From: Arthrinium phaeospermum
Lineage: Eukaryota > Ascomycota > Sordariomycetes > Amphisphaeriales > Apiosporaceae
Reading direction: 5' to 3'
Length of the DNA: 64,000 bases
NCBI GenBank assembly: GCA_006503535.1
Contig: QYRS01000002.1
Location: forward strand, 5,084,001 to 5,148,000
The notes beneath the pieces are model-generated. The model was not told where the DNA came from, searched no databases, and saw only the letters and a list, made by a program, of their open reading frames with translations. The position numbers and the translations under genes are program-made. Shown here piece after piece: positions 1-64,000 of the stretch (position 1 is its first letter; every line of letters begins with the position of its first letter).

Positions 1-1010
1 TGGACATGGAAGTCCGTCATGGCCACATGATCCAGAAAGCACGCCTCGCAGATCCACAGTTCTTCGTCTTGTCCAACTCGGGTGAATCGGTCAGTGTTGG
101 ATGTTGTCACCATCCTGCCTTTGCACTCCGAGGCTCGAAGTCGCTGCCTCACAGCAGCAAGGAAGTCCGTCCACTCATTGCTTCTCGCGAAGGCGTCTAA
201 TGCACGTTGGATGTAGCGAATGCTTAAGATGCACTTCTTGTTCTCGTCGTCATCGTCAGCGGTTTCAGAGGCTATCTCTTCGAATTTATCCGCAAAAGCC
301 GTGCCTGCGACACGATCCTCGTAGCAGGCTTCGCAGCACTCCACCTTTCCCAGTTCCTCCTCATCGTAAGTAGCCCAGGGTCGATCTTCTCTGGACTTTT
401 CCAAGTTGCTAACTTCGGGACAGTCCGGTGTCGCTTTTCGGCGATTCGCGAACTCGATTAGGCTATCCACACTCTGGTCTCGGACCGCACGCGGCCAGAG
501 AACGGATACGACTCGCGGAACCCAGAATCGGCAACGCGACGGGGCGCCAGCTGGGGGCGTGAAGCTTTCAAATGCATGCGCAAGAGAAGAGCCCTTGATG
601 TGCGATACGTAGCATCGAGAGCAGGCGAGGAAGTCTTTTTGCGCCGAGAGTCGATGCCAGACGGTGGGATAATAGAGGGTCTTGTCTTCCGGGCACTGAA
701 ACAGAACATCGTTTGGTGGACCGTTCGCTCTTATTATCGGCATGCGACTTGCTGTTGAGCGGGTTTTGGGACTGGGAGTCTGATCGAAAGGGGGCAACCA
801 GCTGATTCTGACAGGTACTTCGTGAACTGTCCTCCTTTTGGTCTCGGGAGACTCGGTCCATGTTCGGGGCAATCCAGTTGACGTAGAACTCGACGACGCC
901 TCGGTGGATTCTTTTGAAGCGGGTGGCGTATGGTACTCCTCAGGAGAGTCTGCGCTTGATGTCGGCGAGACGTCGTCTTCCTTTCTTTTATCGAGGTCAA
1001 GCTGAGGCAT
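1..1010 (-). CDS. Hypothetical cysteine-pair protein, 3' end cut by window edge
   Basis: One open frame runs from an ATG at 1008-1010 down to base 1 (at least 336 codons) without a stop, so the C-terminus lies outside the window. The first 90 residues are Ser/Thr/Pro-rich and look disordered. The rest is ordered and carries spaced cysteine pairs: CSRC near residue 138, CEAC around residue 237, and CEAC in the context LWICEACFLDHVAM near residue 322. These could bind zinc (inference). Trp-rich patches such as FWVPRVVSVLW lie between them. It reads like a lineage-specific fungal protein, and I cannot name the family. The frame's continuity, the conserved-looking motifs and the absence of introns support a real gene. 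Confidence 0.75.
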   Translation of the reverse strand, partial: MPQLDLDKRKEDDVSPTSSADSPEEYHTPPASKESTEASSSSTSTGLPRTWTESPETKRRTVHEVPVRISWLPPFDQTPSPKTRSTASRMPIIRANGPPNDVLFQCPEDKTLYYPTVWHRLSAQKDFLACSRCYVSHIKGSSLAHAFESFTPPAGAPSRCRFWVPRVVSVLWPRAVRDQSVDSLIEFANRRKATPDCPEVSNLEKSREDRPWATYDEEELGKVECCEACYEDRVAGTAFADKFEEIASETADDDDENKKCILSIRYIQRALDAFARSNEWTDFLAAVRQRLRASECKGRMVTTSNTDRFTRVGQDEELWICEACFLDHVAMTDFHV

Positions 1011-1430
1011 GGCTTTGCTCGCGCTGTGGTAAGGATGGGCACAATATGTGTTTGAATTCCAGAGGGGGCTACGTTGGTTATGACTTATATAGCTCACTGG
1101 TGTATCTAGTGTTGATGATGTAAATTCAGAAAGGTGCTCCGTGCTTTCAGGTCCAGATAGCTATTTTATATCACATCTAGATTCTGTGAATTCAGTTGAG
1201 CCTAGGGACTTTTTCTATGCACTGCGTCATATGCAGAACGTAGAACATATGCCATGTGATACACACGAGGCTTATAGCAAAGTAATTCAATAGATCCAGT
1301 CAATCCTGTAAGGCGCTCATACTTCAAGGCCACAGTCATAATTCTTCTCCTCCCTTTCTTTCAGTGAATCCCAACTGTGTATTCGTATAGATCCGATAAT
1401 ACCGATCCTCATCCAAAAACAGATCAAGGC
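1011..1430. other. Intergenic, upstream of the left-edge gene
   Basis: No coding frame or RNA gene is visible. It is the divergent 5' flank of the left-edge gene, and its distal end holds the mutated C-terminal remains of the glycosyltransferase pseudogene. Confidence 0.5.
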
Positions 1431-1539
1431 TCTGTCTCACTGAGGCCCACGTTTATACTCGATCCGGTTCGCGAAGTCGAAGCAGTCGTGCCAGACGGGA
1501 AGGACGATGTAGAGGACGCCGGCACTATTTAAGCAAGTA

Positions 1540-1599
1540 AGATCAACCCCCCCCTTACGCACCACCCCGGTCACGCACCGGCCATCACCACCAAAAACA
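1540..1599 (+). repeat. Left terminal inverted repeat
   Basis: Sixty bases match the reverse complement of 2257-2316 except for a short indel/substitution patch after the C-run (CCCCCCCC-TTA versus CCCCCC-TACTG). Both arms then share CGCACCACCCCGG and the following stretch down to AAAAACA. Confidence 0.88.
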
Positions 1600-2256
1600 C
1601 CCGATTTCAACCACGTGTATCTCAATACTTTTATATTAAAATAATATATTAAAAAATTCTATTAAATTAAGAAAAATTCGGAGATTAAGATATGAGTTTT
1701 AAAAGAATTCTAAAAAATCGGGATCCACTTTAAATTTTAATTTAAAATTTCTCCCGCAAAATTTCGCATTTTCTATTTTAATAGATATAAATATTTCTAA
1801 AAATTAAAAATTATAAAAAAATACAGAAAAAATTAAAGAATATTATATTTAAATCCCGAGTTTAAAATATTAACGTAATATTTTAATATTTAGGTTTAAA
1901 ATATTTTCTATAGAAAAATATTCTCCACTTTTCATTTTTCTTAAATAACTTAACGAATAAATTTTTTTAAAGAAAACGGGTTATACATTCGAGTCCGGAT
2001 TAAAAATTAGAATATTAAAGATATATAGTTTAATTAAATAATTAAATAATTCCCTTTATTTTTAAAGATTTATTTTTACTAGTATTTCTAATATATTTTA
2101 AAATTTTAAAATCTAACGTTGAAATTCTCCACTTTATAATTTTTTTAATTTTTTTAAAATTAAATTCCCTCGACGAATTTAAATCGCATTTTTAAAACAT
2201 CTCTTATTTTATTTTTATTATTTTATTTCGATTTTCTACGAGTAGGCTGAAAATGC

Positions 2257-2316
2257 TGTTTTTGGTGGTGATGGCCGGTGCGTGACCGGGGTGGTGCGCA
2301 GTAGGGGGGTTGATCT
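2257..2316 (-). repeat. Right terminal inverted repeat
   Basis: Partner arm of 1540-1599. It keeps its GC content and its CpA dinucleotides although the adjacent core is very AT-rich. Confidence 0.88.
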
Positions 2317-3604
2317 TATTGTTAGCCATGTTATTTGACTCGGGCAAGATAAATTGCTGACGCATACATAGGAGAGCCAACTTATCTGACAGCTTCTAAG
2401 AACGAGTTGGCACCACCGTGGTGCACTAAGCATATGATGCTAGGTTCTGCCAGGATCGCCGGCGGCTCCGGAAGCCAGGGGACGATCCGCACTCGGTCGC
2501 TTTCGAATTCCTCCAGTAACACGTCGTGGATGCGGCTACAATTCCCGGGGGCGCCGTACTGGCCGCGCTTGGTCCGCTTCCAGAGGGCTTGTAGGCTCGC
2601 TCCGCTGACCATCGTCACTCTTTCGCGAGTTTTTGTTTCTTTTCATTCTCGTTGTTATCCGAGCAGTAACTGCTGTGTCATTAGTGGTTTCTTCTAGAGC
2701 CTGTGAAGCTCGGTCAAAAAACCCTCGCAGCGAGCGGGCGATCTCCAGGGCGTCAGTTGTCACTTGACCCCCGGGGGTAGGAATCGGTTCAGGAGGTTCA
2801 GGGTCAGGGGCGTCGCGGTTTGGCGGGTGTGCTGGCGCACGTATGCCGACAGGTTCTTCGTGAGTTGGGCGACAATGATGTAGAGGACGATGTAGAGCAT
2901 GAAGTAGACGCCGAGGGTGATGAGATACCAGGGAAGAGGATATGGTAGACCGCATACCAAATTGCTGTAAGAAATCAAAGAGTGGTTAATCGTTGGGTTT
3001 CATTACAGAAGAGTTCCATCTGGATTGTTTCCACTCACTCTGGGTATCTCCAAAACGCCTGGCCCCACGGCTGGAACAATGTCGAAAAGTCTGATGGTGT
3101 TGGGGGCCAGTATGCAAAACTTGATCTTGGTATGTACGCACGCCGTAACGGCGGGCGAGGGGGCCAGGTCAACAGCTCTCACGTCGGGCTTGACTTCTTC
3201 CAAAGACAGGGCGTGGACCGCTTCGAAGATGACGACAAACTCGGGGCCGTCCCAGGGCGATGTCAGGCAAAGCAGTAAGCGCAGAAGCTTGGGCGTGTTG
3301 AAGAAGCCCGGCCGCAGTCCGTTGTGCTACTCTAGGCGCAGTTCGTCGTGAACATGTCGGTCCCCTGGATGCGGTGGAAGATTAACGGTATGGCCCCGGG
3401 GTACTGCTGGGTTGCGTAATCGGATGCGGAGCGGACCAGGTCGGCGAGCGGGCCGATGGAGGCTAAATGCACCTTGACCTCGCCTCGGTACAGCTCTGCT
3501 AGGGTGTGGGCCACTGCTACGTGCACGCTGAATTGGCCATATTCGGAGTTGGAGAGGAGTAGGACTCGTTGTCTTGACTTGGAGGCAATGCTCAAGTTAG
3601 TCAC

Positions 3605-5453
3605 CTTTTCCCCTCTCCTCCTTGAGGTATTCTACAGCAGCATTATTTTACATGATGATCAGCCCGAAACTTGCGTTGCTGCAACTTCCCGCTGACAGGG
3701 GAAGATCATTCGTGATGCGCTTTGACAATGTAACCGTATCGCAGAAACGGTTGGCTGTCACGAGGCCTTGGCATTTATCCGGATCCGCGCCATCTGGCCC
3801 GCGGATGTCGCCATACAGTCTCCTCCGTGCCCGGTTAACGGGTTATGCCAAGACTGGCACCCAGATATATATTTTCTTGTCTCTCAAGGGGAACAATCTC
3901 CCCCACCGAGCCGATCCTCTCTATCGCGTCATGCTAGCTTCAACACATGCTATTCTGCATACGTGCATGGCTTCATACTTTAGTATGCAGTGTGATACTT
4001 CGTATATAGGAGCGAATTGTCGTCCTCTTCTCTCGATTGGAATGATCTGCGTCGACTTTCGGAGAAAGCCATTGCAATATCCCGCTTGGGGGTTATATTC
4101 AACTACATTCCCGTTACGTGGAGCATTCTACTCATTTCTCCTTATCTTCATTTTGTCTCTCGGACATACACGGCGACTGATTTTATATGTAGCTTACTCA
4201 GTCCAAAGGTCCCCTTTCCTGCAAGTTTTGTTTTCTGTTAGGAACTTATTCCATGCATCCTGGGTACGGACTTGTGGTCGACCTTTGCAAAATGGCCAAA
4301 GCCAGATCAGGCCTCTGAATGATCTCGGCTTCTTTGCTGGTATGTATGGTGTGAAATAAGAGCTCATGTTCACCTCTAGTTTGATCTTCGACATGCCAAA
4401 TCATTTCAAGTCAAACCCCCAAAGTCCCAGCATGGATCAAGCCATATAAAAGGGAGAATCATCCCTCCTATTGTGTTCAAACTTGTAGAATAGCGGGATC
4501 GCCTCTCGATTTGACTGTATATGAATCGATTGAATGTCAGGTTACGTAACCAAGTTGATCGCGTCTGGGCTCCTGTTACAGTCAGCCGCAACATGCATGA
4601 TTCAGAAACTGTGTATCTGACATAGAAGGCAGAATGAATTGGAAATACCATAGTTCAATCGGAATATTCACGTCGTGCATTTATCCAAGACATTTCAAAT
4701 CTTGCGGTGGAGATTGTACCAATCTTACATACAGAACGTACAGAATACGACCACTGGCCCAGGTTGCGTTTCCACCTCCGCAAAACACCTACATTCCCCT
4801 ACCAATCATATCCACACCAGTCGGGGAATTTGTGCTGTGCTAGGTGTGCCATATTTTTCATATCAGTTCGTCGGTTTGTCCTTCCCTCTCTATCGCTCTC
4901 TTCTTCTTCTTTGATTGCAGGGTCAAAGTGAGTCGCAAGCTTCGTTGCCGTCGACATTGGTGCTAGGGATATTTGGGTCACGTGGGCCTGGATTGGAAGC
5001 GAATTCTGGCTTTCGGGGCTTCGTGTCTGCCTTGCGCTTGGCGCCGACGCTCGACCAACCAAAAATTCGGCAGCAGCGTCGAAGCCCATCCCCACTTCCG
5101 GGCCTTGTCACCCTCACTCAGCAAACAACTCTGTTCAGTTTTTCCGTTTGCCTCTGGTCGACGGGAAAATCAACCCCTTCCGAGGACAAAAGCTCTCAAT
5201 TCCACTCAGTTTTCGAGTTTTTGACTCACCTTTGAGTCACGCTGTCTCGGCTTCAGAAGTCTCCAGCGTTCGCAGGCCGCACTTGAGTCTCGAATGGTCG
5301 CGGGTTAGCTTGCCTGCTACCACGTACCCCAGTTCTTACCTCCAATTCCATTTCTGCCCCGGACGTACCTACATAGTGGACCATCAGCTTCCTGCCAGGC
5401 TCTCTTTCCGGACTCCTTAGTTCCCCGTCTGCCGTCACTCCTCGCCCGCCACC
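3605..5453. other. Intergenic, 1.85 kb
   Basis: Shared upstream region of the decayed glycosyltransferase (leftward) and the CCCH gene (rightward). The last 600 bases are pyrimidine-rich, as is usual before fungal start codons, and end in a good initiation context (GCCACCATGG). A 245-codon open frame (3622-4359) begins at TTG and lacks recognisable motifs, so I do not call it. Confidence 0.5.
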
Positions 5454-7640
5454 ATGGACATCCGCAATGAGGCCGAGATGGCCATTGGCGACACTCAAGC
5501 TGTCTTGCAAGACGCCACCGCCTGGATGGGCAACTTTATCGCCACCGACCAGCGCAAGGACAAGATTATCCAGGTAGGTCATCACAACACCACGCCTCAC
5601 CTCTTGCCGGCCTCGTCTACAATCTTGATGTTGTATGCGTACATTGGCCTGTCGCCACTGCTCAATCTGGGGTTTGCATGGAGCGTACTTGCCCCAATGG
5701 TGCCGCCAGCGTACTATCCACAAGTGGCGTTGTGGCTGTTTATCGACCTACCATGCTGCCAAAACCTTCCCATTTCCCCGGTGCTTCACGGCGATGTTGG
5801 CTAATTTGCAACGATAGGAACTCCTTCGGAGATTAGAGGATACTGAGGATACAATGAACCAGCTAAGGGGGGATCTTGCTGCTGAGCGCAAGTCCCGCCG
5901 CGATTATCAAATGGAGTCGGACAAGTCCGGCAATGATTTGAAACGGCTCGAGCAGAAGATTGTCCGTAATACCATATCTACTCCTCTTGAGGCCTTGAAC
6001 CTAACCATCTTGACAGAAAGATGGCTCTTTTATCGCGATTCTTATAGATGGCGACGGAGCCAAGTTTGCCGACCAGTATCTTCGAAGCCCGTTAGAAGGC
6101 GGCCCTGTGGCTGCGCAGGCTATCAAACAGGCCGTTCGCGATTACTTACAGACGGATGACCATGATTTCAGCTCTGAGGACATTCCCATCATCGTGCGTG
6201 CCTACGCCAACCTCAACGACCTGGCCAAGTCTCTTCGCCTATCCAACGTCATCGACCGTGACGAAGACATGCGAACCTTTGCCGAACAGTTCACCAACAG
6301 CAGAGCTGAGGTCGACTTTGTCAATGTTGGTCGCGGAAAGGAGAATGCGGATTCCAAACTACGCAAAATGCTCAACCATTATCTAAGAAATCTTCAGTGT
6401 AAGAAGATCTTTGTTGCATGCTGCCATGACAACGGCTATCTCCAGTACGTATCAGAGTATCCTTCACGTCCCAATACTTTGACAGTACATGCAAAGCAGA
6501 ACATTGCACACAATATTGCTGTCCGGAGAAGACGGTAGCTGACTTCTTCCATCACAGTGATCTCCGAGAATATAGTGACTATCCCGAACTCCGCAATAGG
6601 ATTGTCTTAGTTGAGACCACCCCTGCCGAACAGGGCTTTAGTACGTATAAGCGCCTAATCCTCCCGTTCTCGTCCAGCCTCGTATGGAAACTTGGCCTTT
6701 CTCCCTGCTGCAAGGAAAGCTGCCGGTTCCTCGCATATTTGCCATCTCCTATATGTTTCTTGTGCACGGTTGCTGACCAACGATCCGTGTAGAGCAACTC
6801 CCATTTGATCTTACCAGCTTTAGCAAGGTCTTTCGATCAAATACTCTATTGAACGAAAGCAAAAGGGCACCTGCTTCGTTCTCCACTAGCAGTCTTCCCA
6901 TCCACCCCTTTCCTCCTCCTGCGGCTCAGCCAGACTATGGAAGCCAGCGAGGGCTGGCTGTCATGTCTCCCGACAAGCAAATGCCTCCGCCGGTCCCTGC
7001 GGCCACCCCGCCCTTCACGGACTCAACTGTATCGACACCCGCCACCATGCACGCAGACGCCGAACCGCAGCTTGCACAGCTTACGCGTACTGCCAGTGTC
7101 CTTAGCTCGGGAAATGGAGGAGTCTCTATCAGCTACGCTAAAGCCGGTGGCTCTGATAGTCTCCAAAATATCGATATTGCGGCGAAGCCGAAGAAGCTGA
7201 CCAAGACGATTATTTTCAACGCCGATGGCCACCGAATAGATCCTCCCACAAAGCACCCAGCCAACACACCAGCCCAGGTTACGTATCAGTCCAAGCTCGA
7301 GAAGGTTAACCCTAACGCATTCTGCAACGACCACTACCTCGTTGGCAAGTGCAAACGCCTCAACTGCGAGCGCATTCATAATGTGGAGTTGAGTCCTCAG
7401 GAGGTGGCTATACATCGTTACAAAGCGCGCACCAGTGTTTGCCCCCGCGGACCGATCGAGTGTTTCGACTACGATTGCTACCTGAGTCATCACTGTCTCA
7501 AAGATCCTCGATGCACGAGAGGCTCCGGCTGCAAGTTTACCAATACCGAATGGGGCAACCTGCATCTCGACACCAACGAAAAGCTTACACCTAGCCTGCG
7601 CTGGACTGATGGCATTGACTTTCCCGATCGACTGGATTAA
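5454..7640 (+). CDS. CCCH zinc-finger protein with DUF7923-like domain, 5 exons
   Basis: Exons 5454-5573, 5818-5961, 6017-6444, 6558-6640 and 6793-7640 give 540 aa. The second intron could instead use donor 5966 and acceptor 6020, which keeps the length and changes one or two residues. Residues 1-88 are charged and helical, likely coiled coil. Exon 3 starts a conserved block FIAILIDGDGAKF that continues through VRAYANL and KKIFVACCHDNGYL, typical of fungal proteins annotated as DUF7923 plus CCCH fingers. A Pro/Ser-rich linker follows. The C-terminus holds CCCH-type fingers: C-x8-C-x4-C-x3-H (CNDHYLVGKC..NCERIH), C-x6-C-x4-C-x3-H (CPRGPIEC..CYLSH) and a third looser cysteine group. RNA or DNA binding is inferred; the precise role is unknown. 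Confidence 0.88.
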
Positions 7641-8658
7641 GTCTCGATATACTTTCTTGCACCAATGCTCTGGCATTGGCACTGGCTGATGGTTCGGCCG
7701 TGCACTGTCATGTTGAACCATCTAGGCCCTTGTTTAAAAATCTTTCTCTTGATGCGAGTCAAGGGGGTTTCTTTTCTTTCCATCGCCCATTTTCAGGTCC
7801 CTCAACACAGTATGCTACTTCTACAGGGAAATGTTTACAAAATGCGTTTGGCTTGAGATTGACGACGAAGGTAGCTAGGGCGAACCTCTGGTCGAGCAAC
7901 CGTGGAACGTTAGGCACCATGGCGGTGTTCCTGCGGCGTCGTGTGCCTTCAGAGGTCAGCTTATTTCTGCTATGTACTATGGAGGTTGAAAATGCCGCTT
8001 TGGGTCACATTTCTACTACATAATGACCCTTTACTTTATAAGATGAATACAAATTGTTAGTCATCTAAAATCTGACAACGCAACACTGGTTAAGACAGCT
8101 GGTATAGCATTTCCTCTTCTCCGTATACTGTGCACAGCCACTCCAGGGAAAGTATGCATCGCTTATGGCTCACAGCAAGAGAGCTAAGCCACTTCAAGGA
8201 TCAATGCAATCGACCTCTCAGGAGGCTGTATTGTGGAAGCAGGCAAACAGAGACGACTGCTTCCCCGCATGATCCCACCATGTCAGCAATGCTACTATGA
8301 ACATTGACCAGCCACTGGGGATAAATCAACGTTGCGTACAAGTAAATGTCGTGAGCATATGCATTAGTCATCTCGGCTACAAGCGAGGAACGGAGTATAT
8401 CATTTCATGTGGTGAAGGGAATAGGGAATCTATCTATATATGGGGCTCCGATAAGATAAACCGACGGCTTATCGACCAGGCCGACTCGCTCTTCTATGAA
8501 CAAGTATCTTAAGGGGTAACTTGCGCCCACCAAACCAAGCAGCTCGGCCATGTTTTCATTGCTATCTTCACGTCCATCTAGCTAAGTTGCCCATCTCCAC
8601 TCTCGCCTGTCGCCCTCCGGAATATAAATCGACTCAAGTGCGTCTGAATTCAACACCA
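7641..8658. other. Intergenic with 3' UTR of the CCCH gene
   Basis: No coding frame with supporting motifs is seen. The last 100 bases are the 5' flank of the tRNA-Phe gene. Confidence 0.5.
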
Positions 8659-8695
8659 GCGGACATAGCTCAGTTGGGAGAGCGCCAGACTGAAG

Positions 8696-8715
8696 ATCCA
8701 AAACTTCATCAGCCT
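8696..8715 (+). other. Canonical tRNA intron (position 37/38)
   Basis: This 20-nt insertion sits directly 3' of the base after the anticodon. Its internal CTTCA is complementary to the anticodon-loop TGAAG, giving the helix expected for cleavage by the fungal tRNA splicing endonuclease. Confidence 0.85.
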
Positions 8716-8731
8716 ATCTGGAGGTCGTGTG

Positions 8732-8794
8732 GTAAGCAAACCATTGTTTACACTTGAATATTATCGGAGTCGGTTAACTAACAAGACTCTATAG
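8732..8794 (+). other. 63-nt spliceosomal-type intron inside the tRNA T arm
   Basis: It starts GTAAGC, holds a consensus branch site CTAAC at 8778-8782, and ends CTCTATAG, with 13 nt from the branch A to the end. These are the signals and spacing of the protein-gene introns in this window. Removing it exactly rejoins GTGTG to TTCAATCCACAC, a perfect T stem-loop. Its terminal G also keeps the B-box core GTTCAATCC intact in the unspliced gene. Confidence 0.75.
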
Positions 8795-8822
8795 TTCAAT
8801 CCACACTGGCCGCAGTCATTGA

Positions 8823-8831
8823 TTTTTTTTT
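8823..8831 (+). terminator. Pol III terminator of tRNA-Phe
   Basis: Nine consecutive T residues begin nine bases after the discriminator base, and a second T5 run follows. Confidence 0.85.
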
Positions 8832-9104
8832 CTTTTTGAATTGTTAAACAGCGGGTATTTCCAGGAAAACATGACAATGGGTTGACGACTTCTTTTACTA
8901 GCTGCTTGCATGGCTACATACACAATGAAGGCTGCCATTTTTCTTTGTGATATGCATTCCACGAACCATGGGGGGATAACCAGACAGACCCCTTTGTCTT
9001 TAACATAGGCGAGAAGAGTCATCGTGTGCAACGAAAATACAGGGTTAGCTATTGGGTCACAATTAATTATCTCTTGTTCACGACGAACACGTCCTTGAGG
9101 CAGC

Positions 9105-12100
9105 ATGGCGCATAATGAAATTTTGGAGGCGCGCTACGATTATCCCTTATCACCATGGGCCCAGCGCTTCGGGCAGTCGATTCACTTTGTATGGAACGGA
9201 GTCAAGGGCCAGGATCACTCCGGCCTGGCGCCCGCGTATCCGGAGCTGGATGCCCGTTACTATGCCGACGTAGATCCAGCCGGCAACGACCAAAAGCCGT
9301 ATCCCAAACCGCCGCTCGAGGATCTGGATCTGATGTTCCTAAGCGACACGGAACAAAAGCTCCGCCTGGGAGGATTCCGGACGATGGACCTGGGGCCGCT
9401 GCACGAGACCTTGTATGGGGATATCGCGGGCGGGCATCGGAGGCCGCGCGATGCGCAGGAGGAACAGGACAATGTCGCCGCTTTCGACCGGGGCCGGCTC
9501 GTCATCGACGAGAATAAATGGATGCCGTGGCTGCGCAGGGATAACTGGTGGAACAATATCTTGGGCGAGGACAAGAAACGGACGGCGCCGGGACGGAAGA
9601 ACTTCTCCGTGGACGACGAGGAGGTCTGGGAGGCGCTCCGCACCCCCCTCGAACTGGCCAACCGGATAATGAACCTCCTTATTGACACCCGCCACCCGTG
9701 GTACGCCCGGCATAGCCGCTCTCTCCTCTCTCTTTCTCCCTCTCCCAGTGATTCGTATCTATGTTTACTTGAGAAACTGCAGGATGGTGGCGCTGGCCAT
9801 GGGCGACCTCGAGTCCGACCCCAACGACCCCGACGACCCGACCAAGAAGCGCATCCGCCTCAATCCCCAAGATAGCGAAAAGTGGACGGTGGAAGCGCTC
9901 CGGGCAAGGATCCGGCTGATGGGCGATAAGCACATCATTTCGTGCTTCCTCTCGGAGCGGTGGATAATCGACAGCGGGAGACGGGTCCACGGCCTGTGGC
10001 ACTACGTCAACCCTACCGACGAGGAACCCGAGAGCACGGGGCTGCTCGGCATCGCGATACCCCGTCTTCGATGCCTGGTCGAAGGGGATATCACTGTGGC
10101 CGAGAAATGCATGGCCCAGGTCGCTTTGGCTAAAACAGTAAGCAAGCATTTGTGATAAAGGGGGGAGGGGGAAGAACAAGAAAAGCCTTGATACTGACAG
10201 CGCCATGCCAGATTTGCCACGAATCCATGGTATGATAGTACTTGTAGGAACAATTTCCCTTCCACGAAAAAGCTTCTGACTTGGGGAATTATTGTTATAG
10301 CATGCCTTGTACGGGTTTTATGCGAAAAAGGGCGTATTGGAACAAGAGCCAGTAAGTATTGCGGAACCTTCGTGTGTAGCCCCATGCCCTGGCATTCCAA
10401 TGTCGCTGATACATACTCCCAGTTCATCAACGACGAGCTCTCTAGAGAGATTGGGCGCGCTTTCGAGGGTATCGTCTTTGGCGGTGTAAGTACTATCTCG
10501 GACTTGTCCCGCTTGCAGAGTGCTGACTGCAAAACAAAAACGCAGCAAATCATCTCCCATCCGGCAGGCGGGGGCTACCGAACGGCCGAGTCATGGACCA
10601 GTGGCAATTCCATGATCATGACGGCCGTCCCTTGGCCAGTCCGGCGCGACATGAAGAAATACGGCGGCGTGGGGGCCGATCTGTCAGATACGGAAGACAC
10701 GGACGCGATCCCCCTGCTGTGGGTGTCGGCGCTGCTGACGGAGAAGTTCTGGGCGACCGAGGTGGCCAAGCACGGGTGCGAGGCGCTGAAGATGCCGCGG
10801 CTCGTGCGGGTGACGCGCACGTACGGGCCCAACGGCAAGCTGCTCGGGACCAAGAGCAACCCGCAGGCGCACCTCGCGATCGAGACGCCGCTCGACTCGC
10901 TCCGGGACCGGCTGCGGACGACGGCGCTCGACTTCAACAACCGGAAGCTCGGGTGGATCGAGCGGCACCCGTGGTGGAGCGAGGAGGGCTTCAAGTGGAA
11001 CCAGTCGCCGTGGAGGGCCGAGACGTGGCGCTCGGCCGTCAAGACGTTCCGGCTGGCGCACTCGGTCCGCGACGAGTTCCGGGCCTGGCGCGAGGTCGAG
11101 ACGGTCATGCGGCAGTACAGCAGGCGGTCGCGCCGGTCGTGGCTGTACTGGGCCCTGGCCTTGCTCATGCGGGCCGCCATGCCCCTGCGCGACCAGCCCG
11201 CCCGGCAGCCGCGCCCCACGGACGAGTTCCACGACTTGTACGCCCGCAGCAACGCGGCCCTGCGGAACCAGGACCGGCACCCGAACGTGGAGGCCACCCG
11301 GCCGCGGCAGATGGTGTCCCCCGACTACGACTTGGTCACCGTGCCGGCGAGCGAGTACGAGGACCCCCTCGACCAAGGGCAAGACGCAGACGGAGGAGGA
11401 GGAGGAGGAGGAGGAGGAGGAGGAGGAGCCGGTACCGCTACCGCCGCTGCCCCCGCCGCCCCCACCATGCCCAAGAGGCGCATCGTCCACCACACCGACT
11501 GGCTCGACTGCTTCCAGAGCTGGTGCGACGCCCACCAGCGCCTCGACCCCCTGCCGCGGGGCTGGCACGACGCCCTGTCCGAGGCCCACCAGGCGCTGCT
11601 GCAGGCGCGGCGCGACCCGGCCAACTCACGCCGCGACGCCTGGACACCGACCTTCGACTTCACGGTGCCGCCCTACGACGACCGCTGGCAGGCCTGGGAC
11701 CTGGCCCCCGTCGACGGCGAGATGCAGGTCGTCTTCCGCGACGTCCCCGCGCCCCGCAAGTTTCCCAAACCGAAAGTCGTCCCCGGCGCGCAGGTAAAGG
11801 CCGATATGGACGTGCAGGCCCGCGACTTCTTCGCTAGGAACCCGCAGGGGGAGCTGCTGCCGTACTTGACCATTACCGAGGTCGGGGCGCACCGCGGGGC
11901 GGACGATGCTTGGATCGTGATTCCGCGGGCCAATGCTGCGCACGACGTTTACGAGGTGACTGGTACGCTGAGGTCCCTTTTCGTTTGTTTTCTTTTCTCT
12001 CTTCTTTCACACTACCTATTTCCTAATCTTTTCCCTGCCCCCTCCTCCCTCCCCTATGTTCCGAATTCCACGGACGCGAACAGAAAGAAAGCTGACCCAG

Positions 12101-13692
12101 AAACCACCCCTGAACCAGCGGCGCTGAAACGCATGAAGTGGACCACGGACCAGTTCCGGGCCGTGACCATGATGACCGAGCACGGCCTCCGGATGCGAGG
12201 CCAGAAGGAAGCAAACGATATCCCCTTGCTGACCCAGTTCGTGCAGTCGTGGCAGTTCTGGAAGATCGTCGGGAAGCTGGTGGTGCCCCGGTTCGAGGCG
12301 GCGGTGCGGGAGAACGACGGGACCGACGGGTTGCCCCTGTACAAGACGCACGGCAAGGATGTGTATGATTTGACCAGTGAGTCTTCTTCTATTCCGTTCC
12401 AAGTGAAGGGGCGGAGAACTTTGCTTATGATACTATTCAACAACAGATTTCGCGTGCCCGCCGCATTGGAAGCCCGTCCTGCTAGACAACCCCGGCGGCC
12501 CCATCGACGAGACCCTGCCGGACTTCTACCCCGCGATGGTGTCCGTCATCGCCAAGCACCGCTGCGGCCAGATCATGGACCCGCCCCCCGCGCCGCGGCC
12601 CGAGGCGGACCTCGTGCCCTTTTCGGTGGGGACACTGCGGTGGCATGATAACCCGAACCTGGGCGTTTATTTCGCCATCGATGGCTACGTGTATAACATG
12701 ACCGGTATGTATATCTGTTGGGCAGTCCAGAGACGAAAGTATTTTACAAGCTACCTATGTAGCAAACGATAATAGCGGTCTGGCGCAGAGCAGTTACTAA
12801 CACATGTCCCTCTCGTCATCAGGTTACCTCGACGTGCACCCTGGCGGTCTGGCTACGCTCCAAGAGTACGCAGGGCGCGACGCTTCCGCGGAGTTCGCCG
12901 CATCACATCCCGCAGACCTCCTGACGAGAAGCCCTTGCGACTCGCTGCGCATCGGCAGGATGGTGGACGAGATCCCGGTCGAGCAGCTCCAAGCAAACCA
13001 TGTGGCTTTGAACAAATGGGTTTACGACATTACCGGTAACGTGCCCCTTTTCAGCTTTTCTCCTATGTCTACGCATCCAATACAATGCCTATCTTCATGA
13101 CCGAGATAAAGAATATGTACTAACAGCGAGACTGCCTTGCAATAAAATAGTACCTGAAGACGACGCCACCGGTCTCTTCCAAGCCCTGCAGCAAATCGGC
13201 GGCCAAGACGCCACCGGGCTCCTGAACGACGAGGACAACACGCCCAGCCCGGGCCGGGAAGCCCTGGCCACGCTGAAGGCGTACCACCAGAGCCGCATCG
13301 TGTACCGGCTGCAGGAGACCGGGCCGCTGCCCCAGATCGTGCCACAAGAGCTGGTGGCCCACTGCGATCCTTACGGTCCTGGCGCCTGGGTCTCGGTTGG
13401 GGAGAATGTGTATGACGTGACGTGTAAGTAAAGCAAAAGAAACCTCTTCCCCTGGTTAGTAGATTGCGCCGGTTGCCAACAAACGTGCTTACGAATGTTT
13501 TTGTTTTTGTTTTTAGCAATCATGCTGCATCCGGATTGGTATCCGCGCGCGATCGAACCATTACTTGCCGGCCGGTTGTTGGGCGGGGAGGCGGCGGATG
13601 ACGAGACTTGGATCCAGGATAACTATCCTCACCTTCGCGTGGCGCGGATCTATTTGGCGCCGGTCGAGGAAATGGAAATTGATGATGAGTAG
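9105..13692 (+). CDS. Large HExxH metalloprotease-like / cytochrome-b5-repeat protein, 11 exons
   Basis: Exons 9105-9700, 9783-10137, 10212-10229, 10301-10351, 10423-10485, 10546-11962, 12101-12376, 12447-12704, 12823-13035, 13151-13423 and 13517-13692 join in phase to 1231 aa. Residues 320-324 read HESMH, an HExxH zinc motif made across the junction of an 18-nt micro-exon. A downstream acidic stretch DELSREIGRAFE (344-355) could supply the third ligand. Exon 6 encodes a long Trp-rich region with a poly-Gly run at a (GGA)n tract (about 11393-11430). The C-terminal 400 aa contain cytochrome-b5-like repeats with VYxxT at residues ending 833, 925, 1011, 1082 and 1173. Only the repeat starting GYLDVHPGG (H1017), with a later FAASHP, keeps plausible heme ligands; the others are degenerate. 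Protease or heme activity is inference. Confidence 0.85.
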
Positions 13693-13981
13693 TGCGTCTG
13701 CGAGACGGTGTACAATATAGGTTTGGGAGGTTTCTTATGGGAGGGAGTTGGTGTACTGCTGGTTTTAGGTATTCTGATGAGATGTACGTATGTTACAAGA
13801 CTAGATATAATATCACTTCCAAGTTACACGAGTCTCTAAGGACATGTGCCGTACTATATCTAATATGCACAGATTCACACCAACACGTATCTTTCCGCCT
13901 CTTTCACCCCCTACTCATGTATAGCCCCTAAATCGATCTCCCCCTACGTACATATCCTCTCACTCACTACTTGCCCGACTC

Positions 13982-15058
13982 TCAACCACTCCAAGTCAAC
14001 ACCCTCCACCGCCACCCCTGCTGCAGCACCGCCAGATCCTTCTCGTCGATCTGCGCCTCGAAACCACCACTGCCGTTGCCGCCCCCGCGCTCCACCTTGG
14101 CCGAGAGCCGCTTCAGCCGCTTCGAGACCGTCTTGGCCACGCGCAGCGACACCTCGTTCTCGAACACGTACAGCACCGACAGCACGAAGAAGGAGACGGC
14201 CGCGAAGCCGCCCAGGAACCAGCCGCTGCCCTGCACCGAGGCGCGGATCCGCTGGATCAGGGCCCGGGACTTGCCGAAGGCGTACTCGGTGGCGTTCATC
14301 AGGGCGTTGCTACTGCTGCCAGAGGATTTCTGTTCCGTTACCAGTTTGGTGCTGGTGTTGTTGGCGAGGTCTTCTCCTTTCTTGGTGTTGCTGCTGTCTT
14401 TGTTGGGGCGACGGAAGATACGGCGGACTAGGGGGATGATGGAGGCGCTTTGGTTTTGGTTGTTAGTGGAATAAATATGGTCGTCTCATATATTTGCATG
14501 GCATTTACATCCTGCCAATATAACCTTGGAAAAAGAAAGAGTGCTAACTTACAGCATCCCGCCCAACACCCACTTCCGCCACCGATGCCCCTCAGCCTCC
14601 TTAATCACGACCGCCAACCCGCGCCGCAGCGTCTGCAGCTCGTCCAACACCAGTCCCTGCTGCGCCCGGGCCCGGGCCACCGCGTCCATGGCCATGGGGT
14701 CGTGGACGCTGTAGCTTGGCATCTTCCGCAGCTGGGCCAGGTACTCGCGCGCCGCGAACTCGCACGTGGTCCGCGCCGACTTGATGCTCCTGTCGCCGCT
14801 GCTGATGCGGGGCGGCAGCTGCTGCTGGATGTTGTCGGGGTAGGATGGCCGGCCGCCGATAGGGGGGGCTACGGCGGCGGAGTAGTAGCCGTTGGCGGAG
14901 CCGCCGAGGGCGGCTGGGCCTTCGGGCGCGGTGGTGTAGAGGGATGGGGCATTGGTAGTGGTGTTGCTTAGGGGCAGGGGACCTGGTCGCGAGGGCTGGG
15001 GAGGATAGGAGGGGGTGGAGGTGGATTGGTACTCCATCGTCTGTGGGCGATAAGACAT
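13982..15058 (-). CDS. Conserved hypothetical protein with one C-terminal membrane helix
   Basis: Exon 1 (15058-14553) and exon 2 (14447-13982) join in phase 2 through a donor GTAAGT and an acceptor close behind CTAAC, giving 323 aa. Residues 1-85 are Pro/Ser/Tyr-rich and disordered. The middle is helical (CEFAAREYLAQLRKM, ARARAQQGLVLDELQTLRRGL), followed by a short hydrophobic stretch WVLGGMLASIIPLV. A clear transmembrane helix (GWFLGGFAAVSFFVLSVLYV) lies near residue 255, with a basic segment after it. The tail-anchored layout suggests an organelle membrane protein, but the family is not recognised. It lies tail-to-tail with the HExxH/b5 gene, 290 bases away. Confidence 0.82.
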
Positions 15059-15804
15059 AGTATGGCGGATGGAATTTGAGGCGATCGGGCCGGGCCGTTA
15101 TCTGAAGAGGGGATGGGCGATATGGGGAACGGGGAATGGAGAATGGGGAATATTGCTCCGCGGCTAAAAGGTAAGGGTCAGGTGTATTGTAGGCAACAGA
15201 CTACTTGAAATGATGCAACACAAGCAGAAGAAAACGGCGAAAGAGGTTTGCTGTCTTCTTCGGCGTTAAAAGCTGGAAGAAAAGGCAAGTAAGGTGAGAC
15301 AAGCCAGCGAGGGAAGTTGAGACGGTCGTGGTGCGTGGTGCAGATTGACGGAAGTGAGGCGAGCGGGAAAGAAGCAAACAGCCGCGGGTCGCATGTTGTT
15401 GATTGCGCGACGCAAGGAAAGGCGGCAGTGTTGGGGGAATGCCTCATTGGTTGATCTGGTTGTGGGTGGGGTTGGCAGTACAAGGAGGCGTGTCACACTG
15501 CTGATGCGGGGAAAGCTGGGCAAACCGCTTCGTTGGGATTCCATCATCATCATCATCATTGCACTTTTGCATCTTTCTCATTGATGCGGTTAATTAGCCA
15601 ATCGTCACGATGAAGATATCGAAGAAACTAGTTAGATTGCACTGTCAAAAATAGCATGCTGATGTGTCAATATCTCAATGATGGCCAATCCAGGAGACCT
15701 TGACACAGCCCACGAAGTGTGAGCGCTGAAAAGCAATCTGCCATGTCTGCAGCAGCTGACTCAGCCCCCGGGAGACCAATCAGCCAATTCCCTGCGTGAC
15801 ACCC
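15059..15804. other. Intergenic with a (CAT)n microsatellite
   Basis: Promoter side of the membrane-protein gene and 3' side of the next minus-strand gene. A short ATC/CAT trinucleotide run lies at 15542-15560. No gene is seen. Confidence 0.5.
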
Positions 15805-17055
15805 TCACGTATTTGATATATCCCTCAACATCCGCGCAAACGCCGCCCGGCTCGACGTCCGCGGCGCCGTCGCCGTCCTCCCCCACAAGCTGGCCGCCAT
15901 GCCCGAGCGCGCATAGAGCGGCAGCGCGCGCCAGGCCCTCCGGAGCGCCTGGACGTGGCGCGCGTCGCCCGGGTGGAAGACCTGGGAGTAGCTATTCAAC
16001 AAATCGACGAGGACGCGCGGGCGGTCGCAGGCCGGGTCGTAGCCCTGCACGAGCACGATGACGAACTCGTCGAACTGGAGTAATAACTCGTCGCTGCAGC
16101 CGAGCCCCCACTCCTTGTCGAGCGCGGCGCAGAGGCCGCAGAAGAGCCGGCACGCCTCCGCGTAGGCCTTGCGCGCGTCGTCGGCGCGGTCGAGCAGGTC
16201 CGCGGCCCGGTCGAAGAGGCGCACGGGCTGGGATTGGAGCCGGTAGAGCTCCAGGGACCGGAAGAGGTGCCGGAGGCCTTCTTCGGCGATCGGCGTCCGG
16301 TTCGCGGGGGCGAGGTACGCGGCCGGGTAGAGGCGCCGGCCGAAGGGGTCCTGGCGCGTCCCGGGGAGGTGGAAGGTGATGTCGGCGCGGTTGCAGTGGA
16401 ACACGAGGTTGTTGGAGAGCACGACCTCGACGGGGCGGTCTTGCCAGCGGGCTGCTGGTCGGCGTGGGGGTGCTGCTCGGGCGGCGGCGACGTAGTAGAA
16501 ACCGCCGCCGCCGCCGCCGCCGCCGTCTTGGTAATAATAGGGGTACGCGGGCGGCAGCGGCGGTCCCGCTGGCGGTTGCCCCGGCAGTACGATTGCTGGT
16601 TGGTCCGGCGGGTCTATTGGGGGTCCTCCTGGCGGTGCTCCAGGTGGCTGTCCTGGCGGCGGGTTGCCAAAGAAGTTGTTCCCGCCTGCTTGGCCGAAAA
16701 GGCCCGATTCATACGGAGGGGGAGCGGAATTTGTGTGGATGGGGGGACCACCCGGAGGACTACCAGGCAGATGGACGTTGGAGGGGTCTGCGTCCGCGAA
16801 ATGCACGCGTCGAGCCCCCCGGTCTGGAGTATGAGGATCGAGTTGCGAGGCTCTTATATACCCCAGAGAGCTTGGGACCTGTGTAGGGTGCCGACTGACC
16901 GGCGGGACGACTTGCGGATGGGCGTCGGTGCTGGGGTGCTGGCTGGAGTGATGAGCAGCTGGTTGAGACGAATACCGAACCAGCTGGCCGTTTTGGTTAT
17001 GCGCACTAGTACCGCCTGGGTGCTGGTCGTGACCTTGATGGCTCATTGTCGCCAT
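15805..17055 (-). CDS. Pro/Gly-rich hypothetical protein
   Basis: The single-exon frame gives 416 aa from the ATG at 17055 (MATMSHQGHD). The frame is open upstream to 17139, so a 444-aa form is possible, but the extra residues look non-conserved. Residues 1-230 are low complexity, with runs of PPG/GPP repeats, PYYYQD and a Gly8 tract encoded by a CCG/GCC repeat near 16503-16530. From about residue 240 the sequence becomes an ordered helical domain (VEVVLSNNLVFHCNRADITF, LRHLFRSLELYRLQ, KAYAEACRLFCGLCAALDKE, LYARSGMAASLWGRT) rich in Arg, Leu and Ala. No known family is recognised. Strong codon bias and the ordered C-terminus support a real gene. Confidence 0.75.
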   Translation of the reverse strand: MATMSHQGHDQHPGGTSAHNQNGQLVRYSSQPAAHHSSQHPSTDAHPQVVPPVSRHPTQVPSSLGYIRASQLDPHTPDRGARRVHFADADPSNVHLPGSPPGGPPIHTNSAPPPYESGLFGQAGGNNFFGNPPPGQPPGAPPGGPPIDPPDQPAIVLPGQPPAGPPLPPAYPYYYQDGGGGGGGGFYYVAAARAAPPRRPAARWQDRPVEVVLSNNLVFHCNRADITFHLPGTRQDPFGRRLYPAAYLAPANRTPIAEEGLRHLFRSLELYRLQSQPVRLFDRAADLLDRADDARKAYAEACRLFCGLCAALDKEWGLGCSDELLLQFDEFVIVLVQGYDPACDRPRVLVDLLNSYSQVFHPGDARHVQALRRAWRALPLYARSGMAASLWGRTATAPRTSSRAAFARMLRDISNT

Positions 17056-17786
17056 CCGAGCTCTAAAGATTTCCCACAAGCAAGGTTGGATCAGTACGTT
17101 AGGAGAGCGAGTTTTTGTGAGAATCAGGCATGGAGCCAAGTATTATGGACAGGCGGTGGGATACATATAATACTGCCTGTTTGTTCTTTCTGCTGGTGCA
17201 CCGTCGACGTGTTTCAAAAGCCAGGGCTTTCAGGTGAGTTTGTCATGTTTTCCCGCCTTGATGTGTTACGAGTGTCACTACGAAAGTCGTGCTGCCAAAA
17301 CACTGATGCGCATCAGCACACATTGGATGAATAGTACATGGAAGTGTGGGCAAAAAGGCCAGACCGTTCAGCTCGACGTTCAGTAAGTGACCGACATTGC
17401 GATCTCCTGTGTTTTGTGCATGTCGAAGCTCCGTATTTGTAGCCTGTTGATGTGCCACTAGATACCATCATCATCTGCTCAGATCAGATCCAGGTTCGGC
17501 ACGGGTCAAGCCTAATTGCTTCCTGGGTCTCACGTAATTTATATTACCCCTGATCATGGTATTCAGCGATGGATTTACGCATAGTGAACTGAAATATAAT
17601 GCTGAGTCCACCCGGTCGCCAAGAACCATGAACACCAATCGTTTTTCTTGGGTCTAGACCGTAGTATTAATAAATGTGGTTAATAAGCACGTAAGTGGCT
17701 TGAAACCGCATGTCAGCTGCAACCCCAAAATCTGACTCCCCTCCTCCTTTTCTCACCATCATCATTTGACCTTCAGACCTACCAAT
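17056..17786. other. Divergent intergenic promoter region
   Basis: It lies between the Pro/Gly-rich gene (leftward) and the HET gene (rightward). No gene or RNA is visible. A pyrimidine-rich stretch (CTCCCCTCCTCCTTTTCTC) ends 30 bases before the HET start codon. Confidence 0.5.
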
Positions 17787-19603
17787 ATGCGGCTTCTAAA
17801 TGTGTTCACCTATCGCTTGGAAAGCTATCCAGATGCATTCGAGGCCCCTCCATACGCGATTCTATCACATACTTGGGGCACCGAAGAGATTCTCTTCGCC
17901 GATGTTGACACCAAGGAGGGTGGAGATCAGGAATGGAAGAGCAGGGATGGAGCCAGGAAAATCCTGATGAGCGCCAAACAAGCACGCCAGGACGGCCTGC
18001 GCTACATCTGGATCGACAACATCTGCATAGACAAAAGCAGCAGTGCAGAGCTGTCCGAGGCCATCAATTCCATGTTCAACTGGTACAAGATATCGGAAGT
18101 CTGCTACGCCTATCTCGGAGACGTCCGAGATATCGCCGACTTGGGCAGTTGCAGGTGGTTTTCTAGAGGCTGGACACTGCAAGAGCTCCTCGCCCCAAGC
18201 TTTGTGGAGTTCTACGACGAGCAGTGGTTTCATATCGGCTCTCGAAAGTCGCTGGCCGAACGACTGGAGGGCCTCACCAAGATCGACAGAGACCTCCTCC
18301 TACAAGACTGGGACTCGTTCGAGGTGGAGCAAGAATTGGCTTCCATCAGCATTGCCACCAAAATGACATGGGCCAGCAACCGACGGACGACGAGAAGGGA
18401 GGACATTGCATACTGTCTGATGGGAATCTTTGGGGTCAATATGCCCCTGCTTTACGGCGAAGGTGATAAGGCTTTCCAGCGACTGCAACTCGAGATTCTC
18501 AGAGATACTACGGACTTCTCCATATTGGCTTACGAGACCGAAAGCAACTCCCCGTCCTCCCTCCTAGCACCTCATCCCCGGTGCTTCAAGCCTGGTCTCT
18601 GTGCTATCAACCAGGAATCTTTACCCCCAACGAGGTCCTCCAGCCAGAGCATCACATTCGAGTGCTTCCTATGCCCTATTGGGACTGCCACTGAGACACA
18701 ATATTACGGCGCGGTACTGGATTGCTATTTTGGCAAAGACGTCTTCTCCCGCGCTGTCCTCATCCTCGAGTGCGTGGACAGTTCGAACAACATCTTTGTA
18801 CGCACCAACTACCAGCGCGTGTATCATATCGAAGAACATGGCCGCTTAGCTCCCTATGACCTCTTTGTACCAGGTACGTGGCTCTCGGCTGCAACATTTA
18901 GTTATTCGTCCAAAAAGCAAAAGCAGATGATCCGCAAATATCTTAAAGGTCTGCGTTGACCCCGATGGCATCAGGCACCCTTGATATCGAGAGAGCACAA
19001 CGCAGAGTGTTCACGATCCAGTTACGCATGGCCACCCGAAATCCGCCTAATATCTTTCCGCCACTGCGTTTCTACCTGACGCAAGAGCCCAGGCTTCCTT
19101 TCTCGTACGAATTCAAGAACTCCATACCCTACATGTTTGATGATATCATAAGCCACCCAGTCTCCGAGATCTCAGTCGATGGCTACGCCGCCGGCTACAT
19201 AGTGCTTGCCAGAAGTTCTGACACCTTACCGCCGGAGAACCGGCCCCTTTCGGTCACATGGGGCATGTGGAATGCTACCGAGCCATGGTGTAGGGTCCGG
19301 CCCTTCCAGGGGGAAGAGCTAGAAGCTAAATGGTTGAGCAAAGTGCTTGGTCCAGGAGACAACCATGAGCTAGGGGATATACCTCCCAACCGTTTCATCC
19401 CCAAGGAGCCAAGAAGGTCTTCGTATGACCCACGCGAAGGATTTACCGATGTGCTCATGGCTCACAGGAAGTCAGCTACCCTTCATAGTGGTGGATACCC
19501 TGCCCACACCATCACGGCTCGCATCAGGCTCAAGACTCTTTGGGGACAGTCAAGATTGGAACTGGAATTGGCAGTGAAGATGCTTGATCCAGAAACACCA
19601 TGA
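17787..19603 (+). CDS. HET-domain (heterokaryon incompatibility) protein
   Basis: Exons 17787-18873 and 18975-19603 join in phase 1 (donor GTACGT, acceptor CATCAG) to 571 aa. If the intron is retained, the protein stops at 18959. The start MRLLNVFTYRL is the usual opening of HET proteins. The HET domain (PF06985) is clear in residues 1-240: YAILSHTWG, RYIWIDNICIDK, EAINSMFNWYKISEVCYAYL, CRWFSRGWTLQELLAP and EDIAYCLMGIFGVNMPLLYGEG. HET domains act in non-self recognition and programmed cell death after fusion of unlike hyphae (family knowledge). The C-terminal 330 aa have no NACHT, WD40 or ankyrin signature, so this is a stand-alone HET protein of unknown partner. Confidence 0.93.
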
Positions 19604-19839
19604 TCATTCAGTCCTGGGTCTGTTCTAATCGAGTCCTGTAATTAATTGGCAATGTACATTTTTGTAAGTGATCAATCTCCATTTTATATGAGATGCCGGT
19701 GAGCCGTTGCCAACTAGTATACATCACCCCCATTACACATTATTACGATGGCTTCAAGCATCTTTATTATACAGTATCGTGTTTTTTCTTGTATTTCTTT
19801 TGTTTTGTTCATTGTGCTTTTGCTAACCCCGAAGGCAGT

Positions 19840-21832
19840 CTAGCTCTCCCCCTCCACCACATGCGAAACCTCGACCGTCTCGATGATGGACTGGTACCGC
19901 GGCCGGATCGAGACGCTGATCTCGGAGGGCGCGCGCCCGTAGACGGCGTCGATGCGGCCCTGGAACTTGAGCAGCGTCTGCGCGCGCAGCATGTGGCCCT
20001 CGGTCGACCGCACAAACTCGCCCGCCTCGACGAAGATCATGTGCGACTCGTCGACGCGCGCGGCCTCGGGCACGTCCTCGTTGGCGGGCGCGATGACGTC
20101 CTTCCACAGGCACCGTCGTGCGACTTCTTTCGTGTACCCGTCCGCCAGCTCGACGAGCACGGCCGGCCGCTCGCCCGCCTGCCCCCCCACGGCCACGGCG
20201 TGCTGCACCATCCCGTGCTTGCCCAGCGTCTTCTCGAAGGCGAGCGCGAACTCGCCCGCGTCCGCCGTCAGGTCCTGCACCCGGCTCACGAACCGCCAGG
20301 TGTAGGGGGCCTTGGCCGGGTCCGGGTGCGGCGTCCAGACTTCCTTGGTGGGATACTCCGGGTACGGCGCCGCGTCGGGGGCTTTGGCGCCCTCGCCCAG
20401 GCACGCCCAGTACCCGATGTACTTCTCCGACTGCGGCGTCAGCGTCATGACCAGCTCGTACAGCTCCAGGCGCGCGCCGTCGTCGCCAAAGTACTCGAGG
20501 TCGTCCCGCTCCTTGAAGACGCAGCCGCCGGCTTCGATGTCGAAGCAGCAGTACTGGTAGTCCTCCGGGTCGGACTCGAGCTGCGGCGGCGTGCAGACTT
20601 CGGCGGAGCCCCAGACGTCGAATATCCTCGTGGTCTTGGACCACATCTGGCCGGCAAAGTCGGAGAGGATGCCTGTAAGTATGTTAGATATAAGGCTTGA
20701 AGGTAAAGCAGATGGAAGAAAATAAGGATTGTATGGGCTGGGACATACCATTTCCATACACCACAGTATCCATCTGCTTGATGTAGTCCTCCGCATCCTC
20801 CCGGCGCGCGATGAGCTCCATCAGGAAACTCGGCATGAAGCCGACCTTGGCCTTGGAGTACTTGATGATGTCGCACATTTCGTTGATGCCCTCGACCGGC
20901 CGGTTCCGGAAGCCGGGCACCAGCGTGCAGCCGCCAAAGGCGTACACGGTCATGGCCAGGATGCAGGCGATGGCGTGGAAGGGCGAGGCGACCATGAGGA
21001 AGCGCGTGCCGACGCCCCGCTGCCACACCATGTGCTTGCGCCCGTCCACGTCGGGCAGCTCGGATTGCATGTCCAACTGGAGCATAAGATGTTAGTATTG
21101 GTGATTCATGTGCGCATATCGTAGGGTACACCAGGTATACCAGAAAAGAAAAGAAAGTGACATAGAGCCAAAAGAAAAGAAAAACTCGGGTGGACCTACT
21201 GTGCTCATGGTGGAATGCCTATACGTGATGGGCCGGGGCGCCCCGGTCGTCCCGCTGGTCTGGCAAATGACGAAGGGGTCCAGCTCGGCCTCGTCATAAG
21301 ACTTGGTATAGGGAAAGGGCTCGGCCAGGACGGCCATGTCGAGCAGGTCGTCGAGCTCGGGGATCTCGACGGTGGGCATGGGCCGCTGCTCGAGGATGTC
21401 GACGGCGTAGACGCCGCGCGACAGCAGCATGGCGCGGCAGCCGCACTGCTCGATGAGCGACAGGTGCAGCTCCAGCGTGTTCAGGTGCGAGCTGAAGAGC
21501 ACCTGCCAGCCCGCCTTGGCCGCCGCCGGGATCAGCATGTAGTAGCGGATGTCGGGCACGCCCAGGTAGACCAGGGCCTCGAACTTGTCGTCCTTGTCTT
21601 TGGGTTCCGGCGGCGGGCCCAGCGCCTGGGTGATGCAGTGCGCCAGCTTGTTGATGCCGTTGGCAAAGGCCGCGTAGCTGACGTCCTCGAAGCCCTGCTC
21701 CAGGTCGTAGTCGTCCACCGGCAGCGACGCCCACGCCCGGTCCGGGTCCTGGCGCGCCACCTCGTCGATGATGACGGGCAGCAGCCGCCGCCCGACCTCA
21801 CCCGGGACGCTGGGGGTGGTGCCGCTCGCCAT
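19840..21832 (-). CDS. NRPS-like adenylate-forming enzyme (A domain only)
   Basis: Exons 21832-21200, 21076-20749 and 20672-19840 join in phase 0 and phase 1 to 597 aa. The AMP-binding core motif TSGTTGAPRP is at residues 192-201. Other typical blocks are YLGVPDIRYYMLIPAAAKAGW, the adenylation block DVWGSAEV, and LLKFQGRIDAVYG near the C-terminus. Members activate a carboxylic or amino acid as acyl-AMP (family knowledge). The protein stops where fungal NRPS-like or carboxylate-reductase enzymes would continue into a carrier domain, and no thiolation or reductase domain follows downstream. It may load a substrate in trans or make a CoA ester; substrate unknown. It is tail-to-tail with the HET gene. 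Confidence 0.88.
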
Positions 21833-24800
21833 TGCGCGGGTATGTGCTGTCTGCCTTTCTCTCTCTGCCTCGCTCTCTTTCTGACTTTCGTCTTCTTCTG
21901 GCCTGGATGGGCCTTTAGGTTTTTTTACCTAATGCAAATGAGGGAAAACAGAAGCAGCCAAGTAAGAATTAACTTTGGGGATGTGCGGTCCAGTAGCCTC
22001 TTTGGATGTGACTGGTCGTCTTCCTGTCATCCTTTCCTTCTTCTGGTCAGAGGGGTATGACAGGCATCAGGAAGGTCCCGAGGGAACGGATTCGCCTGCT
22101 TTTTCTTTTCCTTCTTGTTGGCTCTTTTTGGGGCCCAACCCGCAACTTAGACGCAAGTACGTACGTGTATGTAGGTAAGACAGGGCCAGACAGGAGGGAA
22201 GCGAAGGGGCGAGACACAGAGGCCGACAGACGGCTTGATCCGTTCTCGCAGACTTGCCTGCTTGCAGTCGCACCTGCAGCACGTGGGGGGGTTTCGCTCC
22301 CATGCCATTGCCGTGCGACACCCGAATTGCCTCATCGGGAAGGGCCAGCAGGGCGAGGAAGGCGAGTGGTTCGCTTTCATTTGCTCCAGGAGGAGCGTCC
22401 GGGCCGGGGAGTCGAGTGACAAACAGGAAACAATCGCTGGTTAATTATCAGATCAGTGCCTAATGAGCAGAATCTTCAGGCAAGGGTATGTATTGTATTT
22501 GCCGTCTTGATATGAGAGCGGACATTCCCCGGTGGCCAGGGCCAGGCAGTAGGCAGTACTAAGAACTATGTACTTAGCAACCGGGGTGTTCGTTTGGAGT
22601 AAATCGAATCAGCAATTTGGGTGGCCCATGTTGGCCATTATTCACGTCGTATCCTGCGAGCCAGCTCGGGCTGCCCCCTGCCCTTGGCCCCTTATTTTCT
22701 TGACCTCATTGACTCCACCGGCGACTGGGTCCGTGAGTAGCCAATGGCCATTCCCAATGGCTTCATATGGTGCGTTCGTCTCCAGCGCCGCCGGGTCTGC
22801 ACTTGCATCCTCCGCGAGATTGTTTACAGCAAATCCTTCCAAAGTCCGATGGGAGCGGAACGAAGGATTCGAACCAAGTAAATCCGGGTGGTCTGACTTC
22901 CCAGGTGATTGGCCGCCGGATTTGAGGTGAATACGGAGTACAAGCAAGGGCTGGAACCGAGACAGTGAGACGGTGCGCGAGTAATGCATGCATATGCCAA
23001 CCTACGCGAGCCTGCACGAGCGTCCCGTCCGGATTTAGCGCGCCGTCGTTCTTTGTCAAAGGGAACTACGAACTGCTCCATAACCTAACTGCCAAGTGCC
23101 TGATTGCCGAGAATCGGGTGAGCGAGCATTAAAGTGCTGACCAAAACTGTGCCACATGGGAAGAACCGCAGGGTGGACTCTGTCAGTCTTGGCTGACAAG
23201 CGGCCCGCTTACGAACGCTGCCATATTGTCGTTGTATAGGGTATAGCGCCGGTCAGGGGTCGTGGTCTCGCTGTCAGGGGTGGCTCCCTGGATATATGCG
23301 TGCATATTTATGCAAATGCCTTGATCGCCGACGCTCCTCAGAGGATCGACGGTTTATCAATCGAGAGGTCTGCGCTTCGATCGGCTGGGTGGAAATGATG
23401 AAGGGTAGCAGTCAAGATGTCAGTCAGCAGTTTACTAATAGGTATCAGGTGCAAGAAATCAATAGCCTGACCACTGGCCTGATTTCTCTGGACGCAAACA
23501 TCACAACATACTACCAACCACCGACCGACATGCTGCGGATGGATGAATAAGCCGGTGGGTAGGCAAGTAGGCCATCGTCTCTCCACAATAAGCATAGTCC
23601 CAACTACGGAGACACCAGAGAATATGAAAACTTAAAGTTCTGCCAAGCCTATACCCCTGTCAATAGCGCCTGTTGGTACTGCCCATGGGGACTCTTTCAA
23701 AGTCGCCAGACAGACTCCTCGCTTGCATGTTATCCCAAGCCAGAGCTCCAGTCTCTCCCTGTCAACCGAACATGTGCACAGACCCAACAGACAAATACTG
23801 CAGTAGTACGAAGTAAGGAGTACCACGAAGGGATACGGAAACGTGGATGATGCTTTCTCAAACTGGGCTTTTCACTCATGGTCTCCCGTCTCCGGATCAA
23901 GGGAAAGCACAATGCTACACAAGAGTGCAATCGTCCGATCCGGAAGTTACAGTTCCTCGCTTGAACATATCTTGGATCCATCTGCCGTAGCACCCCCTGC
24001 AGAGGCCCTTTTGTCGGTGAAGCAGAGCTATGCCGCCTTCGTACTATCTCCTACCCTTGGGAGTATGTCATGCTATCGCCGTGCATGTATAGACTGACTA
24101 GCCACGGCAAAAACTGTCCATTCTCAGACCCTTGAAAGGTACGCAGTGGAGTATTGCCTCTGCTGTAACTGTAAATGGCCAGCCCCCTCGCGTGCTTCCC
24201 ACTGGCATGCAACTTCGCGGTTGATCTCTTGCTTGGTTCATCTCTGATAGGAAAGCCGTCCTTTGCCGTGCCACCTGTGCCACCTGAGTGCGGCCGAGGC
24301 AAGCAAGACAGAACGCATGAGGAAGGGGAGTGCAAACCGAACTTGAAGCCGCTGTGGTTATGAACCATGGGCCGAATACGCGCACCTGCATTGCCGCATC
24401 TGCTCGCCGAAGCGAGAGGAAAGAAGGGGTATCGTCTCCCCTCTCTCTTGGTCTCGGAAGGTGGCATTTATAGATCAACACGCGAGCCTCGACGGGTATA
24501 AATACGTATATAGGCCCAAGCTCAAAGTTTATTAGAGTTCGCTCAACTTCCGGAACTAATTATACTCTCTAACTTATCACATTCTTCAGAACGACCATCT
24601 TTCAAGGTTGATCCCTACTGAACAAGCCGTTGTATCAGGAATACTCTAGGCCCCGGAATACTACCTGGAGCAACGAGGATCGTCTTAGCTCCCGCATTCC
24701 TACAGTATCCCTTCCTCTCACCCAACACCCCGACCTGTCCCCGACTCAAGCCTCTGAGCCTCTACCACCCCGTGCTCCTTTGACCATCCGTGCGCCGGCA

Positions 24801-24945
24801 ACGCCAGGGATTGCAAACGCACCGACGCTCTTACCTGACAACATCCCCGTCGCCTATCACCTATATCGATCGTCATACCATTGACAAAGTTTGTAACCCT
24901 ATCCTTTTTTGCCCGAAACACCCGAGAAACCCGGCAGGCATCACC
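21833..24945. other. 3.1-kb gene-free region
   Basis: Divergent upstream region of the adenylating enzyme and the methyltransferase. All open frames are short and without motifs. A B-box-like GGTTCGAATCC occurs on the minus strand near 22865, but no tRNA folds around it. A TATA-like run lies at 24497. Confidence 0.5.
24497..24504 (+). promoter_or_regulatory. Probable TATA box of the methyltransferase gene
   Basis: TATAAATA, followed by a second TATATA, lies about 440 bases before the methyltransferase start codon. This would imply a long 5' leader; position and sequence only. Confidence 0.35.
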
Positions 24946-26157
24946 ATGGCAGATACGCTCGGCAACGTCAACAGCGCCAAGCCGCTCTACACGCTCAACC
25001 ACACCAACGAGGTCGAGACCAACCGGCTCGACTCGAACCACTACAACCTGTACCTGCCGATGCAGGGCGGCCACGCGGTGCCGCCCCACATCAAGTCGTA
25101 CCTGGCCACGGTCAAGGGCGGCGCCAAGGTCATCGACGTCGGCACGGGCACGGGCTGCTTCCTGACGACGCTGGCGGAGCAGGTGCCGAGCATCAAACAA
25201 CTCGACGGCTTCGACCCGGACACGTCCAAGTTTCCCGCCGCCGAGACGCTGCCCAAGAACGTGCGGCTCATGGGCGGCGATGCGACGCAGCCTTTCCCGG
25301 AGGAAATGAACATGGCCGGCTCGTACGACCTCGTCCACGCCCGCCTCCAGTTCTTCTCCTGGCGCGCCGACGAGTGGCCCCGCGTCGTCGCCGCCATGGT
25401 CGCGCTGCTCAAGCCCGGCGGCCACCTGCTCTGGCACGAGGGCGGCTGGCACGGCTGGCAGACCATCCCGCCCAGCCTGGCGTTCGACGAGTACCTCGGC
25501 CACGAGATCAAGCGCACCATGGCCCTGGGCCGCGAGCCTATGTAAGTAAATCCTACCAGCTCAACCACATTCGTCTCCCAAATCATATATAACTAGCCCC
25601 TGCTAACTTGCTTCCCCAGCCCCGCCTTCAAGCTCCCCGGCTGGTTCAAGGACGCCGGCCTGCGCGACATCAACAAGGAAGTCTTCAACGTGCTGCAAGA
25701 CGAGAAGATCCAGCGCCTGGGCGCCGAGGTCCTCTACACCGTCTGCTACCAGTCCGCCCTCGGCGTGGCCGACCAGGGCGACACGCCCGGGCTCGCGACG
25801 CGCGAGCGGGTGCACGAGCTCTTCCGGCAGATCAAGGCCGACTTCGACGCCGGGCTCGTCGGCCAGGAGTTCCGCTGGGTCTGGGGCCGCAAGCCGCTCG
25901 TGGGCGAGGGTATTGATGGACCCCCGACTCCCGCCGCGTCCAGCACGTACGAGGTCTCGGCCACCAGCAACAGCGGGTCTAAGAAGGGAAGTGACGCTGG
26001 CTCGGCCAAGGCTACGCCGCGCACGCACAAGCGCAAGTCGAGCTTGTTTGCTTGGGTCAAGGATGCGCTTTCGTCGGCCAACAAGGAGAAGGAGGCCAAC
26101 GGCGGCGCCAAGGCTGCTACTACTGAGCCTCAGCCTACCGCTGCTGCCACCGCTTGA
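24946..26157 (+). CDS. Class I SAM-dependent methyltransferase
   Basis: Exons 24946-25541 and 25620-26157 join in phase 2 (donor GTAAGT, acceptor CCCCAG behind TGCTAAC) to 377 aa. The start sits in a good context (CACCATGG). Motif I, VIDVGTGTGCF (about residues 62-72), binds the SAM methionine/ribose. An acidic GFDPDTS follows, then GDATQPFP, the post-motif YDLVHARLQFFSW, and LLKPGGHLLWHEGG (motif III). This is the architecture of fungal small-molecule methyltransferases. The C-terminal 75 residues are Ala/Ser/Lys-rich and disordered, with a small helix LFAWVKDALSSANKE, an unusual extension. The substrate cannot be told from the sequence. Confidence 0.9.
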
Positions 26158-26525
26158 GGCGGCATTTCGTAACGAGAAAGAAAGAAAGAATGTTTTAACG
26201 GCCGCGTACGACACTTCATGAAAGCGTGGAGAGAGATACACATGAGCCATTTCGAGAATGGGGGAGACATACGAAACATAACGACTTGCATGGAAATGGA
26301 AGAAGTGTGGTGATGATAGCATACGTAATGTTGGATGGAGGAGTCTTGCTGTTTTGGTTTCTTGTTGCGCATTGGAAGGCGATACCCGTAGTTTGTTCAA
26401 GTTCATATATTATGCATTGGTCATGGCCACGGAATTGTCATGTTTTGGTTATTCTACTATTAAACAGATATACTCATATATATACTAGATATACAACAGA
26501 ATGCACTTACCCCAGCCATCGCTCT

Positions 26526-28445
26526 TCAGCAAGTATACGCCAGGTCAAAGTGCACCCGCGGCGTACCCTGGAAGTCAGCAGGCACCGCATATGAGATATT
26601 GTAGAACCAGTGATTCCGCAGCTGGCTGCCGTACGTGACAGGCAGCGGCTTCAGACCGGGGGCCGAGACATTGACGTCGAGGCAAGGCAGGTCGTCGAAG
26701 CCGCCGACGACGTGGGCGTTCCCCAGCGTCCACGCCGGCGGGATGCCCGAGAGGGCGAAAGTGAAGATGTCAGCTCCCGGCTCGGTCGTATTGGGGTACG
26801 CGACGGTCAGGTAGCCGGGCCCGGCCTCGGCCTGGATCGTGGTGGCCGAGGGGTACAGCGAGAAGAAGCCGTTGTAGGGGAAGGGGGCGTGCGTCGGGTC
26901 CGACGCCCAGTGCACAATGGCCGGCACGAACTGGTCGCCGCGGTTCTCGGTCTCGCCCGTGACGACCGTCTGCCCGCCGGCCATGAGGCCCGCGCTCAGC
27001 CACGACGTGGCGACGCGGTGCCGGTCCGAAGTCAGGTCGTCGTAGACCGTCTTGTTCATGAAGCGCTCGCCCTCCCACCAGCCCCGGGCCTTCAAGAGCG
27101 CCGCGGCTTCGGGGCGGACGCACTCGGCCACCACGTCCATGACCAAAGCAAAGGCCGCGCCCTGCGCCACGTCGTACAGCACGTCCGCTTCGCCCTTGGG
27201 CGGCTGGGGCCCGTACTCGCGCCCGAAGACGCCCCACCAGAAGAGCGAGATGATCTGGGAGTGCTCGGTCGCGTCGCGGCTGTAGGCGCGGTCGTAGGGG
27301 CCGACCATGTTGCCCAGGAAGGGGTTGTACTGGTGGGCGATGTCGTCCCAGAGACCCTGCAGCATGATGCGCGAGTTGCCGGTCATGGGTAGGTCCGCGG
27401 GGCCGTACTTGGCGTTGGTGGCTAGGGCCCAGATGTCGACGCCGTAGTAGTTGGGCGCGTTGTACTCGCCCATGACGTCCTGGCCGCCGCGCTGGAACAG
27501 GGCCAGGAGGTCTTCGCCTTGCTTTCGGGCGAAGTCGAGGAGCTGCTGGTTTTGCTTGCGCTGGCCTACCCAGCCCGTCGTGAGGGCGCGCATGAGGCCT
27601 GGGTTGGAGTAGGCTAGAACCAAGTTGTCGTCCTCGGGGAAGGTGCCGTTGCGGCGCATGCCGCCGACTGCCGCGGCTTCCAGGGAGTCTTCGATGCGAC
27701 CGACTAGCTCGGGGCCGATCTTGTCAGAGAACTCCTCGACCACCTGGATAAGCTGAGACCTGTGTTGGGTGTTAGGGAAAGAAGCAGAGGCCCTCGAAAT
27801 GGGAGAAGGGGTTTTCAAGTCTAGGTACTCACCCGATGAACTCTCGCCAATTGGGGTCATACGTGTCGTAGATGGAGGGCGGGTATAAGGGTGAGTCGGG
27901 GGTCGGATCAGGCGCATCCGGCGATAACTTGTACGTCCCGTACCACGGCGAGTCGTAGTCCGCGAGCATCTGAGTAGCAAGACTTGATGTCCAGTCAGCA
28001 CAGTCTCTAGATCTACTATGAGACACCATGTTGGTGGAAAGGGGTCCTACACTCCCTCGATTGACGCGATCGCGTTCTTGACGTCGTCGCCTTCGGCGCG
28101 ATGCAGGAGCCCGGGCAAGTACCAGGCCGTAAAGCGCGTGGACCACGGCCCGTTATCTTGGTACCAAATGAAGTCTTGGAAGAAGTTAGTTTTTCAATCC
28201 TCCATATAGCGATATACTTGGCTTCCAAACGTACTGTACGAGGCATCATACCGTGAGTCGCTTACGGACATCGAGTAGTCAAACAGGTCCTGTGCGGCTG
28301 CTAGCTGTTAGTTGTGCTATTTGATGCCCGATGGAGATATTAATGTTTACATACATGCAGACAGGCGCGAAGGCGGCGACTTCACCGCAGTGGCCAGGGA
28401 GGCCGACAAAGCCACGGCGGCCGCGAAGATGCTTGAGCAACCCAT
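26526..28445 (-). CDS. Secreted conserved fungal protein, likely alpha-barrel enzyme
   Basis: Exons 28445-28355, 28297-28235, 28174-28051, 27982-27833 and 27759-26526 join to 553 aa; exon 5 is certain, the small 5' exons are placed from splice signals and phase. The N-terminus is a signal peptide (IFAAAVALSASLATA). Conserved-looking blocks are FIWYQDNGPWSTRFTAWYLPGLLHRA, SPWYGTYKLSPD, DNLVLAYSNPGLMRALTTGW, EYNAPNYYGVD, WDDIAHQYNPFLGNMVGPYDRAYSRD and LYDVAQGAAFALVMD. The helix-rich aromatic pattern resembles six-hairpin glycosidase or linalool-dehydratase-type barrels, but I cannot assign a reaction. Several N-x-S/T sites (NKT, NTT, NVS, NIS) fit secretion. It converges on the methyltransferase gene, with about 370 bases between stop codons. 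Confidence 0.8.
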
Positions 28446-30354
28446 GGTGAATTGGCAGAAGGGAGAGGACTGCTACTACAGCTGCATCTCAGACTCCAGT
28501 GTGAAATACAGTGGCAGCAGCATCCAAGATATACCCATACCGACTGTATCGTTTAGAAGCCATGGCGCGTGACATGATCTTCGAGAGCCCACCCAGCAGC
28601 ATCGAGCTAATCTCAGCTTGTCTTCCCCGGGTCCCTTTTCCCCCAGTGGTATCAGTATCGACCGTGGAATGGCCCCGGATCCCCTTCAGCGCCAACCGTC
28701 CCCTTGGTATCACAGGGAAACGGGGAAGCTGCACTAGGTGGGCCGACCGGTATTGGCACCGGTCACGGCCGAAACTGGTAACTGGCGCGCGTCTTCATCC
28801 CCGCGTTCGGTTTCTGGGGCTGGACTTGGTTCTAATCTGGGGAAATTAGTGTAACTGGGGCTATTCCCTCACGCGACATGGAGAGATAGTTAGTTGCCAT
28901 AGTCACTTGAATCAATTACTGTTCACAAATCGAAGTACAACTCTTCAACACTTGTTGTAGTGCTTCGGAGTAAGGAGCAGGTCATCGGGCACAACTCCGC
29001 TCATGTTCTTGTCTGTCGAGCCAACAGCAGCTGGAGGTGGGGCTAACCTGTCAGGGGCCCCTTGTACCCCAACGACCCTTATCTGTGTCTCCTTCCATAT
29101 CCGGTGGATGGCATTTCGCTTAGTCTCTTCTGTGGCAGCACAATCTGGGCTGTTGCGGTCGACGATATGATTGTCGTCAGATTAAAGCTCCTGGGTATGT
29201 GAGACTTAAGAGGACATCAGTAAGTTGGGTTGAATCCCATATCGGAGCTGAATTTGGTTTACTTAACGGTAGAACAGCAAAAGAAACATCAGCGTATTAT
29301 TGGTGGCTACAGGTGCCTACCTACACGATGCTTCCGAATTCCGATGAACGGTAACCTAGTCGCCGGATCATGCAAAAAGTAGCAATTAATGATGTAATGA
29401 ACATATACTACGTGCAACCATCTGACCTTAGGCGCAGCCATTTACCTCCCTGACTCGTTAGGTATGCTTTCTGCCATGGCAGAACTTATCAATACGCGTT
29501 TCTCAGTTGCAACACTTTAGGGACACGAGGAGAGATTCGGCAAATGCCGAGTAAACCCGGCAAGACCAACGAAAGCTGTTCCCACACTCTGCCAGTTCAG
29601 GTACAAGCCACATGCTGCAAGGTTGGACAAAGAGAGCTTCTTTTTCCAGACATCTTCAGTTGGTTCGATCTTATGAAGCGTGGGAATTGACTGCGGCTAG
29701 AATTGACTTTCTTCAGATGAACTACGGCCATGACATCCGAAACTCTCCCCTACGAGCCCCATCCCGAAGTTCTGGATCAAACTCTCTTTTCAGCTGAGCA
29801 GAGTGCCAAGATCAGCTGCTAGCTATGGGCTACTACCCCAACGTTTCGCGGGATATCCCACTGGCTCCCGACACCGCATTCGCCGGAAGAAATGGCCGGG
29901 CTTCACCGAACAAACTGCCCACGTTATCTCGGGGCAAGCGACGGATCCGGTGCGCTTTCTCCGCTTCCCCAGATTGATAGGTGAGGCGATATGCAGGGGA
30001 TCCCGGAACTGTCCAGATTGGCATGCTCACAGCTTTGGACCCTGTCTCGTGATACGGCATCCCCACAGATAAAGTCCAGCAGCTGCTGGGTTCAAGATGT
30101 CGTTCGATCACGGATGGAAACCATAACATGTGAGGGGGTTCATTAAGGCCGCGGAGGGTTATCACTTTACATACTGCCCAGAAGAACTTTGCAACACATT
30201 CCAGTCCGTCGGGACGATTGCTACTTCATCATTGACGCCCGGTCTCTCGAACGCTACCAGGCTTCATCGAGAAAGTTGGTTACCAATCCACACTTGACCA
30301 AGTTGACACTTGCTGACCTCAGGCAACTCAGCAAGTAGCTGTTTGCAAGTAACC
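28446..30354. other. Intergenic, 1.9 kb
   Basis: Divergent upstream region of the secreted protein gene and the MFS transporter. Nothing beyond short motif-free frames was found. Confidence 0.5.
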
Positions 30355-31947
30355 ATGGAGAACACCGGCATCCCCGCGACGGTGGACGCCGCCGTCAAGG
30401 GCCAGAAGCTGGGCGTCTTCGCCTGGCTCTCCAACGGCGGCATCGTCAAGCTCAACGCGATCCTGCTCCTCTCGCTCATCTCGTCGTACGCGACGGGCTT
30501 CGACGGGTCCATGATGAACGGGCTGCAGTCGCTCGACAGCTGGAAGGCCTCGTTCAACCACCCGGAGGCCGACGACCTGGCCCTCCTGAACGCCATCCAG
30601 AGCGTCGGCCAGCTCGTTGCCCTGCCCTTCTGCGCCTACACCTGCGACCGCTTCGGTCGCAAGCCCGCGCTGCTCATCAGCGCGGCCGTCATGTTGGTCG
30701 GGGTCGCCCTGCAGGGCGGCGCGCAGAACACGGGCATGTTCATCGCGGCGCGCGGCATCATCGGGCTCGGGCTCGCGCTCAACATCACGGCGGCGCCGCT
30801 GCTCATCATGGAGCTGGCCTATCCGGCCCAGCGCGCCCCGCTCGTGTCCATTTATAATAGTCTGTGGGGCGTGGGCGCGCTGGTGGCGGCCTGGGCGACG
30901 TACGGCACCTTCCGGATCGAGTCGACGTGGGCGTGGCGCATCCCGTCGCTGCTGCAGGCCTTCTCGAGCGTGCTGCAGCTGGCGCTGTGCTTCCTAATCG
31001 AGGAGTCGCCGCGCTGGCTCATCTCGAAGGAGCGGGACGCCGAGGCGGAACGGTTGTTGGTCAAGTACCACGCCAACGGCGACGCGGCCGACCCCCTCGT
31101 GCCGCTCGAGATGGAGGAGATCCGCACGGCGCTGCGGCTCGAGAACAAGGCGCTGGCTTCCACTTCGTACCTGTCCTTCTTCCAGACGCCCGGCAACCGG
31201 CGCCGGTTCTTCATTATACTTGCCGTCGGCTTCTTCTCGCAGTGGAGCGGCAACGGGCTGATCTCGTACTACCTGACCCTGATCCTGAACTCGATCGGGT
31301 ACAAGGACCAGGAGACGCAGACCCTGATCAACGGCCTGCTCACGCTCTGGGGCACCGTCTGGAGCCTGGCCTTCTCGCTGATCGTCAACCGGTTCGGCCG
31401 GCGCACCCTGTTCCTGGTCTCGACGGTCGGCAGCCTGCTGTGCTACATCGTCTGGACCGCGCTGGAGGCGACGTACGAGAAGGCGGTGGACCTGGCCGGC
31501 GACGGCGAGGGCGGGCCCGACGGCGTGGCCAAGGGCGTGCTGGCCATGATCTTCCTTTTCAACGTGGTCTTCACGCTGGGCTGGGGCGTGCTGCAGGTCA
31601 CCTACGTGGTCGAGATCCTGCCCTTCCACCTGCGGGCGCGGGGGCTGGTGCTGTACAACCTGTTCGTGGCGCTGGCCCTCATCTTCAACCAGTACGCCAA
31701 CCCGATCGGCGTCACCAACTCCGGCTGGAAGTACTACATCACCTACGACGTCTGGCTCGCGTTTGAGGCCCTCGTCGTGTATTTTCTTTTTGTCGAGACG
31801 GGCAAGCTCAGCCTCGAGGAGACGGCGGCCGTGCTCGATGGGAAGGAGCACGAGAGGAGGCTCGAGGAGGAGGTCTTGCGGAAGACGGAGGCGAAGACGT
31901 TGGGGCTTACGACGGTGGTTTCGCGGCACAGTGAGAAGGGGCTGTAG
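30355..31947 (+). CDS. MFS sugar transporter (hexose/lactose-permease type)
   Basis: The intronless frame of 530 aa starts MENTGIPATV. About twelve hydrophobic helices are visible. Sugar-porter signatures are GFDGSMMNGLQSL in helix 1, DRFGRKPALL in the loop after helix 2, EESPRWL after helix 6, NGLISYYLTLILNSIG in helix 7, NRFGRRTLF in the loop after helix 8, and a C-terminal EETAAVLDG. The family moves mono- or disaccharides across the plasma membrane with protons (family knowledge); the particular sugar is unknown. Codon third positions are strongly GC-biased, so expression may be high. No cellulase or sugar-catabolic gene is adjacent. Confidence 0.95.
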   Translation: MENTGIPATVDAAVKGQKLGVFAWLSNGGIVKLNAILLLSLISSYATGFDGSMMNGLQSLDSWKASFNHPEADDLALLNAIQSVGQLVALPFCAYTCDRFGRKPALLISAAVMLVGVALQGGAQNTGMFIAARGIIGLGLALNITAAPLLIMELAYPAQRAPLVSIYNSLWGVGALVAAWATYGTFRIESTWAWRIPSLLQAFSSVLQLALCFLIEESPRWLISKERDAEAERLLVKYHANGDAADPLVPLEMEEIRTALRLENKALASTSYLSFFQTPGNRRRFFIILAVGFFSQWSGNGLISYYLTLILNSIGYKDQETQTLINGLLTLWGTVWSLAFSLIVNRFGRRTLFLVSTVGSLLCYIVWTALEATYEKAVDLAGDGEGGPDGVAKGVLAMIFLFNVVFTLGWGVLQVTYVVEILPFHLRARGLVLYNLFVALALIFNQYANPIGVTNSGWKYYITYDVWLAFEALVVYFLFVETGKLSLEETAAVLDGKEHERRLEEEVLRKTEAKTLGLTTVVSRHSEKGL

Positions 31948-32460
31948 TATTTGTAATTCAGGACAATGCTTTCTAATACTATCTACTTACATAGCTTTGC
32001 ACATCTTGATCTACTGAGAAATTTCATTCCTCATGTTTGCTGGCTACTTTATGGCTGCTGGGCTAACAAATTGTGTCCAAGCAAGCCTCGCTAAGATAAG
32101 TTTCGTGAAAGCAGTAGCAGACTTTTTAAGAATATGTCTCGTTAAAACAAGTTGTGTCAAAGCAAGTTGTGTTAAAGTGAGCAGCAAATCTCAGGCTTGC
32201 GATACATATAGCAGCTTGTAGAAGGGGTCCAGGCAATAGGGCCCGTGCGTTAACACCATCTCAAGCTCCAATATTGCGGGCGGGAAGGACCCTCAGGCTT
32301 TCTAATCGGACCTAGAATTTCGCAGCACAAATCATCACAGCCGTGCTTCATAATCAGCCCATTGAGCCACCGCAATGGCGCTGACGTGTCTCCGATCCCT
32401 TTCCATCTCTTCTCCCGTTCCCTAGATTCCATCCACGACCGACTAGAACCAACCCCCACC
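31948..32460. other. Intergenic with 15-bp degenerate repeats
   Basis: It holds the 3' UTR of the transporter, a short imperfect repeat array (32100-32180) and the promoter of the pantothenate synthetase gene. Confidence 0.5.
32100..32180 (+). repeat. Degenerate 15-bp repeat units
   Basis: Four related units are visible: GTTTCGTGAAAGCAG (32100), GTCTCGTTAAAACAA (32136), GTTGTGTCAAAGCAA (32151) and GTTGTGTTAAAGTGA (32166). The last three are in direct tandem. Confidence 0.6.
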
Positions 32461-33690
32461 ATGTTTGCGCGCACAATCCGCCGTGCCGCGAGCTCGCGTG
32501 CTGCCGCTGCATCTACCACCCTTACGTCCCCCGCGGTTATGATAATACCTCGGTGCAGCAGCAGCCAACGACCCACAACGACGACGACGATAACACCGAC
32601 GATCCGAACCATGGCCTCCTCCTCCTCAGCCCGCAGCCCGAAACTCTCCTCCCGCGAGACGATCCCCTCGACCCGGATCCGCGTCCTGCGCTCCGTCGAC
32701 TCGGTCCGGGCCTGGCGCAAGCCGCACCAAGTCGACCAGCGCATCGTGGGCCTGGTCCCGACCATGGGCGCCCTGCACGAGGGCCACCTGTCGCTGATCC
32801 GGGCGGCGGCGCGCGAGAGCCACGAGGTCGTGGTGAGCCTCTACGTCAACCCGGCCCAGTTCGGCGTGCACGAGGACCTGGACTCGTACCCGCAGACCTG
32901 GGCGACCGACTGCGCCGCCCTGGCCCGGCTCGACCGCGCGCTCGCCGACGACGGCGCCAACCTCGGCCGCGTCAGCGCCGTCTTCGCGCCCGCCACGGCC
33001 GACATGTACCCCTCGGGCTTCCCGGGGCAGGCCGTCGACTCCAAGGGCAGCTTTGTTAGTATCACGCCCGTCGGCGAGGTGCTCGAGGGCGCCAGCCGGC
33101 CGACGTTTTTCAGGGGGGTCGCGACTGTCTGCATGAAGCTGTTCAATATCGTGCAGCCCGACCGCGTCTACTTTGGCCAGAAGGACGTCCAGCAGACCGT
33201 CGTCATCCGCAAGATGGTCCGCGACTTCCGCATGCCCATCGATGTCCAGATCGAGCCCACTACCCGCGAGGCGGACGGCCTGGCGCTCAGCTCTCGTAAC
33301 GTCTATCTGGGCGAGCGCCGGCGCAAGGTGGCGACGGTGCTGAATCGCGCGTTGAAGGCTGCGGAGCAGCAGTATAGCAACGGCGGCGGCGCGCTGGACC
33401 GCGAGGCTATACTGGGCGCGGCGCAAAAGGTCACGACCGATACGCTGGCCGAGCAGATGGCACTGGCGCCCCAGGACAGGGTCACGTACGAGGTGGACTA
33501 CATTTCGCTGTCGGACCCGGAGACGATGGAGGAGCTCTCGGAGGTTGATCCCAAGAAGGGCGGTATCCTGAGCGGTGCTGTCAAGATGCTGCCCGTCGAG
33601 GCGCCGCAGCCGGGTGAGGACCTGGGGCACAGCGGGGGCCCTGCGGTGCGGTTGATCGACAATATCATCCTAGAGCCGTCTTCTACGTGA
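32461..33690 (+). CDS. panC: Pantothenate synthetase (pantoate-beta-alanine ligase)
   Basis: The intronless frame of 409 aa condenses pantoate and beta-alanine with ATP to pantothenate, the precursor of CoA (family knowledge). The signature motifs are all present: VPTMGALHEGHLSLI with the HxGH-type adenylate site at residues 106-109, YVNPAQFG, RPTFFRGVATVCMKLFNIV, RVYFGQKDVQQ (the KMSKS-like region) and EADGLALSSRN. The first 50 residues are Arg/Ser/Thr/Ala-rich and could be a mitochondrial presequence. A second in-frame ATG (M51) could start a shorter cytosolic form. The fungal protein also carries a 30-aa C-terminal extension. Confidence 0.96.
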   Translation: MFARTIRRAASSRAAAASTTLTSPAVMIIPRCSSSQRPTTTTTITPTIRTMASSSSARSPKLSSRETIPSTRIRVLRSVDSVRAWRKPHQVDQRIVGLVPTMGALHEGHLSLIRAAARESHEVVVSLYVNPAQFGVHEDLDSYPQTWATDCAALARLDRALADDGANLGRVSAVFAPATADMYPSGFPGQAVDSKGSFVSITPVGEVLEGASRPTFFRGVATVCMKLFNIVQPDRVYFGQKDVQQTVVIRKMVRDFRMPIDVQIEPTTREADGLALSSRNVYLGERRRKVATVLNRALKAAEQQYSNGGGALDREAILGAAQKVTTDTLAEQMALAPQDRVTYEVDYISLSDPETMEELSEVDPKKGGILSGAVKMLPVEAPQPGEDLGHSGGPAVRLIDNIILEPSST

Positions 33691-34532
33691 GGAGACGACT
33701 GAGAACTTACGGAAGTAGACTATCGTCGTTGCGAATACCCCCTTTTATCGAAGCGCAATCTGATGGCGCCACGGTCCATCGATGAACGGCTTCTTGTATA
33801 GACTCGATACAAAACAACATCAAGCGTTTAGCATTATCAAGCTTGCCTGACTTTAGTATTCTGAAGATTGGTTGCCCAAACCAAAGATATCACAGGAGAC
33901 TCGAGCGGCAATCAAGTCAGAAAGGTTTTGTGTATTTCTGTCTCCGCACCCACATATATGGTGTATATAAAGTACAATCCATGAATGATTAATGAAAGAC
34001 AATGGTATCTTATACAAATAACAAACTTGCACTCGAATGGAGTACTTTCTAAAAGGAGTGTGATGCTGCTCTGCGAAAGAGTGTAGGTATTTCTCGGGGA
34101 AAAAAGGAATGTAATGCACGCACTCGGCAAGTCTTGCTTGAACCAACCCAACACCAACAAGCAAGCAAACAATACGCAACCAACGCCTTAGATGTCTGAC
34201 CCTTCTCCGCCCGCCATTCTTTTTCTTTTGTGCATCACCCACATACACACATATGCACAACTAGCCAGCCAGCCAGCCAGTCGACGCCCGCACGCCCGTC
34301 AATCTTCTCCATGCTGACTGGTGACCTAGAACCCATGGGTCTCCGGCCACGCACTCCCCCGCGTACTCAGATGCCGCGAGGAAGAGCGGTCCCTCCCACC
34401 GCCGTTTCTACTGCTTCCACCCCCCAGGAACCACGATGACCGCCTGCTAGCGCTCCGTCCGTGTCCCCCCAGGTGCCGCGAGGAGCGCTTCTTGTCGAGG
34501 TAGAGGCGCAGGTCGGGCACCGACCACGCGAG
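33691..34532. other. Convergent intergenic region with CAGC microsatellite
   Basis: It holds the 3' ends of pantothenate synthetase and the rhodopsin-like gene. A short (CAGC/CCAG)n run lies at 34262-34280. No gene is seen. Confidence 0.5.
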
Positions 34533-36447
34533 TCACTCGTGCGTCATGAGCCAGCTCGTCGTCTCGAGGGGTCCCTTTTTGTTGGTGCTGCTCCACTCGC
34601 TGGCGTGCCGGCCGTGCGAGGTCGAGGGCGGGGTCATGTTGGCCAGGGGTCCCTTGCGCGAGGGCGGGAGGGGGAATAGGTGCGCCATGTTTTCGACGTC
34701 GGTGCCCTGTTGCAGCAGCCGGGCGCGCTCGCGGGCGGCGAGGTAGGCGTCGGAGAAGGGTTCGTCGCTGCGGCGGGTGTCTTCTTCGTCGTCGGAGGAG
34801 AGGGAGGATAGGGTGGAAGAGGAGTCGTCGTCGAGGTAGAGGCCGCCGCCGGTGCCGCGGCTGTAGAGGAGTGAGGTGGCGTTGATGTCTTTGGTGAGGT
34901 CCTTGTTGTGGTCCTTGCTGGGGTGGTGGTACCGCTTGCGGCCCTGCGCCGAGGCGTAGGCCGAGGGGGCCGGCTGCTGAGGCTGCGGGGGCATGTTGTT
35001 CAAAGGCGGCGTCTGCAGCGTCAGGGGCGGGAAGGTCAGGGGGTCGTTGAGCTGCCACGCCGCGGGCACCGACGAGTTGACGGCCGTCGTCGCGTACGAG
35101 GACACGGTGTTCTGGTTGTAGCCCATGCGCGTCGTGGCGGCGGCGGCGCGGTGCGAATAGTGTTGAGAGGACCGCGCCGTCCCGCCGAAGATTTGGCGGC
35201 GGTGGTGGCTGCTCTCGCGCATGCTCATCGCGCTCCGGGTCGAGGGCGGGTGCTGGTTCAGGCCCGAGGGCGGCGAGGGGGGCGCCGTCGACGAGCTGCC
35301 GCTCGCGCTGCTCGAGTGGCCGTAGCCGTGGAGGCGGCGGGCGCCGCGGCCGTTGCCGCCGCGCAGGCGCGACGAGGAGGTCAGGAAGCGCGAGGTGAAG
35401 CGGAGGTACATGGGGCCCACCGTCGGCAGGCTGATGCAGAGGATGCCCGTCAGGACCTCGAAGACGCAGAGGAAGACGTTGGTGTTCAGGGAGCCGCCGG
35501 TGGGGTTGTCGATGTTGTTACTGTTGTCTTTGTTGTTGTTGAAGACGGTGGTGAGGCGGACGCAGCTGGAGACGACGACGGCCATGCCGAGGGCGAAGCA
35601 GGCCATGAGGCCGAGCTTCTCGGGCCCGCGCATCTTGATGCTCCAGACGGTGTACATGGGCAGCAGCATGATGACGAGGTCGGTGACGACGTTGGTGACG
35701 ATGAGGCTGGCGTACAGGGCCGTCTGGCTGCCGCAGCTGCCGCCCGGGACGGTGGGGTCCCAGCGGAAGGGCAGCGGGTGGCAGACGAAGGCCAGCGCCA
35801 GCGTGAAGGCCAGGGTCCAGGCGCCGACGACGCCCAGCAGCGCCTGGATCACCCGCCGCAGGCCCCCCGGGGTCTTGCCGAAGACGCGCAGGTAGAAGCA
35901 GAGGACGCTGGTCTTGAGCAGGGACAGGGCGTGCACGTAGAGCATGTCGAAGCCAAAGAGGATCTTCAGGATGAGGTTGGAGTTGGTGATGACTGCAGGC
36001 ACGCACATCGTGTTAGCATCGCTAGTCTCCAAGGAGAGATCTTTGGGGTATACTTACGCTCTTCGTAGTGTGGTGAAGATGGCACGGCATCGTAGCCCAT
36101 GCCAATTGTGCCGACTATGGACAGGTTAGTTTTGCTCGTCACTTCAGAGAGGTACTGGTGATGATACTTACAGAAACCTTGTACGCCTAGGCAAAGGATA
36201 CCCAAAATCTAACAACAGTGTTAGCACGCCGTCTGGTTCTTCTGCTCCGGGTAAGAGCTGTTGGGTGGTTCCGTACTGTAGCAACCACGATCATGCCATC
36301 GTCGATCCCGAGACCAACACCCCGTACCCGCGTCCATATACGCAGCCCCACGACGATTAAGACTAAGAATAAGATGGTGCAGTTGATGGCGAGAGGCGCC
36401 TTGACCTGTGACGCCATGGCGAGGGAGGTGACGGATTCGGAAGCCAT
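34533..36447 (-). CDS. Rhodopsin-like fungal integral membrane protein
   Basis: Exons 36447-36277, 36208-36172, 36114-36058 and 35992-34533 join in phase to 574 aa. The first half has about seven membrane helices (for example INCTILFLVLIVVGLRIW, ALLGVVGAWTLAFTLALAFVC, LYASLIVTNVVTDLVIMLLPM, LGLMACFALGMAVVVSSCV). Conserved family blocks include LSLLKTSVLCFYLRVF, NVVTDLVIMLLPMYTVW and VFEVLTGILCISLPTVGPM. This is the large fungal SAT4/rhodopsin-domain family (PF20684). There is no N-terminal CFEM cysteine domain. The 290-residue cytoplasmic tail is disordered and rich in Ser, Pro, Gln and Asn. Function in most members is unknown; receptor-like roles have been proposed. Confidence 0.9.
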
Positions 36448-39400
36448 GACTATTAGGATGATGGTGACGAAGGTGGTGATGGTAAGAACGAAGCACCAAC
36501 GGCGACGACGATGGATCCCCTCGGGCAGCTCCGTCTTGAAGAAGGTGTAGCAGGAACAAGTGAGTGTGGTTTGGTATTAATGATATACGCAAGAGTGGGT
36601 AATACGAAGAGCAAGCAAGATTAAAGAGTGTCAGATGAGGAACCGGACGAGGTCCTTAAACGAGTGTGAGTTACCAATGGCTGGTCTGGTCGTGATGGTA
36701 TTGGAGAAGAGGGTGATTAGAGACGACGGGGACTGTGCCCTTCTATAAGCAGTTCCCGGCATCGTCCTCTCTACGTCGCGCGCAACATGGAAGGAAGAAG
36801 GCTATTTCGGAGCGCGGGTACCGCACAGACTCGGGCCAGAGGACGTGACTGGCAACGCGACGAGGAGGGACAATCTCGCGGTGATGGTTAGTGGTGACGG
36901 GTAGGCGACACGACGGATGGGTGAGTCTCATAACAATAACGCGAAAAATTAAGGGACTGCTGCAGGGAGCAAATAGTCGAGGCAGGAAGGTCTCAAAGAG
37001 GGGCCCTCCTATTAGGGAATCGATGATGACGGCGGTCGAGATCGAGTGTCTGTGTGGTCCGGGTAGGTAGTCAGAGTAATAACACCGTTGGGCGTAGCTG
37101 GCGGGAGCGTATAAGCAGTCAGACACTGCCAGGGGCGTTGGCATCTGGCAAGTCTTAGAGACTAGGCCAGTATGAAAGGAGGGTGCATACTATGAAGGAC
37201 GGGTTACCGTATAGGGATCGTTGTGGGCCGGAGATTGAGGCTCACCAGGTGCCGGAAATCATGGTGGTTCAGCCAACTGCACACCAGTTCCAGATTCTCC
37301 TATACACCGCAGTGTAGCTGGATATCGTCATTCCCGGTTCTAGGCCTGAGGCCAAACGACTCTTCGCTTCTCTTCAATTGGGGTCATTGGTCGCACATAA
37401 GGCCATAATGTTGTCGTTACTTGAAAGTTCTGACTTCTCATCTATCCCGTGAGAATCTCGGCCATTGTTGAATCTCGCCAGATTGATGGATAGCATAGCA
37501 GTACGAGAAGCCATGTCGACAGATGGCTACCTCAACGACATACAGCCAAGCTCATTGCTCCGCGGTTGGTCCATTCTGCTGGAATGGCTACGGCTTTCGC
37601 ATGCAGGCTCTTTAGCATTCGTTCCTGCAGCTGCAGGTCTGATGAGCATAAAGCATGGCCTACTTGCTTTTCCCCCTTTCCCCCCTCCTCAATTCTTCGA
37701 CTTTCTCCTTTCTTTTTCTCCCTCTGCTAACCAGCAATGGCTCAGGAACAGGCACCGGAGCAAAATTTGGCGGTAATGCCAGCAGGGCAGCCGGTCCACT
37801 GCCCAGTCATCATTCATGATCGACCCCCCATCAAGTCAGGCCTCCGTTGCTTTTGCATGCAGGTCCTACCTGACAGTCCTGCCACGCTACTGCGAACAGT
37901 GATTGCTGCAGCCTCTAGCACGAGAAAGCCGCCTAATCCACCTGGAAATGAGAACATTCAAAGACTTGCCCACAGGTAATGTCCGCAGTGTCACTTCCCA
38001 AGAGAGCTGTACGATGAGGATGATGTTAAGCTTAAAGGGCTGATAAGTTGTTATCCGCAGATGCTCGTATTCTTCGTCGGAGGCTGGGCATAGTGAGACA
38101 CAACGTGGCAGCCCGTCGATCTTTCAATCTTCAACTCTGCAGACGAAAACGCCTGAGTCATCAACTGTCGCCGCGCAGATGCTCATACTTGAGAGCAATT
38201 GATCAAACAAAGAAAACGTTCTCAGGAGAGCACGCACCAAATTCATTCGGGACTCCATGATGTATACGACTGGACCAGAGAGATAGATACAGCATTCGGC
38301 ACGCAGACAGGCTCCCTGTAGGAAAACCGACATACCTAGTCGATCATGCACCTAATCAGCACGCCGCCGCAAAAGCAAACATGCTGTCAAAACGCACATC
38401 AAGCTGCGCCTCGGCTTGGTAGCCGAGCAGTCCATGCTGATTGGTAGGAGCACGGAGGAGTGGCACCACCAGGACTCTAGAAGGCGAAAGTGTCTTAGTC
38501 AGACAACCCAGGGGCGGTCTCATACATCCAATTCCTCTTTGGCTCAGAGAAGAGACTTATTGAACTCTTTAATGAGTCCCCAGTGCCCATCAACATCATC
38601 GATAAAGTGAAGTGGCAGAGAGAAGGAACCCCGCCGGATACGTGTGTGGTCTTGCGGCTGCAGCAATAACATGCTCCCATCATCACGGACCTCTACGTTT
38701 ACATTTACAGAACGCGACCGCGTTTTGTTTTCCAGCTGAACTACCGGGGACGACGAGAAGACTCGGCGCTCGGACGACGGCTGCTGTCGGAGATGGTATG
38801 CTCTTCCTCGCATCTTTGGCGAGAGAGTAGTCAGTAAGAGGTACGGATACAGCCTACTAACCTCATTGCATCGACATCGGGCTCGCAAATGAACAATCGT
38901 AGAGGCCGTTTCTAATCTCTTTAGAGATCTCACATCTCATCAACCCTGGATCAAGAGATGTGAAATGTCCGTTGTCTTGCTGGTCCCCTACTTGACCACA
39001 GACAAAGCGTCCAGGAGCTTCCCATGTGTTGCTGGTTGTACGCCTCGGGAGGGCTACCCCCGTCGTATCGAACGGATGCTACAAGAATCGTTCTCTGATA
39101 AACACCTAAACACATTACCAAGAGCGAACAGACGGTATAGTAGAAAAAAAAAGCCTTAAGATGATTGCCCTATTATCCGCGTGTTTGATGAGCTACTGCG
39201 TTGCTGTATACCGGTCGCTCTCTCCATTCAAGATGAAGATATTTATAACAGCAAGTCTCAGCATGGACTCGAAATTCACCAACGACACCTAAGCACAGAT
39301 TCTCCCATCTGTGCGCTGCCGTGAGTCCGTGAATAATACTCTACCTCTAAAGCTATTTAGAGTAGGTCACCCGCAACACACTTAGCCTTTGAATCCTTCC

Positions 39401-41543
39401 CATTCCTCCTCAAGTACGCCAGAGCTGCAGTTCACCTTCGTTCCAGGACCCGGACCCTATACATTCATTCGTGGGTCAGATTGACCTTGCCAGGCTGATA
39501 GGGAGTAGAAGACGGTACTCCTGTGGCCCAATGAGATAATGAATGTCACTGACCGCTGTCAAACACAACCAATTTTCGTCATCAACTCGAAGAGAATCCG
39601 CTGACAGTTGGCACCCTGTCAGTAAGCATCGCCGCCGACTTGGACCGCAAGTGCGCCAGGCAGGATATCTTTACCCGACTAAGACCGCCAAACTTGTGTC
39701 AAGTCTTTTCTTCTACCAAGGCTTCCGACATACGTCAAGCCGCCTCCCATGAGACGAACTCGACGATGCCAAGGCTGAAGGGTGGTCTGATTCATCTACC
39801 CATACTGGATACAACTGAGGATATCCCCAGAGCATTGGCAATGGCATTAATCGTTCCTCTTCGCGCTTAATACAGCAAAGACCGCCTGATCATTGTTTTC
39901 CGGGTTCTGCCAACCAAACGAGACGAGAAGGGACGTTTTGGCGACGATAACCCGCGGTGCATGATGCCGATGCCCCCGATTGTGGCACCATGGTGCGTCA
40001 AGCCGACGGCGAGATTGAATCAGAACTATCAAGGTCTTGGCTCCTAGGCGCTGGGCTACGAGAGAAGGTCGCGAATAGACTCAATCGGGGGGAGTGGTTG
40101 GCGGGTCGCTGCATAAGGAATCGGGAAAAGGGTTTGAGCAAGCTGCCATGAAGCAGCTCAGCCACAAAGGTTGTGCGAGGCCGAGGTGTGACAACTTTAA
40201 GACGTTTCCCGGACGTTTTAGCTTGATCGCAGCACGCCTTATATTCGAGCCGGACTATTAGTTCGTCCCGCAATATAAAGTAGCCATCCGGCACGATCCC
40301 AGCCAAGAAAGAGGCTGTGATGAGACGCCGAGTTGGTTTACCACTATGTACCTACTTCAATGAGTAGCCGACCTCTTGAAGCCCATGGGATCCATGGCTT
40401 TCGCTCTCTACCTAGAATTGGCTGGTTGGGTTGTTCTCACTCACTCCCTCGGCGCCATCTTGCCGGTTTGGTTACTCAGAGCAACATGGTTACGGTGTAA
40501 CCCAGTGAAATGCTATCGGCGTATTACCCGGCTACCGGCTCAGGTCAAACAAGAAGCTGGTCCCGTGAGTCGGGGTCACAGTCAGATTCCTACCAATTGG
40601 CTTCCTGCCATCTTGAGCCGAAGCATGCATATGCCAAGCCCCGCCGTGTATGAGACGGCCGCACTTCGAGACGGGTGTTTACATACAGGGGGGAGAAGGG
40701 TGTCGTTGGGGGTGGACAGAAGGTGGGAAAGAAGCAACGGAAGCCCAGCAGAAAAGCTCATCCCTGACGCAAATCATCAGTTGAATGTGTGCGCAGTGGG
40801 GGGCTCTTGGAGGTTACCTGTTTCGAGATGAGAGATTGTGCGACGTACCCCGGAATTGCCCATCTAGCTTGGCTGGGTGACGGACGGGTCTAGGGGTAGT
40901 TGGTGCTGTAGGGGACAGCTTCAAGGGAGAGGCGAGGAGGCTTAATCCTCTTAATTCTGGGGACCGCTCAAGCGCTGTAGCAAAATCAAGCTTCAATTGA
41001 CTCTACCCTGGGATACAACCTTAAAACCCACCCCCTGTCAACATTAGATACTGTTGAGTGGCTTCGGGATCATTTCTCTCGCTTAAGCAAAGGGGTTCCC
41101 TGCCCGAATGCGATTGCAGAAACTCGGTGGATCTGCTGCCGTGCATTTACCATTTAGAGGTGCAGCTCAGTGGATGCAGTGCAGCAGCGCAGCGCAGCAA
41201 GCGCGGTACCGCCAGAGGCAAGCAGCAAGCAGGTGGGGTGGGCAGGGCAGGTGCGGGCTGACCCTGCAAATGACCCTCCGACGATGACAGCACCGAAAAG
41301 TTAGGGAACTCTGCACTCTGGTCACAGAGTAATCCCCATCGTCCCAATCAAATCTGCATCTATACGAGCTCGGTTTCTCTTATAAACTTGCACATCCCAC
41401 CTTGCTGCCGCGTGCCCTTGACCAGTCTTAACTACACATTTTATTCCAATGACCGTCTTCCGGTGAAAAACAACAACAGAGAGAGCTTTGAGAGCTCCAG
41501 AAACGAACGACTGCCGCCGCTATCCGAAACCACACCAACCATC
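36448..41543. other. 5.1-kb gene-free region
   Basis: No frame longer than about 150 codons, no splice-joined coding pattern and no tRNA was found. Base composition is mixed, not AT-rich, so it does not look like a heavily mutated repeat. The final 150 bases are the promoter of the GH125 gene. Confidence 0.5.
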
Positions 41544-43480
41544 ATGACTTGGTCGCTTCGCTCGCTGGCCCCTCTGGCTCTGGCCTGCTTATTGACGGAC
41601 CAAACCGCCGCCCAACAGCAGCCACTGACCGACTTCGACCCCAATGAAGCCTGCCCCGACTACAAATCCTACTCGGCCTTCTCACAGTACGTTTGCTGCC
41701 CCTCCTTGCCTCCCTCCTACCTCTCCCTAGCTGCCGGCGCAGAAGCCCTTGCTGACACTGCCCCTCTCTCTGTCGCACAGCCGGCCCCTGAGCGAAGGCC
41801 CTCTCGCCCTGCCTTTCCAACGGCCCCATACACGATGCCGAACCTTCCACTCCGACGCCATTGAGAAAGTTATAGACGACGTTACTTCGCGCATGCAAGA
41901 CCCCGATCTTGCGCGCTTGTTCGAGAACGCCTTTCCGGTTAGTCGAACCGCGGCAGACGCTGCTTCCACCGAAGCAAGATGCGCCAAGAACATACGCTGA
42001 TTTATACTTGAACACAGTCGACGACGGACACGACAGTCAAGTTCCATACCACGGGAAAAGACGGCAAGAAAAAAAAGAAGAAGCCCAACACATACTCGCC
42101 CGACGATTCTGGGAAATGGGAGGGCCCGCAATCCTTCATCATCACAGGTATGGTTTCCTGACCTGAGGACTGCCCCTCTCCAGGTGTCTGACATGCCGAG
42201 CCCAGGTGACATTATTGCGGAATGGCTGCGAGATTCGACGAACCAGCTGTCGCCGTACCAGCCGCTGGCAAAGAAAGACCCTGCCGTCTACCAACTTATC
42301 CTAGGCGCCATCAACACACAGTCCGAGTTCGTCATCGAGTCGCCCTACTGCAACGCCTTCCAGCCGCCTCCCATCAGCGGGTTGCCCGTCAGCCATAACG
42401 GACAGGATGATAACGTCCACCCCGCTTATGAGCCCTCGGCCGTTTTTGAGTGCAAGTACGAGCTGGACTCGCTGGCTCACTTCCTGGCCCTGAGCAACGA
42501 CTTTAACGACCACACCGACTCGCGCGAATACCTGACGACGCGGTGGTTCTTGGCCCTCGAGACGGTCTTCACCGTGCTCGAGCAGCAATCGAAACCAACA
42601 TTCGACCCGGAGACGGGCCGCTACGAGAGGAACGAGTACACTTTCAGCCGCAACACAAACCAGGGCACCGAGACCCTGAACCTGAACGGCGTCGGCAACC
42701 CGCTCAACAACGGCACGGGCCTGGTGCGGTCCGCGTTCCGGCCCAGCGATGACGCGACCACGCTGGGCTTCTTCATCCCCGCCAACGCCATGATGGCGGT
42801 CGAGCTGAAGCGGGCGGCCAACATCCTGAAGGCGGCCGGCGAGTCCACGTGGGCGCGCCGCGCCGAGCGGTGGAGCCAGACCATTGCCGACGGGGTCTGG
42901 GAGCACGGAGTGGTGCACCACAAGAAGTTCGGCGACGTGTTCGCGTACGAGGTCGACGGCTACGGCTCCGCCCTCTTCATGGACGACGCGAACTACCCGT
43001 CGCTTCTGGCGCTGCCCCTGATGGGCTTCCTGAAGCGCGACGATCCGGTCTACCAGAACACCCGCAAGATGTTGCTGTCCAAGGAGTCGAACCCCTATTT
43101 CCTGACGGGTCGCGAGTTCCACGGCATCGGAGGTGAGTTCTCTTGCCCCCTTACCCCCCTTTTATAGTCGAGTATGCATGCTAATGATTTGTCTGCGCAT
43201 TATAGGCCCTCACATTGGTCTTTCGAATGCGTGGCCCATGAGCTTGCTCGTCCAGGCACAGACGTCTGACAGCGACGTCGAGATCAAGGAGTGCTTGAAC
43301 CTCGTCCTCAAGGCGAGCAAGCTGGGGCTAATCCACGAGAGCGTGGATGTAAATATGGTCAGCTCGTACACGCGGAGCTGGTTCGCGTGGGCCAACGGCG
43401 TCTTCGCCGAGACCATCTTGGACATTGCGAAGCGGAAGCCGCATTTGATTTTCAAGAACGATAAGCCTTATGAGATTTGA
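41544..43480 (+). CDS. GH125 exo-alpha-1,6-mannosidase family (Mug157-like), secreted
   Basis: Exons 41544-41686, 41781-41937, 42018-42147, 42206-43132 and 43206-43480 join to 543 aa. A signal peptide (LRSLAPLALACLLTDQTAA) precedes the mature protein. The GH125 (old DUF1237) pattern is clear: TFHSDAIEKVIDDVTSRM, DLARLFENAFP, FIITGDIIAEWLRDSTNQ with the substrate-binding Asp of WLRDS, the block ECKYELDSLAHFL, LVRSAFRPSDDATTLGFFIPANAM, DGYGSALFMDDANYPSLLALP, and the end GGPHIGLSNAWPMSLLVQA. Characterised relatives remove alpha-1,6-linked mannose (family knowledge). In yeasts the family is named after fission-yeast mug157. Confidence 0.95.
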
Positions 43481-44072
43481 CGACAAAAGACCGAGAGAGG
43501 GAAAAATGAAAGAGTAGCGTGGAAGAGAAAAGGGATGAAGAGGAAAGGGTTTTATCTCTAATAGACGTGGGCAGCCAGACACTTGCCCATGTGTTTGTGC
43601 GTGTGCGAGTGTAGCATCATCAGGGGAAAGCATTGGCCGGGTCGTTTATTGGGTGCATCATTATTATACCCCCGTTATAGCGCTCTTTTAGTATTGTTCA
43701 ATGGCGTGTTTGCATGTTTTACTGATCGGTATATGCAATTTGTCTATGGTGAACTAACTCCTTGACAGCTTCTCTGAAATGCCGTTGCCGCCCGTAACAC
43801 TGCGGCTGTGGTGTCAGTCCGAGATGTAAAAGGCAATGAAGGTATTTCCGACGCGTCTGAGGTTAAATCTCTACTATGCCTTGTCAAGGGCAGGTCGCGT
43901 CACGGGTCACATGGGTAAAGTATGGTGGTTACAACGGTAAGTTTGGGGAAATGCAACTCCACATCCCGCCGCTCCGGATTTCGGTCCCGATCTTGCATAA
44001 CGGGGTCCACCTGCAGCTTTGGGTATAAATACGCACGACAACCTACAACCTTCATCATTCCCATATCAGGCG
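43481..44072. other. Intergenic, with promoter of the aminotransferase
   Basis: 3' UTR of the GH125 gene and the promoter of the next gene, which contains a good TATA element. No gene is seen. Confidence 0.5.
44023..44030 (+). promoter_or_regulatory. TATA box of the aminotransferase gene
   Basis: TATAAATA lies 50 bases before the first in-frame ATG. This spacing supports transcription starting around 44050-44060 and translation from 44073 or a later ATG. Confidence 0.5.
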
Positions 44073-45773
44073 ATGTTTAGATGTGCATCTCGCGGTACAT
44101 CCAGCCATTCGATATATTCCCAGATCTTGCACCCGCAGATAATGACCCGCCTTAAAGCCCGTTGCATCCATGAGACGACAACGATGGCATCATCAGCAGA
44201 TTCGAAGACATCAGCCCCTCAAGCACAGGTCCAACCCTCCCCCAACCGCCCCGTAAACGCCTCCGCCATGGCCTCCAACCCGGACCACCCCCAGAAATCC
44301 ATCAACCTCCTGCGCGGCTGGCCCTCGACCGGCCTGCTCCCCACCGCGGCCCTCAACGCGGCCTCGCAGCGCCTACTGGGCGACCCGGCCCTCGCCGCCC
44401 CCGCGCTGCTCTACGGGCCCGACCCGGGCTTCGAGCCCCTGCGCGGCGCCCTGGCCGCCTGGCTCGCCGAGTTCTATTACGGGACGTCGGTGGATGCGGA
44501 TGTCGAGCGCATCGCCGTCAGCGGCGGCGCTAGCCAGAGCCTCGCTTGCATCCTGCAGTCGTTTACGGACCCGGCTTACACCCGCGCCGTCTGGATGGTG
44601 GCCCCCTGCTACTTCCTCGCGTGTCCCATCTTCGCCGACGCCGGGCTCGGCGGGAAGGGCCGTCTGCGCGCGGTGCCGGAGGACGAGGAGGGGATCGATC
44701 TTGGGTTCCTGGAGGCGGGGCTGCGTAAGTCGGCCGAGGAAGACGCCGCTGCTGTCCGAGATGGGAGAAAGGGGGAAGAGTCGTTCAAGGACCCGGGTCC
44801 GCACCGCAAGCTCTACCGTCATGTGGTGTACTGCGTCCCCTCCTTCTCGAACCCGTCGGGCAAGACCATGAGCCGGCGCCGGCGCGAGGGGCTGCTGGAG
44901 CTGGCGCGGCGGTACGATGCCCTTGTCGTCTGCGACGATGTGTACGACATGCTGCAATGGCAACCCACCACCACCGCCTCCTCTTCCTCTTCTTCCTCTT
45001 CCGAGGCACCAGACCTCAACCAAGCCCTCCTCCCCCGCCTCACCGACCTCGAGCGCCCCCTGGGCCCCTCCCCGCACGATCCGCCCGGCAAGTCCTTCGG
45101 CCACGCCGTCTCCAACGGCTCCTTCAGCAAGCTGGCGGGGCCCGGCCTGCGCACCGGCTGGACCGAGTCGCTTCCCGACTTCGCCTACGGCCTCTCGCAG
45201 ACGGGCTCGACCCGCTCCGGCGGCGCCCCCTCCCAGTTCGCGGCCGCCGTTGTCTACGAGCTGCTCGTCTCGGGCGCGCTAACACAACACCTGCGGGACG
45301 CGCTAAGGCCGGCGTACCGAAGGCGGCACGGGCTGGTGGCGGATGCACTGAAACGATATCTGGGGCCGCTTTACGTGCGGCGAGAGGGAGAAGACGACGG
45401 CGGCGACGCGGCCATGAAGGGCGTGGGTCGCAGCCTCGCGGGCCGCGACGACGTCTTCGGGGGCTACTTCGTCTGGTTCCGGCTGCCGGGGAACCTGAAA
45501 GCCGACGACGTCGCGCAGCGGTGCATGGCGGAGGAGAACCTGGCCATCGGCACGGGCGGGCTATTCGCCGTGCAGGGAGATACAAACGGGCCGCAGTTCG
45601 AGCACGAGGTGCGGCTGTGCTTCGCGTGGGAGGACGAGGCGGACCTCGAGGACGGGGTGCTGCGGCTGAGCCGCGTGCTCCGGCGGATGCTGGACGGGGA
45701 ACCGATGAGGCAGGGCGCTGCGACGGCGGCAGGAGGAGGTAAGGGTGGGAAAGGGGTGGACGAGTTGAAGTAA
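44073..45773 (+). CDS. PLP-dependent aminotransferase class I/II
   Basis: The single-exon frame gives 566 aa from the first ATG after the TATA element. In-frame ATGs at 44142, 44184 and 44268 could give shorter forms; the first 40 residues are Arg/Ser-rich and could target mitochondria. The fold-type-I signatures are present: LLYGPDPGFEPLRGALAAWL, VSGGASQSLACIL, YCVPSFSNPSGKTMS, VVCDDVYDML (the Asp/Tyr pair that binds the cofactor) and NGSFSKLAGPGLRTGW with the PLP-lysine in SFSK. A Thr/Ser-rich insertion from a TCC/TCT repeat (about 44962-45002) follows MLQW. It resembles fungal aromatic/alpha-aminoadipate-type aminotransferases, but the substrate is unknown. Confidence 0.9.
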   Translation: MFRCASRGTSSHSIYSQILHPQIMTRLKARCIHETTTMASSADSKTSAPQAQVQPSPNRPVNASAMASNPDHPQKSINLLRGWPSTGLLPTAALNAASQRLLGDPALAAPALLYGPDPGFEPLRGALAAWLAEFYYGTSVDADVERIAVSGGASQSLACILQSFTDPAYTRAVWMVAPCYFLACPIFADAGLGGKGRLRAVPEDEEGIDLGFLEAGLRKSAEEDAAAVRDGRKGEESFKDPGPHRKLYRHVVYCVPSFSNPSGKTMSRRRREGLLELARRYDALVVCDDVYDMLQWQPTTTASSSSSSSSEAPDLNQALLPRLTDLERPLGPSPHDPPGKSFGHAVSNGSFSKLAGPGLRTGWTESLPDFAYGLSQTGSTRSGGAPSQFAAAVVYELLVSGALTQHLRDALRPAYRRRHGLVADALKRYLGPLYVRREGEDDGGDAAMKGVGRSLAGRDDVFGGYFVWFRLPGNLKADDVAQRCMAEENLAIGTGGLFAVQGDTNGPQFEHEVRLCFAWEDEADLEDGVLRLSRVLRRMLDGEPMRQGAATAAGGGKGGKGVDELK

Positions 45774-46147
45774 ATACCTTATGTACATGGTGCGGCATGA
45801 GAGAAGAGTACATTGGGCTACGTACATGCAAGAAGACTTGTAATCATAGGCACAAAACAAGCACATATGTCTGTAACACGTACATATGTATGCACGTAGC
45901 AGTTCTAGCGAATTCGAATAATGGCAAAACATGCCGCCATATCAGTATTTTTCATTCAATCTACCTAGGGTATCTTTTTCGTCAATGATGAAAAGCAAAC
46001 GAACGCCCTAAGGAAGTACTTTTTTTACCCAAAGCTATAAAACAAACAAACAGACAGCCCCAACTCCTTTGCTATGCCACCAACAGTTGAAGTTCGTTTC
46101 TTCTAATCTGACATGCATCCATTGCATTCGAACGGGGATTTTCAAAT
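45774..46147. other. Convergent intergenic region
   Basis: 3' UTRs of the aminotransferase and ESA1. AT-rich in places, no gene. Confidence 0.5.
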
Positions 46148-47665
46148 CTACCAGCCCCAAGTCCTAGAGGAGGCCGTGAAGACGGGGGGCTTCCACTGGA
46201 TGCGCCCGGGGGAGATGGACCGGATGTTCTTGGACTTGGCCTTCTCGCGCTGCTGCATCATCTTCTCCGAGACGACGAGCTTGTGCTCGCCCTTGTGGTA
46301 GACCTGCATCTTGAGCGCCTGCAGCGTGTGCTCCACGTCCTGCGTCGTCATGGCCAGCTCCGACGATATCGACTCAATGCTGCACTTATCATCACGGTCG
46401 TTGTATCTTAGGAGCAGGTCCAGGATCTGCTCCGACCAGTACTGCCGGTAACTCAGCAGGCCCAAGTCCGAGAGCGGCTTCTCCGGTGAGCCCAGCTTGC
46501 CCTCGACCTTGGACAGCTCGTACGAGAACTGGATCAGCAGCCGGCCGAAGCCCTTGCGCTGGTACTGCGGCATGGTCAGGATGCAGGCCACGTTGTAGCC
46601 CTCGGCGCACTCCTTTTCCTTCGAGAAGTAGCCGACGAAGTGGTGGCCACGCTCGTCCTTCTGCGTCATGACGTAGAACAAGAACGGGTCGACGTCGTAG
46701 TACAGCGTCTTGTGGTCGAGGAACATCTTGGACAGCAGGCACAGGTTGCGACACCAGGTGCGCTGCCGGCGGCCGTCGATCTCGAAGAAGGACACGTACT
46801 CGTCGCGGTAGATCTCGTTGCCGGGCGGGTGCTGCAGGGTGCACTTGTGTCGGTGCCGCGTGAAGGACTTTTGGTCGCCGTAGTAGTTGAGGCAGAACTC
46901 GCAGATGAAGATGACGTCCTCCTGCGTGAAGGCTTCGGGGTAGGGCGAGAAGTACCAGGGGAACAGGTCCCACCGGCCGAACTGCACCTTGGAGATGTTT
47001 CGGATGCGCGCCAGCTCCGTCGGGTTCTGGGTCATGGAGCCGCCGGTTCGCAGCTTCTCGATCTCGGCTTCTCGACTAAACTCTTCCTTCTTGACTTCGG
47101 GAGGATTGTTGTCGTCGTCGTCGACGTCCATCTCGTCGCCGCCGCCGCCATTGGCAGCGGGAGTATCGCCAGCTTTGGAATCGAGGTCGCGCGGGGTCGA
47201 GGGCGCCTTGCTCTGGCTCTGCGAATCGACAAACTCGGACCAGGGGTGCGGGGTGACGGCCTCGGAGGTGACGGACTGCTCGCGCTTGCCGGGGCGCTTC
47301 TGGGCGACGTTCTTCTTGCCGACGTTCTTGCGAGCACCGTTGGGGGCGGCGACGGCGCCCTTCTTGGTCTTACCGGCCTTGGGCTTGTCCTTGTCCGGGT
47401 TGGGCCACTCGACGTCCTGGTCGAAGTCGATGCGCTTGACGGGCACCCACTCGTCGAGGCGCTTGTTGAAGTTGTCGAAGTTGCAGTAGAACTGTCGCCC
47501 GCTCTTGGTGTCCTTGATGCTCAGGATCTCGGCGCGCCGCGCCTGCCCGTCCTTCTCGACCATGGCGATGCAGCCCACGCGGATCGAGTCGGGCGTCGCC
47601 TTGCTCTTCTGCCGCGACCCCTCGGGGCCGACGGCCGCCTCGCCATTCAGTGCACCGGGTGTCAT
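46148..47665 (-). CDS. esa1: MYST-family histone acetyltransferase Esa1 (NuA4 catalytic subunit)
   Basis: The intronless frame of 505 aa acetylates histones H4 and H2A as part of NuA4 (family knowledge). A chromo/Tudor-knot domain spans residues 26-90 (VGCIAMVEKDGQ, FYCNFDNFNKRLDEWV). A Ser/Pro/Asp-rich linker follows. The MYST domain starts near 215 with a C2HC zinc finger (C255, C258, H271, C275). The autoacetylated Lys is K319 in LDHKTLYYDVDPF, the catalytic Cys is C361 in NVACILTMPQYQRKGFG, the acetyl-CoA loop is QRKGFG (369-374), and the general-base Glu is E395 in SPEKPLSDLG. All key residues match yeast Esa1. A 30-aa C-terminal extension (ISPGRIQWKPP) follows the domain. Confidence 0.97.
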   Translation of the reverse strand: MTPGALNGEAAVGPEGSRQKSKATPDSIRVGCIAMVEKDGQARRAEILSIKDTKSGRQFYCNFDNFNKRLDEWVPVKRIDFDQDVEWPNPDKDKPKAGKTKKGAVAAPNGARKNVGKKNVAQKRPGKREQSVTSEAVTPHPWSEFVDSQSQSKAPSTPRDLDSKAGDTPAANGGGGDEMDVDDDDNNPPEVKKEEFSREAEIEKLRTGGSMTQNPTELARIRNISKVQFGRWDLFPWYFSPYPEAFTQEDVIFICEFCLNYYGDQKSFTRHRHKCTLQHPPGNEIYRDEYVSFFEIDGRRQRTWCRNLCLLSKMFLDHKTLYYDVDPFLFYVMTQKDERGHHFVGYFSKEKECAEGYNVACILTMPQYQRKGFGRLLIQFSYELSKVEGKLGSPEKPLSDLGLLSYRQYWSEQILDLLLRYNDRDDKCSIESISSELAMTTQDVEHTLQALKMQVYHKGEHKLVVSEKMMQQREKAKSKNIRSISPGRIQWKPPVFTASSRTWGW

Positions 47666-48213
47666 GATGGAGTTGCGATTCGATGCGATGCGATGGCGCG
47701 ATGGCGCGGTGATGGGATTGTGGCCAAATTGGGTGCAGGTTTGATGGAAAAGAAGATGATGGTTGGGTCGCGGAATAAATGCGCGACTGGAAACTTATCA
47801 AGAATTGAACTGATTGAAAACGTTTGGCGGGGCAAGGCTGTTTTGTTACTGGAAGTTACCAGTAACCTCGCTAAACCCAGCTGGAGCATTGAGCTTTTTA
47901 GCCTTACAGCTCTGCTGCACCACCAACATACACCAAAGAGCCAGTATATTGGTCATGGAATAGATGCTTCCTCGACCGGTATCAAGTGTTTGCATCAGAG
48001 AAGATACTATCATTAAGCCTAGATCAAAGTATCCTTGTCTATAAAATCCCAACGAATTCATTAGTGCTGTGTTCAGCGCGCCGTAACGCCGTTACCATGC
48101 ATCTATACCCAGTGCAATAAACCAAACCACGTAGACTACCTTCTTATGCGCTGCTGTCCAAAGCGGGATATGAGTGAATCTAGATTACTTGCAGTCAGTT
48201 TCGGGGTTTTCTC
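47666..48213. other. ESA1 upstream region
   Basis: Promoter of ESA1 and 3' flank of the RNase H2C gene. It includes an ATGCGATGGCG/GCGATGGCGCG short repeat just before the ESA1 start (47680-47710). No gene is seen. Confidence 0.5.
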
Positions 48214-48774
48214 TCATGATTTCACCAGTAGAACTCGTTCTCGAACACCTACCTGCTCGGAAAAGGACACCCATTCCTCAATGCCCCTCACGTAGGGGTC
48301 GGCACCGGCATCCGCCAGCGACTCGTGGCCCCAGACCACGAAGTCGTCGAACTGGGCCTTGCTCTGAAGCGGCGCGATCTCCAGGGCGTCCGGCAGCTCC
48401 TGCAAGTCGGCGTCCTGGTCCATCTCCTCCTCACGGGGGATCTCGCGCTTGGTGTCCCCCTTTTCGGCGACGGCGCCGTAGTAGCCCGCGGGCAGCGGCA
48501 CCGTCTTGCCGTGCAGCTTGCGCCCTCTCAGGTAGGCTGTTTTTGTTGATCCATCTGCAGCAAATTAGATGAATGCTTGGGGATATGAAGAGAAAAAGGC
48601 AAATGTTCCACCAATCTTCTTTCGATAGTACATACCTTCAGTGGCCGTTGGACGCCAGAAAGAATCTAAAGGGGCGACGTTTCCATCGTGGTGTATGCGA
48701 CACGGCAGGAGGTGAAGCTGGGCTTTCTTCGGTGCGGCTTTATCCCCCGCGACTGTGAGCATAGGTTGCGACAT
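48214..48774 (-). CDS. Ribonuclease H2 non-catalytic subunit C
   Basis: Exons 48774-48636 and 48554-48214 join in phase 1 (donor GTATGT, acceptor CTGCAG) to 159 aa. The family signatures are LHLLPCRIHHDGNV near residue 20, FW at 39-40, and KTAYLRGRKLHGKTVPLPAGYYGAV. The protein is the structural subunit that, with Rnh201 and Rnh202, forms RNase H2, which removes ribonucleotides from DNA and cuts RNA-DNA hybrids (family knowledge). The 3' end is uncertain: a donor GTAGGT at 48252 follows FSEQ, and splicing it to an AG at 48189 would place a stop at once. Reading through gives 14 extra residues ending LLVKS. Confidence 0.9.
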
Positions 48775-50658
48775 GATGAATGTACGATGTTTGTGCCGAT
48801 TATATGCCCCTACGATGTGGATGCAAATGTTGGAGTAGCTTTTGTTTGTAGAACTGTATGCTCGACTTTTGGGAGACGCGTTTTACTCTAGGAAAGTCGC
48901 GTTTGGCCGAACTCTTGCAGGGTAGCCCGCGTTAATTGACTGACTGAATTGGGGGGTCGTCTCCACACCACCCTCAGCGGCCAAGCTTTAGGATCTCGGC
49001 TTTGGAATCTGGCTTGGTCAGGCTTACAGCAAACATGACCTCAGATTCCAGATCATACCCGAAAGGCACTACTATACTACGGCATCAGCCAATCGTCAAT
49101 CAATTGTATTCCTGTTGATATCGAACGCAATGATTCGACAATTGCTTGGCCTGTCATGATTGAATTAGACCAAAACTCAGCACATTCCCGAACTTTAGCT
49201 GACAAGACCATGGGATAATTGATTGGACTGGAAAACCATTTTCGTTACACAAGATCATCGATAAGGACTGAAGAGCTATCATTGTCACGATCGCGCCAAC
49301 ACACCAGGAGATTCAATCGCGATCGCTGCCGTCGTCTATGAAGGGGGGCATGCGGCCCATAAAGAACTACGTAGCTCGCAGTTCGCGATACACCGCGTCG
49401 GGACCCTCGGGAGTTCTACGGCGACGGTGGTGCTCAGATCCACGCTTCTTGTTGCGGCCGCTGTCACATTTGCAACCCCCTCGTTTGTGCTGGTTCTCGA
49501 ACTTGAAACTAACCCAAATGCAACTCCTGTGCTACCAGTCGCAACGCTAGCATCTCTCGGACCCCTTTGCCGATCCATTTCCAGGCGAAACAGGCAACCT
49601 CCTCACAGAAACTCCCCATCAGAGAGCGTTGATGGTTTCCACCCCATCTGCAATTGGTGTTTCCCGGCTGGGCTAGCTTCGTCAAGATCGTCGCCTGCTG
49701 GCATGTACTTACCTCATACATGTCAGTCGGGTGAAGGTGCGTCAACATCATCGCTGTGCGCCGGATATCTCTGCTGAGTGCAGCTGTATGCCAATCCCAT
49801 CGCATTCATGTATGCTGTATGACATATCATTATGCCTCTGCAGCTGAGATGATACAATTGCGCTGGCGCACGCCTCAGAGTTACTTTCGCTCACCAGTGA
49901 AACCTTTTTGCTAGTATTCGGCTTATCCCCAAGCCGTTCTCAGCATCCCTGTTCCCCGTCCGTCGTCCCTGGGTTCTCCGCTGCGGAGACCGGCCGCACT
50001 GGCAAGGACTGCTTCATCTTTTTTCCCTCTTGCTAGATCCGGCCTACTTAACCACCTTTTCCCAGCCTGTATCTATGATGGAAGGCTGCATGCAGCTTCG
50101 GTGGCCACATGCTACGGGCGTAGGTAAGTACTTGGTAATGCACGGAGTTACGCCAGTGCGCCACTATGTAACTGCTAGGAGTTCGGCCAGATTCGATGGA
50201 CCCAAAAGCAAGCTGAACAAGAAGTAGTCGACGCGGGAGGATGGACGGATGTTTCCCCTTCGAGCCCTACTTACTATATTTTCTTCCCCTCTAATAACAT
50301 ATTGGCATGGGAAACTGTAGAGTTCTAAATACATATGATCACCAATTAGACTTGACCTTCTGGAAGGATAATCGAACGGAATAAGCTTAAGTCTCCCACC
50401 GCCCATTTACTTGCCTGGAAGCTGTTAGGATTGGCTAGCGCCCGCGATCGTTTACACCATCAAGAGTCTGTTCGCCTGGTCTTCGCATCATCACCCGTCC
50501 AACCCGAGGGCCTGTTTTCCCTTTTCTGTTTGCTTTGGTAGCCGGCGTTGCGGTTTCCTACCGAGAAAGCCACCCTCTACGTTTCTTGAAGTGGTTGAAA
50601 CTATTGTGCTGTCAGACAAAACCCGAAAGAAGCAAAATAAGAAGGAAGGAAGGAAACA
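48775..50658. other. Intergenic, 1.9 kb
   Basis: Divergent upstream region of the RNase H2C gene and the CFA-like gene. No frame with motifs or RNA gene was found. Confidence 0.5.
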
Positions 50659-52378
50659 ATGGCGCCATCACTGCTGCCGGATTTCGTCTCCCGGCCCCTT
50701 ATGCGCGGGGCCGACCTGGTCGGCACCAAGCTGGGCAGCTCGACCTGGGGGCCCGCCTTGGCGGTGGCCAAGCCCGCCATCCTCTCGGTCTTTTCCAAGA
50801 TCGAGGTCGGCACGCTGCTGCTGGTCGACCAGCCGGCCGGGTCGCGCCTCGTCTTCGGCCAGAAGCTGGGCGCCGTCCCCAAGGAGATGCCGAGCCACAA
50901 GCAAAACGCCGTGCGAAAGGCCGACACGGTCCCGCGCGTCGAGATCGTCGTCAGGGACGACTCCTTCTGGATGCGCCTCTTCCTCTTCGCCGACATGGGC
51001 TTCGCCGAGTCGTACATGCTGGGCGAGTTCGACTGCGAGGACCTCACGGCTTTCTTCCAGGTATGTCACCAGGTCTCAAGCCCACCTGATCTTGCATGAG
51101 CTTCTTCTCGAGGTTTCGTTGTTATCTAATGCGCAGCACTTTAGCTCTTCATCATCAACAGAGATCAGATGGGCAATGGCACGACGTGGTTCTCCACCAT
51201 CTCCGGCGCCATCAGCAGCGTTGCGCGGACCACCAACACGCTCTCCAACGCCCTGTTGAACATCCAGGCGCACTACGATATCAGCAACGATATGTTCGCG
51301 GCGTTCCTGTCGCCGGACATGACCTACTCGTGCCCGATCTGGAAGCCGCAGTCGGCGGGCTCGTCGTACCGCGAGGAGACGCTGGAGGAGGCGCAGATGA
51401 CGAAGCTGCACCGGTTCGTCGACGGGGCCAAGATCAAGGCCTCGGACCACGTGCTCGAGATCGGCACGGGCTGGGGCTCGTTCGCCATCGAGGCCGTCAA
51501 GAAGACGGGCTGTCGTGTTACTAGTCTGACGCTGTCCAAGGAGCAGAAGCTGCTCGCCGAGGAGCGCATCCGCCAGGCCGGGCTCGCCGACCGCATCCAG
51601 GTGAAGCTGATGGACTACCGCAACCTTGCGGTCCCCGATCGGCCTTACGACAAGATCGTGTCGATTGAGATGCTCGAGGCTGTCGGTAACGAATTCTTGG
51701 CCACGTACTTCTCGCACATGGACCGGTTGCTGAAGAAGGATGGGGGTATTGCCATGTTCCAGTGCATCACGATGCCAGAGAACCGGTACGAAGCGCTCGG
51801 GAAGAAAGAAGAGTGAGTTTACAGCTGTTGCCCCACGCGTTCCTAGGACCCATGGGAACCCCGAACTGACAAGTTGTTTAGTTTCATCGCAAAGTACATT
51901 TTCCCCGGCGGCTATCTACCCGCCATAACGCAGCTGCTCAACCACATCAGCACCGAGTCCAAGGGCACGCTGATTGTGGAAAATGTCGAAAACATCGGCG
52001 GCCACTACGCCAAGACGCTGCGGCTGTGGAAGGAGAAGTTCATGCAGAACTTCGAGTCGACCATTGCGCCGGCGCTGCGGCGGGAACACCCGAACATGAC
52101 GGACGCCGAGATCAACGTGTTCCGGAGAAAATGGGAGGTAAGTGCTGAAGTAGTGGGAACCCACGAGCGAACCCCATACATACATGCGGTCAGCTAGCTA
52201 CATGTAGCTGTACAACATCCCGAAGATGCGATCCGATTGAGCTAACCTGGGAACCACAAACCAACAGTACTATTTCACCTACTGCGAAGCGGGTTTCGTC
52301 ACCAAGACTTTGGGTGACGTGATAATCACGGTGGGACGCGAGGGCACCCTGGAGTTGATGGAGGATATTCCCATCTGA
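50659..52378 (+). CDS. Cyclopropane-fatty-acyl-phospholipid synthase-like methyltransferase
   Basis: Exons 50659-51060, 51145-51812, 51882-52137 and 52268-52378 join in phase to 478 aa. Residues 1-134 form the N-terminal lipid-binding part (FSKIEVGTLLLVDQPAGSRLVFG, FWMRLFLFADMGFAESYMLGEFDCEDL). The SAM-methyltransferase core follows: HYDISNDMFAAFLSPDMTYSCPIW, VLEIGTGWGSFAIEAV (SAM loop), VTSLTLSKEQ, DYRNL, VSIEMLEAVG and the C-terminal FIAKYIFPGGYLP, NIGGHYAKTLRLWKEKF and YYFTYCEAGF. The family adds a methylene or methyl group from SAM to unsaturated acyl chains of membrane lipids (family knowledge). In fungi related proteins also methylate sphingolipid bases at C9; here the soluble CFA-type layout without obvious membrane helices favours the CFA group. 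Confidence 0.94.
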
Positions 52379-53389
52379 TCAGAAGAAGCTGACCCGGCCG
52401 TGCGGTACGGACGGTCTAGCTAGTGGCGGCCCGGGGAAAGGAAACTTGTCTCGTTTTTGGGTCCAGGATATGTATTTGTTTGCATTGGCATAGCGCAGCG
52501 TGCAACCCCCCTCAATTGGAGTCCCGTAGCCATTTGTGGTTTGTAGATTACCAGCAGTATCGAATCAATCAATGGCAGGAAATGTGTAATATGCTGAACA
52601 ATGCCTTGTATGATTGATTGGCGATTGGTCTCAGTGCAAGCATGTGGCGTCAGTCATGCAACCCGTGTCGAAACTAGCCCTTGGCAATGCTATTCCTCAG
52701 CTCGTATTCTCTGTCGACAGTCCAAGCTCTTGAAGTTTCCACAGGGCATTCAAATGCAGAGATTTAATCTCTCAACATACGAGTTCTCCTTCATCAATTT
52801 TTCCATATCACCAATGCCAACCTCGTCAGGTTACCTGGGCTCAGCTGTGAGATCATAAATGCTGTTACGGCGTCACGGGCATACGTAAGAGGCCAGGGAG
52901 GCTCTGGCTGGACCCCACCTAAACGACCCCTCCACCGTCGTCAGCCTATCCGGAACAAGCCCCCTTCGCTCTATTGGAATGCTAGCAGCGCGGGGTCGTG
53001 GCTAGCGACCAGCATTCAAGTTGACACGATCCAGAGCTCCCCTTTTGACGCACCTAGATTGGCCAACCCCTGATCAAGACACCGCTCCTTCTATCCACCC
53101 GCCGCTCTCCTGATCCATCCTCTTCGTTCTTTGGAATAAATATCCAAAGCCTCAAGGACCCCCATCTTCTCTCCCGCATACACCATCAATCGTCGTGCTG
53201 GCCACATAACAAGAAGAAAGGTACGATGAAGCTCCAACCACCAACACCTCCTTGCCCGTCCCGTCCCCTCTCTGTCACCTCCACCTCGACGACCCTCTTG
53301 CATACATCTTAACCTACTAACATCTGGCCCGATCTCGTCTACAGCCCAAACAACCCGATTTCTCCATCCTCCCATCCAAACAAATCAAC
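52379..53389. other. Intergenic, 1 kb
   Basis: 3' UTR of the CFA-like gene and promoter/5' leader of the HET-C2-like gene. Pyrimidine-rich tracts precede the HET-C2 start; no gene. Confidence 0.5.
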
Positions 53390-54239
53390 ATGTCGGTCCC
53401 TACTTTCCCCACCGGAGGCACCCTCCTCGACACCTTCAAGAAGTCCTTCGTGGACGTGCCCGTCGACTCGGAGAAGGACAACGCCATCGCCACCACCGAC
53501 TTCCTCGACGCCGCCGAGTCCCTGACCACCATCTTCGACGCCCTCGGCTCCGTCGCCTTCTCCCCCGTCAAGAATGACATGATCGGCAACGTCAAGAAGA
53601 TCCGTGAGCGCCAGCTCGCCGCCCCCGCCGAGAGCGCCACCCTCCAGGAGCTCGTCATCAACGAGCTCAAGACCAAGAAGCACGTCGCTACCGAGGGTCT
53701 TGTCTGGCTTGTCCGGTACGTTCTTGATCTTACTTGTTCTGATCTTCTCTACATCGTACACACGCACACGAAGCCTGTAATGCGTTGACTTGCGGCAATT
53801 GCTTGCGTTGGGGGTCGGGTGTTTTGCAGGAGCCAATCGCCATAACTTTCCCGCCCCTGGCATGAGCCTCAAACCCTTACACCTGTACCATAACAACTAC
53901 TACTCATACCAGATCCCCTGCTAACTTGTCTGTGCCCTTAATAGTGGTCTGGACTTCACGTGTATTGCACTGAGCCAGAACCTGGCCAAGGAGACCGAGG
54001 AGATGTCCGACTCGTTCCGCAACGCCTACGGCAACACCCTGAAGCCCCACCACAGCTTCATGATCAAGCCCGTCTTCAGCGCCGCCATGAGCGCCTGCCC
54101 CTACCGCAAGGACTTCTACGCCAAGCTGGGCGCCGACCACGACAAGGTCGTCGCCGAGCTCCGCCCCTACCTCGCCGCCCTCGACAAGATCGTCGCCATC
54201 CTCAAGGGCTTCCAGGACCGCAAGGAGGCCAAGTGGTAA
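53390..54239 (+). CDS. Glycolipid transfer protein, HET-C2 type
   Basis: Exons 53390-53715 and 53945-54239 join in phase 2 to 206 aa, the length of Podospora anserina HET-C. The GLTP fold residues are present: D63, N67 and K70 in NDMIGNVKK, W106 in GLVWLVRGLDF and a His at 144-145 in LKPHHSFM, which together hold the sugar head group. The protein moves glycosphingolipids between membranes (family knowledge). In Podospora, het-c alleles also trigger incompatibility against HET-domain NLR proteins HET-D and HET-E; whether this copy does so is unknown. The CAA/AAC-rich 3' UTR follows. Confidence 0.95.
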
Positions 54240-55759
54240 ATCTGCACCGCCACTACCACCAAACAACAACAATAACAAACAAAAAGAGCATGGGTTTTTG
54301 GGGGGTTTCAAATAGGGTATAATGTCATTGGTTTGTGGTTGGTATTACCACGGCTGGTGCTACATACCATGTCCTCGCAGCGACCTTTCTGGAAGGAGGA
54401 AACAGGCGCTTGGAAGCCCATGTATCACGATGGAACGGTATCATGTCATGAGAAAAAATGGGATTAAACTGCTGAATTCACTAAAGAATACATTCCATTA
54501 GAGACCTTGGCTACTACAATGGCCACGGTCTGCAGAACAAAACACTGGCTTCAAACCCATGACATGTGACTTGGTCAACTACTGCAGATTGTAATGATGC
54601 TGCTGTAGATGTCAAGGACAAGGTATAGCAGTAGTACTTTCCTCAGCTCCATTCCATTCTGCCTCGTGCTCTAGAGGACGGGCCTTTGTCGGTGCAGAGA
54701 CACATGCAATAAACACGTCTCGATCTCCCTATCAGATGTCTACATCTGCCTAGAAAGGGTAAAGTCCGGAGAACCGTATCACTTCTTCTAGGTGTTTTGG
54801 CAGCTTTGGCTTTTCAATATATCAGACCCGGGGTTGATGTGTTGCCGCAGCAGCGCCTTGGGTGCCGACTTCTAAGTAGCCAACCATCTCGAAAAGGAAC
54901 ATTGCGACGGCTCTATGAGATTGGATTTCTGCTTGCTCTCCTGGGTCGATGGTGTCGACTTTTGGACTAGCGACCTCTGTCTTCTACGGCTCAGCGAGCT
55001 TGCTTGACCCTCATGCCCATGATGCGATTGGGTGGATGATAACTCTTACTTTCAAGAACTCAATCCATAACCGAAGATCACCATGATAACTATTATATTC
55101 AGTGTTTTCGTCTCTGTCTCTTTCCACTGTTTATGCTTGAAGTTAAGCATGGGCATCTGGAGCTTCACAAGAGATCGAAAGGAAAACGCGGCACCCAGTT
55201 GTGACGATGAAATATATCATGCTGTACCTGCAGCATCCGATTAAACGAGTGGCTATCTAAGTATAAAGAAAATGCAATTCTACCGGAGGGTAGGTAATGA
55301 CTGTCCTGTATATCCTTTTATGAAATCCCGAAAACCTCCGACCATCTCTGGCTGCGATTTGTAGCTCGCGGGATACTAGCAACTGCCAATCCTAGATCCA
55401 AGAAATAACAACTAAACCAAAACATGAATCGCCCGTGATGAGAAGCAATCGGTCTGTGAATCAAAACGAATGAGCACCAAAGTTGAGTGATAGAATCGGT
55501 GCCCAAAGGATGGTGGATAGAAAGAAAGGGGGTATAACAAAAGAAAAGGGGCGCGGACAGCGGTCGAGAAAGGTCGAACTGTGATAAGACCTGAAAGCTG
55601 CCCATGAGCTTTTGATGGAAATGTCGGAATCATTCCTGATATCCCAGAGAAGTAACTCCCTTTAGTTGCCCTTATTTTGGTCTGACAGCGCGTGCTGACT
55701 CTAAGTTTGTTGCAGCCGCTCAACAGTTCCCAGGTCACACACTACCTCTCCTTTGCTTT
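54240..55759. other. Intergenic, 1.5 kb
   Basis: 3' UTR of the HET-C2-like gene, then sequence with no coding frame or RNA signal. Confidence 0.5.
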
Positions 55760-56908
55760 TCACTTTTTCTTCCCGTGCTTTTTTGGCCCTCCGGTCCCGC
55801 TAGAGCCCGCAGCCGGTGCTGAGGATTTCTTCCCATGGCTTTTCGATCCTCCGGTCCCACTAGGACCCGCGACCGGTGCTGCGGCTTCCTCCGAGGTGGC
55901 ATCCTTCTTTCTGTGATAGCGTGCCAGGCTTGCGGCGCTTTTCTTCGTCCGTCTATTTTTCACACTATCTGCCTTCCAGACCTTGAAGGCTTTATCATAT
56001 ATCTCGAATGTGCAATGCTCCACATTCTGCGCAATGCATCCACCGCACCTGCTGGTATCGAAAGGGCCAATGTTGCACACAGCCCAGTTGGTTCTGTGGC
56101 AGTTGTCGCAAAACTTGCGTAAAGGTCTGTTGTGTTCATACGGATAGTGTGTTCTATACGCCGCAACTTCTGGGTCGGTCGTCGTATTGTCTCCCCCAGA
56201 AGCTGGTGGGTCTTGTGCATCACCAAGTCCTCCGTCATCCGGAGCCTCATCCTGTTCATCATCGTCGTTGCCTGGTCTCGCAGGCTGGTAATAGTTTTGT
56301 TCATTGGGGGCTGCCGCAGGGCCAGACCCGCTCGGACCGGCTGAAAGGTAGTCAGGGACTTGTCCTCGCTGCAGTTCTTGAAGACCTTCAAGAGTCTCTG
56401 ATGGAAACAGTGTAGAGCGTCCAATCCTTCCATAATCCACGTCGTCAGGCTGCTCCTCATCAAAGTCGACAGCACTACCGGTCGCTTGTTGCCGTACTGA
56501 GTACTGAACAGACTGTCCCTGGGTAATACCGGCAGCCTTATTGGTTGCTTGTTCGAATGCCAACTGTCGCTCGTATTGCCGTGCATTGTAGAGATTGCCA
56601 CTGGCCTTTTGCTTCGACTCGAGTTCCCGAATAACATCTTTGTACCAGAAGGCTTCTTGTGATTCGTTGGATACCCCCTGAGCTTGGCCAGTACCCGCGA
56701 CAATCACATCCCAACGGTCAACCATGTTGAGAACATCAGGATCTGTGCCGGTATCGTAACATAGTGTCTCCCTGTTCCAGCATTCGTTGCATATGTACCA
56801 GACATCATACAACGAGCTTCCGTCATCCATCACGTACGTTTTCATGCACTCGAACCCCTGTAAACTGCATTGGTCACACTTCCAACTATCTGCCTCTGGA
56901 TATTCCAT
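55760..56908 (-). CDS. Hypothetical protein with two six-cysteine modules (A)
   Basis: The intronless frame of 382 aa starts MEYPEADSWKCDQC. An N-terminal module has C-x2-C-x6-C-x18-C-x2-C-x6-C (CDQCSLQGFEC to CNECWNRETLC). The middle is Gln/Asp/Gly/Pro-rich and disordered. A second module has C-x2-C-x7-C-x9-C-x2-C-x7-C (CDNCHRTNWAVC to CGGCIAQNVEHC). The spacing is that of a Zn2Cys6 binuclear cluster, but the basic residues between cysteines 2 and 3 are missing. The tail is Lys/Ser/Gly-rich and holds two 20-aa repeats. No known family is recognised. It is the nearest relative, by pattern, of the gene 2.2 kb to the right. Confidence 0.8.
   Translation of the reverse strand: MEYPEADSWKCDQCSLQGFECMKTYVMDDGSSLYDVWYICNECWNRETLCYDTGTDPDVLNMVDRWDVIVAGTGQAQGVSNESQEAFWYKDVIRELESKQKASGNLYNARQYERQLAFEQATNKAAGITQGQSVQYSVRQQATGSAVDFDEEQPDDVDYGRIGRSTLFPSETLEGLQELQRGQVPDYLSAGPSGSGPAAAPNEQNYYQPARPGNDDDEQDEAPDDGGLGDAQDPPASGGDNTTTDPEVAAYRTHYPYEHNRPLRKFCDNCHRTNWAVCNIGPFDTSRCGGCIAQNVEHCTFEIYDKAFKVWKADSVKNRRTKKSAASLARYHRKKDATSEEAAAPVAGPSGTGGSKSHGKKSSAPAAGSSGTGGPKKHGKKK
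55770..55889. repeat. 60-bp tandem repeat (two copies) in the coding tail
   Basis: CCGGTCCC at 55791 recurs at 55851 with the surrounding bases largely conserved. On the minus strand this encodes two copies of an A-P-A-G-x-SGTGG-x-K-x-HGKK unit. Confidence 0.75.
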
Positions 56909-59144
56909 ATTCTGTAGGCTGATTATGTATTAAGAGCTGGTTGTCACTTGCTGTTATCCTCGGTAAGCGAATATGGGTTGCTATCGTTTCTGGTCTTCAT
57001 CATATCCTAGATCGTGGGACTGTAGGGAACGAGTCCTAGACTATATACCGCCATCAATCAACCATGGCAAGACCATACCAGAGCAGTTGGTAATACTTCA
57101 ATGGTCACACTTGGTATTGTCAAAAGTCGCCCATGACCATCGTTTCCATAACGAAACCCAACGTACGAGGACAACCAACAGAGTAGATTGCTCCCTCGCT
57201 GAGTCTACATAGTAGCCCGAAGAGAAGCCATTCCGATGTCGTATTTCAAACTTCGTTAACATATCGCCTTGCATATATGCCTTTGGATTGCGTAACTGAT
57301 GGCATCGGTTTATACGGCGTCCAATGCTGTCACCAATGTGAGGCGGAGTTGCCTATGCGGTGGCCAGTGTCAGTTATGATTTTGACTAATGACAATACGT
57401 ACTACACATTCGATCAATTCGGGCAAGGCTCTATTAACACTTTTAGAATGCGATTGGGTACTTCTTAGGTGGTGTTTGCACTTCGCATGCCTAACAAATT
57501 GGTTACGAATCGGCGGTGCTTGCAAGTTTGTTGGCCAGTATGGTTGATTGCTTACTGGTTCCGCACGCTTTTTAGCAAACTAATGCCATGAGATCCCCCA
57601 TTCTTAACCTCTTCTTTATTTGGGCTTAATCCGGCTGATGAGTAGATAGTAGATGGCGTATCGCACGTGGGCTGGTTGGTCTTCACTTTCGGATCCCCAA
57701 CGGATTTCTTTGTTCTTGACAAACTTGACAATGACCCAGGAACTTCTAAGAAATTCCCAACACATGTTAGCAACACCATTCCCGTGCATTTGACATATTC
57801 GAGCCAATGTGACCAAACCTTCTGGGAAGATTGCAAGAATGTCACATTCTTCGAGGGCTTGAGCCGTCACGTAACGTTCCAACCACCCGATCCCATGTGC
57901 GTAGACGTTTCAAATCATTGAAAGTAGCACTACTTAATTGATACAAAGCTCTCAAAGTTTTAAATACTCAGTTCATGAACAGGATCGATTGCATTGATTG
58001 AGTTTGTGCTTACTTCGACTTGCAACAAGCAGCCGACCACCGATGTCTTACGAGAATGCCTCCGAGGAGCCCAGCTCGAAAGCGGCAACATCGACCACTC
58101 AGCAGGGAAGACCAAGCAAACAGACATCCAGGAATGTTCGTGTAGGAATAAAGAATCACGGCGATTAGAGTATCTCCATGAAGTGTGCCCTAAAGCTGTG
58201 CCCACGACGATGTGTTTCGCCAAAGGTCCAAAGGGCATACAGAATGCGGGTCAAATTCCGTCAATACGTATTTGAACAGCGAAGTTTGCTAGCATTATAG
58301 AAAGAGCAATTCTGGAGTGATAGCCCATCCCTTGCATTGATCATGGGTACCCATGTCTCCTATAATCATAAGCTCATAGTCGCATATGGGAGTTGCTTTG
58401 TGATCCCTCCTATCTCGCCTCCTACTTCGCTTGGTGCCAGATATTGACATATCCTACTCTAATAACAGTGAATGATACTGACTAGTCTCGGACCGTTTTC
58501 CAGATATCAGCTCAGACTTGCGATCCTCGAATTTATGCCCACTTGTTCGAATCATGTTGAGGTCCCTGGGGGACAGGCTGCGGATCTCAGCAGATTGATC
58601 TTGGTCCGGAGAGTTATGCGGCCAGAAAGACAAGTACAAAATGAATTCTCTTGATGCCAGCTCCAGTACCACCGAATCAAGGTCTATGCAAGTGCACATA
58701 TAGGTACCTATGCAATGTCCGAAGGGATGTACCCGGCTTGGCATTCGATGTTCATAGGTGAAATCCAGCGTGGGGGTTGGTGCTAGCACGCTGACAGCAA
58801 CACCACTAACGCACTAATTAACACGCCCTGCTGTGGCCAATCGCGATTGGCATCAAACTCTTACCTTCCAACGATTCGGGATAATGCACCATGTGAAATC
58901 CGAATTCCTTTGAAGGCCAATAATTTTACGCATAGATGTATTTACTGCTTAGACAGCCGGGGAAATTGGTGACTTCTATCAGCTTTGGCAAATCTGGCAA
59001 CTGTTCTGGAAGGTAGTTGTTACAGCACTAATAAACACCACGGTTATCACAAGCACTCGCTGAATGAGATGAAAGCTATTCGCCGACACTACCTACTTAA
59101 CCAACTTTCTGATCAATACCCCAACCTTTTGCTATCAGAGGCTA
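56909..59144. other. Intergenic, 2.2 kb, possible relics
   Basis: Between the two Cys6-module genes. Frames at 57616-57882 (minus) and 57667-57921 (plus) overlap each other and look protein-like, but neither extends or shows splice partners, so I do not call a gene. Confidence 0.4.
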
Positions 59145-60851
59145 TCAGAGTCCTCTCCTCTTTCTGTTGTGCTTCTCCATCCACGCCTCCACCTCCTTCT
59201 TCCTCTTCACCTTCTCTTGGGCGCGACCGTACATGTCGACCGTGCACGAGCTGCCGGGGGTGCTCTGGCAAGTCGTGCACCAGCCCAAAGGATACGACGA
59301 GCGCGAGAACCGACACCCCGGCAGCCCGCCGAAGTGGCAAGGGTCGCAGATCCGGGTCAAGCGCTGATCTTCGTGTGGCTGCCGGTGCTGGTCGATGTAC
59401 TGCTGCACCTGTTCCGCGGACACTTCGGGCTCGCGCTTTTCAGGGATCGTCCGGGTTTGCGTAAAGGTCCCGGACGACTCGTCGTATTGCCATTCGCCAT
59501 CCACATGGCGATGGGGGAGTGCGTCGCGGTGGGGTACTCCTTGAGACGGCGGTTGGGCGTAGGGGGTTTGGTGCGGTGTTGTGTGCGAGCTGTATGGGAC
59601 TGGCGTCTGGCTGCCTGTGGTGTAGTCATCTGGCATGGAGCTCGCGGTGCTGTATGAAGCCCGATCATAGCCTGGTCCGCCATAGCCGAAAGATGTCCCA
59701 CTCTCGGAGGGCGCCGTGGACCAGTACGAAATATCTGCTTCGCTCCCCGTGCTGGCTGGTAACTGATAAGCCAGGGCAGAAGCAGCCGGTTGGGAGCCAT
59801 AGGAGGGAACACCGGCTTCCGCCCCAGACGTCCTGCCGGCGTGGGCGAACGGGGCATTCGGTTGATAGACGCATGATTCCTCGATCGGCCGGCGCCGCTG
59901 CTCTTGTCTCAACCGCTCGCGCACCCCCTCCGTCTCCCTCTCCTTCTTCTCCCTATCCTGGTGACGCTTCTCCCTTCTCTCTCTCACCTGTCTCTTCGCA
60001 TAACTCTCCTCTTCGTCCGATTCCTCCTGTCCTGCCTTTTTCTTGAGGGACGCCTTGGCGGCCTTGTAAGTCTTCCAGCCACACGTCTGCCGCTTTCCCT
60101 TACCCTTGTCCTTGTCCCGACACTGAGCGCACTTATGGTCGCTGTCGCCCCGAGTACACGACCCTGCCGGGGCATTTGCCCTCGAACAAGGGTCACAGAG
60201 TTTGGACAGTCGCCATCCGTTACCCTTGTTGTAGAGATAGTTCTGCAGATAGCTCTGCACCTCCGGGTTTTTATCGGACGCATATCCTCGTGGGATCTCG
60301 GGGCGTCTGTCTGGCTTCCGAGGGACTAAGTTGTTGGGGCCGCCGGTTGCATCTTGACCACCGCCGCTCCAGAAGGAGGCATCGCCGGCGCCCATGGGAG
60401 CTGTGGGCGCTGTGGGCGGTTGCCATGACCCGGCACCACTGGGGTAGCTTGTACCAGGCTCGCCAATGTGTCCAAGGTAGCTGCTACCCGGACCACTACG
60501 AGCCTGGGGAGTGTGGTAAGTGGGCGTGCGGGTATCATGATAGGGAGCCTCGCTAGGTGGATAACCATCCGAAACCAGTTGGCGACTTTGGTATGCGTCG
60601 GCTACTTGATGATCCGCCTCGGCTCTTCCCAGAAGATATGACAACTTGCCCTTGTTGTCCGATATGCTCATGTGATCGAGACCCATAGCCAGCAGCTCCT
60701 CGTCGCGCCGCTTCTGTGCATCCTCGGTGTCTCTGTTTGCGTCATTGCCTCGTTCCTGGTGGTGTTTTCCTCGACCTCGATGGTGGGAACTGTGTCCCGT
60801 TCTGTGGTTGCTGTGGGAACTCATCCTCGTGAAGTGATGCTGTATGGTCAA
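59145..60851 (-). CDS. Hypothetical protein with two six-cysteine modules (B)
   Basis: The intronless frame of 568 aa starts MTIQHHFTRM; M10 (60824) is an alternative start. A His/Arg/Ser-rich N-terminus precedes a helix (KRRDEELLAMGLDHMSI). The first cysteine module is C-x2-C-x9-C-x8-C-x2-C-x12-C (CDPCSRANAPAGSC to CAQCRDKDKGKGKRQTC), followed by a long basic/acidic helix (RQVRERREKRHQDREKKE) likely to form a coiled coil. A Ser/Tyr/Pro-rich stretch leads to the second module, C-x2-C-x7-C-x11-C-x2-C-x7-C (CDPCHFGGLPGC to CTTCQSTPGSSC), and a Lys-rich end. The pattern matches the neighbour at 55760-56908, suggesting common ancestry. The function is unknown; zinc binding is inferred. Confidence 0.82.
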   Translation of the reverse strand: MTIQHHFTRMSSHSNHRTGHSSHHRGRGKHHQERGNDANRDTEDAQKRRDEELLAMGLDHMSISDNKGKLSYLLGRAEADHQVADAYQSRQLVSDGYPPSEAPYHDTRTPTYHTPQARSGPGSSYLGHIGEPGTSYPSGAGSWQPPTAPTAPMGAGDASFWSGGGQDATGGPNNLVPRKPDRRPEIPRGYASDKNPEVQSYLQNYLYNKGNGWRLSKLCDPCSRANAPAGSCTRGDSDHKCAQCRDKDKGKGKRQTCGWKTYKAAKASLKKKAGQEESDEEESYAKRQVRERREKRHQDREKKERETEGVRERLRQEQRRRPIEESCVYQPNAPFAHAGRTSGAEAGVPSYGSQPAASALAYQLPASTGSEADISYWSTAPSESGTSFGYGGPGYDRASYSTASSMPDDYTTGSQTPVPYSSHTTPHQTPYAQPPSQGVPHRDALPHRHVDGEWQYDESSGTFTQTRTIPEKREPEVSAEQVQQYIDQHRQPHEDQRLTRICDPCHFGGLPGCRFSRSSYPLGWCTTCQSTPGSSCTVDMYGRAQEKVKRKKEVEAWMEKHNRKRRGL

Positions 60852-62123
60852 CTAAGATAGCATGGAGTTGCGTGAGGAGGACTTGGGCCTTATATGCCTC
60901 GATCCAGACCCTGGACTGAAGCACCAATGGCTATCGAAGAACGAGCCCGGAAACAAGGGGGGATTGTTTGGTAACCAATACGTTGGGGTTCCGTTTTCGC
61001 GGTTAGACTCTGTTTGGTTTACTCAAAGAATAATATGAGAGACGTACAATATATTCCGATGGTCTGACTGTTCTCTTTGCCCACAATGCCAGGCTTTTCA
61101 AAGGTTCTTTCGGGTCAGCAAACACACGAAGCAACCCGGACCATGTAAAACAACGCTGGTTTCGATCTGCCGTTCGCGAAGGCCAACTGGTATGTGCAAA
61201 TTGCTTTCAGGTCCTTCTTTTGGAGGTGTTTGCAAGTATACTAACTAAGCAACAGTATGTGAATAAATCGGCGACTAGCTAAAGGAGTTAAGTCGGGGGC
61301 GAATGCCCCATAGAGACAACAACTATGGAAGACGTAGCCCCCTTACTTGAGCGTATATGAGCAATCAGACAAAAACTCGTTCGCTTATCAGAAACTTATT
61401 ACAGGAAACCGCACATGAAATCACATAGGCCATTGGAAATAACATCTGGAGATTCAATTTTAGGCAGTAACGATATGATTGGAAACATGAGGGAGCCCAA
61501 GCAGAGAGGATTGATATCAAAGAAATAGCAGGAATTTCTATTTCAGTTTCCGCGCATCTAGATAGAAACGTCTGATACAGGTGCCACATACCGGATGCCC
61601 GATGGCGGGATCGTCCCTGTACAGGTCGATCCAGGAACTCGGGACGACCACCGCCTGTTCAGAGACTCCGTCCTCATGCGTGAGGAAAATGACCTGCTGC
61701 TGTTGCCGATGTCAAGGCGCCACAGTCATCCCGGCGGGCGGCTGGAGATGATGATGCTGCGGCTGTTGTCAACGCTCCCAGGCGTATCCGAGGAATGCAT
61801 GTTTGTGATCATGAGGATATTAGGGCAAAACCCAAGAACTCTGTTAGAGCTTCGCTGGCAGGCATACCTGATTTACATCAACTAATTAGATCGGCCTTGT
61901 GGGTTTGAGAAAATTCTTCTACTATTTGTCATTTCTTTCGTTCCGGGTGGTCTGGCTTGGTATGGTTCAAGTAGACGGAAAGAGAGAAAAAGATTTCTCG
62001 CGAACGACTAAGGGGCTACAGTTAACTTATGTGGAGTACTCATGGGTGTTACGCTGACGTGCCTATATATATGTGCATAACAGCAAATTTGTTATTCAGC
62101 CTTCAAGGCTGCACTGGAACCAG
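60852..62123. other. Intergenic, 1.3 kb
   Basis: Promoter of the Cys6-module gene B, then gene-free sequence up to the tRNA-Cys gene. No supported frame. Confidence 0.5.
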
Positions 62124-62207
62124 GGAGCGGTAGCTAAGTGGTATAGCGTGGGATTGCAGTTATTCGCAATTATCCTAAGGTCGCGTGTTCGATCCACGCT
62201 CGCTCCT
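62124..62207 (+). tRNA. tRNA-Cys (GCA) with 12-nt intron
   Basis: Acceptor strands GGAGCGG (62124-62130) and TCGCTCC (62200-62206) pair fully with one G-T. D stem GCTA/TAGC, anticodon stem TGGGA/TCCTA, variable AGGTC, T stem GCGTG/CACGC and T loop TTCGATC are all standard. The anticodon loop reads TTGCAG, anticodon GCA. A 12-nt intron (TTATTCGCAATT) follows position 37, and its GCAA pairs with TTGC, as expected for endonuclease splicing. A T5 run follows directly. This tRNA has no T-arm insertion, in contrast to the tRNA-Phe. Confidence 0.92.
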
Positions 62208-62208
62208 C

Positions 62209-62213
62209 TTTTT
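62209..62213 (+). terminator. Pol III terminator of tRNA-Cys
   Basis: Five consecutive T residues begin two bases after the tRNA. Confidence 0.8.
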
Positions 62214-63827
62214 GCCTTGATTTTGCATTCGGAGGGCATTTCAATCCGCATCATTTGATCATTTCCTCCTAGGTTTCTTTCTGTTCATCTTTTGCTCAAG
62301 TGCTGCATCGGAGGCACATTGGGTCTTGTCTCAGCGCCCGGACATGTTGCCCCACCTCCTCGTGGTGGGGTGAGCAAACGTCCTCCTTATTGAACAGCAG
62401 TGCGAATGTTCAAAACTTGTCCAAGATTATTTTCTGGCTCTTTTCTAGATTGTTAGGCCACATCTTCTTCGGAAAGTCCCAAGTCTACTTAAAGCCTCGT
62501 CGCTTGCCGGTGCAGTGGCCTCGCTGCCAATTGAGTCATCGGTATCAGTGTAACCTCTTTACTCGAGACTCTGCCAAGTCGGGTGGACATACAGATGCTG
62601 CAAATCGCTGACTGGGGTGCAGTCCGGCCGATCAGCTTTGGCGCAAGAACTGTCGGAGAACCCTGGGCGAATCGGATCATGCAGTCGTTCCCGAACAGGA
62701 AACAAATGACCTTTTGGGCTCGAGCTGTCCAGAATTGTGGCTAAGTGCACTCACTCGGCACTGAGACACTGTCATCCGAAGGAGATGAACCGCGCCCGCG
62801 TGGAATAGAATCAAGCCGGTCACCATGTTTTACAGTAGGGTGAGAGTCAACTTTATCCTATGCTACAGTCAATAATATAGTCTCGGGAGAAGAGAAGATT
62901 CTATGAAGGATTCTATGAGCCAGGGTTCATCAACTATAGGATGTGGTTGGTAGTTGTAGCCCTTCTGGGCAATCAGTTGGCCATCTAGCTGTCGGGAACT
63001 GTGCCCCGCGGGCGGTGTATAGAGAACAACGCCAAACACCAATCTACAGCATGCTTCCCTTCGACTTGGCCTGGGATTCCAAACAGTCCAAGGTAAAAAC
63101 TAAGGACCTATCATTGTTGAATCATTCAATCTGGCGTACTTCTGTTTGTTCCCGGGATAGACTCAATCAATCTTCACCGACGCGGGGTCAAGCCCGGAAC
63201 GAAACGGGCATACAAGACCGCCATTCTCTTCTAGCGACTTTATTTTCGAAGTTCTAGACAAGAGCGCAGGCAACCAACGGGGATATCAACTGTTGTAGCT
63301 TTGAAATCAAACTCACCTGGCTGGTCCAACAGACTGGATGCGACCGTTGAAAGGTTTACTCATCCCATTGTCATGTCGGATATGGAGTCAGAGATGCAGA
63401 TCATACGGAATACCGCTGCTAGCATCCGAATCACCCCCCTGCTGCAGCCCCCATCCCTTGCATCGCATAGATTCTACCCCAGAATACCCCAGGTTGCCCG
63501 GCTATCCCGTCCCCCCCAACTGTCGATCCAGATGAGCCTCGCACTCGGATTCATTCTGGATTGCTGTTACACAGCCCATGCAATGGTCTATCGCAGCGGC
63601 AGCTTCAAGCGCTTTCTCGGAGGAGAGTCCGGTGTACATAAGACGGGCTTGGTCGCTCTTCTAGTCAGCATTCCAATCAACTTACAGCAGTACTGGTCTC
63701 TGCCTGCCCAACAACCATCGCATCCCGTCCCATCACCTCATACCTAATTCGTGACCAGGTGTCCGAAAGCCAATAAATATCCTTGTCTATAATCGTGCCA
63801 GAACGTACAATTGTCAATCATTCGAAA
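62214..63827. other. Intergenic, 1.6 kb
   Basis: No gene is supported. A 148-codon frame (63301-63747) has no motif and ends just before a possible promoter with AATAAATAT near 63771. Confidence 0.5.
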
Positions 63828-63999
63828 ATGCACACCCAGCAGATTTTCTTCCTCCTGGCCGCCGCAGGTGCCGCCTTCATCGAAGCCCGTGAGTAAACCC
63901 CACTACCGCCCGTCCCCCTGTGGTCGTCAAACCCGCGTTGCCAAAATCATAGGTAGCAGAATTGCTCTTGAGACCAGACCACCCCCATCTAACCAATGA
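63828..63999 (+). CDS. Possible small secreted protein, start of gene at window edge
   Basis: ATG at 63828 opens MHTQQIFFLLAAAGAAFIEA, a clear signal peptide, and the frame is cut by GTGAGT at 63889. If the AG at 63951-63952 is the acceptor, a short 35-aa peptide ends with TGA at 63997-63999. A later acceptor outside the window would give a longer protein. No branch-site consensus is obvious in the short intron, so the second exon is doubtful. Only the signal peptide plus donor supports the call. Confidence 0.35.
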
Positions 64000-64000
64000 A

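Follow-up and report, generated by a model that had tools for sequence, protein, structure and literature searches.

By the textbook account, the introns of nuclear tRNAs are found 3' of position 37 and excised by a protein endonuclease, and the spliceosome acts on RNA polymerase II (Pol II) RNA, with U6, a Pol III product, as the best-known Pol III exception. The U6 snRNA genes of fission yeast and other fungi carry mRNA-type introns. According to the cited part of PMC5832005, frequent interruption is known among small structured RNAs for U3 and U6 alone. Introns outside the anticodon loop, position 53/54 included, are described for archaeal tRNA genes in passages of PMC4090602; Cyanidioschyzon and nucleomorphs have tRNA introns at other non-canonical positions, and the tRNA-Phe(GAA) of the Guillardia nucleomorph is among the tRNAs with two introns. 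The same passages tie the archaeal and C. merolae ectopic introns to the tRNA endonuclease and the bulge-helix-bulge, give the splicing mode of very short nucleomorph tRNA introns as unknown, and regard D- or T-arm insertions in eukaryotic tRNA genes, which mostly affect one of many synonymous genes, as supposed pseudogenes. In filamentous ascomycetes, introner-like elements and sister stwintrons are U2 introns that integrate without target duplication, and symmetrical introns proliferate in Hypoxylaceae (sections of PMC8469720). Among the titles and abstract openings listed from the open literature, subscription journals being mostly outside its scope, we found no report of a spliceosomal intron in a tRNA gene; exact-phrase searches of the same literature gave no paper, and the sections cited from PMC6726248, PMC4494063 and PMC11782384 contain no such case.

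The window analyzed here is a stretch of 64,000 nt (C2:5084001-5148000) from a 48.4-Mb fungal assembly of 19 contigs, which was searched as a whole for paralogues and further cases. A tRNA-Phe(GAA) gene occupies window positions 8659-8814 on the forward strand, as do all the features of this locus given below, and contains two interruptions. Exon 1 (8659-8695, tRNA positions 1-37), identical to that of the copies L003-L006 and part of an Rfam tRNA match that runs across the gene, is followed by the canonical anticodon-loop intron of 20 nt (8696-8715); the other five tRNA-Phe copies have introns of 19-20 nt in the same place. Exon 2 (8716-8731, positions 38-53) ends in the T-stem strand GTGTG. 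Here a 63-nt insert, a putative U2-type spliceosomal intron, extends from GTAAGC to CTATAG (8732-8794), with the branch-site motif CTAAC at 8778-8782 (ACTAAC with the preceding A) and 13 nt after the branch A. Exon 3 (8795-8814, positions 54-73) supplies the T loop, the T-stem 3' strand CACAC and the acceptor 3' strand. The insert at 53/54 with these three motifs had been claimed in an earlier note on this DNA, and its coordinates and anatomy were confirmed.

The internal Pol III promoter elements were read from the sequence against their familiar consensuses. The A box, TAGCTCAGTTGG, lies at 8666-8677 and the B box, GTTCAATCC, at 8794-8802, the first G of the latter being the last base of the 63-nt insert. 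A run of nine T residues downstream of the gene (8823-8831) is a likely Pol III terminator; among 40 ARAGORN gene calls examined, 18 had a run of at least five T residues within 40 nt. The word TATAAA at 8623-8628, 36 bp upstream, is a possible TFIIIB site but is not diagnostic, and a TATA-like word occurred within 60 bp upstream of 6 of the 40 calls, mitochondrial genes and duplicate calls counted in. The Rfam tRNA model covered the gene with 33.8 bits against a cut-off of 29, and ARAGORN reported no gene at 8659-8814. At gathering scores, the Rfam matches in the window consisted of two tRNAs and nothing else. A further ARAGORN call at 62124-62208, tRNA-Leu(CAG), is, from its sequence, better read as a tRNA-Cys(GCA) whose anticodon loop holds a short intron, and this tRNA has two further near full-length matches elsewhere in the genome. 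The window also encodes an ESA1-type acetyltransferase with 98% identity to that of Apiospora saccharicola over 92% of the query, which places this ascomycete in Apiospora or near it.

We compared the interrupted gene with five other nuclear-type tRNA-Phe places located in the genome. Exact removal of both introns yields a 73-nt product identical at 73 of 73 positions to four of the five others (L003-L006, likewise compared after intron removal), in line with the earlier claim that excision restores the T stem-loop; L002, on C18, has 7 differences. The acceptor-stem mismatch A5-G68, which had been raised as a hint of a dead gene, is real, but every one of the five genes that share this mature sequence has it; being common to L003-L006, it is no sign of decay. 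The 20-nt anticodon intron retains CTTC, complementary to the anticodon bases GAAG. It is identical to that of L002 in 17 of 20 alignment columns, and to those of L003-L006 at 12-13 positions in alignments of 23-25 columns. Since its anticodon intron is closer to that of L002, the window copy is no recent duplicate of L003-L006, despite the identical exons. L002 itself (C18:92200-92300) is a diverged tRNA-Phe with an ARAGORN tRNA-Glu 114 bp downstream.

A second gene of the same design was found on another contig. The tRNA-Pro(AGG) gene L104 (C13:791581-791731) is likewise interrupted twice, by an anticodon intron of 16 nt and, after position 53, by an insert of 63 nt. This insert, GTAAGTGAC...GACTAACAATACGCAG, shares the 53/54 junction with that of tRNA-Phe and differs from it in sequence, with GTAAGT...ACTAAC...CGCAG as its signals. 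Without both introns, the gene gives 72 nt that match L112 and L113 at all 72 positions; of the five other tRNA-Pro(AGG) places, the remaining three were judged by match length only. The anticodon intron is identical to those of other copies at 12 of 17 and 13 of 18 positions and keeps the anticodon-complementary bases. An 11-T run lies 3' of the gene, and the Rfam tRNA model missed the gene even at E 10. The phenomenon is thus wider than first reported, affecting two different tRNA genes at the same junction. The earlier note read the tRNA-Phe insert as a spliceosomal-type intron; our results support this reading, and it gains strength from the distinct 63-nt intron that tRNA-Pro(AGG) carries there.

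The splice signals of the two inserts were examined in several ways. The putative mRNA introns of the window, which were called by reading-frame continuity alone and therefore include some false ones, have similar donor, branch and acceptor words, in agreement with the mRNA-intron likeness originally noted. A single GTAAGC..CTAAC..TAG match exists in the window; when the whole window was shuffled by dinucleotides 100 times, 4 of the shuffled sequences contained one or more. When single bases were shuffled, intron-type donor, branch and acceptor remained in place in 5 of 1,000,000 permutations of the Phe insert and in 9 of 1,000,000 of the Pro insert; on the 127,876 63-mers of the window (both strands), the Phe insert alone passed the same signal test. 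Compared with the U2-type donor GTRNGT, the borders are GTAAGC...TAG in Phe, which deviates at +6 (C), and GTAAGT...CAG in Pro. For the branch site, expected as RCTRAY at a distance of 6-36 nt from the acceptor (limits given in the relevant part of PMC5832005), both have ACTAAC, with 13 nt after the branch A in Phe and 10 nt in Pro. These results place both inserts among U2-type introns by their borders and branch sites. A group I or II catalytic core does not fit the 63-nt inserts, which are too small for one.

We then considered whether the inserts could only look like mRNA introns and in fact be ectopic tRNA introns, which the tRNA endonuclease would excise by way of a bulge-helix-bulge in the manner known from archaea and a red alga. 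The archaeal 53/54 introns and the other non-canonical sites in Cyanidioschyzon and nucleomorphs, as described in parts of PMC4090602, lend this idea a precedent. However, the predicted folds of both genes contain no bulge-helix-bulge at the junctions, which makes an endonuclease-only route unlikely; in Phe, a predicted hairpin encloses the donor and a predicted helix contains the acceptor. The Phe intron folds more stably than its shuffles (z -3.6, 0 of 200; on repetition z -3.3, 4 of 500), and its 5' splice site falls within a predicted 8-bp hairpin, which could hinder splicing. By contrast, the Pro intron has an ordinary fold (z +0.8) with nothing like that of Phe. The 20- and 16-nt introns occupy the canonical position, one base 3' of the anticodon, and the 63-nt inserts do not. 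Endonuclease cutting would also leave GT-AG, ACTAAC and their spacing in both genes unexplained. We regard it as the least probable of the alternatives.

Another alternative is that the insert belongs to an overlapping Pol II transcript, for example as a 5'-UTR intron of the same-strand open reading frame whose ATG lies at 9105, 291 bp downstream of tRNA-Phe, so that the tRNA would be a by-product or dead. Introns in 5' UTRs are common in fungi. Yet the insert fits the tRNA exactly, the T9 run lies between the tRNA and the reading frame, the reading frame has no Pfam match at E 0.01, and a second tRNA gene has the same design. We hold this alternative to be very improbable.

The main rival is that both genes are redundant copies inactivated by the arrival of a spliceosomal intron, pseudogenes too young for their exons to have drifted. 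Insert-free copies exist, five of tRNA-Phe and five places of tRNA-Pro(AGG) (three of the latter by match length), so both interrupted copies are dispensable and either one may be dead. Pseudogenes are also the usual reading of such insertions in the cited passages of PMC4090602, and the hairpin predicted over the Phe 5' splice site points the same way. On the other hand, none of the 145 mature positions of Phe and Pro differs from the commonest (Phe) or the compared (Pro) copies, and the A and B boxes are intact in both genes, with T runs behind them; for tRNA-Phe, the boxes, the T run and the mature sequence are, as read from the DNA, those of a functional gene. The anticodon introns have drifted while keeping their complementarity to the anticodon, and with identical exons beside them, the exons of both genes look constrained, although gene conversion could be an alternative keeper of the exon likeness among copies. 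Two dead genes with exact excisable borders at the same site and with the B box kept would be a coincidence. The dead-gene option of the earlier note is thus weakened and, in our judgment, improbable, but it remains a more serious contender than any other rival.

Genome-wide screens were performed for further T-arm introns. The first, for CTRAC, a short gap and AG immediately before the T loop, gave 46 matches versus 53 for the reversed-pattern control, so the pattern by itself was not enriched. In all 46, the 200 nt upstream were inspected for GT preceded by a T-stem strand, G-U pairs being allowed, and three were positive, namely the Phe and Pro genes and L054. The last was taken as a chance match; an ordinary tRNA lies elsewhere in its locus. 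The common 53/54 position of the two cases is partly due to searching there. A donor-plus-T-loop pattern gave 9 matches versus 4 in the control, Phe and Pro among them. Three other matches of this pattern (L042, L060 and L103) were rejected for having neither a T stem nor a match to a model of a tRNA plus intron, and one match lies on C19, a contig carrying mitochondrial-type tRNAs. The remaining three matches, C7:90664-90733 (-), C8:2399196-2399267 (+) and C10:1693738-1693822 (+), which likewise combine donor, branch and acceptor with a T loop, may be tRNA genes or chance. Introns ending at most 25 nt before a B box gave 18 pattern matches versus 25 for the reversed-pattern control; cmscan of these 18 loci found a tRNA in one only, an ordinary Arg(TCT) gene by ARAGORN, and the set was discarded.

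A covariance model of a tRNA with a 53/54 intron, trained on the Phe and Pro genes among others and therefore biased toward them, scored these two at 119 and 120 bits and the other seven entries (ordinary tRNAs and U6) at 32-57 bits. A search of the genome with thirteen more mature tRNAs, covering 57 matched pieces with 40 of 46 candidates scored and a further 35 pieces with 30 of 30 scored, showed no further T-arm split; short exon pieces can escape such a search, as happened to the 3' exon of L104, 20 nt long, when the tRNA-Pro(AGG) copies were located. Several side observations came from these searches. In a tRNA-Pro(CGG)-like gene at C1:3168531-3168683 (+), 98 nt separate pieces 1-18 and 37-73; the anticodon intron seen in the other copy is too short to account for this distance, and no GT-AG intron was found exactly after index 18. 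The halves of a tRNA-Lys(CTT) at C3:1063590-1063709 (+) are 100% identical to the query, which was taken from intronless copies, but index 37 and index 38 are separated by 47 nt, a candidate intron of either the canonical or the mRNA type. For Ala(AGC), two similar places, C11:2524133-2524168 (-) and C2:4932387-4932433 (-), match the 5' part only (index 1-36 and 1-48, respectively), and their remaining part may be diverged, interrupted or lost.

With regard to origin, the earlier note had offered a mobile, introner-like intron as one option, and by this account such elements would recently have landed in two tRNA genes. Introner-like introns with stable folds or inverted repeats are known in fungi, sister stwintrons occur in Hypoxylaceae (both in sections of PMC8469720), and the Phe intron is more stably folded than its shuffles. 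However, a genome search at E 10 with the Phe insert, the sole query, returned the insert itself and no second copy, so that the near-identical copies expected of an introner are lacking for this insert. The two introns are not significantly alike: none of 500 plain shuffles aligned as well, but 847 of 6000 did so when the splice motifs were held fixed, and homology is not claimed. The Pro fold, moreover, is ordinary. The junctions of both inserts share just one ambiguous G, which means no target duplication. Taken together, the missing copies of the Phe insert, the single shared G and the lack of significant similarity give no sign of a recent mobile family, and recent introner mobility appears highly unlikely. 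From their sequences, the Phe and Pro introns appear to have been gained independently or long ago. An introner origin can in any case be compatible with a spliceosomal-intron reading, since it concerns where the introns came from.

We also examined whether the genome holds another Pol III gene with an mRNA-type intron. The U6 gene L038 (C4:2470400-2470560) contains, in its conserved region, an intron GTAAGT...TTACTAAC...CACAG, within which lies the B box-like sequence GTTCAAATCC. Because U6 is made by Pol III, the spliceosome probably already handles one Pol III RNA in this fungus, as judged from the gene sequence. A second U6-like locus, L039 (C11:298368-298480), is diverged and intronless. 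The two U3-like loci of the genome (L080 and L081) showed no obvious intron by eye, and a U3 intron was dropped as a precedent in the same genome.

Transcription by Pol III can be expected to start on both tRNA genes as they stand. The B box consensus is GWTCRANNC. The last G of the intron stands at G53 of the B box, leaving this consensus intact in the DNA of both genes, as the earlier note had argued for tRNA-Phe, and an intact B box is what allows initiation to be expected. The distance from A box to B box is 128 bp in Phe and 123 bp in Pro, and long spacings are tolerated in yeast. In the mechanism that we propose, Pol III would transcribe the gene from the A box and the intact B box, giving a precursor with two introns, one in the anticodon loop and one of 63 nt in the T arm. 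The anticodon intron would be cut out by the tRNA splicing endonuclease and the ends sealed by tRNA ligase; the T-arm intron would be removed as a lariat by the spliceosome, restoring the T stem-loop and a normal tRNA-Phe. The tRNA-Pro(AGG) precursor, with the same two-intron arrangement, would undergo the same two reactions. Two intron types per gene mean that two unrelated splicing machines would be needed. We infer all four elements of this scheme, namely Pol III transcription, spliceosomal removal, the order of the splicing steps and use of the product.

Among the three options of the earlier note (spliceosomal removal, a mobile intron or a dead gene), spliceosomal removal of the T-arm insert from the Phe precursor fits best. 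We estimate a probability of about three in four that the inserts are U2-type spliceosomal introns in tRNA genes, which the spliceosome would clear from Pol III precursors while the endonuclease takes the anticodon introns. With somewhat better than even confidence, we further propose that some nuclear tRNA genes of this fungus form a hidden class, in which the Pol III precursors need both endonuclease and spliceosome. In this class, introns would have been fixed repeatedly at 53/54 because their terminal G keeps the B box whole, and the genes, missed by standard tRNA finders, may be widespread in ascomycetes. ARAGORN overlooks the Phe locus and the Rfam model the Pro gene, so counts of such genes may be too low. 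If these proposals hold, tRNA biogenesis would be partly under spliceosome control, the precursors would be natural substrates for asking what admits the spliceosome to Pol III RNA, and tRNA genes would join the targets of intron gain.

The arrangement can be set against each of the known systems. Like canonical eukaryotic tRNA genes, the Phe and Pro genes have one intron each after position 37; the 63-nt inserts lie elsewhere and are of mRNA type. Unlike the ectopic introns of archaea and C. merolae, the inserts are GT-AG introns with a branch site and without a predicted bulge-helix-bulge. They differ from introner-like elements in that the Phe insert has no near-identical copy and the host is a tRNA gene. 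Fungal U3 snoRNA genes resemble the present cases as structured small RNAs with U2-type introns, but they are not tRNAs. The fungal U6 introns are similar to the tRNA inserts in being GT-AG introns with a branch site inside a Pol III small-RNA gene. In contrast to U6, the host RNA here is a tRNA rather than a component of the spliceosome, and a second intron needs another enzyme; in U6 L038, the B box-like motif lies inside the intron, whereas the tRNA introns lend just their last base to complete the B box. The two tRNA inserts most likely extend a known phenomenon, the spliceosomal intron within a Pol III gene, to tRNA genes.
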